Part shown: piece after piece, positions 1 through 64,000 of the stretch
Position numbering within the stretch: the stretch's first letter is position 1
Layout of the letters: every line of letters begins with the position of its first letter
NCBI GenBank assembly: GCA_027452265.1
Contig: DAIDGR010000062.1
Location: 1-64,000 of the forward strand
Direction of reading: 5' to 3'
Origin: Caulobacteraceae bacterium
GTDB lineage: Bacteria > Pseudomonadota > Alphaproteobacteria > Caulobacterales > Caulobacteraceae
DNA length: 64,000 nucleotides
The notes under the pieces: generated by a model
The model's database searches: none
Told to the model about the DNA's origin: nothing
The model's input: the letters and a program-made list of their open reading frames with translations, nothing else
Position numbers and translations under genes: made by a program

Positions 1-135
1 GTTATGAGCCGGATCGCCGCGCCGATGATCGGCGGCATGATCACCGCGCCGCTGCTCTCCATGCTCGTCGTCCCTGCCGGCTATCTGCTCATGCGTCGAC
101 GACGCCCGAAATCCACACCTGCCTCTCAGACCTGA
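1..135 (+). CDS. CusA/CzcA-type heavy-metal RND efflux pump, C-terminal fragment
   Basis: Only the last 44 residues and the TGA stop are in the window; the gene begins upstream. The reading [20 protein letters not shown] followed by a hydrophobic helix and an Arg-rich end matches the last transmembrane helix of CusA/CzcA inner-membrane RND transporters, which export Cu, Ag, Zn, Co or Cd with a periplasmic adaptor and an outer-membrane channel. The metal cannot be deduced from this fragment. The next gene starts 16 bases after the stop. Confidence 0.8.
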
Positions 136-151
136 AGGAGAAGGCGGCGCC

Positions 152-1582
152 GTGCGGCAGCTGACCTTTGGCGACTATAACGACCGGGGCCCCATCGCCA
201 TCACGCCGGACGGGTCGGCGGCGATCTTCGTCTCCCAGCGTACGGCCAACTGGCGGCTAGATCCGCAGAACGCGGCCCTGTTCAAGGTCGATCTGACCAG
301 CGGCGCCCTCACCGCCCTGCCGCACGGCGCTGGCCCCGATGTGGGCCCCGCCCTGTCGCCGGACGGCAAGAGCCTGGCCTTCGTGCATCACGATGACCAC
401 AACCGGGGCTATGAGAACGACCGCCTGATGGTCATGACGCTCACCTCCGGCGAGACCCGGGTCCTATCCGGCGACGTGGATCGCGCCTTCGGCCGGCCTC
501 TCTGGTCCGGCGACGGCAAGTTCATTTTTGCTCAGTATACAGACAAGGGCGTGACCAAGGTTGCGCGCTTCGGCCTTGACGGAAAGATGACCGTCGTCGC
601 CCAGGGCCTGGGCGGAGCGGAGCCAGACCGGCCCTATGCCGGCGGGTCCTACTCGGTGGCCAGGGACGGGTCGGTGGCCTTCACCATGGGCGACGACACC
701 CACCTGACCGATGTCGGCCTGGCCCGCGTCGGACAGGAGGCGCGGCGGCTGACCGCGCTCAACGCCGAGCTATATCAGAGCCGCACCCTGGCCCACGCCG
801 AACACGTGGTCGTGCCGTCAAGCTACGACAAGCGGCCGATCGACGCCTGGATCCTGCGCCCGCCCGGCTTCGACGCGTCGCGCAAATATCCCATGATCCT
901 GGAGATTCACGGCGGACCGTTCGCCGCCTATGGCCCGAACTTCGGCTCCGAGCTCCAGCTCTATGCGGCGGCGGGTTATGTGGTCGTCTACGCCAATCCG
1001 CGCGGCTCGACGAGCTACGGCGACGAATTCGCCAACCTGATCAACGACAACTATCCGAGCCAGGACTATGACGATCTGATGAGCGTGGTGGACGCCGCCA
1101 TCGCCAAGGGCGGGGTCGATCCGGACAATCTGTTCGTATGCGGAGGGTCTGGCGGCGGGCTTCTGACCGCCTGGATCGTCGGCAAGACGCCCCGCTTCAA
1201 GGCGGCGGTGGCGGAAAAGCCGGTGATCGACTGGACCAGCGAAGTGCTCACTGTCGACATGTACAGCTTCATGGCGCGCTACTGGTTCGGCAAGATGCCG
1301 TGGGAGGATCCGGTCGCCTACTGGCGCCGGTCGCCGATCTCCCTGGCCGGGAACATCACCACCCCGACCATGGTGATGGTGGGCGAGGAGGATCATCGCA
1401 CCCCTCCGAGCGAGGCTGAGCAACTCTTTGGCGCCTTGCAGCTTCGCGGCATTCCCACGGCCATGATCCGTGTGCCCGGCGCCGCCCACGAGTCCCTGGA
1501 GGAGCGCCCCTCGCAGGAGGCCGAGGAGGCTAGCGCGATCCTGGCCTGGTTCGACCGCTACCGGACCCGCGGCGAGAAGTAG
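152..1582 (+). CDS. S9 family (acylaminoacyl-peptidase-like) serine peptidase, N-terminally truncated
   Basis: Prolyl-oligopeptidase family hydrolase, 476 residues from GTG. A GAAGGAGAAGG ribosome binding site lies at 134-144. The C-terminal alpha/beta-hydrolase domain is complete: nucleophile Ser333 in CGGSGGG, Asp414 in GEEDHRTP and His446 in GAAHE. Two or three WSPDG-like propeller blades precede it (residues about 1-200). Family members usually have about 650-700 residues and begin with a signal peptide and further blades; here about 190 residues and any export signal are missing, and the open frame begins just after the RND pump. The gene may be a remnant or may make a headless cytoplasmic enzyme. 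Its last 53 bases overlap the 3' end of the opposite-strand rimM. Confidence 0.75.
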   Translation: MRQLTFGDYNDRGPIAITPDGSAAIFVSQRTANWRLDPQNAALFKVDLTSGALTALPHGAGPDVGPALSPDGKSLAFVHHDDHNRGYENDRLMVMTLTSGETRVLSGDVDRAFGRPLWSGDGKFIFAQYTDKGVTKVARFGLDGKMTVVAQGLGGAEPDRPYAGGSYSVARDGSVAFTMGDDTHLTDVGLARVGQEARRLTALNAELYQSRTLAHAEHVVVPSSYDKRPIDAWILRPPGFDASRKYPMILEIHGGPFAAYGPNFGSELQLYAAAGYVVVYANPRGSTSYGDEFANLINDNYPSQDYDDLMSVVDAAIAKGGVDPDNLFVCGGSGGGLLTAWIVGKTPRFKAAVAEKPVIDWTSEVLTVDMYSFMARYWFGKMPWEDPVAYWRRSPISLAGNITTPTMVMVGEEDHRTPPSEAEQLFGALQLRGIPTAMIRVPGAAHESLEERPSQEAEEASAILAWFDRYRTRGEK

Positions 1583-2183
1583 GGGCGCGACGCGGGCGGG
1601 CCGCCGCGGCGGCCATGCCCCGCCCGGCGGACGCGTCGTTCGGCTCCGCATCTGGCCCTGACCCGGGCTCAGGATCGGCCTCGGGCTCGGGCGCCACCAC
1701 CACCTCGCCCCGGGCGAGAGAGACGACCGGCGCCGCCTCCCGGGTAAAGGGCCGCCACCAGCTCGGCCCACCGCCTTCAGGGGCGATTTCCAACAGGTCG
1801 CCGGCTCCGAAGTTCTGCACCGTGCGTATCCGTCCGAGGCGCTCACCGGTGGGCGAGACCACGGCGAGGCCGATCAGGTCGGCGATATAGAACTCGTCCT
1901 CATCCTCGATCGCCGGAAACCGCGCGCGGTCGACAAAGAGGCGCAGGCCGCGCCGCGCCTCCGCCTCCTCGCGCGTGGCGATTTCGCGGGCGCGGCCCAC
2001 CAGCCCGCCCTTGTAGGGGCGGGCCTCTGTCAGGGTCAGGGCGAGCGCGCCGTCCTCGGTCCGGAGCTCGCCATAGCGCAGAAGGGCCAGAGGGTCGGCC
2101 GTATAGGCGGTCAGGCGGATCTCTCCGCGTACGCCAAAGGCGCCGTCCAGTTTGCCCGCGAGGATCAGGCGAGACCCGGCCAC
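1530..2183 (-). CDS. rimM: Ribosome maturation factor RimM
   Basis: RimM helps process 16S rRNA and assemble the 30S head by binding ribosomal protein S19. 217 residues from GTG, 12 bases after rpsP. The N-terminal beta-barrel (residues about 5-80, LAGKLDGAFGVRGEIRL) and the PRC-barrel (about 93-165, FYIADLIGLAVVSPTGERLG) are both present. The core should end near residue 170. The rest is a low-complexity tail (EPEADPEPGSGPDAEP, then Arg/Ala-rich) that runs into the convergent peptidase gene. The tail is an open frame, but its function is doubtful. Confidence 0.9.
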   Translation of the reverse strand: MAGSRLILAGKLDGAFGVRGEIRLTAYTADPLALLRYGELRTEDGALALTLTEARPYKGGLVGRAREIATREEAEARRGLRLFVDRARFPAIEDEDEFYIADLIGLAVVSPTGERLGRIRTVQNFGAGDLLEIAPEGGGPSWWRPFTREAAPVVSLARGEVVVAPEPEADPEPGSGPDAEPNDASAGRGMAAAAARPRRAPTSRRGSGSGRTRPGSR

Positions 2184-2195
2184 GCGCGCCTCGGC

Positions 2196-2726
2196 CTATT
2201 CGGCGGCAGGCGCGTCCGTCGCGGCGTCCTCGGCCGGGGCCGCCGCCGCCGCTTCGCCCTCCTCCGGGGCGGGGGCCGCCTCGGCGACCGTCTCGGCTTC
2301 GGCCGCGTCCGAGGCGACCTCGACCGCCGGCGTTTCGGCTTCGGGCTCGGGGGGCGGCGCGGCCGCCGCCTCGGCCGCGGCCTGGGCGAGGGCCGCCTCA
2401 CGCTCCGCCCGCTCCACGGCGCGTTCCTTGGCCTTGGCGTGCGGCTCACCCTTCTTGGGATTGGAGCCCGGGGTCCAGGCGGCGAGGCCCTCGACGGCGA
2501 GGAAGCGCGCCACGCGGTCGGTGGGCTGAGCGCCCTTTGACAGCCAATGGGAGATGCGCGCGCTGTTCAGCGTCACGCGGGCGGCATTGTCGCGGGCCAG
2601 GAGCGGATTGTAGCTGCCCACCTTTTCGATGAAGCGGCCATCGCGCGGCGCGTGGCTGTCAGCCACGACGATGGAATAGTAGGGGCGCTTCTTGGCGCCG
2701 CCGCGGGCCAGTCGGATCTTCAGCAT
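2196..2726 (-). CDS. rpsP: 30S ribosomal protein S16 with long acidic/alanine tail
   Basis: Small-subunit protein. The N-terminal 80 residues are canonical S16 ([36 protein letters not shown]). About 95 further residues rich in Ala, Glu and Pro follow; alphaproteobacterial S16 proteins often carry such tails, so this is unusual in size rather than in kind. The gene sits between ffh and rimM, the usual ribosome-biogenesis order. An AAGGA motif lies about 13 bases before the ATG, and the 50-base spacer from ffh is notably AT-rich. Confidence 0.95.
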
Positions 2727-2776
2727 GTCAGATCATAAATCCTTGAGTTGAAAACGAATTGTTGAATTTCAAGCGA

Positions 2777-4339
2777 TCAGCGTTTGAACGGATTGACGCC
2801 CGGGGGCGGGCCGCCAAGGCCAGGCAGGCGTGGCGCGGGACCTCCGCCGAGACCCGGAAGCTTCAGCGCGCCGCCGGGGGCCGCTCCGCCAGGAGGCGTC
2901 GCGCCCGAGGCCGCCGCCGGGCCCGCCGCGGCTCCGGGGACCGCTCCGGGAGCCGCGCCAGCCCCGCCCAGGGCCGCGAGGCCCTGGGGCCCGCCAAGCC
3001 CCAGCATGCCGGCCATGCGCGCAAAGCCCCGCCCGCCATCGCGCGACATCATCTTGAAGGCGTCCTGCATCTGGCGGTGCTGCTTCAGCAGACGGTTGAT
3101 CTCGGCCACCTCGACCCCGGCGCCGGCGGCGATCCGCCGCTTGCGCGAGGCCTGCAGCACATCCGGTTTCTTGCGCTCCTGCTTGGTCATGGAGCGGATG
3201 ATCGCCCGCTGTCGGCGCAGGATGCGGTCATTGACCCCCGCATCGGCCATCTGGGCCTTGATCTGACGCACACCGGGCATCAGGCCCATCAGGCCCTGCA
3301 CCCCGCCCATGCGCTCCATCTGCGAGAGCTGCTCGTCCAGATCGTTCAGGTCGAATTGTCCCTTGGCCAGCCGCTTGGCCATGGACTCCGCCTTGGCCTG
3401 ATCGAGCTCCGAGGCCGCCCGCTCCACCAGGGCCACCACGTCGCCTTGACCCAGGATCCGGCCGGCGACCCGGCGGGCGTCGAACAGATCCAGCGCATCG
3501 ATCCGCTCGCCCACACCGAGGAACTTGATCGGCAGTCCGGTGACCGCGCGCATGGACAGCGCCGCGCCGCCGCGCGCATCGCCGTCCGCCCGGGTGAGGA
3601 CGAGACCCGTGAGGGGCAGGCGCTCGTGGAACGCCTTGGCCGTGCGCACCGCGTCCTGGCCGGTGAGGCTGTCGGCCACCAGCAGGGTCTCCGCCGGCTG
3701 GGCCAGACGCGCCACCTCGGCGGCCTCGGCCATCATCGCCTCGTCGAGCGTGGTGCGGCCGGCCGTATCCAGGATCAGCACATCGAAGCCGCCCAGACGG
3801 GCGGCCTGGAGGGCGCGACGGGTGATGTCGGCCGGCGCCTGGCCCGCGACGATCGGCAGGGACTCGACCCCCGCCTCCTTGGCCAGGATGGCGAGCTGCT
3901 CCATGGCGGCGGGGCGGCGCACATCGAGCGAGGCCACCAGAACCCGCTTACGATCCTGGCGCGTGAGGCGCAGGGCGAGCTTGCCGGTCATGGTGGTTTT
4001 GCCTGAGCCCTGCAGGCCGGCCATCATGATGACGGTGGGCGGATTGAGCGCCAGGGTCAGGGGCTCGGGCGTCTCGCCGCCCAGCATGTCCACCAGACCG
4101 TCATAGACGATCTTGATCACCTGATCGGCGGGCTTGACCGCGCGGATCACCGCCTCGCCGGACGCCTTCTCCCGAGCGCTGTCGATGAAGCTTCGCACCA
4201 CGGGCAGGGCGACGTCGGCCTCGAGCAGGGCCACGCGCACCTCGCGCATGGCCTCGTCGATATCGGCCGCGGAGAGGACGCCACGGCCCGAGAGGCGATC
4301 GAACACCCCGCCTAGCCGTTCTGTCAGACCCTCGAACAT
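2777..4339 (-). CDS. ffh: Signal recognition particle protein Ffh
   Basis: GTPase of the signal recognition particle; with 4.5S RNA it delivers nascent inner-membrane proteins to FtsY. 520 residues. The N domain is followed by the G domain with P-loop GLQGSGKTT (residues about 108-116), DTAGRTT and TRADGD (many species have TKLDGD). The Met-rich M domain follows (QLSQMERMGGVQGLMGLMPG). The C-terminal Gly/Pro/Ala-rich tail ends in PPGVNPFKR, typical for alphaproteobacteria. It is the first gene of the leftward ffh-rpsP-rimM cluster, with a structured region upstream. Confidence 0.97.
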   Translation of the reverse strand: MFEGLTERLGGVFDRLSGRGVLSAADIDEAMREVRVALLEADVALPVVRSFIDSAREKASGEAVIRAVKPADQVIKIVYDGLVDMLGGETPEPLTLALNPPTVIMMAGLQGSGKTTMTGKLALRLTRQDRKRVLVASLDVRRPAAMEQLAILAKEAGVESLPIVAGQAPADITRRALQAARLGGFDVLILDTAGRTTLDEAMMAEAAEVARLAQPAETLLVADSLTGQDAVRTAKAFHERLPLTGLVLTRADGDARGGAALSMRAVTGLPIKFLGVGERIDALDLFDARRVAGRILGQGDVVALVERAASELDQAKAESMAKRLAKGQFDLNDLDEQLSQMERMGGVQGLMGLMPGVRQIKAQMADAGVNDRILRRQRAIIRSMTKQERKKPDVLQASRKRRIAAGAGVEVAEINRLLKQHRQMQDAFKMMSRDGGRGFARMAGMLGLGGPQGLAALGGAGAAPGAVPGAAAGPAAASGATPPGGAAPGGALKLPGLGGGPAPRLPGLGGPPPGVNPFKR

Positions 4340-4645
4340 CGTGCGCTTCTAAAGCTCCAGATCCGCGACAACCCACCAGCGTGCAGATGCGTCACGCCAA
4401 ACGCCTTCAACCCCCGTGCGCGATCACGCGGACGGGGGGCCTCGCCGCCCTCATCCCTTCGTCATGCGAAGGGGGTCGTGGCGGTGGAGGGCGCTTTGAC
4501 CATTTAAGATCGAACGCCGAAGGGCGGTCCTATGCGCTCGAAGGGCCGCCGGGTCAAGAAACGGGGGCCCATGCGCCACCTCGACAGAGGAGGGCGCGGC
4601 GCCTAGCCTGCGCGGCAACCCGATGATCGCTCAAGGGAGGCGCGC
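4340..4645. promoter_or_regulatory. Divergent intergenic region between ffh and esterase gene, with two hairpins
   Basis: 306 bases without a convincing gene. It must hold the promoter of ffh (leftward) and of the esterase (rightward). Two stem-loops are visible. At 4411-4438, CCCCCGT pairs with ACGGGGG, and an inner CGCG/CGCG pair closes a 4-base loop. At 4455-4473, CCCTTCG pairs with CGAAGGG around a 5-base loop. Neither is followed by a T-run on either strand. I could not assign -35/-10 boxes with confidence. Confidence 0.4.
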
Positions 4646-5584
4646 GTGCTCGATCCGCATTTCAAGGCCATGCTGGAGGCCGAGGCCGCACAACAGCCGG
4701 CGGACGCGCCGCCCCTGACCGCCCTGCCGCTTGAGATGCTCCGCGGATTCTATGTCCAGACCCGCCAGGCCCAGAACCTTTCGACCTCCCCGGCGCAGGT
4801 GAGCTCCCGGGACCTCGCCATCTCCGGCGCCGCCGGAGATATCGGCGCGCGGCTCTACACGCCGCCGGGCGTGGAGCGGCCCTCCGCCCTTCTGGTCTAT
4901 TTCCATGGCGGCGGCTGGGTCATCGGCAATCTCGAGACCCACGACGCCCATTGCCGACGCCTCGCCCTGCATTCGAAGGCCCAGGTCCTGGCGGTGGATT
5001 ATCGCCTGGCCCCCGAGCATCCCTTCCCCGCCGGTCACGACGACGCGGTCGCCGCCGTGCGCTGGGCCTTTGCTCACGCCGCCGAGCTGGGCGTCGACCC
5101 GGCCCGGATCGGGGTCGGCGGAGACTCCGCGGGCGGAAATCTCGCCGCCTGCGTAAGTCTCGACCTGCGCGGCGACCCGGTCTGCAAGCTCCGGCTTCAA
5201 CTTCTGCTCTATCCCGCCACGGGCCCCCGGACTCGCACGCCCTCGCGCGAGAGCCGCGAAGGCCCGGTGCTCAGTCGCGCCGCCATGGACCTGTTTGAGG
5301 CCTCGCTCGCCGCCGAGGCGCACCCCCAAGGCGTCCGCGCCTGGCCTGCCCAGGCCGCGAGCCACGCCGATCTTCCCCCCGCCATCATCGTCACCGCCGG
5401 GTTCGACCCGTTGGAGGATGAAGGCCGTGACTATGCCGCCCTCATCACCGCGGCGGGCGGCCAGGCGAGACACGTCTCCTATCCAAGTCTGGTGCATGAC
5501 TTCTACATCATGGGCGATGTCTCGCCCGCCGTGCCCGAAGCGGCGCGAGAGACGGGCGAGGCGGTGTGCGCCGCCCTGGCCTGA
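4646..5584 (+). CDS. HSL-family alpha/beta hydrolase (carboxylesterase/lipase)
   Basis: Predicted cytoplasmic ester hydrolase of the hormone-sensitive-lipase family, 312 residues. The oxyanion motif HGGGWV (about residue 90) is followed by nucleophile Ser161 in GDSAGG, the acid in GFDPLEDEG and a catalytic His in LVHDFYIM, so the enzyme looks intact. GTG start with an excellent AAGGGAGG ribosome binding site at 4633-4640. The natural substrate is unknown; these enzymes usually prefer short acyl esters. It stands alone: nhaA converges on it. Confidence 0.9.
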   Translation: MLDPHFKAMLEAEAAQQPADAPPLTALPLEMLRGFYVQTRQAQNLSTSPAQVSSRDLAISGAAGDIGARLYTPPGVERPSALLVYFHGGGWVIGNLETHDAHCRRLALHSKAQVLAVDYRLAPEHPFPAGHDDAVAAVRWAFAHAAELGVDPARIGVGGDSAGGNLAACVSLDLRGDPVCKLRLQLLLYPATGPRTRTPSRESREGPVLSRAAMDLFEASLAAEAHPQGVRAWPAQAASHADLPPAIIVTAGFDPLEDEGRDYAALITAAGGQARHVSYPSLVHDFYIMGDVSPAVPEAARETGEAVCAALA

Positions 5585-5630
5585 GGCGTCCGGCGGCCTC
5601 GGTCGCGATTTGGTCCGTGCGCAAGCCGTT

Positions 5631-6821
5631 CTAGTCGGCGAAGGCGTTGGCCAGGACCTCCCGCCGCCGCTGACGCCGCGACAGGACGAGGGCGCCGGCG
5701 GCCATGGACGCGGCGGACCCCGCCATGACGGCAAGGCGGATGGGGCCCTGGTCGGCGTCGCCAAAGGCGAGGCCCGCCAGGAAGAAGCTGAGATCGAATC
5801 CGACGCCACAGAGAAGCGCGACGCCCAGCATCTCACTCCAGGTCGCCCCCAGGGGCTTTCGACCGATCTTCAGGGTGGAGCTGAGAAAGACCATGCCAAA
5901 CACGCCCAGGGGTTTGCCGACCACCAGGGCCAGGACCACGCCCAGGGCCGGACGGTCCAGCCAGGCTGAGGCTGGCAGGGTCGAAAGGGCGACCCCGCCC
6001 GAGACAAAGGCGAACAGCGGCAGGACGCCATAGGCGACGTAGGGTTGAAGCGCCTCCTGATAGGCCTGCAGCAGGCTCTCGCCGTCGCGACTTCTACGGT
6101 CGACGGGGACAGCCAGGGCGCAGGCGAAGGCCGCCACTGACGTGGAGAGACCCGAATTCAGGGTCAGGGCCAGGACCAGGACAAAGCCCGCGACGAAGAT
6201 CAGGCGCGGGGGGTTCCGGCGCCGGCCGAGCAGCATCAGGATCGCCAGGACCGCCAGCGCCATGAGGATCGGGCGGGGGTGCAGGTTGTGGGAATAGAGA
6301 AGACCGATCAGGGCGATGGCCCCGACATCGTCGGCCACCGCCAAGGTCAGAAGGAACAGGCGAAGCGAGCGCGGCAGCCGCGGCGCCCAGACCGCCAGGG
6401 CGCCCAGGGCGAAGGCGGCGTCGGTCGGCGTCGCCACCGTCCATCCGCGCGGATCGCCTCCGGCCCCGGCATTGACCAGCAGATAGATCACGGCCGGCGC
6501 GGCCATGCCGGCGGCGGCCGCGAGCAGCGGGGCGGTCAGGCGGCGGGGGCTGGAAAGCTCGCCCCGCAGCACCTCATATTTCAGCTCCAGCCCCGCTGAG
6601 AGAAAGAACAGGGCCATCAGGCCATCGCGGACCCACCCCTCGACGTCGAGCCGGCTGGCGAACGGCCCGATGCGCACCGGCACCACCTGGTGGATGAAGG
6701 CGAAATAGACATCCGCGATGGGCGAGTTGGCCAGGGCCAGCGCCGCGACCGCGGCCAGCCCCATGACCAGGCCCGCGCCCGCCTCCGTCTTCAAAAAGGC
6801 GATCCCTGGGAGCCGCGCCAT
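5631..6821 (-). CDS. nhaA: Na+/H+ antiporter NhaA
   Basis: Inner-membrane antiporter exchanging cytoplasmic Na+ (or Li+) for periplasmic H+, for pH and sodium homeostasis. 396 residues, a normal length, with about 11-12 hydrophobic helices. The ion-binding pair Asp164-Asp165 lies in LAVADDVGAI, and the conserved TPTDAAFALG stretch is at about 131-140. The start is ATG. The gene diverges from selO and has no operon partner. Confidence 0.95.
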   Translation of the reverse strand: MARLPGIAFLKTEAGAGLVMGLAAVAALALANSPIADVYFAFIHQVVPVRIGPFASRLDVEGWVRDGLMALFFLSAGLELKYEVLRGELSSPRRLTAPLLAAAAGMAAPAVIYLLVNAGAGGDPRGWTVATPTDAAFALGALAVWAPRLPRSLRLFLLTLAVADDVGAIALIGLLYSHNLHPRPILMALAVLAILMLLGRRRNPPRLIFVAGFVLVLALTLNSGLSTSVAAFACALAVPVDRRSRDGESLLQAYQEALQPYVAYGVLPLFAFVSGGVALSTLPASAWLDRPALGVVLALVVGKPLGVFGMVFLSSTLKIGRKPLGATWSEMLGVALLCGVGFDLSFFLAGLAFGDADQGPIRLAVMAGSAASMAAGALVLSRRQRRREVLANAFAD

Positions 6822-6955
6822 GCTTGGGCGCTAGCATGGCGGGACGGGCCAGGAGAAGCAAAACCGGCGCCTTGACGCGCCGATTGAAGGTCCGCGCCGT
6901 CGCCGCCGGCAAACCCGGCCTTGCCCTCGGCCCCCGGCTTGGCTCATTTCGAGCC

Positions 6956-8377
6956 ATGCCCCCTGGCCCTGCCTATCGACCTGATCCCCGGTTCTGGGCC
7001 CTGGGCCCCGAGTTCGCCGACCCGGTGGACGCCGCGCGCTTCCCCGCTCACCATCTGCGCTGGCGGCATGATCGCGCCGCCGCCAAGGTTGGATTGGAGG
7101 GCCTCGACGATCGGGAGTGGGTTGAGCATTTCGGCCGCTTCTCGCCCCTGCCAGGCCAACCGGCCGCACCGCTCGCCCTGCGGTATCACGGCCATCAGTT
7201 TCGCGTGTACAACCCGGACCTTGGCGATGGACGGGGCTTCCTCTTCGCCCAGATGCGCGAGGCGGGGAGCCGGCGGCTGCTGGATCTCGGAACCAAGGGC
7301 TCGGGCGTGACGCCCTGGTCGCGCGCCGGCGATGGCCGCCTGACCCTGAAGGGCGGCGTGCGCGAGGCCCTGGCCACGGCCATGCTGGAGGCGCTCGGCG
7401 TCCCCACCTCCCTGACCCTGTCCCTGGTGGAGACTGGCGAGGCCCTGTCGCGCAACGATGAGCCCAGCCCGACCCGCGCCGCGGTTCTTGTGCGCCTGTC
7501 GCACAGCCACATTCGTTTTGGCTCGTTTCAGCGCCTTGCGGCGATCGAGCGACCCGACCTGATGGCGATCCTGACCGATCATGTGAATGACCTCTATGGC
7601 GGCGATCCGGAGGATCGGAGCGGGGCGCCGGCCACCCAGCTTCTCGAGCGGGTCGTGGCGGCCATGGCGCGGCTGACGGCGGCCTGGATGGCGGCCGGGT
7701 TCGTCCACGGCGTCCTCAACACCGACAACATGAACATCAACGGCGAGAGCTTCGACTACGGGCCCTATCGCTTTCTGCCGCGCAACGACCCCAATTTCGT
7801 CGCCGCCTATTTCGACCATTCCGGCCTCTACAGCTTTGGTCGCCAGCCCGAGGCGGTGTTCTGGAACCTGCGGCAACTGGCGGGGGCCCTGGCCGAGATC
7901 GCGCCGGTGGAGGACCTGGTCGCGCCCCTCAACCGCTTCGGCGATCTCTATCGCGAGGCCCTTGCCGGAGCCCTGGTCCGCCGCCTGGGGGTCGAGCCGG
8001 CCGGGCCCGAGGCTGACGCCAGGCTCGCCAATGCGGCCTTCCGCGCCCTGGCCGAAGGGGGCGAGGCCCTTCGCTGGGAGCCGTTCTTCTTCGACTGGTT
8101 CGGCGGGGAGGCCTCGGAGGCCCGCGCCCTGGCTGGCCCGCGCGCCGGGCTCTATGGCGGTGAGGCCTTTGGCGAACTGCGCCGCCTGCTGGCGACCCGC
8201 GCGCCGGACCGTCCCGAACGCCTCTCCCACGCCATGTTCCAGGCGGTCGAGCCGGAGGAGCTGCTCTATGACGAGATCGAGGGGCTCTGGGAGGCCATCG
8301 CGGTGCGCGACGACTGGGCGCCGTTCGAGGCCAAGCTGGCCCGCCTGGAGGCGGCGAGGGAGGCCTGGGCGCTCTAG
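6956..8377 (+). CDS. selO: Protein adenylyltransferase SelO (YdiU family)
   Basis: Pseudokinase-fold enzyme that transfers AMP from ATP to Ser/Thr/Tyr of target proteins, linked to redox stress in the family. 473 residues from ATG 6956; an in-frame ATG at 6824 would add 44 residues unlike the family N-terminus. Family signatures are clear: RYHGHQFRVYNPDLGDGRGF (about 77-96), LGTKGSGVTPWSR (111-123), HSHIRFG (183-189), and the metal/catalytic stretch HGVLNTDNMNING...DYGP (251-270). The C-terminal Cys of the redox switch is not seen. Confidence 0.92.
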   Translation: MPPGPAYRPDPRFWALGPEFADPVDAARFPAHHLRWRHDRAAAKVGLEGLDDREWVEHFGRFSPLPGQPAAPLALRYHGHQFRVYNPDLGDGRGFLFAQMREAGSRRLLDLGTKGSGVTPWSRAGDGRLTLKGGVREALATAMLEALGVPTSLTLSLVETGEALSRNDEPSPTRAAVLVRLSHSHIRFGSFQRLAAIERPDLMAILTDHVNDLYGGDPEDRSGAPATQLLERVVAAMARLTAAWMAAGFVHGVLNTDNMNINGESFDYGPYRFLPRNDPNFVAAYFDHSGLYSFGRQPEAVFWNLRQLAGALAEIAPVEDLVAPLNRFGDLYREALAGALVRRLGVEPAGPEADARLANAAFRALAEGGEALRWEPFFFDWFGGEASEARALAGPRAGLYGGEAFGELRRLLATRAPDRPERLSHAMFQAVEPEELLYDEIEGLWEAIAVRDDWAPFEAKLARLEAAREAWAL

Positions 8378-8584
8378 GAACCGGTCGCGGGGAGACCCTC
8401 GCAAGGGCCCGGCCTCTTGGTGGCGTGGAGAGGGCGATACAGGGATGGCGGAGGTCAGGTCGGGTCTGCAACCTCGAAGGGGCGCGTGACGAGCGCTTGA
8501 CACGGTTCTAAACCCCGCGAACCCTTGCCCCCACGACGCGCCCTGGTTCTGGCGTGGCGTCAAAGGCCGTCCCCAGGAGGATTC

Positions 8585-8980
8585 ATGACCGTCGAACTGA
8601 ACATGCTCGTGGCGTCGACGGCCCTGCTCTTTGTTCTGATCATGATTGCCGCCCAGGCGCGGATCTCCAGCGAGGGCCTCGCGGCCATGGCGGGCAATCG
8701 CGATGAGCTGGGCCCGCCAACGGGTTTCGCCGGACGCGCGCGGCGCACGGTGGACAACCACATCGAAGGGCTGGTCATGTTCGGCTCATTCGTTCTGGTG
8801 GCCGTGGCCGCGCATCGCACCAACTCGTGGACCGCGCTCGGTGCGCAGATCTATTTCTTTGCCCGTCTGGCCCATGCCGGCCTCTATCTGTTCGGCGTGC
8901 CGGGTCTGCGCAGCGTGGCCTTCATGGCCGGGGTCGCCGGCATGGCCCTGATATTTTTGAGCGATGTCGGGGTTCTTTAG
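8585..8980 (+). CDS. MAPEG family membrane protein
   Basis: 131-residue integral membrane protein with four predicted helices, related to microsomal glutathione transferase/eicosanoid-metabolism proteins. The central stretch RARRTVDNHIEGLVMFGSFVLVA and FFARLAHAGLYLFGVPGLRS is diagnostic. Bacterial substrates are not established. The start is ATG 8585 with CCAGGAGG directly upstream (8573-8580). An in-frame start 60 bases earlier is less likely. In the 207-base gap after selO, a TTGACA at 8497-8502 might be a -35 box, but no good -10 follows. It is followed closely by a small membrane-anchored protein. Confidence 0.85.
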   Translation: MTVELNMLVASTALLFVLIMIAAQARISSEGLAAMAGNRDELGPPTGFAGRARRTVDNHIEGLVMFGSFVLVAVAAHRTNSWTALGAQIYFFARLAHAGLYLFGVPGLRSVAFMAGVAGMALIFLSDVGVL

Positions 8981-8995
8981 CAGGGGAATGTCCTG

Positions 8996-9445
8996 ATGAG
9001 CCGGACCTGGACCTCGTCGGGACCGATCGCCCTGCCGGCGCGGGGCGTGGTGGGGGTTGCGGCCTGGGCCCTGGGCCTTGCGGCGATCGCCGGACTGGCC
9101 CTGGGATGGAGCGCCGCCTATCGCCCCGAGCTAGGGGGTCCCGTCGCCGCGGGCATGGGGCCGACCGACGCACCGGGGACGCTCGCGGCTCAACCGCTGG
9201 TGGATCTGACGCCCGAACAGGCCGCCAGGCCCGCCGCGGCGGACGCCGCGGCCAGCGGCGGCGCTGACCAGGCCAAGGCGGACGACCTCGCGGCCCAGAC
9301 GGCCAAGGCTCAGGCGCTCCAGGCCAAGCCCGGAGGCCAGGGCGATATCGACCAGATTCTGGCGTCGCCCACCGAAAAGCCCCCGGCCCCGGCCAAGGGC
9401 GGCCCGACCGAGGCCCCGCCGCCCAAGACGGACGTACCGTTCTAG
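8996..9445 (+). CDS. Hypothetical membrane-anchored Ala/Pro-rich protein
   Basis: 149 residues, not recognised. One hydrophobic helix (about 18-38, VVGVAAWALGLAAIAGLALG) follows a short N-terminus. The remainder is low-complexity Ala/Gln/Lys-rich (residues 75-115), then Pro/Lys-rich up to the C-terminal DVPF. This suggests a bitopic protein with a disordered periplasmic region. The start ATG 8996 lies 15 bases after the MAPEG stop, with AGGGG upstream, so the two genes may be cotranscribed. It converges on the MetX-like gene with 1 base between the stops. Confidence 0.6.
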   Translation: MSRTWTSSGPIALPARGVVGVAAWALGLAAIAGLALGWSAAYRPELGGPVAAGMGPTDAPGTLAAQPLVDLTPEQAARPAAADAAASGGADQAKADDLAAQTAKAQALQAKPGGQGDIDQILASPTEKPPAPAKGGPTEAPPPKTDVPF

Positions 9446-9446
9446 A

Positions 9447-10559
9447 TCAGTTCTCGGACTCGGCGAGCAGCTTCGCCAGGTGGTCCTTCCAGGCCGCCGC
9501 CCAGGTGTGCGTCCCATGGCCGTGAGTCAGGGGCGAAATGGGCAGAAGGACGAAGGTCCCGTGGGCAAGGCGCGGGCTCAGGGCCTGAGCGATGCCCAGC
9601 TCGGGCGGATTGATGAAGTCGTCGGCTGAATTGACCCACATGACCGGAGCCACGATCGCCTCCAGGCGAGGTGAAGGGTCGTAGTCGCGCGAGGAGTCCA
9701 CCTGATAGATCAGGTCATTGGCGTCCAGCGCCCGGCGCGCCGCGGCCATGGGGCCTGACAGATAGGCCTCGACCTTGGCCTGATCGTCGAACTGATGCTG
9801 CATCACCAGCGGGGCGCTGCCGGCCAGGGTCAGGATGTCTTCGGCCGTGCGTAGACCCTGCTCGGGCTCGATCTGGTAGTCGCCGCCGTTCCAGGCCGGG
9901 TCGGCCTTAATCGCCTCGATCAGCATGTCGCGCCACAGGCGGTTGCGGCCGACGATGGCCGTGGGCAGGCAGGCGAGCGGCATCAGGGCCTTCATCTCAT
10001 GCGGATAGGTCTCGCCCCACATGAAGGCGTGCATGCAGCCCATGGAGGTCCCCATGATCAGCCGCAGGCGCTTGATCCCCAGACCCTGCGTCACCAGGGC
10101 GTGCTCGGCCGTGACCATGTCGCCATAGTCATAGTGAGGGAAGCGCGCGTGCATCCCATCGCTGGGTTTGGACGAGGCGCCGTGGCCAATGTCGTCGGGC
10201 AGAATGATGAAATAGCGGCTGGCGTCGAGCAGCTGGCCCTTGCCGTAGAGCTGATCGGCGAAGAACGGACGCAGGAACTGCGCTCCCGACCCGCCTGTGC
10301 CGTGCAGGATCAAAACCGCATTGTCGATCTCGCCCTGGGCGTCGCGGTGCGGCGCGCCAAGGGTCATGTAGTGGATGCGAAGGTTCGCGAGCCGCTCGCC
10401 CGAGGCGAATACGAAGTCCTTGATCTCGAAATTGGCGGCCTGAGGCGCGGGCCAGTCATGCGCCGGCGGCGCGGGGGTCTGGGCGCGCGCCAGAGGCGGG
10501 CCGGCGAGGATCGAAAGGGCAAGGCCGGCGACCGCGAGAAGGCTGGAACGGAACGTCAT
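9447..10559 (-). CDS. Exported alpha/beta hydrolase related to homoserine O-acetyltransferase (MetX fold)
   Basis: 370 residues from ATG. A clear Sec signal peptide (about 1-26, ending in LARAQ) makes it periplasmic, which argues against a role as the cytoplasmic methionine-biosynthesis enzyme despite the MetX-like fold. The nucleophile is Ser172 in GTSMGC, the acid is in NSADDFINP and the His in THGHGTHTW. LHGTGGSG (about 86-93) forms the oxyanion region. It is probably a hydrolase of unknown substrate. A longer in-frame start at 10661 would bury the signal peptide. Confidence 0.8.
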   Translation of the reverse strand: MTFRSSLLAVAGLALSILAGPPLARAQTPAPPAHDWPAPQAANFEIKDFVFASGERLANLRIHYMTLGAPHRDAQGEIDNAVLILHGTGGSGAQFLRPFFADQLYGKGQLLDASRYFIILPDDIGHGASSKPSDGMHARFPHYDYGDMVTAEHALVTQGLGIKRLRLIMGTSMGCMHAFMWGETYPHEMKALMPLACLPTAIVGRNRLWRDMLIEAIKADPAWNGGDYQIEPEQGLRTAEDILTLAGSAPLVMQHQFDDQAKVEAYLSGPMAAARRALDANDLIYQVDSSRDYDPSPRLEAIVAPVMWVNSADDFINPPELGIAQALSPRLAHGTFVLLPISPLTHGHGTHTWAAAWKDHLAKLLAESEN

Positions 10560-10754
10560 CGGGAACGGGACTCCGCGAACTGAGCAAGGCGTGAGTCGGC
10601 AGTCTTCTCCCGCCGCCGCGATCGGGCAAGCGCGGGCCTGATCGGAGGCGGGACAATTCAAATCGAAGCGCGATCCTCAAGTGTGATTTGCTGACGAGCC
10701 GCACGATTCGTGGTTTGGTGCCCCGGGGGCTGAGGCTGGAGAGCGACCGCAACC

Positions 10755-11651
10755 ATGACATTTAGCATCGAGTCCTGCCCCGGCTGTGGCGGCGACAAAT
10801 TCGATGAGCGGCCTGCGATCGTTGCGCCCTTCATTTCCAGTTATGTGCTGGGCAGCCCACCAGAACCATCAGTGATCGGTTCATGCCTAAGCTGCGGGCT
10901 TGTCTTCTACACGCGGCGTTACACCGTTGAAGAAATCAAGCGTCTGTACCACGACTATCGGGGCGAAGACTATTTCAGGGCCCGGCATCGTTTCGAGCCG
11001 CGGTACACCCGCCAGCTCAACGCGGCCATCGGAGGGCCATCAGACATCGCGGCGCGCCAGCGCATCTATTGCGAAACCCTCGCCGCCCACGCCGATCCCG
11101 ACGCGATCGAGACCGTGCTGGATTACGCCGGAGATCGCGGTCAGATGATGGAGGGCGGCCCGGGTAGGAAGCTCTTCGTTTTTGATATTTCCAGTGTTGC
11201 TCCCGTCAGCGGCGTTACCTCGCTTTCGGAATCCGAACTTGAGGGACGTGAGTTCGATCTGGTCCTGCTCTGCGAGGTCGCCGAACACCTCTCGGCCCCT
11301 CGTGAAGAGATGAGGCGCGTCGTTCGTCACATAAAACCGGGCGGCCTCATCTATGTTGAGGTGCCCAGCGAACATTTCGACATCCGGCGCATCCCGCGGG
11401 GAGGCTGGTATCGAAGCTACCTGTCGTGGCTTGCGCGCGCGCCGTTGCTCCTTTTCATACTGGACCAGTGGTCATCAGCCATGCAGGTGAAGTTCGGCAT
11501 TATGCCGCCCCTTGGGTTCGTCAAGCAGCACGAACATATCAATTTTTTTACCGTGGCGTCACTCTCGCGGCTCCTTGGTGAGTCTGGCCTGACGGTAGAG
11601 ACCTGCAAACAGGTCGACGGTGTCATTGTCGCGCTTTGCCGCCGCCAATAG
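10755..11651 (+). CDS. SAM-dependent methyltransferase with N-terminal Cys zinc-binding motif
   Basis: 298 residues. The N-terminus has CPGC (8-11) and CLSC (about 45-48), a probable zinc ribbon. A class I methyltransferase region follows: a degenerate motif I VLDYAGDRGQ, FDLVLLCEVAEHL and KPGGLIYVEVPSE. This layout resembles methyltransferases of sugar or surface-polysaccharide pathways; the substrate is unknown. Its base composition is clearly AT-richer than that of its neighbours, with codons such as TTT, ATT and AAA that are rare elsewhere in the window, which suggests acquisition by transfer. It has no operon partner. Confidence 0.75.
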   Translation: MTFSIESCPGCGGDKFDERPAIVAPFISSYVLGSPPEPSVIGSCLSCGLVFYTRRYTVEEIKRLYHDYRGEDYFRARHRFEPRYTRQLNAAIGGPSDIAARQRIYCETLAAHADPDAIETVLDYAGDRGQMMEGGPGRKLFVFDISSVAPVSGVTSLSESELEGREFDLVLLCEVAEHLSAPREEMRRVVRHIKPGGLIYVEVPSEHFDIRRIPRGGWYRSYLSWLARAPLLLFILDQWSSAMQVKFGIMPPLGFVKQHEHINFFTVASLSRLLGESGLTVETCKQVDGVIVALCRRQ

Positions 11652-11889
11652 GCGCGAGCATCGAGGCGTGTTCGTCAACACCAGCGGATCTGTAGCGCAG
11701 CAATCCGCGAAATCGCTGTTGTGACGGTGAAATCCGCGCCGCCGCCAAACGGCGCACAGTCCAGGCCGTTGTATTGGCCTGCGCCATCACGCGGCTTGGT
11801 GACGCATGTTGAACATTCACCGTCAAATCTGAAGTATCTTCTCGATCTGGGGGCGGGCAATGATGCCCAGATCATGCCGCTGCGAAACC
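11652..11889. other. AT-richer intergenic stretch with nested inverted repeats
   Basis: 238 bases between the convergent methyltransferase and HNH genes. No credible gene. A perfect 10-bp inverted repeat, TGACGGTGAA (11722-11731) and TTCACCGTCA (11816-11825), encloses two smaller hairpins. One uses GCGCCG/CGGCGC around 11737-11755; the other is CAGGCC (11762-11767) with GGCCTG (11776-11781). These could be terminators for the convergent genes or a decayed small mobile element. Confidence 0.4.
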
Positions 11890-12450
11890 TTACGCCTCCA
11901 GCTCAATGTCCCAGTAGAGGTAGTCGAGCCAGCTCTCGTGCAGGTGGTTGGGCGGGAAGCGGCGGCCGTGATCCTGAAGTTCATACATAGTCGGCCGGTG
12001 GGGCGGACGGCGGGGCTGCAGGCCGGCCTCGCGCGGGGTGCGTCCGCCCTTGGCGAGGTTGCAGCTCGCACAGGCCGTGACGATGTTCTCCCAGCAGGTC
12101 CGGCCCCCGCGTGAGCGCGGGATCATATGATCGAAGGTCAGGTCCTCGGTACGTCCGCAATACTGGCAGGTGAAGGCGTCGCGCAGGAAAAGGTTGAAGC
12201 GGGTGAAGGCCGGCGGACGGTCCTGTGTGACATAGCTGCGCAGGGAGACGACGCTCGGCAGGCGCATCTCGAAATTGGGCGCGTGAACCACCTGGTCATA
12301 GGTTGAGACGACATCGACCCGGCCGAGGAACACGGCCTTGATCGTTTCCTGCCAGGGCCACAGCGACAGCGGGTAATAGGACAGGGGTCTGAAGTCGGCG
12401 TTCAGCACCAGGGCCGGCGCGCCGGACGGCGGACGGTTAAGAACCTCCAC
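11890..12450 (-). CDS. HNH endonuclease
   Basis: 186 residues. The HNH nuclease core has CQYC (95-98), FDHMIPRSRGG (106-116, catalytic His108), Asn122 and CASC (127-130) forming the structural zinc site. The N-terminal VLNADFRPLSYYPLSLWPWQ region is found in a widely conserved alphaproteobacterial HNH family whose biological role is not established. GTG start with a strong GGAGGG ribosome binding site. No restriction methylase or phage gene is nearby, so I infer a housekeeping-type family member. Confidence 0.88.
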   Translation of the reverse strand: MEVLNRPPSGAPALVLNADFRPLSYYPLSLWPWQETIKAVFLGRVDVVSTYDQVVHAPNFEMRLPSVVSLRSYVTQDRPPAFTRFNLFLRDAFTCQYCGRTEDLTFDHMIPRSRGGRTCWENIVTACASCNLAKGGRTPREAGLQPRRPPHRPTMYELQDHGRRFPPNHLHESWLDYLYWDIELEA

Positions 12451-12811
12451 GACGCCCTCCGTCAGGGGTGTGGGTCAAAGGGCCGGTAAGGCGCGTGGGG
12501 CTGAGCGTTCCGAGGCTGAAGGCGTCTCTCCTCCCGGTGGAGTGGTCGCATCCGGCGCGTCGGTCTGGGACGAATCACCAAACGAACTCGCCTGCCCCGA
12601 CCATAACCGGGCTCGCGCGACATCTCCATGACGCTACGCGGATCAAAATCTGGATATTGGAGTCGGATTTGCGCCGTTTTCGCGCCGGCTGGGGCCAGGC
12701 GCCGGGGCGGCAGGCCCCTCAGGCCAGACCTCGGGCCAGAATACGGGCCGGGAGAGGCGACAGGCCTCTCCCTCGCGTGCCGCGCATCGTTCTGGCGCTC
12801 AGCGCCCGATC
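12451..12811. other. Intergenic region with hairpins, no gene seen
   Basis: 361 bases between the HNH gene and the small peptide gene, both leftward. It must contain the HNH promoter. Besides the strong hairpin listed separately, a small stem GGGGC/GCCCC lies at 12704-12718. The leftward open frame across 12462-12932 has an Arg/Pro-rich composition typical of non-coding frames in GC-rich DNA, and I do not accept it as a gene. Confidence 0.4.
12750..12772 (-). terminator. Stem-loop downstream of the small membrane-peptide gene
   Basis: Perfect 9-bp inverted repeat GGGAGAGGC (12750-12758) and GCCTCTCCC (12764-12772) with a 5-base loop, 40 bases after the small-peptide stop in its direction of transcription. 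There is no T-run, so intrinsic termination is uncertain; it could instead protect the 3' end. Confidence 0.45.
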
Positions 12812-12916
12812 TTAGACGAGGGCCACGGCGCCCGCGATCAGCGCGCCCAGCCCCATCAGGAAGGCGGCGGCGAAGCGATCGAGGAAGCTTTCGACGGAAA
12901 GGTTGATCTTGGTCAT
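12812..12916 (-). CDS. Small (34-residue) membrane peptide
   Basis: A short reading frame, ATG at 12916 to TAA at 12812. The peptide starts MTKINLSVESFLDRF, a polar and possibly amphipathic segment, then a single hydrophobic helix (residues about 16-34, ending GAVALV). GAAGGG lies 8 bases before the ATG, a sigma70-like promoter lies at 12984-13011, and a hairpin follows the stop. It is divergent from a TetR regulator, which may control it. I do not recognise the peptide. An overlapping ATG at 12932 in another frame gives a low-quality Arg-rich product. Confidence 0.55.
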   Translation of the reverse strand: MTKINLSVESFLDRFAAAFLMGLGALIAGAVALV

Positions 12917-12983
12917 GGTATGCACCCTTCATGTGGTTGAAAATCCCTCCCCCGCGGAAGGGCTGTCCGATCTGGACGATGCT

Positions 12984-13020
12984 TAGATAGCACGCATCTG
13001 AACGGCGTCAAGATAATCTT
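12984..13020 (-). promoter_or_regulatory. Promoter of the small membrane-peptide gene with adjacent palindrome
   Basis: Read leftward: -35 TTGACG (13011-13006), 16-base spacer, -10 TATCTA (12989-12984). This is the best sigma70-like promoter in this part of the window and would give a leader of roughly 60 bases. An 11-base palindrome, AAGATAATCTT (13010-13020), overlaps the upstream edge of the -35 box. It lies between the divergent TetR gene and the small gene, where a TetR operator would be expected; that role is inference. Confidence 0.5.
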
Positions 13021-13053
13021 TACAGCGTTTGGATAAAAAATTACGGTGTCCAT

Positions 13054-13707
13054 ATGAGCGAGACCCTCCATTCCGCCCCGTCCGCCTCCGCCGAGGAGGC
13101 GCCGCGGCGCTATCATCACGGCGATCTCTCCCGAGCCCTGGTGGCGGCGGGCCGGCAGATTCTTGAACGCGATGGGCCTGACGCCCTGTCTCTAAGGGCC
13201 GTTGCGCGAGAGGCCGGGGTCAGCCCGGCGGCGCCCTATCACCACTTCAAGGACAAGGCCGAGTTGCTCGAGGCCGTGGCGCATGAGGGCTGGGAGGAGC
13301 TTGGCGGGGCGATCAAGGAAGCGCGCGGGCGTGTGGACGCCCCGGGCGCCGCTCCGGGCGAGATCGGCGTCGCCTATGTCACCTTCGCGCGGAAGAACCC
13401 GGCGCTCTATCGAATCATGTACCGCATGGCCTGCGACCGCGAGGCCATGCCCGAGGGCGCCAAGTCAGAGGACAGCGGCTGGGACCAGGTCCGGGCCGCG
13501 ATCATCGAGGCTGGGGTCGACCCTCACGATGAGCGGGCCATGATGCTGACCCAGATCGCCGCCTGGTGCACCGCCCATGGCGTGGCCGAAATGGCTGGAT
13601 TCAAGGAATTCGACTCGCTCAAGGCGGCGCTGGGCGGCGAGGAGGCCTTCATCCGGGAGGTCTTTCGGCACGTGGGCGTGATGTCCGGACGGCGCTCGCC
13701 CTCTTGA
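13054..13707 (+). CDS. TetR/AcrR family transcriptional regulator
   Basis: 217 residues. The N-terminal helix-turn-helix (about 20-65: YHHGDLSRALVAAGRQIL, then LSLRAVAREAGVSPAAPYHHF) is a textbook TetR DNA-binding domain. The C-terminal ligand-binding half (VAYVTFARKNPALYRIMYRMA) is of the WHG/TetR_C_33 type. Family members are usually repressors released by a small molecule. The start is ATG 13054, preceded by an AT-rich segment. It diverges from the small membrane-peptide gene. The next gene, gluQ, begins inside its stop codon (TTGA). Confidence 0.92.
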   Translation: MSETLHSAPSASAEEAPRRYHHGDLSRALVAAGRQILERDGPDALSLRAVAREAGVSPAAPYHHFKDKAELLEAVAHEGWEELGGAIKEARGRVDAPGAAPGEIGVAYVTFARKNPALYRIMYRMACDREAMPEGAKSEDSGWDQVRAAIIEAGVDPHDERAMMLTQIAAWCTAHGVAEMAGFKEFDSLKAALGGEEAFIREVFRHVGVMSGRRSPS

Positions 13708-14582
13708 GCCGCCTCGCCTCGGACCGGGGCGTCGTCACCCGTTTCGCACCCTCGCCCACCGGCTGGCTGCATCGCGGTCATGCCTTCTCCGCGCTGACCG
13801 GCTGGACCCTGGCCCAGGAGACCGGTGGGCGGTTCCTGGTGCGCATCGAGGACATCGACGTCACGCGATGTCGTCCGCTGTTCGAGGCGGGGATTTTTGA
13901 GGACCTGGCCTGGCTGGGCCTGGACTGGGAGCGGCCCGTCCTCCGCCAGTCGCAGAGGATGGATCTTTATCGCGCCGCCCTGGCGCGGCTTGACGCCCGG
14001 GGCCTTCTGTATCGCTGCTTTCGCACCCGGGCCGAGCTTCTGGCCGGCATGGCCTCCGCGCCACACGGTCCTGCAACACAAGGCGCGGTCGAGCGACCGG
14101 GCCCCGCGCCCCTCGCTGAGGAGGCCCGGCGGCTGGCGGCCGGCGAGCCCTTCGCCTGGCGTCTGGACGCGACCAAGGCCATCGCGGCGCTGGGAGGGCC
14201 TCAGATCCTGGCCTTTGAGGAGCGCGGCGCCGGACCGGATGGCGAGACGGGCCAGATCGCGCCTGATCCGGACCTGCTGGGCGATGTCGTCCTGGCGCGC
14301 AAGGACCTGGGCGTCAGCTACCATCTCGCGGTGACCGTGGACGACGCCGCCCAGGGCGTCACGGAGGTGGTGCGCGGCGAGGATCTATTTTCCGTCACGC
14401 CGATCCAGCGCCTGATCCAGGCCCTGCTCGAACTGCCCGCGCCCGCCTATCGTCATCACCGTCTGATCCGGGGCCCTGACGGCGCCCGCCTCGCCAAGCG
14501 CGACGCGTCCCAGACCCTGCGTCAGCTGCGCGCCGAAGGCCTGACGCCGGCGGATCTGCGTGCGGCCCTGGGCTTCGTCTGA
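13704..14582 (+). CDS. gluQ: Glutamyl-Q tRNA(Asp) synthetase
   Basis: Truncated paralogue of glutamyl-tRNA synthetase that attaches glutamate to queuosine in tRNA(Asp). 292 residues from TTG 13704, which overlaps the TetR stop as TTGA; an in-frame start further upstream would lie within tetR. The class I motifs are FAPSPTG (14-20) with HRGH as the HIGH equivalent, and LAKRDAS as the KMSKS equivalent near residue 266. The anticodon-binding domain is absent, as expected. Only one Cys (YRCFRTR) remains in the region that binds zinc in some homologues. Confidence 0.92.
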   Translation: MSRLASDRGVVTRFAPSPTGWLHRGHAFSALTGWTLAQETGGRFLVRIEDIDVTRCRPLFEAGIFEDLAWLGLDWERPVLRQSQRMDLYRAALARLDARGLLYRCFRTRAELLAGMASAPHGPATQGAVERPGPAPLAEEARRLAAGEPFAWRLDATKAIAALGGPQILAFEERGAGPDGETGQIAPDPDLLGDVVLARKDLGVSYHLAVTVDDAAQGVTEVVRGEDLFSVTPIQRLIQALLELPAPAYRHHRLIRGPDGARLAKRDASQTLRQLRAEGLTPADLRAALGFV

Positions 14583-14603
14583 CGGCGAGGCTAAACTTCG
14601 TGC

Positions 14604-15089
14604 ATGAGCTCTTCCACCGACTGGCGCGAGCAGGGAGTGCGGATCGTCCGCGGCGACCAGCTTGATCCCAACACCGCCCAGACCCCGGGCATGAGCCGGG
14701 CCGAGGCGATCAGCCGGGCGCGGACCGGGGCGGAGGCGCTATGGGCCGGTACGGTGACCATCCATGCCGACGCGCGCACCGGCGCACACCATCACGGACC
14801 GGTGGAGAGCGTCATCTATGTGATCAGCGGACGGGCGCGGATGCGCTGGGGCGAGCGGCTTGAATTTGTCGCCGAAGCCGGCCCGGGCGACTTCATCTAT
14901 GTGCCGCCCTTTGTACCCCACCAGGAGATCAACGCCTCGGCCGACGCGCCGCTGGAGTGCGTCCTGGTGCGCAGCGGGGGTGAGGCCGTGGTCGTCAATC
15001 TCGACATCGCCGCGGCCGAGACGCCCACCCAGGTCGACTGGGTCGACGTCATCCACGCGCCTCCGACTCCCTCCGCAAAGGCGCCGTGA
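14604..15089 (+). CDS. Cupin domain protein
   Basis: 161 residues with one small beta-barrel (cupin_2). Motif 1 is AHHHGPVESVIYVISGRARM (about 54-73, metal-binding His cluster and Glu). Motif 2 is GDFIYVPPFVPHQEIN (about 96-111, third His). The metal ligands are therefore present, so it could be an enzyme or a metabolite-binding protein; the substrate is unknown. It follows gluQ by 21 bases and may be cotranscribed. A fragment of a repeated intergenic element follows its stop. Confidence 0.8.
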   Translation: MSSSTDWREQGVRIVRGDQLDPNTAQTPGMSRAEAISRARTGAEALWAGTVTIHADARTGAHHHGPVESVIYVISGRARMRWGERLEFVAEAGPGDFIYVPPFVPHQEINASADAPLECVLVRSGGEAVVVNLDIAAAETPTQVDWVDVIHAPPTPSAKAP

Positions 15090-15093
15090 AGCC

Positions 15094-15136
15094 GCTGAAT
15101 CGTGCTCAGTCTCAAAGTCCTTGAGCGCGTTGCGAC
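15094..15136. repeat. Truncated copy of the dispersed palindromic element
   Basis: 43 bases starting GCTGAATCGTGCTC and ending GCGCGTTGCGAC, differing from 39831-39873 at only three positions. The flanking arms that make hairpins in the other copy are missing here, so this copy cannot fold the same way. It begins 4 bases after the cupin stop. Confidence 0.75.
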
Positions 15137-15150
15137 CCGCCGGGTTGGTT

Positions 15151-15313
15151 CCGTCCAAACGCAAGGCGCTCGGGACCCTGGCCTTCGCCACGGCCTGCCT
15201 CGCGGGCTCCGCCTATGGCTTCGCGCAGGGCGCCTGGCCTGGTGGAGGCCATCTGGGCGGCGCTCGCCGCCCGCAAGGGCTATCTGCGTCTGATCCGGGA
15301 GACCCAAAGATGA
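15151..15313 (+). pseudogene. Remnant of a gene formerly coupled to the ArsC-like gene (frameshifted)
   Basis: The translation KRKALGTLAFATACLAGSAY and then GFAQGAWP reads like a hydrophobic membrane segment. Skipping one G at 15241 continues it as VEAIWAALAARKGYLRLIR up to a TGA at 15311-15313. That stop overlaps the ATG of the next gene as ATGA, the coupling used by real neighbours here. The VEAIWA ending weakly resembles small membrane proteins of the CBU_0592 type. No start codon or complete frame exists, and the repeat fragment lies just upstream, so I read it as a decayed gene. Tentative. Confidence 0.35.
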
Positions 15314-15720
15314 GCCAAGCGTCAGAAAGCCCAACGCCAGAGCGCCCAAGGTCAGAGCGCCCAAGGTCAGAGCGCCAAGTGACCGTGTTCCACAACCCCG
15401 CCTGCACCACCTCACGCAAGGTGGTGGCCCTGCTTGAGGAGGCGGGCGCGGCGCCCCGGGTGGTGGAGTATCTCAAGGTCGGATGGACCGGGCCGCAACT
15501 GCGCGAGCTTCTGACCCGGATGGGCGCCAGCGCGCGCGACATCCTGCGGGTGCGGGGAACCCCGGCGGAGGAGTTGGGGCTGACGGCCCCAGACGCGTCG
15601 GATGAGGCAATCCTGGAGGCGATGATCCGCCACCCCATCCTCGTCAATCGCCCGATCGTCGTCGGCCCGCGCGGCGCGGCCCTGGCCCGGCCGCCGGAAC
15701 GGGCTCTGGAGCTGATCTGA
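15310..15720 (+). CDS. ArsC/Spx-family (arsenate reductase-like) protein
   Basis: 136 residues. Thioredoxin-like fold with catalytic Cys in NPACTTSRKVV, the ILRVRGT region and HPILVNRPIVV, as in glutathione/glutaredoxin-type arsenate reductases and YffB/YfgD relatives. No ars operon partners are nearby, so arsenate reduction is not certain. ATG 15310 couples to the upstream remnant. The first 23 residues are low-complexity, encoded by a 15-base tandem repeat (15341-15370), and a GTG at 15379 would start exactly at the conserved domain (VTVFHNPACTTS). Confidence 0.82.
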   Translation: MSQASESPTPERPRSERPRSERQVTVFHNPACTTSRKVVALLEEAGAAPRVVEYLKVGWTGPQLRELLTRMGASARDILRVRGTPAEELGLTAPDASDEAILEAMIRHPILVNRPIVVGPRGAALARPPERALELI

Positions 15721-15727
15721 GGGGCCG

Positions 15728-16306
15728 CTATTTGGCCTGCAGCAGCGCCTCGATGACCTTTTTGGCGTCAGGGCCGGACCAGTCGGCGCCGCCCGAGAGA
15801 CGCGCCCGCTCGACGCCCTGGCGGTCATAGATGATCGTCGTCGGCATGCCCTCGATGGTCGGCTTGAAGGCGAAGGCCAGGGCGTAGGTCGGTTCGGTAT
15901 AGAAGGCCAGGGGCGGGTTCTGGGCCAGGAAGGCCTGACCCTTGACCTCGTCATCGCCCTTGCCGACGCTCACCGGAACGATGGCCACGTCCTGGCCGGC
16001 GAACTCGGTCTGAAGGCGGGCGAGGCTTGGAATCTCTTCCTTGCAGGGCGCGCACCAGTAGGCCCAAAGATTCAGAACCAGGACCTTGCCCTTGAACTCG
16101 GCCAGGGTATGGGCGCCCCCCTTGGCGTCGTGAAAGACCGTGGACGGCTCCGCCGCCGGCGACTTGGTGAGCTGCAGATTGGCCATGGCGCCGGTGTTCA
16201 GTCCGGTCAGATCGCCCGGCGATTTGGAGCAGCCGCCAAGCCCATATAGAAGCGCGGCGAGGGTCGTCGCGGCGAGGATACGGACGACAACGGGAATCTG
16301 GCGCAT
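15728..16306 (-). CDS. tlpA: TlpA-type thiol:disulfide oxidoreductase lipoprotein
   Basis: 192 residues. The signal peptide ends in lipobox LGGC (Cys26), so the protein is probably lipid-anchored on the periplasmic side. The thioredoxin domain has WCAPC (84-88) and the cis-Pro segment IEGMPTTII. TlpA-like proteins reduce disulfides in the periplasm, often for cytochrome maturation. The start codon overlaps that of the divergent argH (the same CATG serves both strands), so each gene's upstream signals lie inside the other. Confidence 0.88.
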
Positions 16307-17735
16307 GTCTGACGACTCCAACGCGACGCGACCTCGGGGAGGGGCGGCAAGCGAAACGAGCCACTTACTATGGGGTGGGCGCTTCGAGGCCAAGCCCGCC
16401 GATATCATGCGGCAGATCAACGCCTCGATCGATGTCGACCGACGCCTGGCGCCGCAGGACCTGGCCGGCTCCCGCGCCCATGCCGCCATGCTGGCGCGCC
16501 AGGGGATCATCTCGGCGGATGACGAGGCGTCGATCCAGAGAGGGCTCGACCTTATCGAGGCGGAGATCGCCAGCGGCGCCTTTGTCTATGACGCCGCTCT
16601 GGAAGACATCCACATGCATGTGGAGGCGCGCCTGGCCGAGCTGATTGGTCCAGCCGCCGGTCGCCTGCATACGGCGCGTTCGCGCAACGACCAGGTGGCC
16701 CTCGATTTCCGGCTCTGGGTGCGCGAGGCCTGCGACCGCGTCCTGGCGGGTCTGGAGGCCCTGCAGCGCGCCCTGCTGAACCGGGCGGACGAGGCGGCCG
16801 ACGCCTTGATGCCGGGCTATACCCACCTCCAGAGCGCCCAGCCGGTGACCCTTGGCCACCACCTGATGGCCTATGTGGAGATGTTCGGGCGCGATGCGGC
16901 CCGGTTCGGCGACGCCCGGCGGCGTATGAACGAATGCCCGCTTGGCGCGGCGGCCCTGGCTGGAACCTCCTTCCCGATCGATCGCGACGCGACCGCCAAG
17001 GCCCTTGGGTTCGATCGACCCACGGCCAATTCCATGGACAGCGTCGCCTCCCGCGATTTCGCGCTTGAGGCCCTGGGGGCCGGAACCATCGCCGCCACCC
17101 ACCTCTCACGCCTCGCCGAGGAGATCGTCTTCTGGGTCAGCCCGGGCTTCGGCTTCATCGCCCTGTCCGACGCCTTCACCACCGGGTCCTCGATCATGCC
17201 GCAGAAGCGCAATCCGGATGCGGCGGAGCTGATCCGGGCCAAGGTCGGTCGGGTGCTGGGCGCCTTCACCCAGCTCACCGTGACCATGAAGGGCCTGCCC
17301 CTGACCTACGGCAAGGACATGCAGGAGGACAAAGCGCCCACCTTCGAGGCGTTCGACGCTCTGGAGCTCAGTCTGGCCGCCATGACCGGCATGCTCGCCG
17401 ACCTGACAATCCGCCGGGAAGTGATGGCCGCGGCCGCCGGCCAGGCCTTCTCCACGGCCACCGACATGGCCGACTGGCTGGTGCGCACGCTCAACCTGCC
17501 GTTCCGCGAGGCGCATCACGTCACCGGCCGCGCCGTCGCCCGGGCCGAGGCCCTGGGTGTGACCCTCGACGCCCTGCCTCTGGCCGAGCTCAAGGCCCTG
17601 GACCCGCGCATCACGCCGGACCTCGCCGACGTGCTCGATCCCGCGCGCTCGGCCGCCAGCCGGGTCAGCTATGGCGGGACGGCGCCCGATCAGGTGCGCG
17701 CGCAGATCGCCGCGTGGCGGGCGAGGCTCGCATGA
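16305..17735 (+). CDS. argH: Argininosuccinate lyase
   Basis: Last step of arginine synthesis: argininosuccinate to arginine plus fumarate. 476 residues, normal length. The fumarase/aspartase superfamily signature [12 protein letters not shown] contains the catalytic Ser loop. [22 protein letters not shown] and [12 protein letters not shown] are conserved ArgH blocks. ATG 16305 overlaps the tlpA start head-to-head, and no clear Shine-Dalgarno precedes it. It is coupled to the lipoprotein gene through ATGA. Confidence 0.97.
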
Positions 17736-18160
17736 CCCGGCGGACTGGATCGGCCGTCGCCGCCGCCGCTCTGGCGGTCCTTCTCGCGGGGTGCGGCCGG
17801 GTCGGCCTGCTGGACCAGCCGGGTCCCCTCTATGGCGAGAAAGCCAAGGCGGCGTACCAGGCGCAAAAGGCCGCCGAGGCCAAGGCCGCGGCCGAACGGC
17901 GTCAGAACGGCCAGGCTGGACCCCAGGACCGGTCCGTCTCGCCCATGACCCCGGTCCTGCCCCCCGGCGCGGCGCCGCCGCCACATCCCGCCGCCCTGCT
18001 TCCGCCCGGGCCCAACGTACCCTCGCCCGATATGGCCCCGCCGCCGGACGCCGCGAGCCCGCCGGCGAACCCGTCGCCGCGCGCCCGAAAGGCGCCGCCG
18101 CCTCAACGCGGCTCGGAGTCCCCAAGCGCGCAAAGTCCCAAGAGTCTCCAGGACTCCTGA
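17732..18160 (+). CDS. lptM: Small LptM-type lipoprotein, Pro-rich
   Basis: 142 residues. The signal peptide ends in LLAGC (Cys21), and [14 protein letters not shown] resembles the CGLKGPLYLP-like N-terminus of LptM/YifL, which assists maturation of the LPS translocon LptD in E. coli. After about residue 65 the sequence is Pro/Ala-rich and probably disordered, longer than in E. coli. Its position between argH and lysA supports the assignment, because LptM genes commonly precede lysA or dapF. It overlaps the argH stop by 4 bases. Confidence 0.75.
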
Positions 18161-18165
18161 AGCCG

Positions 18166-19443
18166 ATGAACCATTTCGACCTGAGAGATGGGCGCCTCTT
18201 CTGCGAGGGCGTGGCTCTGGAGACGATCGCCGAGGAGGTCGGCACACCGGCCTATGTCTATTCGGCCGCCACCCTGCGTCGTCATTACGCAGTGTTTCGC
18301 GACGCCCTGGCCGCCGAGCCGGCGCTTGCCGGCGCCTTCATCGCCTTCGCGGTCAAGGCCAACAGCAACCAGGCGGTGCTGGCGATTCTGGCCAGGCTCG
18401 GCGCAGGCGCCGACACCGTATCGGAGGGCGAAATCCGCCGCGCCTTAGCGGCAGGCATCCCGGCTGAGCGGATCGTGTTCTCCGGGGTCGGTAAGAGCCA
18501 GGCCGAACTGGCGTTCGCCCTTGGCGTCGGGGTGCGTGAGATCAATGTGGAGTCCGAGCCCGAGCTTTTGACCCTCTCGCGCCTCGCCGCCGCGCGCGGC
18601 GCGCGTCCAGACCTGGCCATCCGGGTCAACCCCGATATCGGCGCCGGAGGCCACGCCAAGATCACCACCGGGGCGGGTGAGAGCAAGTTCGGCGTCTCCC
18701 TGCGCGAGGCCGCCCGGCTCTACGCCCTGGCCTCAGCCGATCCGCATCTCAATGTCCGGGGCCTCGCCTGCCATATCGGCAGCCAGATCACCGACCTTTC
18801 GCCCCTGGCCGCAGCCTATGGACGCCTGGCGGACCTGACGCGGGAGCTCCGCGCGAGCGGCTATCGGGTGGATCGGCTGGACCTCGGCGGCGGCCTCGGC
18901 GCACCCTATTTCAACAGCCCCGATCCGCCTGGCCCCGACGCCTTCGCCCGCGTCGCCGCGGCCGCGGTGAAGGGCCTGGACGTGGAGGCGACCTTCGAGC
19001 CCGGACGGGTGATCGCCGCCAATGCCGGCGTGCTCCTGGCGCGGGTCGAGCACATCCATGCCCGGCCGGACGGGCGTCGCTTCCTGGTCCTGGACGCCGG
19101 CATGAACGACCTCATGCGCCCGGCGCTCTATGAGTCCTTCCACGACATCCGTCCCCTCGCGCCGCGACCGGGACCCGCGCTCGCCTATGACGTGGTGGGT
19201 CCCGTCTGCGAGACGACGGACACCTTCGCCAAGTCCCGGCTCCTGGCGCCCCTGGAAGCGGGGGACCTCGTGGCCTTCATGACCGCCGGCGCCTATGGGG
19301 CGGTGATGGCCAACGAATATAACAGCCGTCGCCTGGCCCCCGAGGTGCTGGTGGACGGCGCCCGCTGGGCGGTGGTCCGTCCCCGCCCGACCTATGACGA
19401 CCTGATCGCCCGCGACCGCCTGCCGCCTTGGCTTGGGGCCTAA
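18166..19443 (+). CDS. lysA: Diaminopimelate decarboxylase
   Basis: PLP enzyme converting meso-diaminopimelate to lysine, the last step of lysine synthesis. 425 residues. PLP-binding Lys64 lies in FAVKANSN. CHIGSQI, the glycine loop DLGGGLG and GPVCETTDTF (active-site Cys) are all present. ATG 18166 lies 5 bases after the lptM stop. The stop overlaps the convergent phosphoribosyltransferase gene by 4 bases. Confidence 0.97.
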   Translation: MNHFDLRDGRLFCEGVALETIAEEVGTPAYVYSAATLRRHYAVFRDALAAEPALAGAFIAFAVKANSNQAVLAILARLGAGADTVSEGEIRRALAAGIPAERIVFSGVGKSQAELAFALGVGVREINVESEPELLTLSRLAAARGARPDLAIRVNPDIGAGGHAKITTGAGESKFGVSLREAARLYALASADPHLNVRGLACHIGSQITDLSPLAAAYGRLADLTRELRASGYRVDRLDLGGGLGAPYFNSPDPPGPDAFARVAAAAVKGLDVEATFEPGRVIAANAGVLLARVEHIHARPDGRRFLVLDAGMNDLMRPALYESFHDIRPLAPRPGPALAYDVVGPVCETTDTFAKSRLLAPLEAGDLVAFMTAGAYGAVMANEYNSRRLAPEVLVDGARWAVVRPRPTYDDLIARDRLPPWLGA

Positions 19444-19970
19444 TCCAGGGCGCCCAGATAGGACAGGTCGCGGAAGCAGCCGGCCAGGTCCATGCCATAA
19501 CCGACGAGGAAGCGATCCGGCGCGGCGAAGGCGAACTCGTCCGGGACGATGGCCGGGGCGAGGTGCGGCTTGCGCGCGAACACGGCGGTGAGAACCTCGC
19601 GCGCGCCCGCCGCGATCATCAGGCGCCGCGCCTCGGCGAGTGAAAGGCCGGTCTCCGCCACGTCGTCGATCAGCAGGACCTGGCGGCCCCTTACCTTGCC
19701 CCGGGGCAGGGCGCGGATGTCGCAATGCCCCTGGCTCGTGCGCCCCTCGCCATAGGAGGTGAGCCACAATCCGTCGTTCTCGAGGGCGACCCCGAGACGA
19801 CTCAGGGCCCGGGTCAGGTCGGCGGCGAACCACAGCCCGCCCATGAGGAGCGTGACCGCAAGGGCGTCCGGGTCAAGACGCGGCGCCAGACGCACGGCCA
19901 GGGCCTCGACCCGGTCGGCGATCTCGGCGGCGGTGAGAAGGGGCGCGGGCGGGGGGCCGCGATCAGCCAT
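19440..19970 (-). CDS. hpt: Hypoxanthine phosphoribosyltransferase-like protein
   Basis: Purine salvage enzyme that couples hypoxanthine or guanine to PRPP. 176 residues. The PRPP loop is VLLIDDVAETGLS, the N-terminal LLMGGLWFAADLTRAL matches the family, and VGYGMDL near the C-terminus is the base-binding segment. ATG 19970 overlaps the end of the upstream zinc-ribbon gene by 8 bases. It may accept a purine other than hypoxanthine. Confidence 0.85.
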   Translation of the reverse strand: MADRGPPPAPLLTAAEIADRVEALAVRLAPRLDPDALAVTLLMGGLWFAADLTRALSRLGVALENDGLWLTSYGEGRTSQGHCDIRALPRGKVRGRQVLLIDDVAETGLSLAEARRLMIAAGAREVLTAVFARKPHLAPAIVPDEFAFAAPDRFLVGYGMDLAGCFRDLSYLGALD

Positions 19971-20532
19971 GCGAGGCGACTGCGTCTCCGCCGGCCGCAG
20001 CTGGGGCCTGAGTCGGACTCGCAGTCGGGGCTTGAGCGGGCGTGGCGGTTGGCGCCGATCGGGGCGCGAGGCCGACGGCCGTGTAGGCGCTCCGGGTCGC
20101 CGGCGCCAGCCGCATGATCTCCACCCGGAACGCATAGAAGGCGACGAAGACGGCGATCAGAGCGACCACGATCAGGGCGATGTTGAGCCCCGGCTCGCGC
20201 GTCGGCGGCGCCCGCGTCTGGGTGGCGATGGGCGCGACGATCGGGGCCGATTCGTCCGATGATGGAGCCTCCGGGACGGACGGGACCGGCGGAGGCGCGG
20301 CGGCCTCGGGCTCCGCCTCCCCTGGCTCAACCGTCTCGGCGGGGGGCGCGTCGGACGCGGAGCTGGACGCGTCGTCGCCATCGGGCGTCTCCGAATCGCC
20401 CGGCGCGGCATCCGCCGGATAGGCCCGCCACGCCTCGCCACAGGCGCTGCAACGCACCTTGCGACCGGCGTCCGTTATCTGGTCCGCCTCGATGAGGAAG
20501 CGGGTGGCGCACTTCGGACAGCTAAGTATCAT
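19963..20532 (-). CDS. Zinc-ribbon (MJ0042-type) membrane protein
   Basis: 189 residues. The N-terminal zinc ribbon MILSCPKCATRF...VRCSACGEAW has two CxxC pairs (Cys5/8 and about 29/32). An acidic Pro/Ala/Ser-rich linker (about 40-115), one transmembrane helix (about 118-140, NIALIVVALIAVFVAFYAF) and a low-complexity tail follow. Proteins of this layout are common near ftsEX in alphaproteobacteria, but the function is unknown. The start diverges from ftsE by 114 bases. Confidence 0.8.
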   Translation of the reverse strand: MILSCPKCATRFLIEADQITDAGRKVRCSACGEAWRAYPADAAPGDSETPDGDDASSSASDAPPAETVEPGEAEPEAAAPPPVPSVPEAPSSDESAPIVAPIATQTRAPPTREPGLNIALIVVALIAVFVAFYAFRVEIMRLAPATRSAYTAVGLAPRSAPTATPAQAPTASPTQAPAAAGGDAVASHG

Positions 20533-20646
20533 GGCCCAGACTAGCCCTCGCCATAAGCCTCTCGTCAACGGGTCGCCGATTTTGCCTTTGATGTCCAGGA
20601 CGCCAGAGCCCTTCGTGCGCGGGCGACGCTGTGCGACGGCGCGCCC

Positions 20647-21363
20647 GTGAACGCGCCCGTCAACGCTTCGGGGAGCGCATCCGAGGTCGCCCAACCGATT
20701 GGCGGCGCCGATCCATCCTGGCGTGTGGTGCGCCTGCATCGCCCCGCGACGCCGGGCGAGACTCCTGCGCTCAGATTCACCCTCGAGGACGGCGCCTGGG
20801 CCTGGCTCGTGGGGCCGCCGGGGTCGGGTAAGGGCGCCGCGCTCGACGCGATTGCGGCGGTGCGTCCTCTTCTTGGAGCACAGCTGGAGGTGTTCAACCG
20901 GGCTGTGGAGAGGTTGGGCCGGGCGGAGCGTCAGGCTCTGCGCCGACGGATCGGCGTGGTGACCGCCGACTTCGATCCGTTCGCGGCCTTCACCGTAGGC
21001 GATGTCGCATCCCTTCCCGCCCGCGCCGCCGGGCGGCCCCGGCGCGAGGTCGCCGCGCGGACCCAGGAGGTGCTCGCCTGGGTCGGGCTGAAGGGGCAGG
21101 CGACGCGTCCGGCGCGGGATCTCGATCGCGAAGGCGCCTGGCGTCTGGCCCTGGCCCGCGCCCTGGCGGCGGCGCCCGATCTCTTGCTGGCCTGCTCGCC
21201 CGGGCGCGACCTTGCCGCGCCGGCCCGCCAGGCCCTGATGCGTCTGATGCAACAGGCCCACGCCGCCGGAATCAGTGTCCTGGTCGCCGATGTCGCGCCG
21301 CTGGAGGGAGGCCCCGCCGGGTCGCTGATCCGTGTGTCGCCGCCCCAGGGCGCCGCGGCATGA
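20647..21363 (+). CDS. ftsE: FtsE-like ABC subunit, degenerate ATPase
   Basis: Partner of FtsX in the divisome complex that controls septal peptidoglycan hydrolases. 238 residues. Walker A GPPGSGKG is present (56-63, Lys62). The remaining catalytic motifs are not: the Q-loop reads VVTADFD (104-110, no Gln); the LSGGE signature is LDREG (159-163); Walker B is LLLACSP (179-185, no Asp-Glu); the H-loop position reads VADVAP (213-218, no His). The frame is uninterrupted and still aligns with FtsE (RRRIGVV, VLAWVGL, ALARALAAAPDLLL). GTG start; ATGA overlap with ftsX. Confidence 0.85.
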   Translation: MNAPVNASGSASEVAQPIGGADPSWRVVRLHRPATPGETPALRFTLEDGAWAWLVGPPGSGKGAALDAIAAVRPLLGAQLEVFNRAVERLGRAERQALRRRIGVVTADFDPFAAFTVGDVASLPARAAGRPRREVAARTQEVLAWVGLKGQATRPARDLDREGAWRLALARALAAAPDLLLACSPGRDLAAPARQALMRLMQQAHAAGISVLVADVAPLEGGPAGSLIRVSPPQGAAA

Positions 21364-22241
21364 GCGAGCCCGCCCTCCGCCCTTTGATCCTGCTGCCCAA
21401 TCCGCTGACCTGGCGTATCCTGCCGATCGCGCTGGCCGTCTTCGCAGGGGCGGCGGGCGGCCTGCTGCTGGTCCTGATCGCCTCGGCGAGCGTCGCGCAC
21501 GGCGCCTTGGCGATGCGGTTGCAGGGCGACGCCACCGTGGCCGTGGCGCCGTCCGTCGGCGATGATCTCGAGAGTCCGGAGGCCGCCGCCTGGCGCGCCG
21601 TCGAGGCCCTCTCCGCCACCCCGGGCGTCCGCGACGCGAGGGTCGAGGACCCCCGACCGGGCGATCCGGCGATCATCGCCGGCCTTTTGGGAGCCCAGAC
21701 GCCCGCGCCGCCCCGCAACTCTGGCGCTCTGATCGCGGTGCATCTGCAGAAGGGCGCCAGGGCGCCTGAGCTGGCCCCGCGCCTCAACCGCCTTGGACTT
21801 GCCGCGGGAATGGACGGGCAGGGCATGGGCGCCTCGCCCCTGCGTCGCGGGCTGGGCCTGACCCTCGCAAGCGCCTGCGCCGCCCTCGCCGCCCTGGCCT
21901 TCGCGGTCGGGCTGGCGGTCTGGGACCTCACCCTGAGGCGACTCCAGGTCCATGCGCCGCGTCTGAGGGCCCTGGCGCGATGGGGTATGAGCGATGTGCG
22001 GCTGGCTCAGGCGGTCTGGGGCGTCGACGCGCTCGCCGCCCTGGCCGCGGCCTGTGGCGGTGGGATCCTCGGCGCTCTGCTCGCCCCTGGGCTGGCGGGA
22101 GCCGTCCTGCCCTGGCTGGGGCGGCCATCGGCTGGCCTCTTGGCGCAGAGCGCCGTCGCGGCGGTGGCGGGCCTCGCGTTTGTGGCGCTCGCGGCCGGCG
22201 GCGCGACCCTGGCCTGGCGGCTGCGGCGCGTGGCCCCGTGA
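21360..22241 (+). CDS. ftsX: Cell division protein FtsX-like permease
   Basis: 293 residues. Helix 1 (about 20-47) is followed by a periplasmic region of about 110 residues (DATVAVAPSVGDD to about 155), then three C-terminal helices (about 160-190, 215-245 and 260-290), the FtsX topology. RLRALARWGMSDVRLAQAVWG corresponds to the cytoplasmic loop that contacts FtsE. In the family, FtsX recruits or activates murein-hydrolase regulators. It overlaps ftsE (ATGA) and the next gene (GTGA). Confidence 0.88.
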   Translation: MSEPALRPLILLPNPLTWRILPIALAVFAGAAGGLLLVLIASASVAHGALAMRLQGDATVAVAPSVGDDLESPEAAAWRAVEALSATPGVRDARVEDPRPGDPAIIAGLLGAQTPAPPRNSGALIAVHLQKGARAPELAPRLNRLGLAAGMDGQGMGASPLRRGLGLTLASACAALAALAFAVGLAVWDLTLRRLQVHAPRLRALARWGMSDVRLAQAVWGVDALAALAAACGGGILGALLAPGLAGAVLPWLGRPSAGLLAQSAVAAVAGLAFVALAAGGATLAWRLRRVAP

Positions 22242-22855
22242 AGGGATTGGCCTGCGTCCTGGTCGCCGGGCTGGTCTGGCTGGCGGGGCTGCTGGCCTTC
22301 GCCGACCGCATCGCCCGCTCGACCCCCGCGGAGCCGCCGGCGCCGGCCGACGGCATCGTCGCTCTGACCGGAGGCTCCGCCGTGCGCCTCAAGGCGGCCA
22401 CCGATCTGCTCGAAGCGGGGGAGGGCCAGAGGCTTCTGGTGTCGGGCGTCGATCGTCGGGTCAGCCGGCGCGACCTCTGGGCCCTGACGGGAGCGGCCAA
22501 GCCCCTGTTCGACTGTTGCGTCGATCTCGGATTCGAGGCCGCCAACACCCTGGGCAATGCGCGCGAGACGTCCGACTGGGTGCGGGCCATGGGATATCGC
22601 AGCGTGATCCTGGTGACCGCCGATTACCATACGCCCCGAGCCGTGCTCGATCTGCGCGGCGCCCTGGACGGGGTTCGTGTCGAGGCCTATCCCGTGGCCA
22701 CGCCGGACCTGGATGCGCGCCATTGGCAGGAGTCCGGCCGGGGGGCTGAGCGCATGGCGGCCGAATATGACAAGTATCTCGTGACCCTGGCCCGGGACGG
22801 GGTTCTCGACCTGGGCGCCTGGGTCGATGCCCGCACACGGAGGCGCGCGGCGTGA
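22238..22855 (+). CDS. YdcF/SanA-like DUF218 membrane protein
   Basis: 205 residues from GTG, which overlaps the ftsX stop. One N-terminal helix (about 4-20) is followed by the DUF218 fold: DGIVALTGGSAVRLKAATDLL, LLVSGVD, the acidic/Asn segment ANTLGNARETSDWVRAMGY and VTADYHTPRA. DUF218 proteins are linked to envelope barrier function in enterobacteria; the exact reaction is not known. Position between ftsX and plsC suggests an envelope role. Confidence 0.85.
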   Translation: MKGLACVLVAGLVWLAGLLAFADRIARSTPAEPPAPADGIVALTGGSAVRLKAATDLLEAGEGQRLLVSGVDRRVSRRDLWALTGAAKPLFDCCVDLGFEAANTLGNARETSDWVRAMGYRSVILVTADYHTPRAVLDLRGALDGVRVEAYPVATPDLDARHWQESGRGAERMAAEYDKYLVTLARDGVLDLGAWVDARTRRRAA

Positions 22856-23559
22856 TCGTTCTCCGGTCGCTGGTCTTTGTCGCCCTTTTCTATCTGTGGT
22901 CGGCGGCGGCCTCGCTCCTTTGCCTGCCCTGCCTCTTGGGCCCCCGCGTCTGGTCGATGCGGGTCATGGCGCTCTGGTCGGCGGGATTCACCGTCATGCT
23001 TCGCGTAATCTGCGGTGTGCGGGTCGAGGTCCGGGGGCGCGAGCACATGCCGCGTGGCGGCGCCCTGATCGCCTCCAAGCACCAGTGCATGTTCGATCCT
23101 CTGGGGACGCTGGCCATTTTCCCGGACCCCTGTTTCGTGACCAAGAAGGAGCTTTTCGCGATCCCGGTCTTTGGCTGGTACGCCCGCAAGGCCGGGATGA
23201 TTCCGGTCGACCGCGAGGGGCACTCCACGGCCCTGCGCGCTCTGGTCGCCGCCGCCAAGCTGCGGCTGAAGGCCGGCCGTCAGCTGGTGATCTATCCCGA
23301 AGGCCACCGCATGGCTCCGGGCGAACGCGGCAAGTACCAGCCTGGCGTGGCGGCCCTGTATCGCGACCTCGCCCTTCCCTGCACGCCCGTGGCGACCAAT
23401 TCCGGAGTGCACTGGCCGGCCCACGGCTTTCTGCGGCGCCCGGGCCTGATCGTGGTGGAGTTTCTCGAACCCATCCCCGCAGGTCTGCCGCGCGCCCAGT
23501 TCATGCGCGAACTGGAGACCCGGATCGAGAGCGCTTCGGACGCCCTGCTCGCGCTCTGA
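22852..23559 (+). CDS. plsC: 1-acyl-sn-glycerol-3-phosphate acyltransferase
   Basis: Membrane enzyme that acylates lysophosphatidic acid to phosphatidic acid. 235 residues. An N-terminal hydrophobic segment (about 4-28) precedes the HX4D catalytic motif HQCMFD (His77, Asp82). FVTKKELFAIPVFGWYARKAGMIPVDR is block II, and YPEGHRMAPGERGKYQPG is block III, with His-Arg-Met where many members have Thr-Arg-Ser. Starts GTG with a 4-base overlap; last gene of the ftsEX cluster. Confidence 0.92.
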   Translation: MIVLRSLVFVALFYLWSAAASLLCLPCLLGPRVWSMRVMALWSAGFTVMLRVICGVRVEVRGREHMPRGGALIASKHQCMFDPLGTLAIFPDPCFVTKKELFAIPVFGWYARKAGMIPVDREGHSTALRALVAAAKLRLKAGRQLVIYPEGHRMAPGERGKYQPGVAALYRDLALPCTPVATNSGVHWPAHGFLRRPGLIVVEFLEPIPAGLPRAQFMRELETRIESASDALLAL

Positions 23560-23563
23560 CCGC

Positions 23564-24136
23564 TCAGGCCGCCGCCTCGCGGGCCTCGATCTCCTCCACG
23601 CGGGCCAGGAGCCGCTCCATGTGAGCGTCGGGCAGGCCCTCGGCGCGCAGATGCTCGGCAAGGTCGCGCAGATACTCGACATTCGGTCCCGACAAGCCCC
23701 GGGCGCCAGCGATCAGGCGCGCCTGGGCCTCGAAGCTGAGCCGCCCCGCCCACTGCGGATGATTGCGGTCGGAGAGATAGCTTATGGCCGTGATCCGCCG
23801 GCCGTCGGCGAGGCCAAGGCGGACAGTTCGCTCCACATAGGTCTCGGTGGGCTGCTCGCGCTCGCGCAGATAGGCGAGGACTTCGGGCCAGGCGTCATCG
23901 GCGATGCGATAGGCCGCGCCCCAGACGCTCCCGCCGGGCGCCAGACCCAGAACCAGGCCGGGACGGGACGGAACCCCGCGATGGTGAACCGAATAGATGC
24001 AGAAGGCCCGGTGACGGCCCTGGAGGCGGGCCCGGACCCGCTCTAAGAACGCGAAGCCCGGTCGCCACATCAGGGAGCCGTAACCGAACACCCAATGCTC
24101 GCCGCTCTTCACGCCGACCGTCGTCTCACCCGTCAC
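23564..24136 (-). CDS. chaC: ChaC-type glutathione-specific gamma-glutamylcyclotransferase
   Basis: Predicted to cleave glutathione to 5-oxoproline and Cys-Gly. 190 residues from GTG 24136; the open frame extends upstream to 24244 without family similarity. The substrate-binding signature WVFGYGSLMWRPGF (about 15-28) is clear, and the region AYLREREQPTETY carries the catalytic Glu. VWGAAYRI and NHPQWAG are further ChaC blocks. It converges on plsC with only 4 bases between the stops. Confidence 0.88.
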   Translation of the reverse strand: MTGETTVGVKSGEHWVFGYGSLMWRPGFAFLERVRARLQGRHRAFCIYSVHHRGVPSRPGLVLGLAPGGSVWGAAYRIADDAWPEVLAYLREREQPTETYVERTVRLGLADGRRITAISYLSDRNHPQWAGRLSFEAQARLIAGARGLSGPNVEYLRDLAEHLRAEGLPDAHMERLLARVEEIEAREAAA

Positions 24137-24222
24137 GCCGCCATGCCTTTCCCGCCCTTGTCCCGTCCGTGGATGCCCGCGCGCCCCGGGACCGTCGCCG
24201 GGACCTTTGCCTGGGCCTCTGA

Positions 24223-25164
24223 ATGAGCCCGCCCGATACCGCATCCGCGCCGCCTCGGCGACGTCTTGGACTGTTCGCGCCCTTTGTCCTGGCGGCTTTC
24301 CTGAGCTTCGCCCTTGCCTGGCATTGGGAGGCGATGCGTGGCCGGCTTCTGGCCCGGCTCGAGGCGCTGAAGTCGCCGGCGGCGGATCGCGCCTGGACGC
24401 TGGCCTATGATCGCGTCCGGTTGAACGGATTTCCGTTCCGGCTCGATGTCACCCTGGACGACGTTCGCCTGAGCGAGCCCTCTGGCTGGGGCCTCGCGAC
24501 GCCCAGGCTGCTGGCCGAGGCGCAGCTCTTTGCGCCGGATCACTTCGTCGCCTTTACCCCGGAGCCAGTCACGCTGTTTCGCGGCGCCGCCGGTCCGGTC
24601 GAGGTTCACGCGCGCATCCTGCGGGCCAGCCTGTCCGAGGCCTCCGCCCGCCCGCCGCGCATCTCCATCGAGGGCGAGGACCTGGCGTTCGCCACGCCGC
24701 CGGGCGCGCGGCCTTTTGACCTGGTCAGCGCGCGCCAACTCAACCTGCACAGCCGTGCGGGCCCCGGGGGACAGGGCGCGCTCTATGTCGGTGTGGTGGG
24801 CGGCGAGGCTCGGCCGGGATCGCTTCTGAGACGCTTTGCGGGTGACGCCAGCGTCGATCTGACCCTGGACGCTCTTCTTTCGCACGCCGACCGGGCGCGC
24901 GGCCCTTCCTGGCCGGCGGCGCTCCGATCCTGGGCGGCGGCGCCGGGAGCGGTCATCCTGCGTCAGGCCAGCCTGGCGGCGGGACCGCGGCGGATCGCCG
25001 TGCGAGGCGGCGAGGTCCGTTTTGGGCCGGAGGGATTCGCCCAGGCCAATCTGGCCGTAACGACCGCCGGGCTCCAGGCGCCGGCCACGACGCGGCTGGT
25101 CCTTTCGGGGGGCCAGGCCCGCCTCGAACCTCAGGCGCTCGCCCCTATACCGCGTCTCTTCTGA
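24223..25164 (+). CDS. DUF2125 domain protein
   Basis: 313 residues. A positively charged N-terminus and one transmembrane helix (about 16-34) are followed by a long, probably periplasmic, beta-rich region. VRLNGFPFRLDVTLDDVRLSEP (about 65-86) is the hallmark of the alphaproteobacterial DUF2125 family, which has AsmA-like repetitive beta structure. The function is not known. ATG 24223 is divergent from chaC, with 86 bases between the starts. Confidence 0.85.
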   Translation: MSPPDTASAPPRRRLGLFAPFVLAAFLSFALAWHWEAMRGRLLARLEALKSPAADRAWTLAYDRVRLNGFPFRLDVTLDDVRLSEPSGWGLATPRLLAEAQLFAPDHFVAFTPEPVTLFRGAAGPVEVHARILRASLSEASARPPRISIEGEDLAFATPPGARPFDLVSARQLNLHSRAGPGGQGALYVGVVGGEARPGSLLRRFAGDASVDLTLDALLSHADRARGPSWPAALRSWAAAPGAVILRQASLAAGPRRIAVRGGEVRFGPEGFAQANLAVTTAGLQAPATTRLVLSGGQARLEPQALAPIPRLF

Positions 25165-25230
25165 GCGAAGCCTGGCTGAATTGGCGGCCCGCTATTGACA
25201 GGCGCGGCGGCCTCGACGCTTGAGGGCGCC

Positions 25231-26358
25231 ATGAACGCCCCCGTTGCTCCGCTTCGCCCCGAACCGCGTCCTGGGATTCTGGATATCGCCCCCTATGTGC
25301 CTGGCAAGGCGGGCGTTCCGGGCGCCGTTCAGCCCGTCAAACTGTCGGCCAACGAGAATCTGCTGGGCGCGAGCCCCAAGGCGATCGACGCCTTCCGCGC
25401 TGTGGCGGACCAGATGGCCCTCTATCCCGACGGACGCGGCGCTCTGCTGCGCCAGGCGGTCGTGGAGCGCTACGGCCTGGAGCCGGAGCGGATCATTCTG
25501 GGCTGCGGCACGGACGAGGTGTTCGCCATGCTGAGCCAGGCCTTTCTGCGGGTCGGGGACAATATCGTTCAGGGCGAGTTCGGCTTTGGCGCCTACGCCA
25601 TCGCCGCGCGCGCCAACGAGGCGGAGGTGCGCTACGCCAAGGAAAAGGACTATCGGCTCGACGTCGACGCCCTGCTCGAAGCGGTGGATGCGCGCACCCG
25701 CCTGGTGTTCGTGGCCAATCCGGCCAACCCCACCGGCACCGTCCTTCCGGCCTCGGAGATCGCCCGCCTGCATGCCGGGCTGCCGCCCCAGGTGATCCTG
25801 GTGCTCGATGGGGCCTATGCCGAGTTTTGCGTCGACCCGACCTTCGATGACGGAATGGATCTCGCGCGCGAGGCGGCCAATGTGGTGGTGACCCACACCT
25901 TTTCGAAGATCCACGGTCTCGCGTCCCTTCGCATCGGCTGGGCCTATGCCCCGCGCGAGGTGGCCGAGGCGGTCGAGCGCATCCGCCTGCCGTTCAACAC
26001 CTCGATCCCGGCCCAGGCCGCGGCCGTGGCGGCCCTCGGGGATCTGGAGTTCCAGGCCCGGTCGCTCGAGCACGTGGAGACCTGGCGGCCCTGGCTTCTG
26101 CAGCAGCTCTCCGGTCTGGGACTGAATGTCGTCCCCTCGGCCGCCAACTTCCTCCTGATCGGCTTTCCAAAGTCGCCGGGGCGGCGGGCCTCGGACGCGG
26201 AAGCCTATCTGGCGAAGCGCGGCCTGATCGTCCGGGGCGTGGCCAGCTATGGCCTGCCAGACCATCTGCGCATCACGATCGGCCTGGAGGCGCACAACCG
26301 CGCGGTGGTCGAGGCGCTCGCCGAGTTCATGCGGCCGGGATCGGACGTCAGGACGTGA
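25231..26358 (+). CDS. hisC: Histidinol-phosphate aminotransferase
   Basis: PLP aminotransferase of histidine synthesis; next to tyrA it probably also serves aromatic amino-acid transamination, as HisC-family enzymes often do. 375 residues from ATG 25231 (GAGGG just upstream); an in-frame ATG at 25195 is possible. PLP-binding Lys226 lies in TFSKIHGLASLRIGW. LSANENLLG, VFVANPANPTGT and LDGAYAEF are conserved blocks. A TTGACA at 25195-25200 has no good -10 partner. Coupled to the next gene (GTGA). Confidence 0.92.
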   Translation: MNAPVAPLRPEPRPGILDIAPYVPGKAGVPGAVQPVKLSANENLLGASPKAIDAFRAVADQMALYPDGRGALLRQAVVERYGLEPERIILGCGTDEVFAMLSQAFLRVGDNIVQGEFGFGAYAIAARANEAEVRYAKEKDYRLDVDALLEAVDARTRLVFVANPANPTGTVLPASEIARLHAGLPPQVILVLDGAYAEFCVDPTFDDGMDLAREAANVVVTHTFSKIHGLASLRIGWAYAPREVAEAVERIRLPFNTSIPAQAAAVAALGDLEFQARSLEHVETWRPWLLQQLSGLGLNVVPSAANFLLIGFPKSPGRRASDAEAYLAKRGLIVRGVASYGLPDHLRITIGLEAHNRAVVEALAEFMRPGSDVRT

Positions 26359-27311
26359 CCACGCCGCGCCCCGACGCCCCTGCGCCGCTCTATACGCGCC
26401 TGGCCATCATCGGGTGCGGCATGGTCGGCTCGTCCGTGGCGCGCGCCGTCCGGGCGCGGGGCCTGGCGCAGGAAGTGGCGGTCTTTGATCCGGATCCGCA
26501 GGCGCGGGCGCGCATCGCGGCCCTGGGCTTCGCCCATGTGGTGAGCGACAGCGCCGAAGGGGCCGTGAACGGGGCGGACATCGCCCTCTTCGCCGCGCCG
26601 CCGCTCTCCATCGTGCCCGCGGTGCGCGCACTCGCCTCGGCCTTCGCCCCCGGCGCGACGATCACCGATGTGGGTTCGGTGAAGGCGGCCATCGCCGAGG
26701 GTCTGGCGGATCTGCCGCGCGACGATCTCTTCATCATCCCCGGCCACCCGATCGCCGGGACCGAGAAGTCGGGCCCCGATGCCGGCCGCGAGGGCCTGTT
26801 CGAGGGCCGCTGGACGATCCTGACGCCCGATCCGTCCCGCAAGGATGCCGCCTACGCCGCCGCGGTGGAGCGCCTGGCCCGGTTCTGGGAGGGCATGGGG
26901 GCCCAGGTGGAGCGGATGGATGACCGACACCACGATCTCGTCCTTGCCGTCACCTCGCACCTGCCGCACCTGATCGCCTACAACATTGTCGGTACGGCGG
27001 CGGATCTGGAGGAGGTCACGCGCGGCGAGGTGATCAAGTACTCCGCCGGGGGATTTCGCGACTTCACCCGTATCGCCGCCTCCGATCCGGTCATGTGGCG
27101 GGATGTCTTTCTCGCCAACAAGGATGCGGTGCTGGAGATCCTCGGCCGCTTCACTGAAGACCTTCAGGCCCTGTCCCGCGCCATTCGCTGGGGCGAGGGC
27201 GACAAGCTCCAGGAGCTGTTCACGCGCACGCGCGAGATTCGGCGCGGTGTCATCGATGCCGGGCAGGAGACGGCCGAGCCGGACTTCGGCCGCGAGAGAA
27301 CCCGGGGCTAA
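26355..27311 (+). CDS. tyrA: Prephenate (or arogenate) dehydrogenase
   Basis: Oxidative decarboxylation of prephenate (or arogenate) in tyrosine synthesis. 318 residues. The Rossmann motif is IIGCGMVGSSVARAV (G20, G22, G25). GHPIAGTEKSGPDAG holds the catalytic His region, and HHDLVLAVTSHLPHLIAYN is the second His segment. GGFRDFTRIAASDP is typical of the cyclohexadienyl type. GTG start overlapping the hisC stop. Which substrate is preferred cannot be told from the sequence. Confidence 0.93.
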   Translation: MTTPRPDAPAPLYTRLAIIGCGMVGSSVARAVRARGLAQEVAVFDPDPQARARIAALGFAHVVSDSAEGAVNGADIALFAAPPLSIVPAVRALASAFAPGATITDVGSVKAAIAEGLADLPRDDLFIIPGHPIAGTEKSGPDAGREGLFEGRWTILTPDPSRKDAAYAAAVERLARFWEGMGAQVERMDDRHHDLVLAVTSHLPHLIAYNIVGTAADLEEVTRGEVIKYSAGGFRDFTRIAASDPVMWRDVFLANKDAVLEILGRFTEDLQALSRAIRWGEGDKLQELFTRTREIRRGVIDAGQETAEPDFGRERTRG

Positions 27312-28708
27312 GCTTCGGCCGCGCCTATCCGGGCGCGGGGGGTCAGGGCCAGCCAGACGGCCAGAGCGATCGCAGGCAGGCCAAGCGCCGCCGCCAGCAG
27401 ATAGAACAGACCATAGGCCTCGATCAGCGAGCGACCCGGGGTCGTCAGGCCAACCACGAGGACGCCGGAAAAGCCCTTCAACGTCTTGCCGGTCCAGGTC
27501 AGGGCCGAGGTCAGAAGCGCATACTGGGTCGCGGTGTAGCCCAGGCTCGTCAGACCGGACATGTAGGTCACCAGAGCCACGCCGGCATACCCCATGGCCG
27601 CGGAGTCAAAGCTCATGATCGCGGCGAAGGCGGTCACCTTCACCGGCCCCAGACTCATCAGGACGTAATCCCCGCCGTGCAGGGCCAGAAGGGCGAAGGC
27701 CCCCACCGCGATCGGCTGCAGGATCCCGCCCACGATCAGGCTGCGCATGACGCCAAGCCGCAGGGTCGAAAGGCCTCCCAGGGCCACGCCGATCAGCGAG
27801 CCCGCCAAGCCCACGGTGGTCCGGACCGCCACGATGGTCGGCTTGTCGATGCCCAGGGCGCGATAAAAGGGCAGGCTCATGGGGCCGCGCATATAGTCGC
27901 TCAAGTGATAGAGCGTGATCATGCCCAGCATCAGCACGCCCAGCGCCAGGCCGTGCTCGCGCATGAAGGCGATGAACGGTCCTGTCACCGCATCGGCCAG
28001 AGATCGCAGGGGCGCGCCCGTTTCAGCCTTTGCGCGCGCGTCGATGGCCGCGTCCGCGGCGGGGGGCTCGCCTGCAAAGAGGGCGGCGACCATGCCTACC
28101 CCTATGAACAGGCCGTACAGGGCGTAGGCCAGGGGCCAGCCCACCGCCTGAGCCAGCAGCAGGATCAGCGCCTCGGTGGCGACCAGGGCGCCGCGATAGC
28201 CCAGGCTGTAGGCGGAGGTGAGCAGTCCCAGCTCCTCGCCGTCGGCGGCGATCTCGATGCGCCAGGCGTCGATCACCGTGTCCTGAGCGGCGGCCGACAC
28301 CCCGGCGACCAGACCAAACGCAATCAGGGCCGGCAGGCTCTTCGTTGGATCGCTCGCCGCCATCCCCAGCAGTCCGATCCCGACGCCGGCCTGGGTCAGC
28401 AGCATCCAGCCGCGTCGGCGGCCCAGGCGATTGAATAGCGGCGCCGGCAATCGATCGACCACCGCGCCCCAGAGGAACTTCACCGAATAGGTCAGGCTGA
28501 TCCAGGAGAGGAAGCCAATCAGAGCCAACCCGACCCCGGCCTCGTCCAGCCATAGGCCCAGCGTATTGCCGATCAACATGAAGGGCAGGCCGGAGGAGAA
28601 GCCAAGCGCCAGCATTACCGCGACCCTGGGCCGTGACAGGGCGCTCAGCACGCCCCTGGCGCCTCGATGGCGGGGACGAGCGGCGGAAGCGGCGACTTGA
28701 CCGGTCAT
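27308..28708 (-). CDS. AmpG-like MFS permease
   Basis: 466 residues from ATG 28708; starts at 28744 or 28801 are also open. Twelve or more hydrophobic helices. RPRVAVMLALGFSSGLPFML at the start and AQDTVIDAWRIE in the first half are AmpG/SLC33-type signatures. AmpG imports GlcNAc-anhydroMurNAc peptides for cell-wall recycling, which would fit amgK-murU in this window, but several related transporters share the fold. Converges on tyrA with a 4-base stop overlap; 55 bases after the glycosyltransferase stop. Confidence 0.78.
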   Translation of the reverse strand: MTGQVAASAARPRHRGARGVLSALSRPRVAVMLALGFSSGLPFMLIGNTLGLWLDEAGVGLALIGFLSWISLTYSVKFLWGAVVDRLPAPLFNRLGRRRGWMLLTQAGVGIGLLGMAASDPTKSLPALIAFGLVAGVSAAAQDTVIDAWRIEIAADGEELGLLTSAYSLGYRGALVATEALILLLAQAVGWPLAYALYGLFIGVGMVAALFAGEPPAADAAIDARAKAETGAPLRSLADAVTGPFIAFMREHGLALGVLMLGMITLYHLSDYMRGPMSLPFYRALGIDKPTIVAVRTTVGLAGSLIGVALGGLSTLRLGVMRSLIVGGILQPIAVGAFALLALHGGDYVLMSLGPVKVTAFAAIMSFDSAAMGYAGVALVTYMSGLTSLGYTATQYALLTSALTWTGKTLKGFSGVLVVGLTTPGRSLIEAYGLFYLLAAALGLPAIALAVWLALTPRARIGAAEA

Positions 28709-28763
28709 GGGGCGAGCCTGGGGCGCCTCGCGCGCGACGTCCATGGGGCCCAGCGCGGCGGCA

Positions 28764-29702
28764 TTACAGGGCTGCGGCCAGGGTCTGCAGGCGGCGTCCA
28801 TAGGTGTGCTCCGCCAGGACCCGCCGGCGACCCCGCTCGCCCAGACGGCGCGCCAGATCGGGATCGCCGCGCAGCCGCTCGGCCTGGGCGTTCAACTCAG
28901 CGAGGTCGCGCCATACCAGGACCTCGACGCCCGGCTCAAAGCAATGATCAAGGTCGGGTTGATCGTCGGTCAGGAGCGCGGCGCCGGCCATGAGCGGGGC
29001 GAAGTTGCGCTGATTGAGCCCGGCCAGGACATTGGCCTCGTTGCGGATATTGAGCACGGCGCCATGCCCGCCATACAGCGCGCGCACCGCGTCCGGCGCC
29101 ATGCGCCGCGCCCGTCGGTGATGGTGCGCCCCGTCCGCCTCGCTCCAGCCCGCGCCCACCAGGACAAGGGGCGAGGCCGTCCCGGCGACGACGGCGCGGC
29201 GATGCGGCGTGGCGTTGCCGACGAAGACCAGGTCGGGCGAGCGATGGCGGCGGCTGGGCCATACGCCGGAGACGTCGGCGGCGTGCGGCAGAAAGAGGGT
29301 CGGGGCGCTGAAGCCCAGGGCCTGGTGCCTCGCGACCAGAGCCGTGTCGGTATAGGCGATGAGGTCGAACAGCGCCGCCCGTTCGGCCGCCTCGGCTTCG
29401 AACAGGTCCCCGGCCCACCCGGCGAGGGGAGGGCGGCCCTCAAGACGGGCCACCGCCTCCAGCAGAGCGTGCGGCGCATGGAGCGCCCCGATCACCAGGA
29501 TCAGATCGAACCGTTCGTGTCGCAGGCGCCGGGTCAGGCCGGCGGCGATGGGCGCCGCCAGACGCGCTTCAAGACCCTGGGCCAGCCAGGAGCGCCGGAC
29601 AAAGCCTGTTCGTACCGTATGGCCCTCGGCGATGAGAGAGGCCGTCGCCTCTTCCAGCCAGTGGTTGACGCTGCCGGCCTTGCCCAGAAGGAACAGCCTC
29701 AT
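28764..29702 (-). CDS. CgeB-like glycosyltransferase
   Basis: 312 residues from ATG. GT-B fold with MRLFLLGKAGSVNHWLEEAT at the N-terminus. The C-terminal domain has LNIRNEANVLAGLNQRNFAPLMAGA and CFEPGVEVLVWRDLAEL, the Glyco_trans_1_2 (CgeB) signature. CgeB proteins act on spore coats, and relatives act on flagellin or surface glycans; the acceptor here is unknown. It lies between cobS and the AmpG-like gene without overlaps. The 162 bases between it and cobS show no gene. Confidence 0.78.
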   Translation of the reverse strand: MRLFLLGKAGSVNHWLEEATASLIAEGHTVRTGFVRRSWLAQGLEARLAAPIAAGLTRRLRHERFDLILVIGALHAPHALLEAVARLEGRPPLAGWAGDLFEAEAAERAALFDLIAYTDTALVARHQALGFSAPTLFLPHAADVSGVWPSRRHRSPDLVFVGNATPHRRAVVAGTASPLVLVGAGWSEADGAHHHRRARRMAPDAVRALYGGHGAVLNIRNEANVLAGLNQRNFAPLMAGAALLTDDQPDLDHCFEPGVEVLVWRDLAELNAQAERLRGDPDLARRLGERGRRRVLAEHTYGRRLQTLAAAL

Positions 29703-29864
29703 GCGGGTCGCCGGCCGGCGTTCACGGGCGATGGACGAGCCAGGCCCGGTCCTGGGTCCACCCCGGCCCATCGGCCCACCCGATTTGCCCGCATCCGGAC
29801 CTCCCGCTCGGCCTCGACCCTATCACGCGACGATCGGCGCGCGGCGGAACGACGGGGGCGGGGT

Positions 29865-30917
29865 TCAGGCCACCTTCACGCGCGCGGCCGCTTCGGGAAG
29901 GTCGCCGCCGAACGCGCGCTGGTAGAACTCCGCCACGGTGGGCCGCTCCAGTTCGTCGCATTTGTTCAGGAAGGTCACGCGGAAGGCCAGGGCGATGTCG
30001 CCGGCGAAGATCTCGGCGTTCTGAGCCCAGGTGATCACCGTGCGCGGGCTCATGACGGTGGAGATGTCGCCGTTCATGAAGGCGTTGCGGGTCATGTCCG
30101 CCACCCGGACCATGGCCGCAATCTGGCGACGGCCCTCCGCGGTCGCGGCATAGTTGGGCGCCTTGGCCAGGACGATCTCGGCCTCCACCTCGTGGCTCAG
30201 ATAGTTCAGGGTGGTGACGATCGACCAGCGGTCCATCTGGCCCTGATTGATCTGCTGGGTGCCATGATACAGCCCGGTGGTGTCGCCAAGGCCGATCGTG
30301 TTGGTGGTCGCGAACAGCCGGAAGTGGGCGTTGGGTCGGATGACGCGGTTCTGATCGAGCAGGGTTAGGCGGCCCTGAGCCTCAAGAATGCGCTGGATCA
30401 CGAACATCACGTCGGGCCGGCCAGCGTCATATTCGTCGAAGACCAGGGCCATGGGGCGTTGCAGGCACCAGGGCAGGATGCCCTCGCGAAACTCCGTCAC
30501 CTGCTTGCCATCCTTGAGCACGATGGCGTCCTTGCCCACCAGGTCGATGCGGCTGACATGGCTGTCGAGGTTGACCCGGATCATCGGCCAGTTGAGGCGC
30601 GCGGCGACCTGTTCGATGTGGGTCGACTTGCCGGTGCCGTGATAGCCCTGCACCATGACCCGCCGGTCGAACGCGAAGCCGGCGCAGATCGCCAGGGTGG
30701 TCTGGGGATCGAACCGATAGGCTTCGTCCAGATCGGGCACATGGCTGTCGCGCCGCGAGAAGGCCGGTACGCGCATGTCGGAGTCCACGCCGAACACCTC
30801 GCGGATCGAGACGGTCCGATCCGGGACCAAGCTCAGGAGATCGTCGGCGGCCTGGCTTTCGGCGGCCTGGCTTTCGGAGGCTTGGGTGTCGGCGGGGTGT
30901 GCGGCGGAGGTGGACAT
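29865..30917 (-). CDS. cobS: Aerobic cobaltochelatase CobS subunit / MoxR-type AAA+ ATPase
   Basis: AAA+ ATPase partner of CobN and CobT in cobalt insertion into hydrogenobyrinate diamide (vitamin B12). 350 residues. Walker A GYHGTGKS (91-98), Walker [12 protein letters not shown], sensor FATTNTIG and [14 protein letters not shown] match CobS closely. The start ATG 30917 has AAGGA 8 bases upstream. The N-terminal 25 residues include a duplicated SESQAA/AESQAA stretch. cobT, usually adjacent, is not found here. A DnaJ-like gene lies just upstream, as in many alphaproteobacteria. Confidence 0.9.
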
Positions 30918-30979
30918 GCTCAATTCCTTAGCGCCGTCGCCCTCGCCTTTCAAACGCAACAGTCCCCCTTAAAGGAACC

Positions 30980-31606
30980 TCAGACCCGCTTCGCCTTTTG
31001 CAGGGTCTTGTAGGCGCGGATCACCCGCTGGAGCTTGCCTTCCGCCGAGCGATCGCCGCCATTGGTGTCGGGGTGGCACAGCTTGACCAGCTCCAGATAA
31101 CGGGTGCGGATCGTCGCCGCCTCGGCGGTTTCCTCCAGATCGAGGTCATAGAGGGCCGCGCGCTCCAGCTTGCCCACGCGCGGCGGACGCACGCCCGCGC
31201 CTCCCGGCGCCGGAGGCGGCTCGCCAAACAGGCCGAACGCGTCCCTGAACGCGCCCCGCAATCCTGACGCCTCGCGATTGCGCGCGCCCGACTTGAACGA
31301 CCAGGTCGGACGCCCGCCGGTGGTCACCTCCTCGGCCACGCGCTGGGCGATTTCGTCCTCGCTCATGCCGGCGAAATAGTTCCAGTTCCGGTTGTATTCG
31401 GCCGCGTGAACCCTGCAGAACCAGTAAGGCTCGTTCACCATGTCGGGGCCGCGCGGGGCGCGGGCCGTGGCCGGCTGGCGACATCCGGCATGGTCGCAGA
31501 CGCGACCGCCCGGATCGCGCGCGGCGGACACGGTCTCGTCCTCCGGCGGCGGCGGCCGCACGCGGATGTCGACGAAGCGGGGTCGATAGCGAAACGCGCT
31601 CGGCAT
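30980..31606 (-). CDS. DnaJ-domain protein
   Basis: 208 residues. The J domain is at the C-terminus (about 145-205) with LVKLCHPDTNGGDRSAEGKL carrying the HPD motif needed to stimulate Hsp70 ATPase. The N-terminal part has a Cys/His cluster (CDHAGC, WFCRVHAAEYN) that may bind zinc. This arrangement (C-terminal J domain next to cobS and bolA) is common in alphaproteobacteria; its client is unknown. Divergent from bolA by 74 bases. Confidence 0.88.
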   Translation of the reverse strand: MPSAFRYRPRFVDIRVRPPPPEDETVSAARDPGGRVCDHAGCRQPATARAPRGPDMVNEPYWFCRVHAAEYNRNWNYFAGMSEDEIAQRVAEEVTTGGRPTWSFKSGARNREASGLRGAFRDAFGLFGEPPPAPGGAGVRPPRVGKLERAALYDLDLEETAEAATIRTRYLELVKLCHPDTNGGDRSAEGKLQRVIRAYKTLQKAKRV

Positions 31607-31680
31607 TCGCCGAGTTTGGGAGCGCGCGCGCCGCAGTTCAAGAATTGACAGGTGCGTCGGGCCCATCCTTTGCTGAGGCG

Positions 31681-31968
31681 ATGGGCCGGGTTGCGCAATC
31701 CATGAGAGACGTGTTGCAGGCCGGGCTCTCGCCGACCCGGCTGGAGATCACCGACGAATCCGCGCTGCACGCGGGCCACAGCGCCATGGGCCACAAGGCC
31801 TCGGGCGAGGACGTCGAGAGCCATTTTCGCGTGGTCATCGAGGCCGCGGCCTTCGCCGGCCTTCGGCCTCTGGCCCGACATCGGATGGTCAATGCGCTTC
31901 TCAAGTCGGCGCTCGAGACGGACATTCACGCCCTGTCGCTCAAGCTCCTGGCGCCGGGCGAATCCTGA
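31681..31968 (+). CDS. bolA: BolA family protein
   Basis: 95 residues. The BolA fold is recognised by LEITDESALHAGH and SHFRVVIEAAAFAGLRPLARHRMVN. Family members bind monothiol glutaredoxins through a shared [2Fe-2S] cluster, and some bind DNA; the His in ALHAGH and that in ARHRMV are likely ligands. ATG 31681; a later ATG at 31702 is possible. Confidence 0.93.
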   Translation: MGRVAQSMRDVLQAGLSPTRLEITDESALHAGHSAMGHKASGEDVESHFRVVIEAAAFAGLRPLARHRMVNALLKSALETDIHALSLKLLAPGES

Positions 31969-31986
31969 TCGGATGCGGGTTCCGGA

Positions 31987-32358
31987 TCAGACCGGAATCT
32001 GTTCCAGGGCCTGGGCCAGGTCGGCGATGCGATAGGGCTTGCGCAGCAGGCGCACCCCGCGATCCTCCGGCCGAAGGCCTGCTTCGCCATAGCCGGTGCA
32101 ATAGATGAACGGCGCGTTCCGCGCGCGCAGGAGGTCGGCGACCGGGTAGACCGGTAGGCCCTCCAGATTGAGGTCGAGCAGCGCCACGTCGAAGGCCACG
32201 CCGCTGTCGATCAGGCGCAAAGCTTCGCTCACCGAGCCGGCCGGCCCGACGAGGCTGGCCCCCAGATCCGAGAGCATGGATTCGACAAGGAGGGCGATCA
32301 GGCTGTCGTCCTCGACCACGAGCACCCGCCGTCCCGTGATTCCCGAAGACGTGGTCAT
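31987..32358 (-). CDS. Single-domain response regulator
   Basis: 123 residues, only a receiver domain. Acidic pocket Glu/Asp in VVEDDSL, phospho-acceptor Asp62 in LLDLNLEG, Thr88 in YCTGYG and Lys107 in LRKPYR are all present, so it should be phosphorylatable. No output domain and no adjacent histidine kinase. The GLPVYPVADLLRAR pattern is frequent in receivers acting with HWE/HisKA_2 kinases of alphaproteobacteria. Confidence 0.88.
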   Translation of the reverse strand: MTTSSGITGRRVLVVEDDSLIALLVESMLSDLGASLVGPAGSVSEALRLIDSGVAFDVALLDLNLEGLPVYPVADLLRARNAPFIYCTGYGEAGLRPEDRGVRLLRKPYRIADLAQALEQIPV

Positions 32359-32410
32359 CCTTCAAGCATAGCCAAGCTGTCCGGCCGGGGAAAGGCGGAG
32401 CGACCCCGGC

Positions 32411-33691
32411 TCAAGCCTCGGGGTCGGTGTGAGGGCTGATGCGCAACAGGGTGATGCGGTTGCGCCGCCGTCTCAGAACCTGGAAGCGATGGCCGTGAAA
32501 CAGGAAGGTCTGGCCGGGCTCGGGGATCGACTGGGCGTCATGAATGACGAGGCCCGCGACGGTGACGGCGAGATCGTCGGGCAGGGACCAGTCCAGAGCC
32601 CGGTTGAGATCGCGCACACTGACCTGCCCCTCCACCAGGACCGAGCCATCCGGCTGGCGCCTTACCCCCGGGGCGGCCGCATCGTGTTCGTCGTCGATCT
32701 CGCCGACGATCTCCTCGAGGATATCCTCCAGCGTCACCAGGCCCTGCAGGGCTCCATATTCATCCACCACCAGGGCGAAGTGGCTGCGCCGCTTGAGGAA
32801 CTGGTCCAGCTGATCGCGCAGGCCGGTGGTCTCGGGCACAAACCAGGGCGCCCGCATCAGGGCCGAGACGTCCAGCGCCTCGGTCGCGCCGCCGCTGACG
32901 GCCAGAACGCGCAGGAGGTCGCGGGCGTGCAGCACGCCGACGATGTTCTCCCGCTCGCCGCGATAAAGGGGCAGGCGGGTATGCTCCGCCTCCAGGGCCT
33001 GCTCCACCAGGAGACGCGGCGGCAGATCGGCGTCGATCATCGAGATCTCGGTGCGATGCACCATGATCTCGGCCACGGTCATGTCCGAGAGGTCGAGCAC
33101 GCCGCCCAGCATCCGCCGCTCGCCGCTCTCAAAGACGCCGCCCGCATGGTGCAGATTGACCGCGCCGCGGATTTCCTCCCGCGCGGCGTCTTCGCCCGGC
33201 GCCGCATCGAGTTGCACGCCGGCGAGCCCAAGGGTCACACGGACCACCACCTGAACCGCGGCGGTGACCGGGCTGAGGATGCGGACGGCCAGGCTCATGG
33301 GCGCGGCGAGGCCCCGGGCGAGATCGTCGGCGCGGGCCAGGGCGAGGGTCTTGGGCAGGACCTCGACGAACACCACCACCATGATCGTCATCACCACCGT
33401 GGCGACGAAGACGCCCTTGGGTCCCGGGATCAGGCGCGTGAGAACCAGGGTCGCCAGGACGGAGCTCAGAACATTGAGCGCATTGTAGCCCAGGAGCACC
33501 GCGCCGATCAGATTCTGGGGCCGCTCCAGAAGACGGTTCACGCGCCGCGCCTGGCGATCGCCCTCGCGCTCAAGCTGGTGCAGGCGACCGCGGCTGGCGC
33601 GGGTCAGGGCCGTCTCGGCGGCGGAGAAGACGGCGGATATGATCAGCAGAGCAAGGATCAGGCCGATCAGGCCCCACAGGTCGAGGGTCAT
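32411..33691 (-). CDS. CNNM/CorC-type membrane protein with CBS domains
   Basis: 426 residues. The N-terminal DUF21/CNNM membrane domain (about 1-175, SAVFSAAETALTRASRGRL, VEVLPKTLALARAD) is followed by two CBS repeats (about 205-330: MVHRTEISMIDAD, FALVVDEYGALQGLVTLEDILEEIVGEI) and a CorC_HlyC transporter-associated domain (about 345-420). Family members are implicated in Mg2+ efflux. It follows aroB on the same strand after 71 bases of ATG/CAT-rich spacer. Confidence 0.9.
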   Translation of the reverse strand: MTLDLWGLIGLILALLIISAVFSAAETALTRASRGRLHQLEREGDRQARRVNRLLERPQNLIGAVLLGYNALNVLSSVLATLVLTRLIPGPKGVFVATVVMTIMVVVFVEVLPKTLALARADDLARGLAAPMSLAVRILSPVTAAVQVVVRVTLGLAGVQLDAAPGEDAAREEIRGAVNLHHAGGVFESGERRMLGGVLDLSDMTVAEIMVHRTEISMIDADLPPRLLVEQALEAEHTRLPLYRGERENIVGVLHARDLLRVLAVSGGATEALDVSALMRAPWFVPETTGLRDQLDQFLKRRSHFALVVDEYGALQGLVTLEDILEEIVGEIDDEHDAAAPGVRRQPDGSVLVEGQVSVRDLNRALDWSLPDDLAVTVAGLVIHDAQSIPEPGQTFLFHGHRFQVLRRRRNRITLLRISPHTDPEA

Positions 33692-33762
33692 GGGCCCGGA
33701 CTCATGAACATGGATTCATGGACATGGACTCATCCGCGAGCCCCCCAGCGCGGCGCCCAGAG

Positions 33763-34878
33763 TCACGGGTCGGCCCCCTCCGCCCGCAGGAACGCCTCCA
33801 CCGCCTCGCGCGCAACGCCCTTGGCGGTAAAGGCCGCGCCGATCTCCCGGGCGAGGATGAAGGTCAGTTCGCCGTTCTCCGTCTTCTTGTCCTGAGCCAT
33901 TGCGTTGAGGAGACGCTGGGCGCTGAACGGACGGCCAAGCTCGGCGAGGGTCGTGGGCAGTCCTGCCGCCTTCAACGCCTCGGCCGCGCGGACCGCCGCT
34001 CCAGGCGGGCATAGCCCCAGTCGCGCGGAAAAGCGGAACGCCAGGGCGCAGCCAAGGCCAACGCCCTCCCCGTGCAACAGGGCGTCGCCGAACCCGGTCT
34101 CGGTCTCCAGGGCGTGGCCGAAGGTGTGACCCAGATTGAGCAGGGCCCTCTGGCCTGTTTCGCGTTCGTCGGCGGCGACGATCGCCGCCTTCATCTCCAC
34201 CGAACGGGCGACGGCGCGGGTCAAAAGGGCGGTATCGCCGCCGAGCGCCCGCGCGCCGTTGGCCTCCAGCCAGGCGAAGAACACCGCATCTCCCAGAAGG
34301 CCGTATTTCAACACCTCGGCCCAGCCGCTGACCCTCTGTCGTGCGGGCAGGCTGGCCAGAAGACCGATATCGGCCAGGACAAGGCGCGGCTGGTGGAAGG
34401 CGCCGATCAGGTTCTTGCCCTGGGGGCTGTCGATCGCCGTCTTGCCGCCGACCGAGGAGTCGACCTGGGCCAGAAGCGTCGTTGGAATTTGCACGAAATC
34501 CACGCCGCGCTTGAAGATCGCGGCGGCGAAGCCCGCCAGATCGCCGATCACGCCGCCGCCGAAGGCGACCACGATGTCACTGCGCTCCAGGCCAAGGGAC
34601 AGCAGCGACTCGCACAGCCTCTGAAGGCCGGCGTAGGACTTGCTCTCCTCGCCCGGCGGCAGGATCACCTCCTGCACCGCCAGCCCGGCCGAGGTCAGGG
34701 CGCGGCGCAAGCGCCCGCCATGCAGGTCGGCCACGGTCTCGTCGGTGACCACGGTGGCCACGGGTCGCTTGAGGAGCGGACGCAGCAGGCTCCCGGCGCG
34801 ATCGATCAGATCCGGCTCGACAAGCACGTCATAGGCCCGCGCGCCGAGCCCCACCCCGATTTTCACGGCCGTGGTCAT
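33763..34878 (-). CDS. aroB: 3-dehydroquinate synthase
   Basis: Second step of the shikimate pathway: DAHP to 3-dehydroquinate, using NAD and a divalent metal. 371 residues. [47 protein letters not shown] is diagnostic. Metal ligands lie in the C-terminal [12 protein letters not shown]. The start overlaps the aroK stop (ATGA), so translation is probably coupled. Confidence 0.97.
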
Positions 34879-35462
34879 GACGCGGCGCCCGGGGCGTCCG
34901 CTGTTGGGGTGTCCGCTGTCGCGATCTTGCCCGCGCGCGCCGCCAGGGCCTCCAGGATCGAAGCCACGGCCACATGGTGCGGCTGATCGCCGGTCTCGAC
35001 GATGAGCTCGGCCTCGGCGAGGAACGGATAGCGGTCCCTGGCCTGGCTCTCCAGCACCTCGCGCGGGTCGCGGCCGTTGACCAGGGGCCGATGGGTTCGC
35101 CGTCCGACACGGCGCGCCAGAAGCTCCAGATCGGCCTTCAGCCAGACCGAGATCGCCCGCTGAGCGATCAGTTCGCGCGTCTGCGGGTTCATGAAGGCGC
35201 CCCCGCCCGTCGCCAGAACATGAGGCGGTTCGGCCAGAAGGCGCGCGATCACCCGCCGCTCGCCATCCCGGAAGGCCTCTTCGCCAAGGGTATCGAAGAT
35301 CTGGGCGATGGACTGGCCGGCCGCCGCCTCGATCTCGGCGTCCGCGTCGCGAAACGGCATCCCCAGCGCCTGGGCCAGGCGCCGGCCGATGCTGCTCTTG
35401 CCCACGCCCATGAGTCCGATGAGAGCGATGGTGCGGTCGGGGCGCGGTGGGGAGGGGGCCAT
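34875..35462 (-). CDS. aroK: Shikimate kinase
   Basis: Phosphorylates shikimate to shikimate-3-phosphate. 195 residues from ATG 35462. The P-loop is GLMGVGKSS (16-24). [14 protein letters not shown] is the shikimate-binding Asp region, and TGGGAFM and RTHRPLV (LID and nucleotide sites) are present. A short Ala/Thr-rich tail with [10 protein letters not shown] repeats ends the protein. First gene of the leftward aroK-aroB unit; divergent from xerD by 103 bases. Confidence 0.96.
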
Positions 35463-35565
35463 GAGAAACCTCACGCTACACCATGCGCTCGCGTGACGCC
35501 ACGAACCGCGCCCTGACCTTGCCGCCTTAAGCCTCCGTTCAACAGCGCCGGCCCAGGATGGCGGC

Positions 35566-36519
35566 ATGACCGGCGCCGTCTGGACCGAAGCGTTTCTGGA
35601 GATGATGGCCGCCGAGCGCGCCGCCGCGCGCCACACCCTGACCGCCTATGGCCGCGACCTCGAGGATGTCAGCGGGTTCCTCAGCCGGCGCGGCGTCGAT
35701 CTGAGCCGGGCTCAGCCGGGCGATCTGGAGGCCTATTTCGCCGATCTCGGGCGTCGCGGGCTGTCGCCGGGTACAGCCGCCCGGAGACGCTCGGCCCTCC
35801 GCCAGTTCTACCGCTTCGTGCTGGACGAGGGCTGGCGCACGGACGACCCGACCCGCCGCCTCACCGCCCCGCATCGCGGCCGGCCCTTGCCCAAGGTCCT
35901 GACGCGCGCCCAGGTGGACGCCCTGATCGCGGCGGCCCGGACACGGGGCGCGGGGAATGCGGAGGATCCAGACCGGATCGAGAGCGATGCGGCGGGGGCC
36001 AGACTCGAGGCGCTGATCGAGCTCGCCTATGCCGGCGGTTTGCGCGTGTCCGAACTCACCGCCCTCCCCGTCGCGCCCTTCGCGCGGCCGTCCGGGCCGG
36101 AGGCTCTGATCATCCGGGGAAAAGGCGACAAGGAGCGGCTGGCGCCCCTCAATGACCGCGCGCGGCGGGCTGTGGCCGCCTATCTGCCGTATCGGGCGCG
36201 CTTTCTGCCGGCGCGGGTCAAGACCTCGCCCTGGCTGTTCCCCTCCCGCGGTCGCGGCGGCAAGCTGACCGAACGCCGCGTCGCCCAGCTTCTCGCCAAG
36301 GCGGCGCTCGCCGCGGGCCTGGACCCCGCGCAGGTGAGCCCGCACGTCCTGCGCCACGCCTTCGCGACCCACCTTTTGGAGGGGGGCGCCGATCTGCGCG
36401 TCGTGCAGACCCTGCTCGGTCATGCCGACATCGCCACGACCCAGATCTATACCCACCTCGCCCAGGACCATCTGCGGGAAGTGGTCGAGACCCGCCATCC
36501 CCTGGCCCGGCGCGGCTGA
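35566..36519 (+). CDS. xerD: Tyrosine recombinase XerD
   Basis: Acts with XerC at dif to resolve chromosome dimers. 317 residues. The N-terminal SAM-like core-binding domain (about 5-90) precedes the catalytic domain: Arg in [11 protein letters not shown], Lys in [25 protein letters not shown] (HxxR), [13 protein letters not shown] (His and nucleophile Tyr). Chromosomal context beside aroK and near accA, without phage genes, supports XerD rather than an integrase. Confidence 0.93.
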
Positions 36520-36538
36520 TCGTGCTCTAGACCCGGGC

Positions 36539-37594
36539 ATGACCGAGCGCTCGCCTCGCGCCTTCTTCGCACCCCTCGCCCAGGGCGCCCCCGCCCCGTG
36601 GCGCGACCTGCCCGCGCGCCTGGAGCGCGTGATTCACTTCGTCCCGCCGCACCTGGAGCGTCCGCGCGAGAAGACCCTGGAGACCGCGTCCCAGATCGAT
36701 GTCATCTGCGCCAATCTCGAAGACGCGATCCCCGCCGAGGCCAAGGCCGCCGCCCGGGCCGGCGCGATCGCCATGGCGGCCCATCCCGTGTTTTCAGGCG
36801 GGGCAACCCAGCTCTGGGTGCGGATCAACGGCCCGGCCAGCCCCTGGCATCTGGACGATGTCCTGGCTCTGATGGCGGCCCCGGGCGAGGCCATCACGAC
36901 GCTGATGCTGCCCAAGGTCGAGGGGCCTTGGGATCTGCACTATATGGATCAGCTCCTGGCGGGACTGGAGGCGCGGCACGGGCGCCGCACCCCGATCCTG
37001 CTGCACGCCATCCTGGAGACGGCCCAGGGTGTGGCCAATATCGAAGCCATCGTCAGGGCCAGTCCGCGCCTGCAGGGGGTGAGCCTTGGGCCAGCCGACC
37101 TCGCCGCCAGCCGGGCCATGAAGACCACCCGCGTGGGCGGCGGACATCCCGCCTATCGGGTCCTCGCCGACCCCACGACGGAGGCGGCCCCACGGGAGGC
37201 CGCGCAGCAGGACATCTGGCACTATACCCTTTCACGCATGGTCGACGCCTGCGCCGCCGCGGGGATCAAGCCGTTCTACGGCCCGTTTGGCGACATCGCG
37301 GACCTGGCGGCGTGCGAGCAGCAATTCCGCAACGCCTTTCTGCTGGGCTGCGCCGGCGCCTGGAGCCTGCACCCCTCGCAGATCGTCGTGGCCCAGGACG
37401 TGTTTTCGCCAGATCCCGCCGAGGTGGCGGTGGCGCGGCGCATCATCGAGGCCATGCCGGACGGCGTGGGCGTCGCCATGATCGACGGCAAGATGCAGGA
37501 CGACGCGACCTGGAAGCAGGCCAAGGTGCTTCTGGACCTCGCCCGGGCGGTCGCCGCGCGGGAGCCCGCCCGCGCGGCGCGATACGGCCTCTAG
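36539..37594 (+). CDS. L-malyl-CoA/beta-methylmalyl-CoA lyase (CitE-like)
   Basis: HpcH/HpaI aldolase-superfamily enzyme that reversibly cleaves malyl-CoA type esters to glyoxylate and acyl-CoA. 351 residues from ATG 36539. [14 protein letters not shown] is the metal-binding acidic region, and [12 protein letters not shown] and [20 protein letters not shown] match Mcl-type lyases, including the motif after the active-site Asp. Its metabolic partners (ethylmalonyl-CoA pathway) are not in the window. It follows xerD closely and could share a transcript. Confidence 0.8.
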
Positions 37595-37686
37595 CTCTAT
37601 TTGCGCGCCTTGCCCCGGCGCGTGCGACCGCCTAGTTTCCCCGACCCTTGCCGGGCGACCCCCTGGCGACGTGAAGACGTGATCGC

Positions 37687-38640
37687 ATGGCTGGCCCGTT
37701 TCTCGAGTTCGAGCGCCCGATCGCCGAGCTGGAGTCCAAGATCGAAGAATTGTCCCAGCTCGCTGCGGACGGCGGACCCGGCGGTCTCATGGCCGAGATC
37801 GAGGCCCTGCGCACCCGGGCCCGGGAGATGCGCATCGAGGCCTATGCCGGCCTCGACGCCTGGCAAAAGACTCAGATCGCCCGGCATCCCGAGCGACCGC
37901 ATTTCGTCGACTATGTCGCCACCCTGATCGAGGAGTTCGTCGAACTGCGCGGCGACCGCAGCTTTGGCGACGACCAGGCGCTGATGGGCGGGCTGGGTCG
38001 GTTTCGCGGCATCCCCGTGATGGTCATGGGCCATGAGAAGGGTCACGACACCGCCTCGCGTCTGAAGCACAATTTCGGCGCCGCCCGGCCAGAGGGGTAT
38101 CGCAAGGCCACCCGCCTGATGAACCTCGCCGAACAGTTTGGCCTTCCCGTCCTGTCCTTCGTCGACACGGGGGGCGCCTATCCTGGCGTGGGAAGCGAGG
38201 AGCGCGGCGTGGCCGAGGCGATCGCCCGGTCCACCGAGCGGTGCCTGACCCTGGGGACGCCGATGATCGCGGTGATCACCGGAGAGGGCATGAGCGGTGG
38301 GGCCATCGGGATCGCCGCGGCCAACAAGGTGCTGATCCTTGAGCACGGCATCTATGCGGTGATCTCTCCCGAGGGCTGCGCCTCGATCCTCATGCGCGAC
38401 CGCAACCTCGCCGAGGACATGGCCAAGGCGATGAAGATCACGGCCGAGGACCTGATCCGCTTCAAGATCGTCGACAAGATCATCCCCGAGCCTCCGGGCG
38501 GGGCGCATCAGGACCCGGTCGCGACCATGATGGCGGTGGGCGACGCCGTGGAGGCGGAGCTCAAGGCCCTGCTCAAGCTGAGCCCCGACGGCCTTCGCAA
38601 GCAGCGGGCGGACCGTTTCATGGCGATCCGGGCGGGCTGA
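37687..38640 (+). CDS. accA: Acetyl-CoA carboxylase carboxyltransferase, alpha subunit
   Basis: With AccD it transfers the carboxyl group from biotin to acetyl-CoA, giving malonyl-CoA for fatty-acid synthesis. 317 residues, normal length. Conserved blocks: LEFERPIAELESKIEEL at the N-terminus, RGDRSFGDDQALMGGLGRF, PVLSFVDTGGAYPGVGSEERG and ITGEGMSGGAIGIAAANKVLI. The partner accD is 20 kb away in this window. Confidence 0.97.
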   Translation: MAGPFLEFERPIAELESKIEELSQLAADGGPGGLMAEIEALRTRAREMRIEAYAGLDAWQKTQIARHPERPHFVDYVATLIEEFVELRGDRSFGDDQALMGGLGRFRGIPVMVMGHEKGHDTASRLKHNFGAARPEGYRKATRLMNLAEQFGLPVLSFVDTGGAYPGVGSEERGVAEAIARSTERCLTLGTPMIAVITGEGMSGGAIGIAAANKVLILEHGIYAVISPEGCASILMRDRNLAEDMAKAMKITAEDLIRFKIVDKIIPEPPGGAHQDPVATMMAVGDAVEAELKALLKLSPDGLRKQRADRFMAIRAG

Positions 38641-38651
38641 CCCGCACCCGT

Positions 38652-39797
38652 GTGAAAGCCATTCCCCTCTCTAGCGGGCGGGCGAGGCGCCTTTGGCTGG
38701 CGGCCCAGAAGCTGGATGCCCCCGCACCGTTCGGATCGGGCCCGGCGGCGGCGGAGAAGGCCATCGCCCATCTGGGCTATGTGCAGATCGACACGATCCA
38801 TGTGATCGAACGCTGTCACCACCACATCCTCTACAATCGCATCCCCGACTATCGTCGCGGCGATCTGGCCCATCTGCAGAGCGAGGCCAGGACGATCTTT
38901 GAGGTCTGGACCCATGCCCTGGCCTATGCGCCGGTGGCCGACTACCCGGTCTATGCCCGCCAGATGCGCCGCCACCGCCGCCAGCCCCTGGCCTATTTTC
39001 GCGACGTGGCGCCGAGGGACTATCGCCGGGTGCTGCGCCTCATTCGCGACGATGGGCCGCTGACGATTCGCGACGTCGCCGACGACGCCCTGATCGAGAA
39101 GACGGACCTTTGGGGCAGCCGCAAGCCAAGCAAGAAGGCTCTGGAGCTGGGCGTCTGGAACGGGGTCCTGACCGTCTCGCGTCGCACCGGCATGGTGAAG
39201 ACCTATGATCTCGCCGCCCGCCATTTCGGCTGGGAGTCCGAGCCCGCGCCGGCCAGGGCGCGCGCCTGTCTCGACCATCTGATCGACACGGCCCTGCGCA
39301 GCCAGGCTGTGGTCAGCCTCGACTCCATCCGGCATACGCGGCGCAACCTGATCGAGCCCCTTCGCGTCCTGCTGGAGGGCCGCGTCAGGCGCAAGGCCCT
39401 GCTCCCCGTACGCCTGGAGGGGGCTGAAGACCTCGTCCACTGGATCTCGCCGGAATGGCTCGAGACGCCCCTGGCGCCGCTCGACGAGGACGCCGCTCAT
39501 ATCCTGTCGCCGTTCGACCCGCTGACCCGGCTGCGCGAGCGGTGCGGAACGATATTCGGCTATGCCCACCTGTTCGAGGCCTACGTGCCTCGCGCGCGGC
39601 GCAGGTTCGGCTATTTCACCTTGCCGGTCCTGGTGGGCGATCGCTTCGTGGCGCTGCTTGACCTCAAGACCGATCGCGAGGCGGGCGTCGTGCGCATCCA
39701 GGCCTGCCACTGGCTGACGCCAGAGACCCCCCGTCTCAATCGCATCCTCGAGGGCGCTCTGGATCGCTTCAGCCGGTTCCAGCTCGCCGAGGCCTAA
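38652..39797 (+). CDS. YcaQ-like winged-helix protein (crosslink-repair DNA glycosylase family)
   Basis: 381 residues from GTG, 11 bases after accA. HTH_42/YcaQ family: the QIDTIHVIERCHHHILYNR segment (about 45-63) holds the QxD motif used by E. coli YcaQ and AZL-type glycosylases to open alkylated or crosslinked DNA. Winged-helix segments (TIRDVADDALIEK, KALELGVWNGVLTVSRR) and the C-terminal DPLTRLRER...PVLVGDRFVALLDLK blocks fit. Glycosylase activity here is an inference from the family. The stop is followed at once by a palindromic element. Confidence 0.82.
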   Translation: MKAIPLSSGRARRLWLAAQKLDAPAPFGSGPAAAEKAIAHLGYVQIDTIHVIERCHHHILYNRIPDYRRGDLAHLQSEARTIFEVWTHALAYAPVADYPVYARQMRRHRRQPLAYFRDVAPRDYRRVLRLIRDDGPLTIRDVADDALIEKTDLWGSRKPSKKALELGVWNGVLTVSRRTGMVKTYDLAARHFGWESEPAPARARACLDHLIDTALRSQAVVSLDSIRHTRRNLIEPLRVLLEGRVRRKALLPVRLEGAEDLVHWISPEWLETPLAPLDEDAAHILSPFDPLTRLRERCGTIFGYAHLFEAYVPRARRRFGYFTLPVLVGDRFVALLDLKTDREAGVVRIQACHWLTPETPRLNRILEGALDRFSRFQLAEA

Positions 39798-39909
39798 AGC
39801 ACGATGCGTTTTCGCGGACTCCGCGAAAGTGCTGAATCGTGCTCGGTCTTAGAGTCCTTGAGCGCGTTGCGACGCGCTCAAGCCCCGCGAGGGAGCGCCT
39901 TCGAAGGCG
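39798..39909. repeat. Intergenic element with three palindromes, possible bidirectional terminator
   Basis: Lies between the convergent YcaQ-like and ferredoxin genes. (1) AGCACGA (39798-39804) pairs with TCGTGCT (39837-39843), enclosing a hairpin TTTCGCGG/CCGCGAAA (39810-39828). (2) CTTGAGCGCG (39857-39866) pairs with CGCGCTCAAG (39873-39882), 6-base loop. (3) CGCCTTCGAAGGCG (39896-39909) is a perfect palindrome. Bases 39831-39873 recur at 15094-15136 with three differences, so this is a dispersed element. Confidence 0.7.
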
Positions 39910-39913
39910 TAGC

Positions 39914-41508
<1,595 letters not shown>

Positions 41509-41583
41509 TCCGCTCCGATGCCGTCAAAAACGGCTGCGGTCAACGCCGCCTTGCGACTTGCGAAACGAGCCCGGGGCGTGGGC

Positions 41584-42366
41584 TCAGATCGTGCGATCCA
41601 CCAGCATCAGCTTGATTTCCGAGATCGCCTCGGCCGGGTTCAGACCCTTGGGGCAGACCTGGGCGCAGTTCATGATGGTGTGGCAGCGATAGAGCTTGAA
41701 CGGATCCTCCAGGGCGTCGAGGCGCTCGCCCGTGGCCTCGTCGCGGCTGTCGGCCAGCCAGCGTCGCGCCTGCAACAGGGCCGCGGGTCCCAGATACTTT
41801 TCCTGGTTCCACCAGTAGCTCGGGCAGGAGGTGGAGCAGCACGCGCACAGGATGCACTCATAGAGGCCGTCCAGCTTCTCGCGGTCGGCCTCGGACTGAC
41901 GCCACTCCTTCTGCGGCTCGGGCGTCACGGTGTGCAGCCAGGGCTCGATCGAGGCGTACTGGGCGTAGAACAGGGTCAGATCCGGCACCAGATCCTTGAT
42001 CACCGGCATGTGGGGCAGGGGCGCGATCGCAATCTCACCGCCAGGGACCTCCTCCCAGCCGTGGGTGCAGGCCAGGGTGTTGCGTCCGCCGATATTCATA
42101 GCGCAGGAGCCGCAGACGCCTTCGCGGCAGGAGCGCCGGAAAGCCAGGGTCGAGTCCATCGTGTTCTTGATGTGCAGGAGGGCGTCCAGCACCATGGGCC
42201 CACAGCCGGCCACATCGACGTCATAGGTGTCCCAGACCGGATTGCCCTGGCCCTCGGGGTCCCAGCGATAGATCTTGAATCGCTTGACCTTCTTGGCGCC
42301 GGCGGGGGCGGGGTGGTGGCGACCCTTGCCGACCTTGGCGTTCTTGGGGAGCGTCAGTTGGACCAT
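41584..42366 (-). CDS. sdhB: Succinate dehydrogenase iron-sulfur subunit
   Basis: Complex II subunit that carries electrons from FAD to ubiquinone through three Fe-S clusters. 260 residues. [2Fe-2S] ligands in [16 protein letters not shown] and the later ACTHG; [4Fe-4S] ligands in [12 protein letters not shown]; [3Fe-4S] ligands in [17 protein letters not shown]. Last gene of sdhCDAB, 10 bases after sdhA. Confidence 0.97.
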
Positions 42367-42376
42367 GTCGGCTCTC

Positions 42377-44164
42377 TCAATAGACCCGCGCCTTGGGCGG
42401 GATATAGGCCACGTCGTTGGTCATGGTGTAGCTATGCACCGGACGATAATCGATCCGCACCTTGCCGCTGGCGTCGTCGAACCAGGTCAGGGTGTGTTTC
42501 ATCCAGGCCTTGTCGTCGCGCTCAGCAAAGTCCTCGCGGGCGTGCGCGCCACGGCTCTCCTGGCGATTGAGGGCGCCCTCGACGGTGACGATGGCCTGAC
42601 CGATCAGGTTTTCGAACTCCAGCGTCTCCATCAGATCGGTGTTCCAGATCAGGCCGCGATCCTCGACCTTGAGGTCGGCGCGCTTGGCGTGCACCGCCGC
42701 CAGCCTCTGCACCCCTGACTTCAGCGTCTCGCCGGTGCGGAAGACAGCGGCGTCCTCCTGCGCGGCGCGCTGCATCTCCAGACGCAGGGCCGCGGTGGGG
42801 ATCGTTCCACTGGCGTGCCGCAGACGATCGAAGCGGTCGAGATGGGCCTCGGTCCAGTCGGCCTTGAGCTCGGGCTGGCTGGCCCCGGCCTTGAGGGTTT
42901 CGCCACAATGCAACCCCACGGCGCGACCGAACACCACAAGGTCGATCAGCGAGTTGGAGCCCAGGCGGTTGGATCCGTGCACCGAGACGCAGGCCGCCTC
43001 CCCCACAGCCATCAGGCCCGGAATGACCGCGTCCGGGTCGTCCCCGGCCAGAGTCACCACCTGGCCGTGATAATTGGTCGGGATACCGCCCATATTGTAG
43101 TGCACCGTCGGCAGAACCGGGATCGGCTCCTTGGTCACATCGACGCCGGCGAAGATCTTGGCCGTCTCGGAAATGCCCGGCAGGCGCTCGTGCAGCACCT
43201 TGGGATCGAGGTGGTCCAGGTGCAGGAAGATGTGGTCCTTGTTCGGACCGACGCCCCGCCCTTCGCGAATCTCGATGGTCATGGCGCGGCTGACCATGTC
43301 GCGCGGCGCCAGATCCTTCACGGACGGCGCATAGCGCTCCATGAACCGCTCGCCCTCGGAATTGGTCAGATAGCCGCCCTCGCCCCGGGCCCCCTCGGTG
43401 ATCAGGCACCCTGCGCCATAGATTCCGGTGGGGTGGAACTGCACGAATTCCATATCCTGCAGGGCCAGGCCCGCGCGCAGGGCCATGCCGCCGCCGTCCC
43501 CCGTGCAGGTATGGGCCGAGGTGCAGGAGAAGTAGGCCCGACCATAGCCGCCGGTAGCCAGCACCACTGTCTGGGCGGCGAAGCGGTGCAGACTGCCGTC
43601 GTCCAGCTTCCAGGCGGTGACGCCGCGGCAGACGCCCTCATCCATGATCAGGTCGAGGGCGAAGAACTCGATGAAGAACTCCACCGACTTGCTCAGCGCC
43701 TGACCGTACATGGTGTGCAGCATGGCGTGACCGGTGCGGTCCGCGGCGGCGCAGGTCCGTTGGATCGGCGCCTCGCCATAGTTGCGGGTCATGCCGCCAA
43801 AGGCCCGCTGATAGATCTTGCCCTCGGGGGTGCGCGAGAAGGGCACGCCCCAATGCTCCAGCTCGTAAACCGCGTCGGGCGCGTTGCGCACCAGATATTC
43901 AATGGCGTCCTGGTCGCCGAGCCAGTCCGAGCCCTTGACCGTGTCGTACATGTGCCAACGCCAGTCGTCCTGACCCATATTGCCCAGGCTCGCCGAGATT
44001 CCCCCCTGGGCGGCGACCGTGTGCGAGCGGGTCGGGAAAACCTTGGAGATGCACGCCGTGCGCAGGCCCGCGGCGGCGCAGCCCAGGGCGGCGCGAAGGC
44101 CCGACCCTCCGGCCCCCACCACCACGACATCGAAGCGATGGTCGGTAAAGTTATAGGCGGCCAC
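42377..44164 (-). CDS. sdhA: Succinate dehydrogenase flavoprotein subunit
   Basis: Oxidises succinate to fumarate on a covalent FAD. 595 residues, normal length. N-terminal FAD fold [16 protein letters not shown]; the flavinylated His lies in [17 protein letters not shown]; substrate residues lie in [13 protein letters not shown] and the active-site Arg region in [20 protein letters not shown]. The C-terminus ends IPPKARVY as in mitochondrial-type SdhA. Four bases after sdhD. Confidence 0.98.
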
Positions 44165-44167
44165 GGC

Positions 44168-44557
44168 TTAACTCCCGGAGGCGAAGACGAGCTTGAGAAG
44201 GGCGACGGCGCCGATGGCGGCCGCGCCCCAACCGACAAGGGCGTTGAGGATCAGAAGCGCCGACTTGGTGGCCCGCCGCTCGATATAGTCCTCGATCACC
44301 ACCCGCATGCCGATCATGGCGTGATAGAGGCCGACCACGAGGGTCAGGATGGCCAGGGCGGCATTGACCGGCGAGGCAAGCATGTCTCGGGCCGCCAGAT
44401 AACCGCCGTGCGCCACGCGAAGGGCGAAGGGGACCAGCCAGACGCTGAGCAGCATGAGCGCGACGCCCGTGCCGCGTTCGGCGATGAAGTGGCCGACTCC
44501 GTGCTTGGCCGACCCCAGCCCCCGGGCGCGTCCCAGATCCGTGCGATAGAGGTTCAT
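44168..44557 (-). CDS. sdhD: Succinate dehydrogenase membrane anchor subunit
   Basis: 129 residues with three predicted helices (about 28-47, 60-80 and 100-122). VGLYHAMIGMRVVIEDYI holds the haem-ligand His region and the conserved DY near the quinone site. ATG 44557; a longer open frame to 44626 lies inside sdhC. Position in sdhCDAB is diagnostic. Confidence 0.93.
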   Translation of the reverse strand: MNLYRTDLGRARGLGSAKHGVGHFIAERGTGVALMLLSVWLVPFALRVAHGGYLAARDMLASPVNAALAILTLVVGLYHAMIGMRVVIEDYIERRATKSALLILNALVGWGAAAIGAVALLKLVFASGS

Positions 44558-44561
44558 GGCG

Positions 44562-44969
44562 TCACCCTGCGTGCGCGGCGAAGGCCGCGACCCAGACCAG
44601 GATCGTGGCGAGAAGGGCGAAAACATAGGAGAACCAGGCGGTGGCGCTGGCTGTCGTCTTGGCGAAGCCTCGTCCGAGGTCCCAGGCGAGGTGCCGCACC
44701 CCGGCGCCCAGGTGGAAGAACAGGCTCGCCGTCACCCCGATCAGGACCAGCAGGCCAAGCGGCGAGGTCAGAAGGCCGGTATAGGCCTGATAGGCGTCGG
44801 CGCCGGCGCTGAGGGCCAGGGCCCACCCGGCGAAGACCAGCCAGCCGGCATAGAGCGCGACGCCCGTCGCCCGGTTGGTGATCGAGGCCGCCATGGTCAC
44901 GTGCCAGCGCCAGATCTGAACGTGAGGCGAAAGGGGTCTTGGTCGGGCGCCTTGGGTCGCGTCAGCCAT
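44562..44969 (-). CDS. sdhC: Succinate dehydrogenase cytochrome b556 subunit
   Basis: 135 residues. RPLSPHVQIWRWHVTMAASITNRATGVAL is the SdhC signature (Ser/Arg at the quinone pocket), and FFHLGAGVRHLAWDLGRGF has the haem-ligand His. Three helices. First gene of the operon. GGGAAGGA just before the ATG is a strong ribosome binding site. Confidence 0.95.
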   Translation of the reverse strand: MADATQGARPRPLSPHVQIWRWHVTMAASITNRATGVALYAGWLVFAGWALALSAGADAYQAYTGLLTSPLGLLVLIGVTASLFFHLGAGVRHLAWDLGRGFAKTTASATAWFSYVFALLATILVWVAAFAAHAG

Positions 44970-45051
44970 GAAGTCCTTCCCGGTTACGGCCCGCCGACGC
45001 TGAATACGCGACCGGCGACGCCGGGCTATCTAGTCCGCGCCGCGCGCGGGA

Positions 45052-46203
45052 TCAACGAACCGCGTCGAGCCAGGCCGCAGATCGCATCTCCTCCAGCCGC
45101 GATGCCGCGCGCTGAAATTCGAACGCCTTGTCGCCAGCGGGATAGAGGGCGCCCGGCTCGGCCTCGGCCAGCACCACCAGCCGCGCCCTGGCCTCGTACA
45201 GGGCATCGATCAGAAGGCCCAGGCGTCGCGCCGCGTCGCGCCGGGCCGGGGTGAGGCGGGGAAGGTCTTCGATGAAAAGGGTGTGGAACCGCGCGGCCAG
45301 GGCCAGATAGTCCTGAGAGCCCAGGGGATGCTCGCAGAGGGTGGAGAAGTCGGTCCGCAGCAGGCCTGATGAGGTGCGCGGCCAGGTGAGGGTGCGGCCG
45401 AGGACCTCCACGGTCGCCTCCTGCTCCTGGGCGCCGCCCAGCATCTGGCTCCAAAGGGCGTCGAACCGCGCGCGATGATCGACGTCGGCGGGGGCGAACC
45501 AGGTTCCCGCCGCCCGCAGCCTGTCGGTGCGAAAGTCGCGCGGCCCGGCCACCGGGACCAGCTCCAGCCGCGCCTTGAGCATGGCGATGAAAGGCAGGAA
45601 CAGCTGGCGGTTGATTCCGTCGGCATAAAGCGCGTCCGGCGCCCGGTTTGAGGTCGCCGTCAGGATGACGCCCCGGGCGAACAAAGCCTCGAACAGACGG
45701 CCCAGGATCATGGCGTCGGCGATGTCCACCACCTCGAACTCATCGAAGCAGAGGAGCCGGGCTTCGCCCGCCAGGAGCTCGGCGACAGGCGGGATGGGGT
45801 CGTCGGTCCAGGGCCGCAGGAGGGGCCCCCGGCCAAACCGCGCCCGCCGCGTCGCCGCATCGCCGGTGCGCCACAGCCCGATCAGGGCGTGAACCCGGGC
45901 CATGAAGGGCTGGAAGTGCACCCGCACCTTGGACGGGGTGGGGGCCAGGGCAAAGAACAGGTCCATGAGCATGGACTTGCCCCGTCCCACGGGCCCGAAC
46001 AGGTAGATCCCTCGCGGCGTCGCGGCCGGGCGCGGCCAGAGCCCGCCCCGGGCGGCGGCGAGATCGGCGATCAGGCGATCCAGGGCGTCGGCGGCCTGGG
46101 CCTGGGCCGCGTCCGGCTGCAGATCGCCGCGCGCCAGGCGGGCGGCGAGGGCCGCGCGCACGGGACCGGTTCGAGGCGAGGAGGTCTCGGTCGGCGCGGA
46201 CAT
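45052..46203 (-). CDS. zapE: Cell division ATPase ZapE (AFG1/LACE1 family)
   Basis: 383 residues. P-loop GPVGRGKSMLMDLFF (about 71-85), Walker B RLLCFDEFEVVDIADAMIL, and LTATSNRAPDALYADGINRQLFLPFI are the family signature. In E. coli ZapE binds FtsZ and affects the Z-ring; mitochondrial homologues act in complex IV quality control. It lies 82 bases downstream of sdhC's start on the same strand and diverges from tsaE. Confidence 0.92.
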   Translation of the reverse strand: MSAPTETSSPRTGPVRAALAARLARGDLQPDAAQAQAADALDRLIADLAAARGGLWPRPAATPRGIYLFGPVGRGKSMLMDLFFALAPTPSKVRVHFQPFMARVHALIGLWRTGDAATRRARFGRGPLLRPWTDDPIPPVAELLAGEARLLCFDEFEVVDIADAMILGRLFEALFARGVILTATSNRAPDALYADGINRQLFLPFIAMLKARLELVPVAGPRDFRTDRLRAAGTWFAPADVDHRARFDALWSQMLGGAQEQEATVEVLGRTLTWPRTSSGLLRTDFSTLCEHPLGSQDYLALAARFHTLFIEDLPRLTPARRDAARRLGLLIDALYEARARLVVLAEAEPGALYPAGDKAFEFQRAASRLEEMRSAAWLDAVR

Positions 46204-46337
46204 GGGCGTGGGAGAGGCCCCCTTGGCGGACGGTGGCGGGGCTCTAGCCCGGGGACACGGTGGGGTCCAGGGCGGCTCCGATCCTCATGGCCCCCGATGG
46301 GCCAGCCCCTTGCCGGGGCGCCCCGCGCCCCCCCATC

Positions 46338-46895
46338 ATGGCCCCGATGAACGATCGCGATTCCGTATCCGGGCGGGGGCCTCACCCCGCGGCGGACAAG
46401 GTGGTGGATAGGGCGGCGGCGCATTGCGACAACGTCCGTCTGCTGCCCGACGCCGAGGCGACCGCACGGCTTGGCGCCGCGATCGCGCGCGGCCTTCGGC
46501 CCGGCGAGGCGGTGTGTCTGTCCGGGCCCCTCGGCGCAGGCAAGTCGACCCTGGCGCGGGGCCTGGTGCGCGCCCTGACCACGCCGGACCAGGAGGCCCC
46601 CAGCCCGACCTTCACCCTGGTCCAGACCTATCCCGGCCGGGATTTCGAGATCGCGCATTTCGACCTCTATCGTCTGACCCGCGCCGAGGAAGCCTTCGAG
46701 CTGGGCCTGGAGGAGGCCCTGACCGAAGGCGTGGCGATCATCGAGTGGCCTGAGCGCCTGGACGGGGCCTTGCCGGAGGATCGTCTGGAGGTTGAGATCG
46801 CCTTCTCGGATCAGAGTGACGCGGGGGGCGAAACGGGACGCGAAGTGCGGATGCGCGCCTTCGGGGCCTGGCGGGGGCGGGAGCTGGATGTCTGA
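46338..46895 (+). CDS. tsaE: tRNA threonylcarbamoyladenosine biosynthesis ATPase TsaE
   Basis: Needed with TsaB and TsaD for the t6A modification of ANN-decoding tRNAs. 185 residues from ATG 46338 (or 182 from 46347). Walker A GPLGAGKSTLARGL, then APSPTFTLVQTYPG and HFDLYRL (conserved Thr and Asp), and IIEWPERL near the end. The first 35 residues are extra compared with compact homologues. It overlaps amgK by 8 bases at the start of a five-gene run. Confidence 0.93.
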   Translation: MAPMNDRDSVSGRGPHPAADKVVDRAAAHCDNVRLLPDAEATARLGAAIARGLRPGEAVCLSGPLGAGKSTLARGLVRALTTPDQEAPSPTFTLVQTYPGRDFEIAHFDLYRLTRAEEAFELGLEEALTEGVAIIEWPERLDGALPEDRLEVEIAFSDQSDAGGETGREVRMRAFGAWRGRELDV

Positions 46896-47973
46896 GCGGG
46901 AAGACCTGAAACGCGACTTCCTTGCCCGGGCCGGATTGGCCGAGGCGCGCCGCCAGGCCCTGCCCGGCGACGCCTCAACCCGCGCCTACGAACGCTTGCA
47001 CCCCGCCTCTGGCCCCAGCCTGATCCTGATGGATCAGCCGCCGCGCCTGGAGACCCAGCCCTGTCCGCCGGACGCTTCGGCGGAGATGCGCGCCGCGCTC
47101 GGCTTCAACGCGCTCTATCGTCTGGCCGCCGGCCGCATCGAGGCCTTCGTCGCCTGTGCGGGCCATCTGCGCGGGCTCGGCCTGTCCGCCCCCCGGATCG
47201 TCGCCTTTGACGCCGGCCTGGGCCTGGCGGTGATGGAGGACCTGGGCGATGCGCTGTTTGGTCCGCGGCTCGCCGCGGGCGCGACGGACGAGACCGACCT
47301 TTACGCCGCCGCCGTCGACGCCCTGGCGCGGCTGCAACAGGGGCCCGCCCCCGACATCCTGGCCTATGATGGCGTGTCCTGGCCGTTGCTCGACTATGAC
47401 GCTCTGGCCCTGACCACCGGCGGCGATCTTTTCGTGGAGTGGTTTCCCAGGCTCGAGCCGCGTCTGAACTTTGGCGATGCGGCCCTGGCGGAATGGCGTC
47501 AGGTCTGGGCCCCGATCGTGGCGCGCGGCGCGGCCGGGGCGCGGGTCTTCTGCCACCGCGACTACCACGCCGAGAATCTGATCTGGCTGCCGGAGCGCAC
47601 GGGCGTCGCCCGGGTGGGGATGATCGACTTCCAGGACGCGGTCCGGGCCCATCCCGCCTGGGATGTCTCCATGCTGCTGCACGATGCCCGGCGGGACGTC
47701 TCGGCCGAGCTTGAGACGGCCATGTTGCGCCGGTATCTCGCCGCGGTTCCCGCCGGGGACGCCGAGGCTTTCCTCGCGGACTATCACGCCCTCGGCGCGC
47801 TCAATGTCCTGCGCATTCTAGGCATATTCGCCCGGCTCGTCGTGCGCGACGGCAAGCCGCGATATCGTGACTTTCTGCCGCGCCTGTGGACCTATCTCGA
47901 CCGGTGCCTGACCCCGCCCGCGCCGACCGGGCTGGGCGTCTGGCTGGATCGCCATGTGAGGCCCTTCCTTTGA
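46888..47973 (+). CDS. amgK: N-acetylmuramate/N-acetylglucosamine anomeric kinase AmgK
   Basis: Phosphorylates MurNAc (and GlcNAc) at C1, the first step of the shortcut that recycles cell-wall sugars to UDP-MurNAc. 361 residues. APH-type kinase: catalytic CHRDYHAENLIW and metal-binding MIDFQDAVRAHPAWDVS. The N-terminal LPGDASTRAYERL is the ATP lobe start. The adjacent murU makes the assignment strong, because the two enzymes act in sequence. Confidence 0.92.
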   Translation: MSEREDLKRDFLARAGLAEARRQALPGDASTRAYERLHPASGPSLILMDQPPRLETQPCPPDASAEMRAALGFNALYRLAAGRIEAFVACAGHLRGLGLSAPRIVAFDAGLGLAVMEDLGDALFGPRLAAGATDETDLYAAAVDALARLQQGPAPDILAYDGVSWPLLDYDALALTTGGDLFVEWFPRLEPRLNFGDAALAEWRQVWAPIVARGAAGARVFCHRDYHAENLIWLPERTGVARVGMIDFQDAVRAHPAWDVSMLLHDARRDVSAELETAMLRRYLAAVPAGDAEAFLADYHALGALNVLRILGIFARLVVRDGKPRYRDFLPRLWTYLDRCLTPPAPTGLGVWLDRHVRPFL

Positions 47974-48701
47974 GCCGCGGCGGAATCTCCGACACGGCCA
48001 TGGTTCTGGCGGCGGGGCTCGGCACGCGGCTTCGACCCCTGACGCTCGACCGGCCCAAGGCCCTGGTGGAGGTTCACGGCCGGGCCCTGATCGACCATGT
48101 GCTCGATCGCCTGGCGGAGGCCGGGGTTCGCCGGGTGGTGGTCAATGTCCACGCGTTCGCCGACGCCCTCGAAACGCATCTCGCCGCGCGCCGTGACCTT
48201 GCGATCGAGATTTCCGACGAGCGCGACGGCCCTTTGGAGACGGCGGGCGGCCTGAAGCGGGCGAGGCCCCGGCTCGGCGATGCGCCGCTGCTGGTGGCGA
48301 ATGTCGATACCCTGTGGCGCGACGCACCGGGCGCCTCGGCCATGGCCGACCTGATCGCGGCCTGGGATCCGGCGCGGATGGACGATCTGCTGCTGTTGGC
48401 CCGGCGTGAGACGAGCCTCGGCTTCGAGGGGCCTGGCGATTTCAGCCGCGCGGCCGATGGGGTTCTGACCCATCGCGGCGCCGCGCGAGACGCGCCGTTT
48501 GTCTATGCCGGGGTGCACATCATGAACCCTGCCCTGATCGACGCCTGGCCCGAGGGCGCCCACGGCATGCTCGGTCACTGGCTGGCCATGGCGCCGGGGG
48601 GACGGTTGCGCGGCGAGGCCCTGGCGGGGACCTGGATGCATGTGGGCGATCCGGAGGGGCTGGCGGCGGCCGAGGCCTTCCTGGCCACGGCGGCGACGTG
48701 A
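47970..48701 (+). CDS. murU: N-acetylmuramate-1-phosphate uridylyltransferase MurU
   Basis: Converts MurNAc-1-phosphate and UTP to UDP-MurNAc, completing the route begun by AmgK and bypassing the fosfomycin-sensitive MurA step. 243 residues from TTG 47970, which overlaps the amgK stop (TTGA); an ATG at 48000 is an alternative. The nucleotidyltransferase signature is AMVLAAGLGTRLRPLTLDRP with KALVEVHG; the metal Asp lies in LVANVDTLWRD. The C-terminal GTWMHVGDPEGL fits. Confidence 0.92.
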   Translation: MSRGGISDTAMVLAAGLGTRLRPLTLDRPKALVEVHGRALIDHVLDRLAEAGVRRVVVNVHAFADALETHLAARRDLAIEISDERDGPLETAGGLKRARPRLGDAPLLVANVDTLWRDAPGASAMADLIAAWDPARMDDLLLLARRETSLGFEGPGDFSRAADGVLTHRGAARDAPFVYAGVHIMNPALIDAWPEGAHGMLGHWLAMAPGGRLRGEALAGTWMHVGDPEGLAAAEAFLATAAT

Positions 48702-51700
48702 CCCTCGGCGCCCCGGACAGCGTCGCCAGCGGGCTTTTGGCCGGGCCGGGCCCGCGATGGCTGACCATCCCTCCCCACCGCCCGTTTCTCAAGGATCTCG
48801 CCTCGGCCCTGTGGCGGGCGCTCGCCCATGGCGGACCCGAAGGCCTGGCCGACGCCCTGGTCCTGGTGCCGACGCGTCGGGCGGCCCGCGAGCTGGCCTC
48901 GGCCTTTCTCGCCGTGACGCCGGGCCCCGCCACCCTGCTCCCTCAGATCCGCGCCCTCGGCGACCTGGACGAGGGCGAATCGCCTTTCGAGCCTGGCGAT
49001 CTGACCGGCGATTTGCCGCCAGCGATCAGCCCCTGGCGGCGGCGTTTCGAGCTGGCGGGCCTGGTGGCCCAGGTCGGGGCGGAGGATCGGCGCGAGTTTG
49101 AGGCGGGCGAGGCCCTGGCCCTGGCGGACGCCTTGGCCGCGCTGCTTGACGCCTGGCAGATCGAGGAGGCCTCACTGGATGCGGCGCGGCCGGTCCTGCG
49201 AGACCTGGCGGAGGGCGAGTTTGCCCGGCATTGGCAGGTCTCGGCGCGTTTCCTCGACGTGGCGCTGGACCTCTGGCCCCGGCGCCTCGAGGCCCTGGGC
49301 CTGATGGACCCGGCCGCCCGGCGGACGGCGCTGACCCGGGGTCTGGCCGAGCGCTGGCGAATCGCGCCGCCGCCCGGCGTCGTCGTCGCCGCTGGGTCCA
49401 CCGGCTCGGCGCCCGCCACGGCGGCCCTGCTGGCCGCCATCGCCGCCGCGCCGCGGGGCGCGGTGATCCTGCCCGGGCTCGACCGCGATCTTGCCGAGGC
49501 CGCCTGGGCCGAGATCGACGCCCAGCACCCCCAGGCCTCGATGAAGCGTCTGCTCGACCAGGTGGGAGTCCCGCGCGCGGAGGTGCGGCTGCTCGATCTT
49601 GACGCCGGAAGCGAGGCTGAGGGGCGCTGGCGTCGCCGGGTGATCAACGAGGCCCTGCGTCCCCCCGACCGGACGGCCGATTGGCGCGACGTCATCGACA
49701 GTTTGCGACGCGAGGCCAGCGCCGGCGTCGACGCCCTGGCCCAGGGGCTGGCGGGCCTCAGCCTGATCGAGACGCGCCATGAAGAGGAGACCGCGGCCGT
49801 CGCCGCCCTGCTGCTGCGTGAAACCCTGGAGACGCCGGGCAAGACGGCGGCCCTCATCTGTCCCGACGCCAGCCTGGCGCGCAGGGTCAGCGCGCGTCTG
49901 CGCCGGTGGGGCATCGTCGCCGACTCCTCCGCCGGGACCCCCCTGGCCCTGGCCCGGGCCGCGCGCCTGGCGGCCCTGCTGGCGCGAGCCAGCGTCGACC
50001 CGCTCGACCCCGTCACCTGGCTGGCCCTGGCCAAACATCCTCTGACCCGGCTGGGCGGGACCCCGGACCCGGACGGGCCGATCCTGGAGCGGCTCGAACG
50101 GCAGGGTCTGCGCGGCCCGCGTCCGCGCGCGCGCAGCGAGCTCCTGCGCCGCCTCGCCGGGGCGCCGGAGGCCCAGGACCTGGCCGAGCGGCTGGGCGCC
50201 TGCCTCGACCATGTGGGCGCCCCGTTCAAAACCCCGTCCGGAGGGGGCGCGGCGCCCGCGGCGATCGCGGCGCGGGCCCTGGCCGAGGGGCTGGAGCGCC
50301 TGGCGCAAGGACCGGGCGGCGGGGCGGGCGATCTTTGGACCGGCGCCGGCGGGGAGGCTCTGGCCCGACTCCTGTCGGCCCTGATGAGCGAGAGCGACGC
50401 CCTGCCGCCGCTCACCGCCTCGGGATTTTTGCGGCTCCTCGAGGACAGCCTGGCGGCGGAGACCCTGCGCGCCGGCGGCGCCAGCCATCCGCGCCTGAAG
50501 ATCCTCGGCGTGCTTGAGGCCCGCCTGGTGTTCGCCGACCGTGTGGTGCTGGCGGGGCTGGAGGAGGGGGTCTGGCCGCAGGGCGCTCAGACCGATCTGT
50601 TTCTGTCCCGGCCCATGCGCGCGGCCGTGGGCCTGCCGCCGCCGGAGCGCCGTATCGGACTGTCCGCCCATGACTTCGCCCAGGCGGCCTGCGCGCCGGA
50701 GGTGGCCCTTCTGGTCTCCCAGTCACAGGGCGGCGCGCCGACGGTTCCCTCGCGCTGGATCTGGCGGCTCAAGGTTCTGGCCAAGGGCGGGGGCGTGGAT
50801 CTTCCCGGGCGTCCCGATATCCTGGCCTGGGCGCGGAGCCTGGATGGTCCCGTGGCCGATCCTCCGCCTTCTCTGCGCACCGCCGCGCGCCCCGAACCCC
50901 GTCCGCCGGTCTCCGCCCGGCCGCGCCAACTCGGCGTCACGGAGGTCGAGACCTGGATTCGCGATCCCTATGCCCTCTATGCGCGCAAGGTGCTGAATCT
51001 TCGGCCCCTGGCGCCGCCGGACGAGGAGATCGACGCCCGCGCCCGGGGTGAGGCGGTGCATCGCGCCTTCGAGCTCTTCGCCCGCACATGGCCGGATGCG
51101 CTTCCCGACGACGCCGAGGCGCGATTCGCCGCCGAGCTTCTCGCCTGTCTCGAGGCGGCGGGGACCAGTCCCGCGCGGCTCGCGCGAGAGCGGGCCCTGG
51201 CGCCCAGCATGGCCGCCTTCGCCATCGGTGCGTTCGAGCGTCAGCGGCGGCCGGTGGAGAGGATGGTCCTGGAGACCCGGGGCGCCATGACCCTGGAGGG
51301 GCCCGCCGGCCCGTTCACCCTCACCGCCAAGGCCGACCGCCTGGAGGTCCGGGGTCGCGCCGTCGATGTGCTCGACTTCAAGACCGGACAGCCGCCGACG
51401 GGGCCGCAGGTCAGGCGGGGACTGGCGCCTCAGCTGACCCTCACGGCCGCGATCGTCGCCGCGGGGGGCTTTGCCGAGATCGGGCCGGCCGAGCCGGGTG
51501 AGCTTGTCTATGTCCGGGTCAGGGGCGGCCGCGAGCCGGGAAAGGTCACCGTCCTCAAGGACGCGTCGCCGCGGGACGCGGTTGAGGGGCTGATGCGGCG
51601 TATCGCCGCCTTTGACCGGGCCTCCGAGCCCTACCGCTCCAACACCGCGCCGCGCCCGGGCGCGGTGACGCCGGGCGACTACGACCACCTGGCGCGGGTC

Positions 51701-51787
51701 TGGGAGTGGCGGGTGATTGGCGAGGAGCCGGACAGCGAGGCCGCCGATGGCCCTGACTCCGGGCCAGACCCTGGGGAGGGCGGCTGA
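48698..51787 (+). CDS. addB: AddB subunit of the AddAB double-strand-break repair helicase-nuclease
   Basis: With AddA it resects DNA ends for RecA-dependent recombination, the alphaproteobacterial counterpart of RecBCD. 1029 residues. UvrD/Rep-like fold with inactive helicase motifs (VPTRRAARELA in place of a Walker A) and a C-terminal nuclease domain with VDVLDFKTGQPP and LTLTAAIV. No four-Cys iron-sulfur set is seen, as usual in alphaproteobacteria. GTG start overlaps murU. Confidence 0.95.
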   Translation: MTLGAPDSVASGLLAGPGPRWLTIPPHRPFLKDLASALWRALAHGGPEGLADALVLVPTRRAARELASAFLAVTPGPATLLPQIRALGDLDEGESPFEPGDLTGDLPPAISPWRRRFELAGLVAQVGAEDRREFEAGEALALADALAALLDAWQIEEASLDAARPVLRDLAEGEFARHWQVSARFLDVALDLWPRRLEALGLMDPAARRTALTRGLAERWRIAPPPGVVVAAGSTGSAPATAALLAAIAAAPRGAVILPGLDRDLAEAAWAEIDAQHPQASMKRLLDQVGVPRAEVRLLDLDAGSEAEGRWRRRVINEALRPPDRTADWRDVIDSLRREASAGVDALAQGLAGLSLIETRHEEETAAVAALLLRETLETPGKTAALICPDASLARRVSARLRRWGIVADSSAGTPLALARAARLAALLARASVDPLDPVTWLALAKHPLTRLGGTPDPDGPILERLERQGLRGPRPRARSELLRRLAGAPEAQDLAERLGACLDHVGAPFKTPSGGGAAPAAIAARALAEGLERLAQGPGGGAGDLWTGAGGEALARLLSALMSESDALPPLTASGFLRLLEDSLAAETLRAGGASHPRLKILGVLEARLVFADRVVLAGLEEGVWPQGAQTDLFLSRPMRAAVGLPPPERRIGLSAHDFAQAACAPEVALLVSQSQGGAPTVPSRWIWRLKVLAKGGGVDLPGRPDILAWARSLDGPVADPPPSLRTAARPEPRPPVSARPRQLGVTEVETWIRDPYALYARKVLNLRPLAPPDEEIDARARGEAVHRAFELFARTWPDALPDDAEARFAAELLACLEAAGTSPARLARERALAPSMAAFAIGAFERQRRPVERMVLETRGAMTLEGPAGPFTLTAKADRLEVRGRAVDVLDFKTGQPPTGPQVRRGLAPQLTLTAAIVAAGGFAEIGPAEPGELVYVRVRGGREPGKVTVLKDASPRDAVEGLMRRIAAFDRASEPYRSNTAPRPGAVTPGDYDHLARVWEWRVIGEEPDSEAADGPDSGPDPGEGG

Positions 51788-54700
51788 TGGTTCGCCGGCA
51801 TGGCCCGCAGTCCGAGGCCGCTGACCCGACCCTGTGCGCCTTTGTCGAGGCCCATGCGGGCTCGGGAAAGACCACCACCCTGGTCAATCGCGTGGCCCGC
51901 CTGCTTCTGGCCGGCGCGGCGCCCGAGGCGATCCTTTGCGTCACCTACACCAAGGCCGCGGCGGCGGAGATGCAGGCCCGGCTGTTCAACCAGCTTGGCG
52001 GCTGGGCGGTGATGGACGACGCCGCCCTCAAGGGCGCGCTCGCCGATATCGACGAGGCCAATGCCGACCTTTCCCGCGCCCGGGCCCTGTTCGCCCGCGC
52101 CCTGGAGACCCCCGGCGGTCTCAAGATCCAGACCCTGCACGGCTTCTGCGAACGCCTTCTGCGGCGCTTCCCTCTGGAAGCGGGGGTGCGGCCTGGCTTC
52201 GCCGTGCTCGACGACCAGGCGGCGGACGAGGTGTCGCGGGCCGCGCGCGACGCCCTGGCCCTGCAGGCGCAGGCCGATCCCGACGGCCCCTTGGGCCGCG
52301 CCTATCGCGCCCTCAGCGTCGAGCTCGCCCATACCGAGTTCGATGACATGCAGACGCGGTTCGAGGCCGATCGGATCGCGATCTCGCGCTATGTGGAGAG
52401 CTGCGGCGGCGACGTCGCCGGCGATGTCTGGCGGCGCATGGGTCTGGCGGGGGCCCCGCGCACGGCGGAGGACATCGCCGCCGAGGCCAGGGGCCCGATC
52501 CCCTGGCGCCGCTGGCGCGCGGCCGTCCAGGTTCTGGCCGCCAGCCCCAGTTCCACGGATCAGAAGCTCGCCGCCGCCATGGCCGCCTGCGACGAGACCT
52601 CGAGCCTCGCCGACCTCGCCGCGCCGTTCATGACCCTGAAACGGACCCTGAGGAAGGACATCTGCACCCAGAAGATCGACGCCGAGACCAAGCACTGGCT
52701 TTCCGAGCAGGGCGCGCGCCTTCACGCCGCCTTCGGCGCGGCGCACCTCGCGGCGGCGGCGGCCCTGACGGTGGACCGGCTGCGTCTCGCCTCGACCTAT
52801 GCCGCCTTCTATGCCGAGGAAAAGCGTCGGCTGGGGGCCCTCGACTTTGCCGACCTCGTCGCCTTGGCTGGCCGCCTCCTGCGCGATGCGTCAGAGACCG
52901 CCTGGGTCCTCTACAAGCTGGATGGCGGCGTCTCGCACCTGTTGCTGGACGAGGCCCAGGACACCTCGCCGGAGCAGTGGGACATCCTGCGCGCCCTCAG
53001 CGGGGAGCTGTTCGCCGGCCGCGGCGCGGTGGAGGCGGACCGGTCGATCTTCGCCGTAGGCGACGAAAAGCAGTCGATCTTCTCCTTTCAGGGGGCGGCG
53101 CCGGAGCGGCTTGGCGAAGAGTCCCGACGCTTTGAAGCCCTGGCCCGGGCGGCGCAACGCCCCTTCCGCAAGCCGCTTCTGGCCGAGAGCTGGCGCTCGA
53201 CGCCCCAGATTCTCGAGGCGGTGGACGCGGTCTTCCGCAGCGGTCCGGCCCTTGTCGGTGTGCGGCCGGGCGTCGGGGCCGCCCCTGGGAGCGACGAAAG
53301 CGTCATTCCCTATCCCATCACCCATCGGGCGGGCCGCGCCACACCCGGCCGGGTCGATCTCTGGCCGTTGGAGCCCGATATCAAGACGCCGGCCTCAGAC
53401 GATCTCTGGGAAAGCGGGGGGGCGGAGCCCGTTCAAAGCCGTGATCGTCGCCACGCCGACCGCATCGCCCGCGAGATCGCCGCCATGCGGGATCAGAAGC
53501 TGGGCGTATGGGAGCGGATCAGGACGGATGATGGCCGCCGCGAGGAGCGCCTGCGTCCCTGCCGTGCGGGAGACTTTCTGGTGCTGGTGCGGCGGCGCGG
53601 CGCCCTGTTCCACGAGATCATCCGCGCCCTGAAGCGCGCCGGCGTGCCGGTGGGCGGTCCGGACCGGCTGAACCTGGCCTTGCACGGCCTGCACCAGGAT
53701 CTAACGGCGCTGGGCCGATTTGCCCTGTTTCCCGAGGATGACCTGACCCTGGCGGGGTTGTTGCGCAGCCCGTTCTGCGACCTGGACGAGGAGAGCCTGT
53801 TCCTTCTGGCGCACGCGCGGCGCGGATCGCTTATCGCGGCGCTGCGCCGTCGGCGGGGTGAGCGGGAGGACTGGGCGCGTGCGGCGGACCTGCTCGACTG
53901 GGCCCACGAGACCCTGCGCCAATCGCCGCCTTTCGATGGCTTTTCGCGCGTTCTCGCCCGGCTCGACGCCTCCGGCGTGACCTATCGCCAGCGGCTTCTG
54001 ACCCGCCTGGGCGGCGAGGGGGAGGAGGCGCTCAACGCCGTGCTGGCCCAGATCCTGGCGGCCGAGGCGTCCGGCGATGCTGATCTGGAGCGGGTCGTGG
54101 CGCGCCTCTCGCGTCTGGAGCGGGAGATCAAGCGCGAAGCGGACCCGGCCGAGCGCTCCGGCGAGGGTGAGGTGCGGGTCATGACCACCCACGCGGCCAA
54201 GGGTCTGGAAGCCCCGATCGTCATCCTGCCCGACACCACCACCCTGGCCACGGACCAGAAGGAAGGCTCCTGGCTGAGCCTGGTGGGCGGCGGGTATGCC
54301 TGGGTGCGGCCCTCCCCGTTCGATACGCCGCACATCACCGAGGCCCGCAACGCACGGCGCCAGCGCGCCGCCGACGAGTCCATCCGCCTCCTCTATGTGG
54401 CCCTGACCCGGGCGCGGGACTGGCTGATCGTGGCCGGGGTGGAGAACCCCAGGCCGAGCGCCTTCAAGTCGAGCTGGCGCGATCTGGTGGAGCAGGGCTT
54501 CGCGCGCCTGGACGACCTTGTCCCGGCCCGCTCGCCGGGCGGGGCGGAGATCATGCGCCTGGGACCGGCCCCCGCCACAGTCACCCCCGAGGCCCCCGCC
54601 TCCGCTCTGGCCGCCGTCGTCCCCCCGCCGTGGACGCGGAGCCTCGCGCGTCCTGAGAGCGGAGAGATCCAGGCCTCGCCTTCGGGCTTTGCCTCCCAGG

Positions 54701-55272
54701 CGGCCGAGCCGGCCCTGTCTCCGCTGGCCGGGGCGGGATCTCTGGGGCCCTATCGGCGCGGTGAACTGATCCATGGTCTCCTTGAGCGGCTTCCCGACCT
54801 GCCGCCGGCGGAACGCGCCGCCGCCGCCCGGGCCTGGCTGGCGCGCGAAGGGGACCTTCCCGGCGCCGTGCGCGAGGAGATCGCCGCCGCGGCTCTGGGC
54901 GTGCTTGAGGATTCCCGCTTCGCTCCGGTGTTCGGCCCGGGCTCGCGCGCCGAGGTGGCGGTGGCCGGCGGAGCGCGAAGTCTGCCGGATGGCCTTCGGC
55001 TTTCCGGACGGATCGATCGTCTGGTGGTGACGCCGGAGCGCGTCCTGATCGTCGATTTCAAGACCAACCGCCCGGCCCCTGACCGCGCCGAGGACGCCCC
55101 CGAGGCCTATCTGGCGCAGATGGCTGCCTATGCGGCGATCCTGGGCGAGATCTATCCCGACCGAAACGTGGAGGCGGCTCTGGTCTGGACGGATGGCCCG
55201 CGCCTGATGCCGCTCTCCGCCGACCTCCTGAGGGCCGGCCGCGAACGGATCGCCGGGACGCTGAACGGCTAG
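51787..55272 (+). CDS. addA: AddA subunit: helicase and exonuclease of AddAB
   Basis: 1161 residues. Superfamily 1 helicase with Walker A EAHAGSGKTTTL (21-32), CVTYTKAAAAEM (motif Ia), LLLDEAQDTSPEQW (Walker B), VGDEKQSIFSFQGA (motif III), MTTHAAKGLEAPIVILPDT and RLLYVALTRARDWL (motifs V-VI). The C-terminal RecB-type nuclease has RGELIHGLLE and LIVDFKTNRP. Starts within the addB stop (TGATG). Confidence 0.97.
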   Translation: MVRRHGPQSEAADPTLCAFVEAHAGSGKTTTLVNRVARLLLAGAAPEAILCVTYTKAAAAEMQARLFNQLGGWAVMDDAALKGALADIDEANADLSRARALFARALETPGGLKIQTLHGFCERLLRRFPLEAGVRPGFAVLDDQAADEVSRAARDALALQAQADPDGPLGRAYRALSVELAHTEFDDMQTRFEADRIAISRYVESCGGDVAGDVWRRMGLAGAPRTAEDIAAEARGPIPWRRWRAAVQVLAASPSSTDQKLAAAMAACDETSSLADLAAPFMTLKRTLRKDICTQKIDAETKHWLSEQGARLHAAFGAAHLAAAAALTVDRLRLASTYAAFYAEEKRRLGALDFADLVALAGRLLRDASETAWVLYKLDGGVSHLLLDEAQDTSPEQWDILRALSGELFAGRGAVEADRSIFAVGDEKQSIFSFQGAAPERLGEESRRFEALARAAQRPFRKPLLAESWRSTPQILEAVDAVFRSGPALVGVRPGVGAAPGSDESVIPYPITHRAGRATPGRVDLWPLEPDIKTPASDDLWESGGAEPVQSRDRRHADRIAREIAAMRDQKLGVWERIRTDDGRREERLRPCRAGDFLVLVRRRGALFHEIIRALKRAGVPVGGPDRLNLALHGLHQDLTALGRFALFPEDDLTLAGLLRSPFCDLDEESLFLLAHARRGSLIAALRRRRGEREDWARAADLLDWAHETLRQSPPFDGFSRVLARLDASGVTYRQRLLTRLGGEGEEALNAVLAQILAAEASGDADLERVVARLSRLEREIKREADPAERSGEGEVRVMTTHAAKGLEAPIVILPDTTTLATDQKEGSWLSLVGGGYAWVRPSPFDTPHITEARNARRQRAADESIRLLYVALTRARDWLIVAGVENPRPSAFKSSWRDLVEQGFARLDDLVPARSPGGAEIMRLGPAPATVTPEAPASALAAVVPPPWTRSLARPESGEIQASPSGFASQAAEPALSPLAGAGSLGPYRRGELIHGLLERLPDLPPAERAAAARAWLAREGDLPGAVREEIAAAALGVLEDSRFAPVFGPGSRAEVAVAGGARSLPDGLRLSGRIDRLVVTPERVLIVDFKTNRPAPDRAEDAPEAYLAQMAAYAAILGEIYPDRNVEAALVWTDGPRLMPLSADLLRAGRERIAGTLNG

Positions 55273-55278
55273 ACAGCT

Positions 55279-55319
55279 TGGGGTCCGATGACGGTCACGA
55301 CCGCGCGATCTGGACCCCA
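55279..55319 (+). terminator. Stem-loop after addA
   Basis: Perfect 8-bp inverted repeat TGGGGTCC (55279-55286) and GGACCCCA (55312-55319), with a smaller CGGTC/CCG stem in the loop, 7 bases after the addA stop. There is no T-run, so it is a terminator-like structure rather than a proven terminator. Confidence 0.45.
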
Positions 55320-55326
55320 CAGGCGG

Positions 55327-55354
55327 TTGACCTGAGCCGCGGTGAGCCTAAATC
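55327..55354 (+). promoter_or_regulatory. Candidate sigma70-type promoter of trxA
   Basis: TTGACC (55327-55332), 16-base spacer, TAAATC (55349-55354), 36 bases before the trxA ATG. It follows the addA stem-loop, which supports separate transcription of trxA. Confidence 0.45.
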
Positions 55355-55390
55355 ACCTATGTCTCCAGGCCTGCGAAGGAACCGAATCAG

Positions 55391-55729
55391 ATGGCGACCC
55401 GGGCGATCACCGACGCGAATTTCGAGGCGGACGTCCTCAAGGCCGACCATCCGGTTCTGGTGGATTTCTGGGCCGAGTGGTGCGGCCCCTGCAAGCAGAT
55501 CGCCCCGACCCTGGAAGCCATTTCAGAGGAGCTGTCGGGCGCTCTGACCATTGCCAAGATGAACATCGACGATGAGCCCTCGACCCCCGCGCGCTACGGC
55601 GTTCGCGGCATCCCCACCATGATGCTGTTCAAGGATGGGCGCATGGTCGACATGAAGCTGGGCGCCCAGTCCAAGGGCAAGATTCTCGAATGGCTCGGCA
55701 GCCTCGGGATCGCGGCCAAGGCGGCCTGA
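55391..55729 (+). CDS. trxA: Thioredoxin 1
   Basis: Cytoplasmic disulfide reductase recycled by NADPH/thioredoxin reductase. 112 residues, normal length. Active site DFWAEWCGPCKQ with Cys31 and Cys34; cis-Pro in GIPTMMLF. AGGAACC lies before the ATG. It follows addAB after a stem-loop and a likely promoter. Confidence 0.97.
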   Translation: MATRAITDANFEADVLKADHPVLVDFWAEWCGPCKQIAPTLEAISEELSGALTIAKMNIDDEPSTPARYGVRGIPTMMLFKDGRMVDMKLGAQSKGKILEWLGSLGIAAKAA

Positions 55730-55857
55730 TCGCCGCCCGTGGTCGGACTCCGCCGGCCTTCGGCTCCGGGCGTGGAGCCTGCCGGGTCTGGCGTGAGACC
55801 GGCCTCAATTCAGGATGCCTGAGGCTGTAACCCAGTCCATCTCTTGAAAGGCGCGCC

Positions 55858-56721
55858 GTGGGACTTCGAGATCTCCTCGTTTATGTCGACAATTCCAGCC
55901 GCTGGCGCCGCCAGCTCGCCTTGGCGACGGATCTCGCCTCGCGTCACGGATGCCGGCTGACGGCGGCCTACACGCCGCATTTGAGCGAGCGGCAACTGGC
56001 CGAACGCAGGACCGCGGAAATCGGCCTGGTCTCCGGGTCCGATGTGGGCCGGCTCGACCAGCGGGCGGCGGCGACCATGGCGGCCACGGCGGATGCGGTT
56101 CGCGAGGAGCTCGAAGCCTTCGGGCGGACCTCCGGCTTGCCGGTGCGGTGGTGTCTGCTGGAGGCGCCCGCTTCGGTCAGCCTGCCGCAGGAGGCGCGGT
56201 ACGCCGATCTCTGCATCCTGGAGCACTCACAGGCCGCTGAAGCCGACCCGACCAGCTACACGCTGGCGGAGAAGCTGCTGTTCACCACCGGCCGCCCCAT
56301 CCTTTCGATCCCGCCCAATCCCCCGGCCTCGACCCTGGGCCAACACGTCGCCGTGGCCTGGAACTCGAGTCGCGCCTCCGCGCGATCTCTGCATGACGCC
56401 CTGCTGGTGATCCAGGCGGCGGCCCAGGTCACGGTGATCACGGTGAACCCGGCAAGCTTTTCGAACCGCCCGGGCGCGGCGCCGATCGAGCGCCTTTTGG
56501 ACCATCTCGAGCTGCACGGGGTGCGGCCTGAGCTTGTCGCCGTGACGGGCGTGCCCGGCGGCGCCATCGCTGAGACTTTGCAGGACAAGGCGCGGGAGGT
56601 GGGGGCCGACATGCTGGTCGCCGGCGCCTTTGGCCAGCCGCGCCTCTGGGAGCGCCTCATGGGAGGCACCACCCGCGACCTGCTCGATCGGATGACCCTC
56701 CCCGTTCAGATGTCGAGCTGA
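55858..56721 (+). CDS. Universal stress protein (UspA family), tandem-domain type
   Basis: 287 residues from GTG; GAAAGG is upstream. Two USP-like halves: residues 1-150 (degenerate, beginning LLVYVDNSSRWRRQLALATDL) and about 160-285 (HVAVAWNSSRASARSLHDAL). The second keeps the nucleotide-binding glycine pattern GAFGQPRLWERLMGGTTRDLL, so ATP binding is likely there. The family is linked to stress survival; the ligand effect is unknown. Monocistronic, converging on folC. Confidence 0.87.
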   Translation: MGLRDLLVYVDNSSRWRRQLALATDLASRHGCRLTAAYTPHLSERQLAERRTAEIGLVSGSDVGRLDQRAAATMAATADAVREELEAFGRTSGLPVRWCLLEAPASVSLPQEARYADLCILEHSQAAEADPTSYTLAEKLLFTTGRPILSIPPNPPASTLGQHVAVAWNSSRASARSLHDALLVIQAAAQVTVITVNPASFSNRPGAAPIERLLDHLELHGVRPELVAVTGVPGGAIAETLQDKAREVGADMLVAGAFGQPRLWERLMGGTTRDLLDRMTLPVQMSS

Positions 56722-56740
56722 ACGCGTCGCGGCCGGAGCG

Positions 56741-58072
56741 TCAGTCCGGCCAGGTGCGGGGATCCATCGCCAGGACATCACCGGCGAAGTGCAGTGAGCC
56801 GCAGATGACGAGGTGTGGTGGAGGGGAAGTCGTGGCCAGGGCGGCGCGCACGCCCTCCTCGACCCCGGCCACCGCCTCGGCGACGAGACCGGCCGCGCGC
56901 GCCGCGTCCGCCAGGTCCTGAGCCGGCCAGGCGTTGGGCGAGGAAAAGCCGGTGGTGAAGATGCGCGGCGCGCAGGGCTTCAGGGCGGCGAAATAGCCCG
57001 CCGCGTCCTTGCGCGCCAGCATGCCCACCACCAGGGCGACCGGCCGCCCATCCTTGGCCTGCAGGGCCGAACAGGCGCGCGCCAGGGCCGCGGCTCCATG
57101 CGGGTTGTGCGCCCCATCAAGCCAGAGGTCCGTATCCTTGGCCAGCTCGGCCAGAGGGCCGACCTCCAGACGCTGAAAGCGCGCCGGCCAGACCGTCTGG
57201 GCCAGGCCCCTGGCCAGGGCCGACCGGTCGATCCGCGGATCCTTGAGGGACAGAAGGGCGGTGACGGCGAGGGCCGCATTGGCCGCCTGGTGCGGGCCTT
57301 GCAGGGCGGGGAGAGGCAGGTCGAGGGCCTCGCCCAGACCCTCCAGACGAAAGCCCTCCTCGCCTGTCGTGACCGTCACGTCCTCCCCCAGGCGGATCAG
57401 GGGGGCGCCCACGGCCTGCGCCTCGCGGGCGATCACGGTCATGGCTTCTGGGGCCTGGGGCGCGATGACGCCGGGCGCGCCGGCTTTGAGGATGCCGGCC
57501 TTTTCCCAGGCGATCCGGCCGAGCTCAGGCCCGAGCATCTCCAGATGGTCATAGTCCACCGGCGTGATGACCGAGACGTCCGGGCGCTCAAACACATTGG
57601 TGGCGTCGAAGCGGCCGCCGAGGCCGACCTCGACGAGGCACAGATCCGCCGGCGTCTGGGCGAAGGCGTGAAAGGCCAGGGCCGTGGCGATCTCAAAGAA
57701 GCTGATCGGCGCGCCGGCATTGGCGGCCTCCACCTCGTCGATCCGCGCGGACAGCTCGGCGTCGCTGATCAGGGCGCCCGCGATGCGGATGCGCTCGGCG
57801 AAGCGCACCAGATGCGGAGAGGTCAGGACATGCACCTTGAGCCCGGCCGCCTCAGCCATGGCGCGCATCAGGGCGGTGGTCGATCCCTTGCCGTTGGTGC
57901 CGGCCACGTGGATGACGCGGCCCAGGCGACGCTCGGGGTTGCCCAGGGCCTGAAGCAGCCGCGCGATGCGCCCCGTGGACAGGTCGATCAGGGGCGGGTG
58001 GAGGGCCCTCAGGCGCTGGATCGCGGCGTCCGAGGCGCGGATGGCGTCATAATCGTGAGCGGCGGCGAGCAT
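56741..58072 (-). CDS. folC: Bifunctional folylpolyglutamate/dihydrofolate synthase
   Basis: Adds glutamate to dihydropteroate and to folates. 443 residues. ATP loop VIHVAGTNGKGSTTALM (about 52-68); LTSPHLVRFAERIRI, EVGLGGRFDATNVF and the C-terminal DGAHNPHGAAAL match FolC/MurC-like ligases. ATG start, 25 bases downstream of the accD stop; the accD-folC order is widely conserved. Confidence 0.96.
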   Translation of the reverse strand: MLAAAHDYDAIRASDAAIQRLRALHPPLIDLSTGRIARLLQALGNPERRLGRVIHVAGTNGKGSTTALMRAMAEAAGLKVHVLTSPHLVRFAERIRIAGALISDAELSARIDEVEAANAGAPISFFEIATALAFHAFAQTPADLCLVEVGLGGRFDATNVFERPDVSVITPVDYDHLEMLGPELGRIAWEKAGILKAGAPGVIAPQAPEAMTVIAREAQAVGAPLIRLGEDVTVTTGEEGFRLEGLGEALDLPLPALQGPHQAANAALAVTALLSLKDPRIDRSALARGLAQTVWPARFQRLEVGPLAELAKDTDLWLDGAHNPHGAAALARACSALQAKDGRPVALVVGMLARKDAAGYFAALKPCAPRIFTTGFSSPNAWPAQDLADAARAAGLVAEAVAGVEEGVRAALATTSPPPHLVICGSLHFAGDVLAMDPRTWPD

Positions 58073-58097
58073 CGGCCTGAACGCGGATGGCTGGGGG

Positions 58098-58994
58098 TCA
58101 GGCGGCCTTGAGCCGCGCCCGACCCATCATCAGGGTGCGCAGGACCGAGCCCAGGATCACCGGCAGGTCCTCCCGGGTCACCACCTGGTCCACCATCCCC
58201 CGATCCATCTGAAACTCGGCGGTCTGGAAGCCGGCGGGCAGGACCTCGCGGATGGTCTGCTCGATCACGCGTCGCCCGGAAAAGCCGATCGCCGCCCCGA
58301 CCTCGGCGAGTTGGACATCCCCCAGCATGGCGTAGGAGGCCGTGACGCCGCCATAGGTCGGGTCGGTCAGCACCACCACATAGGGCAGGCGCGCCTCGCG
58401 CAGCCTTTGAATGGCCAGGGTCGACCGCGCCATTTGCATCAGGGACAGGGCGCCTTCCTGCATGCGGGCGCCGCCTGACGCGGCGAACATCACCAGGGGC
58501 CGCTTCTTCTTGACCGCCTCGTCCGCCGCGGCCAGAAACGCCTCGCCCGCCGCCGTGCCGAGGGACGCGCCCATGAAGGCGAAGTCCTGCACCAGAATGA
58601 CGCAGGGCACACCCCCGACCTCGCCCGTCGCCGCCGCCATGGCGTCGTTCTGCCCGGTGGCCTTGCGCGCGCTGGCCAGGACTTCGCGATAGGGCTTGCC
58701 ATGGGCGAAGCCGAGCGGATCGTCGGGCGTCTTGGGCAGGTTGATCAGGCGGTAACGGCCGTGGTCGAAGGTGTAGGAAAAGCGCAGTTGCGATCCGATG
58801 CGCATGTGCCGCCCGGACGGCGTCACCCACTTGGCCGCCTCAAGATCGGGCCGATAGAGCATCTCACCGGTGTCGGGGCACTTGACCCAGAGATTGTCCG
58901 GCGTCTCGCGACGCGAGGACACCAGGCGGCGCACGCCGGGCGCGATGCGGGCCAGCCAGCCCTGCCGGGCCTTGGGCTTTTCGTCCTCAGCCAA
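58098..58994 (-). CDS. accD: Acetyl-CoA carboxylase carboxyltransferase, beta subunit
   Basis: Partner of AccA in malonyl-CoA synthesis. 298 residues from TTG 58994, overlapping trpA by 8 bases. The crotonase-like core is intact (GGVPCVILVQDFAFMGASLG, MFAASGGARMQEG, VVLTDPTYGGVTASYAMLGD). The N-terminal zinc ribbon is not: WVKCPDTGEMLYRPD and WVTPSGRHMRIG keep only Cys39 of the four Cys expected (Thr42, Thr58 and Gly61 at the other positions). Confidence 0.95.
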   Translation of the reverse strand: MAEDEKPKARQGWLARIAPGVRRLVSSRRETPDNLWVKCPDTGEMLYRPDLEAAKWVTPSGRHMRIGSQLRFSYTFDHGRYRLINLPKTPDDPLGFAHGKPYREVLASARKATGQNDAMAAATGEVGGVPCVILVQDFAFMGASLGTAAGEAFLAAADEAVKKKRPLVMFAASGGARMQEGALSLMQMARSTLAIQRLREARLPYVVVLTDPTYGGVTASYAMLGDVQLAEVGAAIGFSGRRVIEQTIREVLPAGFQTAEFQMDRGMVDQVVTREDLPVILGSVLRTLMMGRARLKAA

Positions 58995-59816
58995 GGGCAG
59001 GCTCCTGTCTTGCGGCGTGCACGGCCCCGGCCAGGGCGCGAGCCTTGAGCGAGACCGCCTCCGCCGGGTCGGCGCCGGCCTCGGCGGCGGCGGCGATCAC
59101 CTCCACCAGGGCCGATCCCACCACCACGGCGTCGGCCACCCGGGCGATGTCCGCGGCCTGTTCCGGTTCGCGCACCCCAAAGCCCACGGCCACGGGCAGG
59201 CCGCTGGCCGCACGAACCTGGGCCACGGCCGGCGCCACGCGGCTCGCCTCGGCGGCCTTGTCTCCGGTCACGCCAGCCACGGACACATAGTAGACGAAGC
59301 CCCGCGTGCCCCGGGCGACCACCTGCAACCGTGTCGCGTCGGTGGTCGGCGTGGCCAGACGGATCAGGGCGATATCCTGCGCGTCCAGGGCCTCGGACAG
59401 GGCGTCGGCCTCCTCCGGCGGGCAGTCGACCATGATCAACCCATCCACCCCGGCCTCCGCCGCGGCCTGGGCGAACGCCTTGAGGCCAAAGCTCATCACC
59501 GGGTTCAGATAGCCCATCAGGATCACCGGAGTGGCGGCGTCCGTGCGGCGAAACGCGGCGACGAGGTCCAGGGTGGCGCGCGTGGTCATGCCGCGCTCCA
59601 GGGCGCGCACGGCGGCCTTCTGGATGATCGGACCGTCGGCCATGGGATCGGAAAAGGGCAGCCCGAGTTCGATCAGGTCCGCGCCCGCCGCGGTCAGGGT
59701 CTTCAAAATCTCCAGCGAGGCCTGGGGCGTTGGATCGCCCGCCATGACATAGGTCACCAGCCCCGCGCGCCGCTCGGCCGCCAGGGCGGCGAAACGCGCC
59801 TCGATCCGCCCGGCGC

Positions 59817-59820
<4 letters not shown>
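58987..59820 (-). CDS. trpA: Tryptophan synthase alpha chain
   Basis: Cleaves indole-3-glycerol phosphate to indole and glyceraldehyde-3-phosphate. 277 residues. Catalytic Glu in [16 protein letters not shown] and Asp in [13 protein letters not shown]; phosphate-binding [10 protein letters not shown] and [13 protein letters not shown] overlaps the trpB stop (4 bases), so the two subunits are probably coupled. Confidence 0.97.
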
Positions 59821-61064
<1,244 letters not shown>

Positions 61065-61118
61065 TGATGCGGGCGTTGGAACAAAAGCGTGGGATCGGCG
61101 GCGACGCGGCGGCGGGGA

Positions 61119-61763
61119 TCACAGGGTCTCAACTGCGCTCAAAAAGGCGCGGATCAGAGCCGGGTCCTTTAGTCCGGCGCCGCGCTCCACGCCAGAAGAA
61201 ACGTCGACCATGGGGGCGCCGGAAACGGTCACGGCCTCGGCCACGTTCCAGGGCGTCAGACCTCCGGCAAGGAACCAGGGGCGGGGAAAGCTGCGGCCGG
61301 CCATCATCTCGAACGCCATGGCCCGGCCGTGGCCGCCGGGGCGGTCTGAATGGGGCGGCGGCTTGGGTTCGAACATCAGATGGGCCGCCCCCTCATAGGC
61401 CTTGGCCGCATCGAGATCGGCCGCGGAGGAGACGCCCAGCACCTTGATCACCGGACGGCCTGTGCGGGCCGCGATCTGGGCCACGCGCGCCGGCGTCTCG
61501 GCGCCATGGAGTTGCAGATAGTCGGGGGCGAGTATGGCGACAATCCGATCGAGCAGGGCGTCGTCCGGGTCCACGCTCACGGACACGATCGCCGTCCGCG
61601 ACCGCGCCGGCCGCGCAAGGGCGGCGGCGCTCTCCAGCGAGATGTGGCGAGGGCTGGCGGCGAACTGCATGAAGCCGATGAACGCCGCGCCGCCGTCCAC
61701 CGCCGCGGCGACCGCCTCGGGCGTCGACAGCCCGCAGATCTTACTCAGGATGCGAGGGGTCAG
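61119..61763 (-). CDS. trpF: Phosphoribosylanthranilate isomerase with apparent CTG start
   Basis: Isomerises phosphoribosylanthranilate in tryptophan synthesis. The family N-terminus KICGLSTPEAV (catalytic Cys) is encoded upstream of the first canonical start (GTG 61700), which would remove it. Going back in frame to the mscL stop, there is no ATG, GTG or TTG; CTG at 61763 overlaps that stop as CTGA, just as neighbours use ATGA or GTGA. Taken from there, 214 residues with Cys10. At the position of the general acid Asp the sequence reads MFEPKPP (Glu132) where FDAKPP is usual. The C-terminal VDVSSGVERGAGLKD is normal. Confidence 0.8.
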   Translation of the reverse strand: MTPRILSKICGLSTPEAVAAAVDGGAAFIGFMQFAASPRHISLESAAALARPARSRTAIVSVSVDPDDALLDRIVAILAPDYLQLHGAETPARVAQIAARTGRPVIKVLGVSSAADLDAAKAYEGAAHLMFEPKPPPHSDRPGGHGRAMAFEMMAGRSFPRPWFLAGGLTPWNVAEAVTVSGAPMVDVSSGVERGAGLKDPALIRAFLSAVETL

Positions 61764-62251
61764 GACTTGGCCTTGCCCGAGCGGGTCGGCTTGCGCGCGG
61801 CCGGCTTGCGCGCGGGCGCCGCGGAGACGGCCGCCTCCGCCGCCGCCGGATGGGCGAGGAGATCGCGAATCTCCTCCAGCAGGATCTCGCTGCGCGGGGG
61901 CGACGGCGGCGCGGCGGGCGCGGCCGCCTCCTGGCGGCGCAGGGCGCTGAGAGCCCGCACCAGCATGAAGATCACCGCGGCGATGATCAGGAACTCGATC
62001 ACCGTGTTGGTGAAGGCCCCATAGGCGATGGCCACCTCGGCCTTCTTGTGCGCCGGATCGGCCGCGCGGATCACGAGCTTCAGGGCTGAAAAGTCGATGC
62101 CGCTCAACAAGAGGCCGATGGGCGGCATGATGATGTCGTTGACGAGGCTGGTGACGATCTTGCCGAAAGCCCCGCCGATGATCACGCCGACGGCCAGGTC
62201 CACCACGTTGCCGCGTGAGATAAAGTCGCGAAAATCGCTGGCGACGCTCAT
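61760..62251 (-). CDS. mscL: Large-conductance mechanosensitive channel MscL
   Basis: Inner-membrane pentamer that opens under extreme membrane tension and releases solutes on hypo-osmotic shock. 163 residues. FRDFISRGNVVDLAVGVIIGGAFGKIVTSLVNDIIMPPIG is the N-terminal amphipathic helix and pore helix TM1; TM2 is about 81-103. The C-terminal tail is longer than in E. coli and ends Lys/Arg-rich. Overlaps the proposed trpF start by 4 bases. Confidence 0.96.
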   Translation of the reverse strand: MSVASDFRDFISRGNVVDLAVGVIIGGAFGKIVTSLVNDIIMPPIGLLLSGIDFSALKLVIRAADPAHKKAEVAIAYGAFTNTVIEFLIIAAVIFMLVRALSALRRQEAAAPAAPPSPPRSEILLEEIRDLLAHPAAAEAAVSAAPARKPAARKPTRSGKAKS

Positions 62252-62289
62252 GACCCGGCTCCGTCTCTGCCCTGTCTGTCCGGCACGAC

Positions 62290-62571
62290 CTAATCGGCGT
62301 TCAGGCGCGCGCGCAACTCCTTGCCGCTCTTGAAGAAGGGCACGCGTTTGGCGCGGACGGCCACCGCCTCGCCGGTCTTGGGATTGCGGCCGCTACGGGC
62401 GGCGCGCGAGCGGACGGAAAAGGCGCCAAAGCCGCGCAACTCGACCCGGCCGCCCGACACCAGGGCGTCGCAGATATGGTCGAGGATCACCCCGACAATC
62501 CGCTCGACGTCCTTATGGCTGAGCTCGGGGTTCTCGGCCGCCAGGGCCGATACCAGCTCCGACTTGATCAT
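62290..62571 (-). CDS. ihfB: Integration host factor beta subunit
   Basis: DNA-bending nucleoid protein working as a heterodimer with IhfA. 93 residues, normal length. Signature [26 protein letters not shown] with the intercalating Pro in [32 protein letters not shown] at the N-terminus. Downstream of rpsA, the usual rpsA-ihfB order. Confidence 0.97.
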
Positions 62572-62676
62572 CGTTTCGACCCCACCCGCGCGGCCCCAAA
62601 ATCACGAGGCCGCAGCCTGACCTGGCGCCGGATCGGGCTTTGGCGCCCGGCGCACCGCATACCCCTTAACACGGAA

Positions 62677-62706
62677 CCGCGCGCCCCAGGGAGTCGGGAC
62701 GCGCGG
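62677..62706 (-). terminator. Probable intrinsic terminator of rpsA
   Basis: Read leftward, CCGCGCGTCCC pairs with GGGGCGCGCGG (11 bp with one G-T wobble) around an 8-base loop, 51 bases after the rpsA stop. It is followed by TTCCGTGTT, only moderately T-rich. It would separate rpsA from ihfB, or attenuate readthrough into it. Confidence 0.55.
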
Positions 62707-62757
62707 CCCTCATGTCCGCTCAAAGAGGAGACCTTCGACGCCGGTCTGGCGCCGCGA

Positions 62758-64000
62758 TCACTCCTTGGTGGAGGCCTTTTCGCGCAGGGCGGCGCCCAGG
62801 ATGTCGCCCAGGGACGCGCCGCTGTCGGAGGAGCCGAACTTCTCGATCGCCTCCTTGTCCTCGGCCATCTCCAGCGCCTTGACCGACAGCGAGACGCGGC
62901 GCGCGGCCTTGTCCACATTGGTCACCATGGCGTCGAGGCGGTCGCCCACGGCGAAGCGCTCGGGGCGCTGCTCGCTGCGGTCGCGCGACAGGTCCGACTT
63001 GCGGATGAAGGCCGAGGCCGGCGCGTCATCCTCGCCGAACCGGACCTCGATTCCACCGGACGTCACCTCGACGACCTGGGCGGTCACCACCTGGCCCTTG
63101 CGGAAGCTGTCGCTGGTCATCGGATCGCCGGAGAGTTGCTTCACGCCAAGGCTGATGCGCTCCTTGTCCACGTCGACATCGAGCACCTTGGCCTTGACGA
63201 TATCGCCCTTGGCGTACCGCGCCAGGGCCTCTTCGCCCGAGGCGTTCCAGTCCAGGTCCGAGAGGTGGACCATGCCGTCGATGTCGTTGTCGAGGCCGAT
63301 GAACAGGCCAAATTCCGTGGCGTTCTTGACCTCGCCCTCGACCGTCGAGCCGATCGGATGGTCGTCGAGGAACTGCTCCCACGGATTGCGCAGGGCCTGC
63401 TTGAGGCCAAGGCTGACCCGGCGCTTGGCCGAATCCACGTCCAGCACCACCACCTCGACCTCCTGAGAGGTGGAGACGATCTTGCCGGGATGCACGTTCT
63501 TCTTGGTCCAGCTCATTTCGGAGACGTGGACCAGACCTTCCACCCCGGGCTCCAGCTCCACGAAGGCGCCGTAGTCGGTGATGTTGGTGATCCGCCCGCT
63601 GAGCTTGGCCCCGGCCGGATACTTGGCCTCCACGCCATCCCACGGATCGGACTGCAGCTGCTTCATGCCGAGGCTGATGCGCTGGGTCTCGGGATTGATC
63701 TTGACGATCTGCACCTTCACCGTGTCGCCCACGGCCAGAACCTGGCTCGGATGCGACACGCGCTTCCAGCTCATGTCGGTGACGTGCAGCAGACCATCGA
63801 TGCCGCCCAGATCGACGAAGGCGCCGTAGTCGGTGATGTTCTTGACCACACCCTCGCGGACCTCGCCCTCCTGCAGCTGGCTGACCAGCTCGGTGCGCTG
63901 CTCGGCGCGGGCCTCTTCCAGGATGGCCCGGCGGGAGACGACGATATTGCCGCGCGGGCGGTCCATCTTGAGGATGGCGAAGGGCTGCTCGCGGCCCATC
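62758..64000 (-). CDS. rpsA: 30S ribosomal protein S1, C-terminal part (gene runs off the window)
   Basis: About 414 residues of S1 up to the TGA at 62758; the start lies beyond 64000. S1 binds mRNA on the 30S subunit and promotes initiation on weakly structured or leaderless messages. Four complete S1 (OB-fold) repeats are visible, for example VKNITDYGAFVDLGGIDGLLH and ITNITDYGAFVELEPGVEGL, each with SLGMKQL- or SLGLKQ-type ends, plus the end of an earlier one. The C-terminus KFGSSDSGASLGDILGAALR is normal. Confidence 0.97.
   Translation of the reverse strand, partial: MGREQPFAILKMDRPRGNIVVSRRAILEEARAEQRTELVSQLQEGEVREGVVKNITDYGAFVDLGGIDGLLHVTDMSWKRVSHPSQVLAVGDTVKVQIVKINPETQRISLGMKQLQSDPWDGVEAKYPAGAKLSGRITNITDYGAFVELEPGVEGLVHVSEMSWTKKNVHPGKIVSTSQEVEVVVLDVDSAKRRVSLGLKQALRNPWEQFLDDHPIGSTVEGEVKNATEFGLFIGLDNDIDGMVHLSDLDWNASGEEALARYAKGDIVKAKVLDVDVDKERISLGVKQLSGDPMTSDSFRKGQVVTAQVVEVTSGGIEVRFGEDDAPASAFIRKSDLSRDRSEQRPERFAVGDRLDAMVTNVDKAARRVSLSVKALEMAEDKEAIEKFGSSDSGASLGDILGAALREKASTKE

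Follow-up and report, generated by a model that had tools for sequence, protein, structure and literature searches.

No part of bacterial proteomes is annotated as poorly as the single-helix proteins of fewer than 40 residues, although regulator-controlled single-helix small proteins are already known. AcrZ, a single-helix protein of 49 aa that is co-regulated with stress responses, binds and tunes AcrB, and TisB is a repressor-controlled single-transmembrane peptide of Escherichia coli. Both TisB and DinQ of E. coli are membrane-active toxins under the control of LexA and antisense RNA, and DinQ too is a repressor-controlled toxic single-transmembrane peptide (PMC3567139 for DinQ). In the Caulobacteraceae, SidA (29 aa) and DidA of Caulobacter crescentus are very small single-helix inner-membrane proteins that are controlled by a stress regulator (LexA or DriD), induced by DNA damage and block division (PMC4211646), and 94 small CDSs shorter than 50 aa were reported from ribosome profiling of Caulobacter (PMC4117421). 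By analogy, the closest working model for the peptide family described here is WatS1-WatS5 of Methylomonas sp. DH-1, dispersed homologous one-helix small proteins of about 50 aa that are proposed to tune an efflux pump; their basal expression is repressed and their regulator WatR, of the LysR type, also activates an RND pump (PMC10355033).

What sets the present family apart from these systems is a private TetR regulator together with cassette-like multiplication, which is unusual. Like the WatS set, the family comprises several homologous, unannotated one-transmembrane smORFs that are dispersed (here in Phenylobacterium) and have the sites of one regulator overlapping the -35 element. In contrast to WatS, the regulator is a TetR, repression is a prediction from the sequence, the apparent regulon contains no pump and the bacterial class is a different one, the likeness being by description and not by sequence. 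AcrZ is also a small single helix and tunes a large membrane protein, as the peptide is proposed to do, but no pump is linked to the peptide here and this likeness too is by description only. SidA and DidA share the bacterial family and the format of the protein with our peptide, but no SOS box lies near the peptide gene. DinQ and TisB differ from the peptide, which is preceded by TetR operators, is broadly conserved beside its regulator and has one Asp that never varies. The features below were located in the window, that is the whole stretch of 64,000 nucleotides that was analysed.

12812 to 12916, minus strand: gene for a 34-aa single-helix membrane peptide, MTKINLSVESFLDRFAAAFLMGLGALIAGAVALV, read directly and by script; the stop codon TAA ends at 12812
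12925 to 12930, minus strand: Shine-Dalgarno sequence GAAGGG; SD-like A[AG]GG/GGAG/GAGG in 56 of 66 relatives
12984 to 12989, minus strand: -10 element TATCTA; TATCT in 65 of 66 relatives
13006 to 13011, minus strand: -35 element TTGACG; TTGACG/A in 64 of 66 relatives
12970 to 12988, no strand: putative operator O2, ATCTAAGCATCGTCCAGAT, overlapping the -10 element and the start region
12996 to 13014, no strand: putative operator O1, ATCTTGACGCCGTTCAGAT, containing the -35 element
13016 to 13034, no strand: putative operator O0, ATCCAAACGCTGTAAAGAT, on the side of tetR and with one mismatch; probably serves autoregulation
12794 to 12807, minus strand: small GC hairpin, GGGCGCTGAGCGCC, directly past the peptide stop
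12750 to 12772, minus strand: perfect 9-bp hairpin without a T tract; possible terminator, unproven
13054 to 13707, plus strand: TetR-family regulator (PF00440, E 5.4e-14; PF13305, E 7.3e-10)
13686 to 14582, plus strand: gluQRS-like tRNA synthetase gene (PF00749), overlapping or abutting tetR, start uncertain
11890 to 12450, minus strand: HNH endonuclease gene (PF01844), a conserved flank given as context and not part of the unit

The first-pass annotation had described a complete transcription unit, and its promoter TTGACG-16-TATCTA, leader, GAAGGG, ATG, 34 codons and TAA were all located in the sequence. On the minus strand the -35 and -10 elements are separated by 16 nt, the leader measures about 60 nt and the ATG is at 12916. 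A generic scan, whose model is that of E. coli promoters, did not call this promoter. We nonetheless consider it more than a chance match because TTGAC[G/A]-16/17-TATCT is kept in 64-65 of the 66 related loci having both O1 and O2. The hairpin said to end the unit fared less well: the perfect 9-bp inverted repeat is present, but it lies 39 nt beyond the peptide stop, has no T tract and was not called by the terminator scan, which found none, so that it is only a weak candidate for a terminator in the home genome. The small hairpin at 12794-12807 is closer to the stop. Many leaders of the family contain a small hairpin, but of ordinary energy (median z -0.6 with a mononucleotide-shuffle control), and no conserved RNA structure emerged from them. 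No Rfam family scored above gathering in the region 11800-13900, and a sub-threshold match inside tetR to the snoRNA sR44 (13223-13275, minus strand, 23.7 bits against a gathering score of 45) is most likely due to chance.

A TetR-anchored survey of named genome contigs gave 80 loci, and homologous peptides of 30-38 aa are encoded at the same site, divergently from tetR, in 78 of them; the other two are cut by contig ends. The pooled dN/dS, calculated from 40 independent pairs among 116 peptide genes, was about 0.31. Since the frame is kept in relatives and dN/dS is this low, the ORF is a genuine gene, and the codon comparison indicates that it evolves under purifying selection. The first-pass annotation had taken the peptide with its own promoter for a real small membrane protein gene, and the kept frame, the dN/dS and the synteny with TetR bear this out. 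Loss of the frame in relatives, which it had named as refuting the reading, was looked for, and the reading withstood the check. In all 116 peptides the best 19-residue stretch has a mean hydropathy of at least 1.75 and the final 15 residues are free of charge. One Asp, which opens the hydrophobic helix, does not vary in any of the 109 distinct peptides (109/109). Past this Asp, conservation reaches about 90% at two Ala positions, and two Gly-rich ones hold mostly Gly, Ala or Ser; the Gly/Ala-rich positions are 29 and 33-35. AlphaFold predicted one helix for the window peptide, spanning residues 3-33 (pLDDT 88.8).

A search of 60 genomes returned homologues with 71, 65 and 58% identity in the same genus and weaker matches further out, each confirmed orthologue being divergent from an orthologous TetR. 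Copies are present in many Phenylobacterium and in Caulobacter vibrioides (the orthologue of strain DSM 9893 is MNRTLNAFETAFDRMAAGYFLVIALGVAAAIFGVVL), and the window peptide is about 30-40% identical to those of Caulobacter, with strong divergence apart from the Asp and the small residues. Profile searches against Pfam and NCBIfam gave no match for the window peptide and, for 40 of its relatives, only scattered single matches at chance level (E 0.03-0.1). PADLOC returned no match suggesting a link to defence, and a literature search, with thin coverage of subscription journals, retrieved no description of the family. Homologues in genus g2 (G016, G084 and G099) have an in-frame TAA inside the matched stretch and are possibly early ends or decayed copies.

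The conserved unit of the intergenic region is a 19-bp palindrome, ATCTNNRC-N3-GYNNAGAT, of which the window contains three copies, at the -35 element, at the -10 element and start site, and on the tetR side. When matches at 11 or more of the 12 positions were counted in 81 upstream regions, the unit occurred 283 times with a gap of 3 and at most 9 times with any other gap. A different palindrome, AAGATAATCTT, had been put forward as the TetR site by the first-pass annotation. It is present, with 5-bp arms around a central A, but corresponds to the junction of two copies of the 19-bp palindrome; the half-site pair that forms it has gaps of 0, 1 and 2 among the 81 upstream regions, whereas the 19-bp unit keeps a constant N3 spacing, and AAGATAATCTT was rejected as an operator. 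Control by the divergent TetR, the wider claim, is strongly indicated by the operators, the synteny and the perfect co-occurrence described below, and regulation of the peptide by TetR is strongly supported by these sequence comparisons. Most primary promoters have three 19-bp units, and 36 of 37 secondary promoters have one or two, without the tetR-side unit. The absence of O0 at secondary peptide copies suggests that O0 serves tetR.

The TetR protein begins with a TetR HTH domain, and its model (AF2, pLDDT 85.1) has an all-helical TetR fold that matches solved TetR proteins; its best Foldseek match and nearest solved structure is 3on2 (E 8.5e-07, TM 0.70), which is without stated function. 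The gluQRS-like gene directly follows tetR in 80/80 loci and is probably co-transcribed with it, and the HNH gene is a conserved flank in 71/80. When up to 1 mismatch is allowed, the O0/O1 pattern GTMAAGATNATCTTKAC has a single match in the home genome, where the next best site has 2 mismatches, and likewise in nearly every genome having it (about one per genome in relatives). A double operator was found in 97 of 199 Caulobacteraceae genomes, at 1-2 per genome and with 0 hits for the reversed control; by-eye comparison with TetR coordinates placed these sites next to TetR, with few exceptions on other contigs. Among the 15 best-ranked operator-like loci of the home genome, only the home promoter lies outside long ORFs and none points to an efflux pump. 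The home regulon appears from these sites to be limited to the peptide and tetR-gluQRS.

Linkage of peptide and regulator is exclusive among the 149 Caulobacteraceae genomes compared, the peptide being present in 85/85 TetR-positive and 0/64 TetR-negative genomes. Initially 82 of the 85 matched, and inspection found the peptide at the expected place in the remaining three; the Fisher p of about 4e-39 was computed before these were added. More than half of the Caulobacteraceae sampled have the family, and the model genus Caulobacter is among them. Some of the genera without TetR have an empty site, where about 175-220 bp separate HNH from gluQRS and both TetR and peptide are missing (L216, L220, L227). 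Perfect co-occurrence and empty sites together indicate that the peptide-TetR unit is gained or lost as a whole. In TetR-negative genus g4 (L217, L218) the HNH-gluQRS distance is about 850-950 bp, compared with about 200 bp in the other TetR-negative genera. Of 385 Alphaproteobacteria genomes, 10 matched the peptide, and none is a real case beyond the family: two are this genome and one of the same family, and in the rest the match is a fragment of a frame of 131-643 aa. As far as tested by such searches, the peptide is restricted to the Caulobacteraceae.

Peptide genes are often multiplied. Two stand in tandem in 29 of the 80 loci and three in 4, and nearly every additional gene has an operator unit, or a pair, to itself. 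The window's genome has one copy, and some Phenylobacterium genomes have 4-9, several of them on other contigs. These dispersed copies share a block of about 290 bp consisting of an ATGC..GCAT palindrome, operator unit(s), leader hairpin, RBS and peptide, which in most cases is closed by a T-rich terminator and in which the second operator unit is often degenerate. An off-site copy (G070 C27, L208) is again preceded by an operator pair. Around the dispersed copies the genes are unrelated to one another (aldo-keto reductase, Rieske oxygenase and RND pump, TonB receptor, IS110 transposase), and none recurs that would qualify as a partner from the neighbourhood; therefore the peptide needs no particular neighbour. 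HNH and gluQRS were likewise discarded as partners, both still being near neighbours in several genera without the unit. Several of the dispersed cassettes of Phenylobacterium relatives (L194-L200, L202-L205 and L207, in G171, G139, G135, G159 and G076) are at contig ends, and a palindrome of the ATGCGAAAACGCAT type marks their left side. The ATGC..GCAT palindrome was dropped as a general mark of extra copies, as it is found upstream of dispersed cassettes but at only 5 of 37 tandem copies.

The first-pass annotation had left the function as unknown, between a regulator of a membrane protein, a stress peptide and a toxin. The choice can be narrowed: with no partner gene linked in cis and with a multicopy set in some species, the peptide is more likely to modulate a membrane protein in trans than to be a subunit encoded in an operon. 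We consider it somewhat better than an even bet that the peptide acts on its own as a micro-effector that modulates an inner-membrane protein and is freed from repression by the binding of a ligand to TetR. A TetR dimer would bind the 19-bp palindromes O0, O1 and O2 in the intergenic region common to both genes. Occupancy of O1 and O2 would cover the -35 element and the -10/start region and repress the peptide promoter, and O0 would let TetR limit transcription of tetR itself and of gluQRS. Induction would follow when a ligand detaches TetR from the promoter, the short mRNA giving a burst of peptide. The peptide would insert in the inner membrane as a single helix, its topology probably being N-terminus in the cytoplasm and C-terminus at the outer face, and it would pack against a larger membrane protein encoded elsewhere through the helix face rich in Gly and Ala and through the invariant Asp, which sits where the helix begins. 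A transporter or an envelope enzyme is a candidate partner, whose activity the peptide would alter; this may help the cell to withstand whatever it is that TetR detects.

The strongest competitor to this proposal, which we would give roughly one chance in five, is that the peptide is itself membrane-active in the manner of TisB or DinQ, with TetR keeping a potentially harmful peptide off; on release of TetR the peptide would lower the membrane potential or permeability and slow growth. A short, very hydrophobic single helix under tight multi-operator control would suit this, DinQ being a precedent for a repressor-controlled toxic single-transmembrane peptide (PMC3567139), and the strong drift outside a few positions, that is beyond the Asp and small residues, would suit a generic membrane-active peptide as well and speaks against a modulator. 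The invariance of the Asp (109/109) and the dN/dS of 0.31, however, point to a specific interaction, a copy number of up to about nine in one genome also speaks against a toxin, and the Rfam search of 11800-13900, which covers described families only, gave no sign of a TisB-like antisense RNA. A peptide that stands alone, in several copies, and never loses this Asp is more readily understood as a specific modulator acting in trans than as a generic pore former.

A sensing loop, in which the peptide signals the state of the membrane to TetR or offers TetR its ligand, as feedback and without another protein as target, would agree with the strict one-to-one occurrence of peptide and TetR and with a home regulon apparently made up only of the peptide and tetR-gluQRS; with just 34 residues, a very short cytoplasmic part and diverged N-termini in the extra copies, we regard this as improbable. 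Slightly less probable still is a block of division through binding of a divisome membrane protein, as by SidA or DidA of Caulobacter. The bacterial family, the size class (PMC4211646), the single inner-membrane helix and the repressor control agree with it, but control is by TetR and not by LexA or DriD, the three matches of the window to the SOS box GTTCN7GTTC are not near the gene, and multicopy dispersal is not described for SidA. A chance frame beneath a region conserved only for its promoter and operators might be suspected from the very short ORF and its low-complexity hydrophobic composition; it is refuted by a frame kept in 116 genes at dN/dS 0.31 and by tandem duplicates that keep the protein, and we give it almost no weight.

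Modulation of a membrane protein in trans remains our preferred reading, and beyond it we would tentatively, with the odds somewhat against us, see in the family an undescribed class of membrane micro-effectors, with a private TetR, spread as self-contained cassettes of about 290 bp (operators, promoter, peptide and often terminator) so that one repressor runs diversified peptides on one target. Dispersed cassettes of this kind are an unusual case of a regulon assembled by copying a single tiny gene. The family lacks a Pfam or NCBIfam model and has a private regulator with a defined 19-bp operator, so that it is directly testable. On the other side of the intergenic region, autoregulation of tetR may, through the gluQRS-like gene, link queuosine modification of tRNA(Asp) to the signal that governs the peptide.
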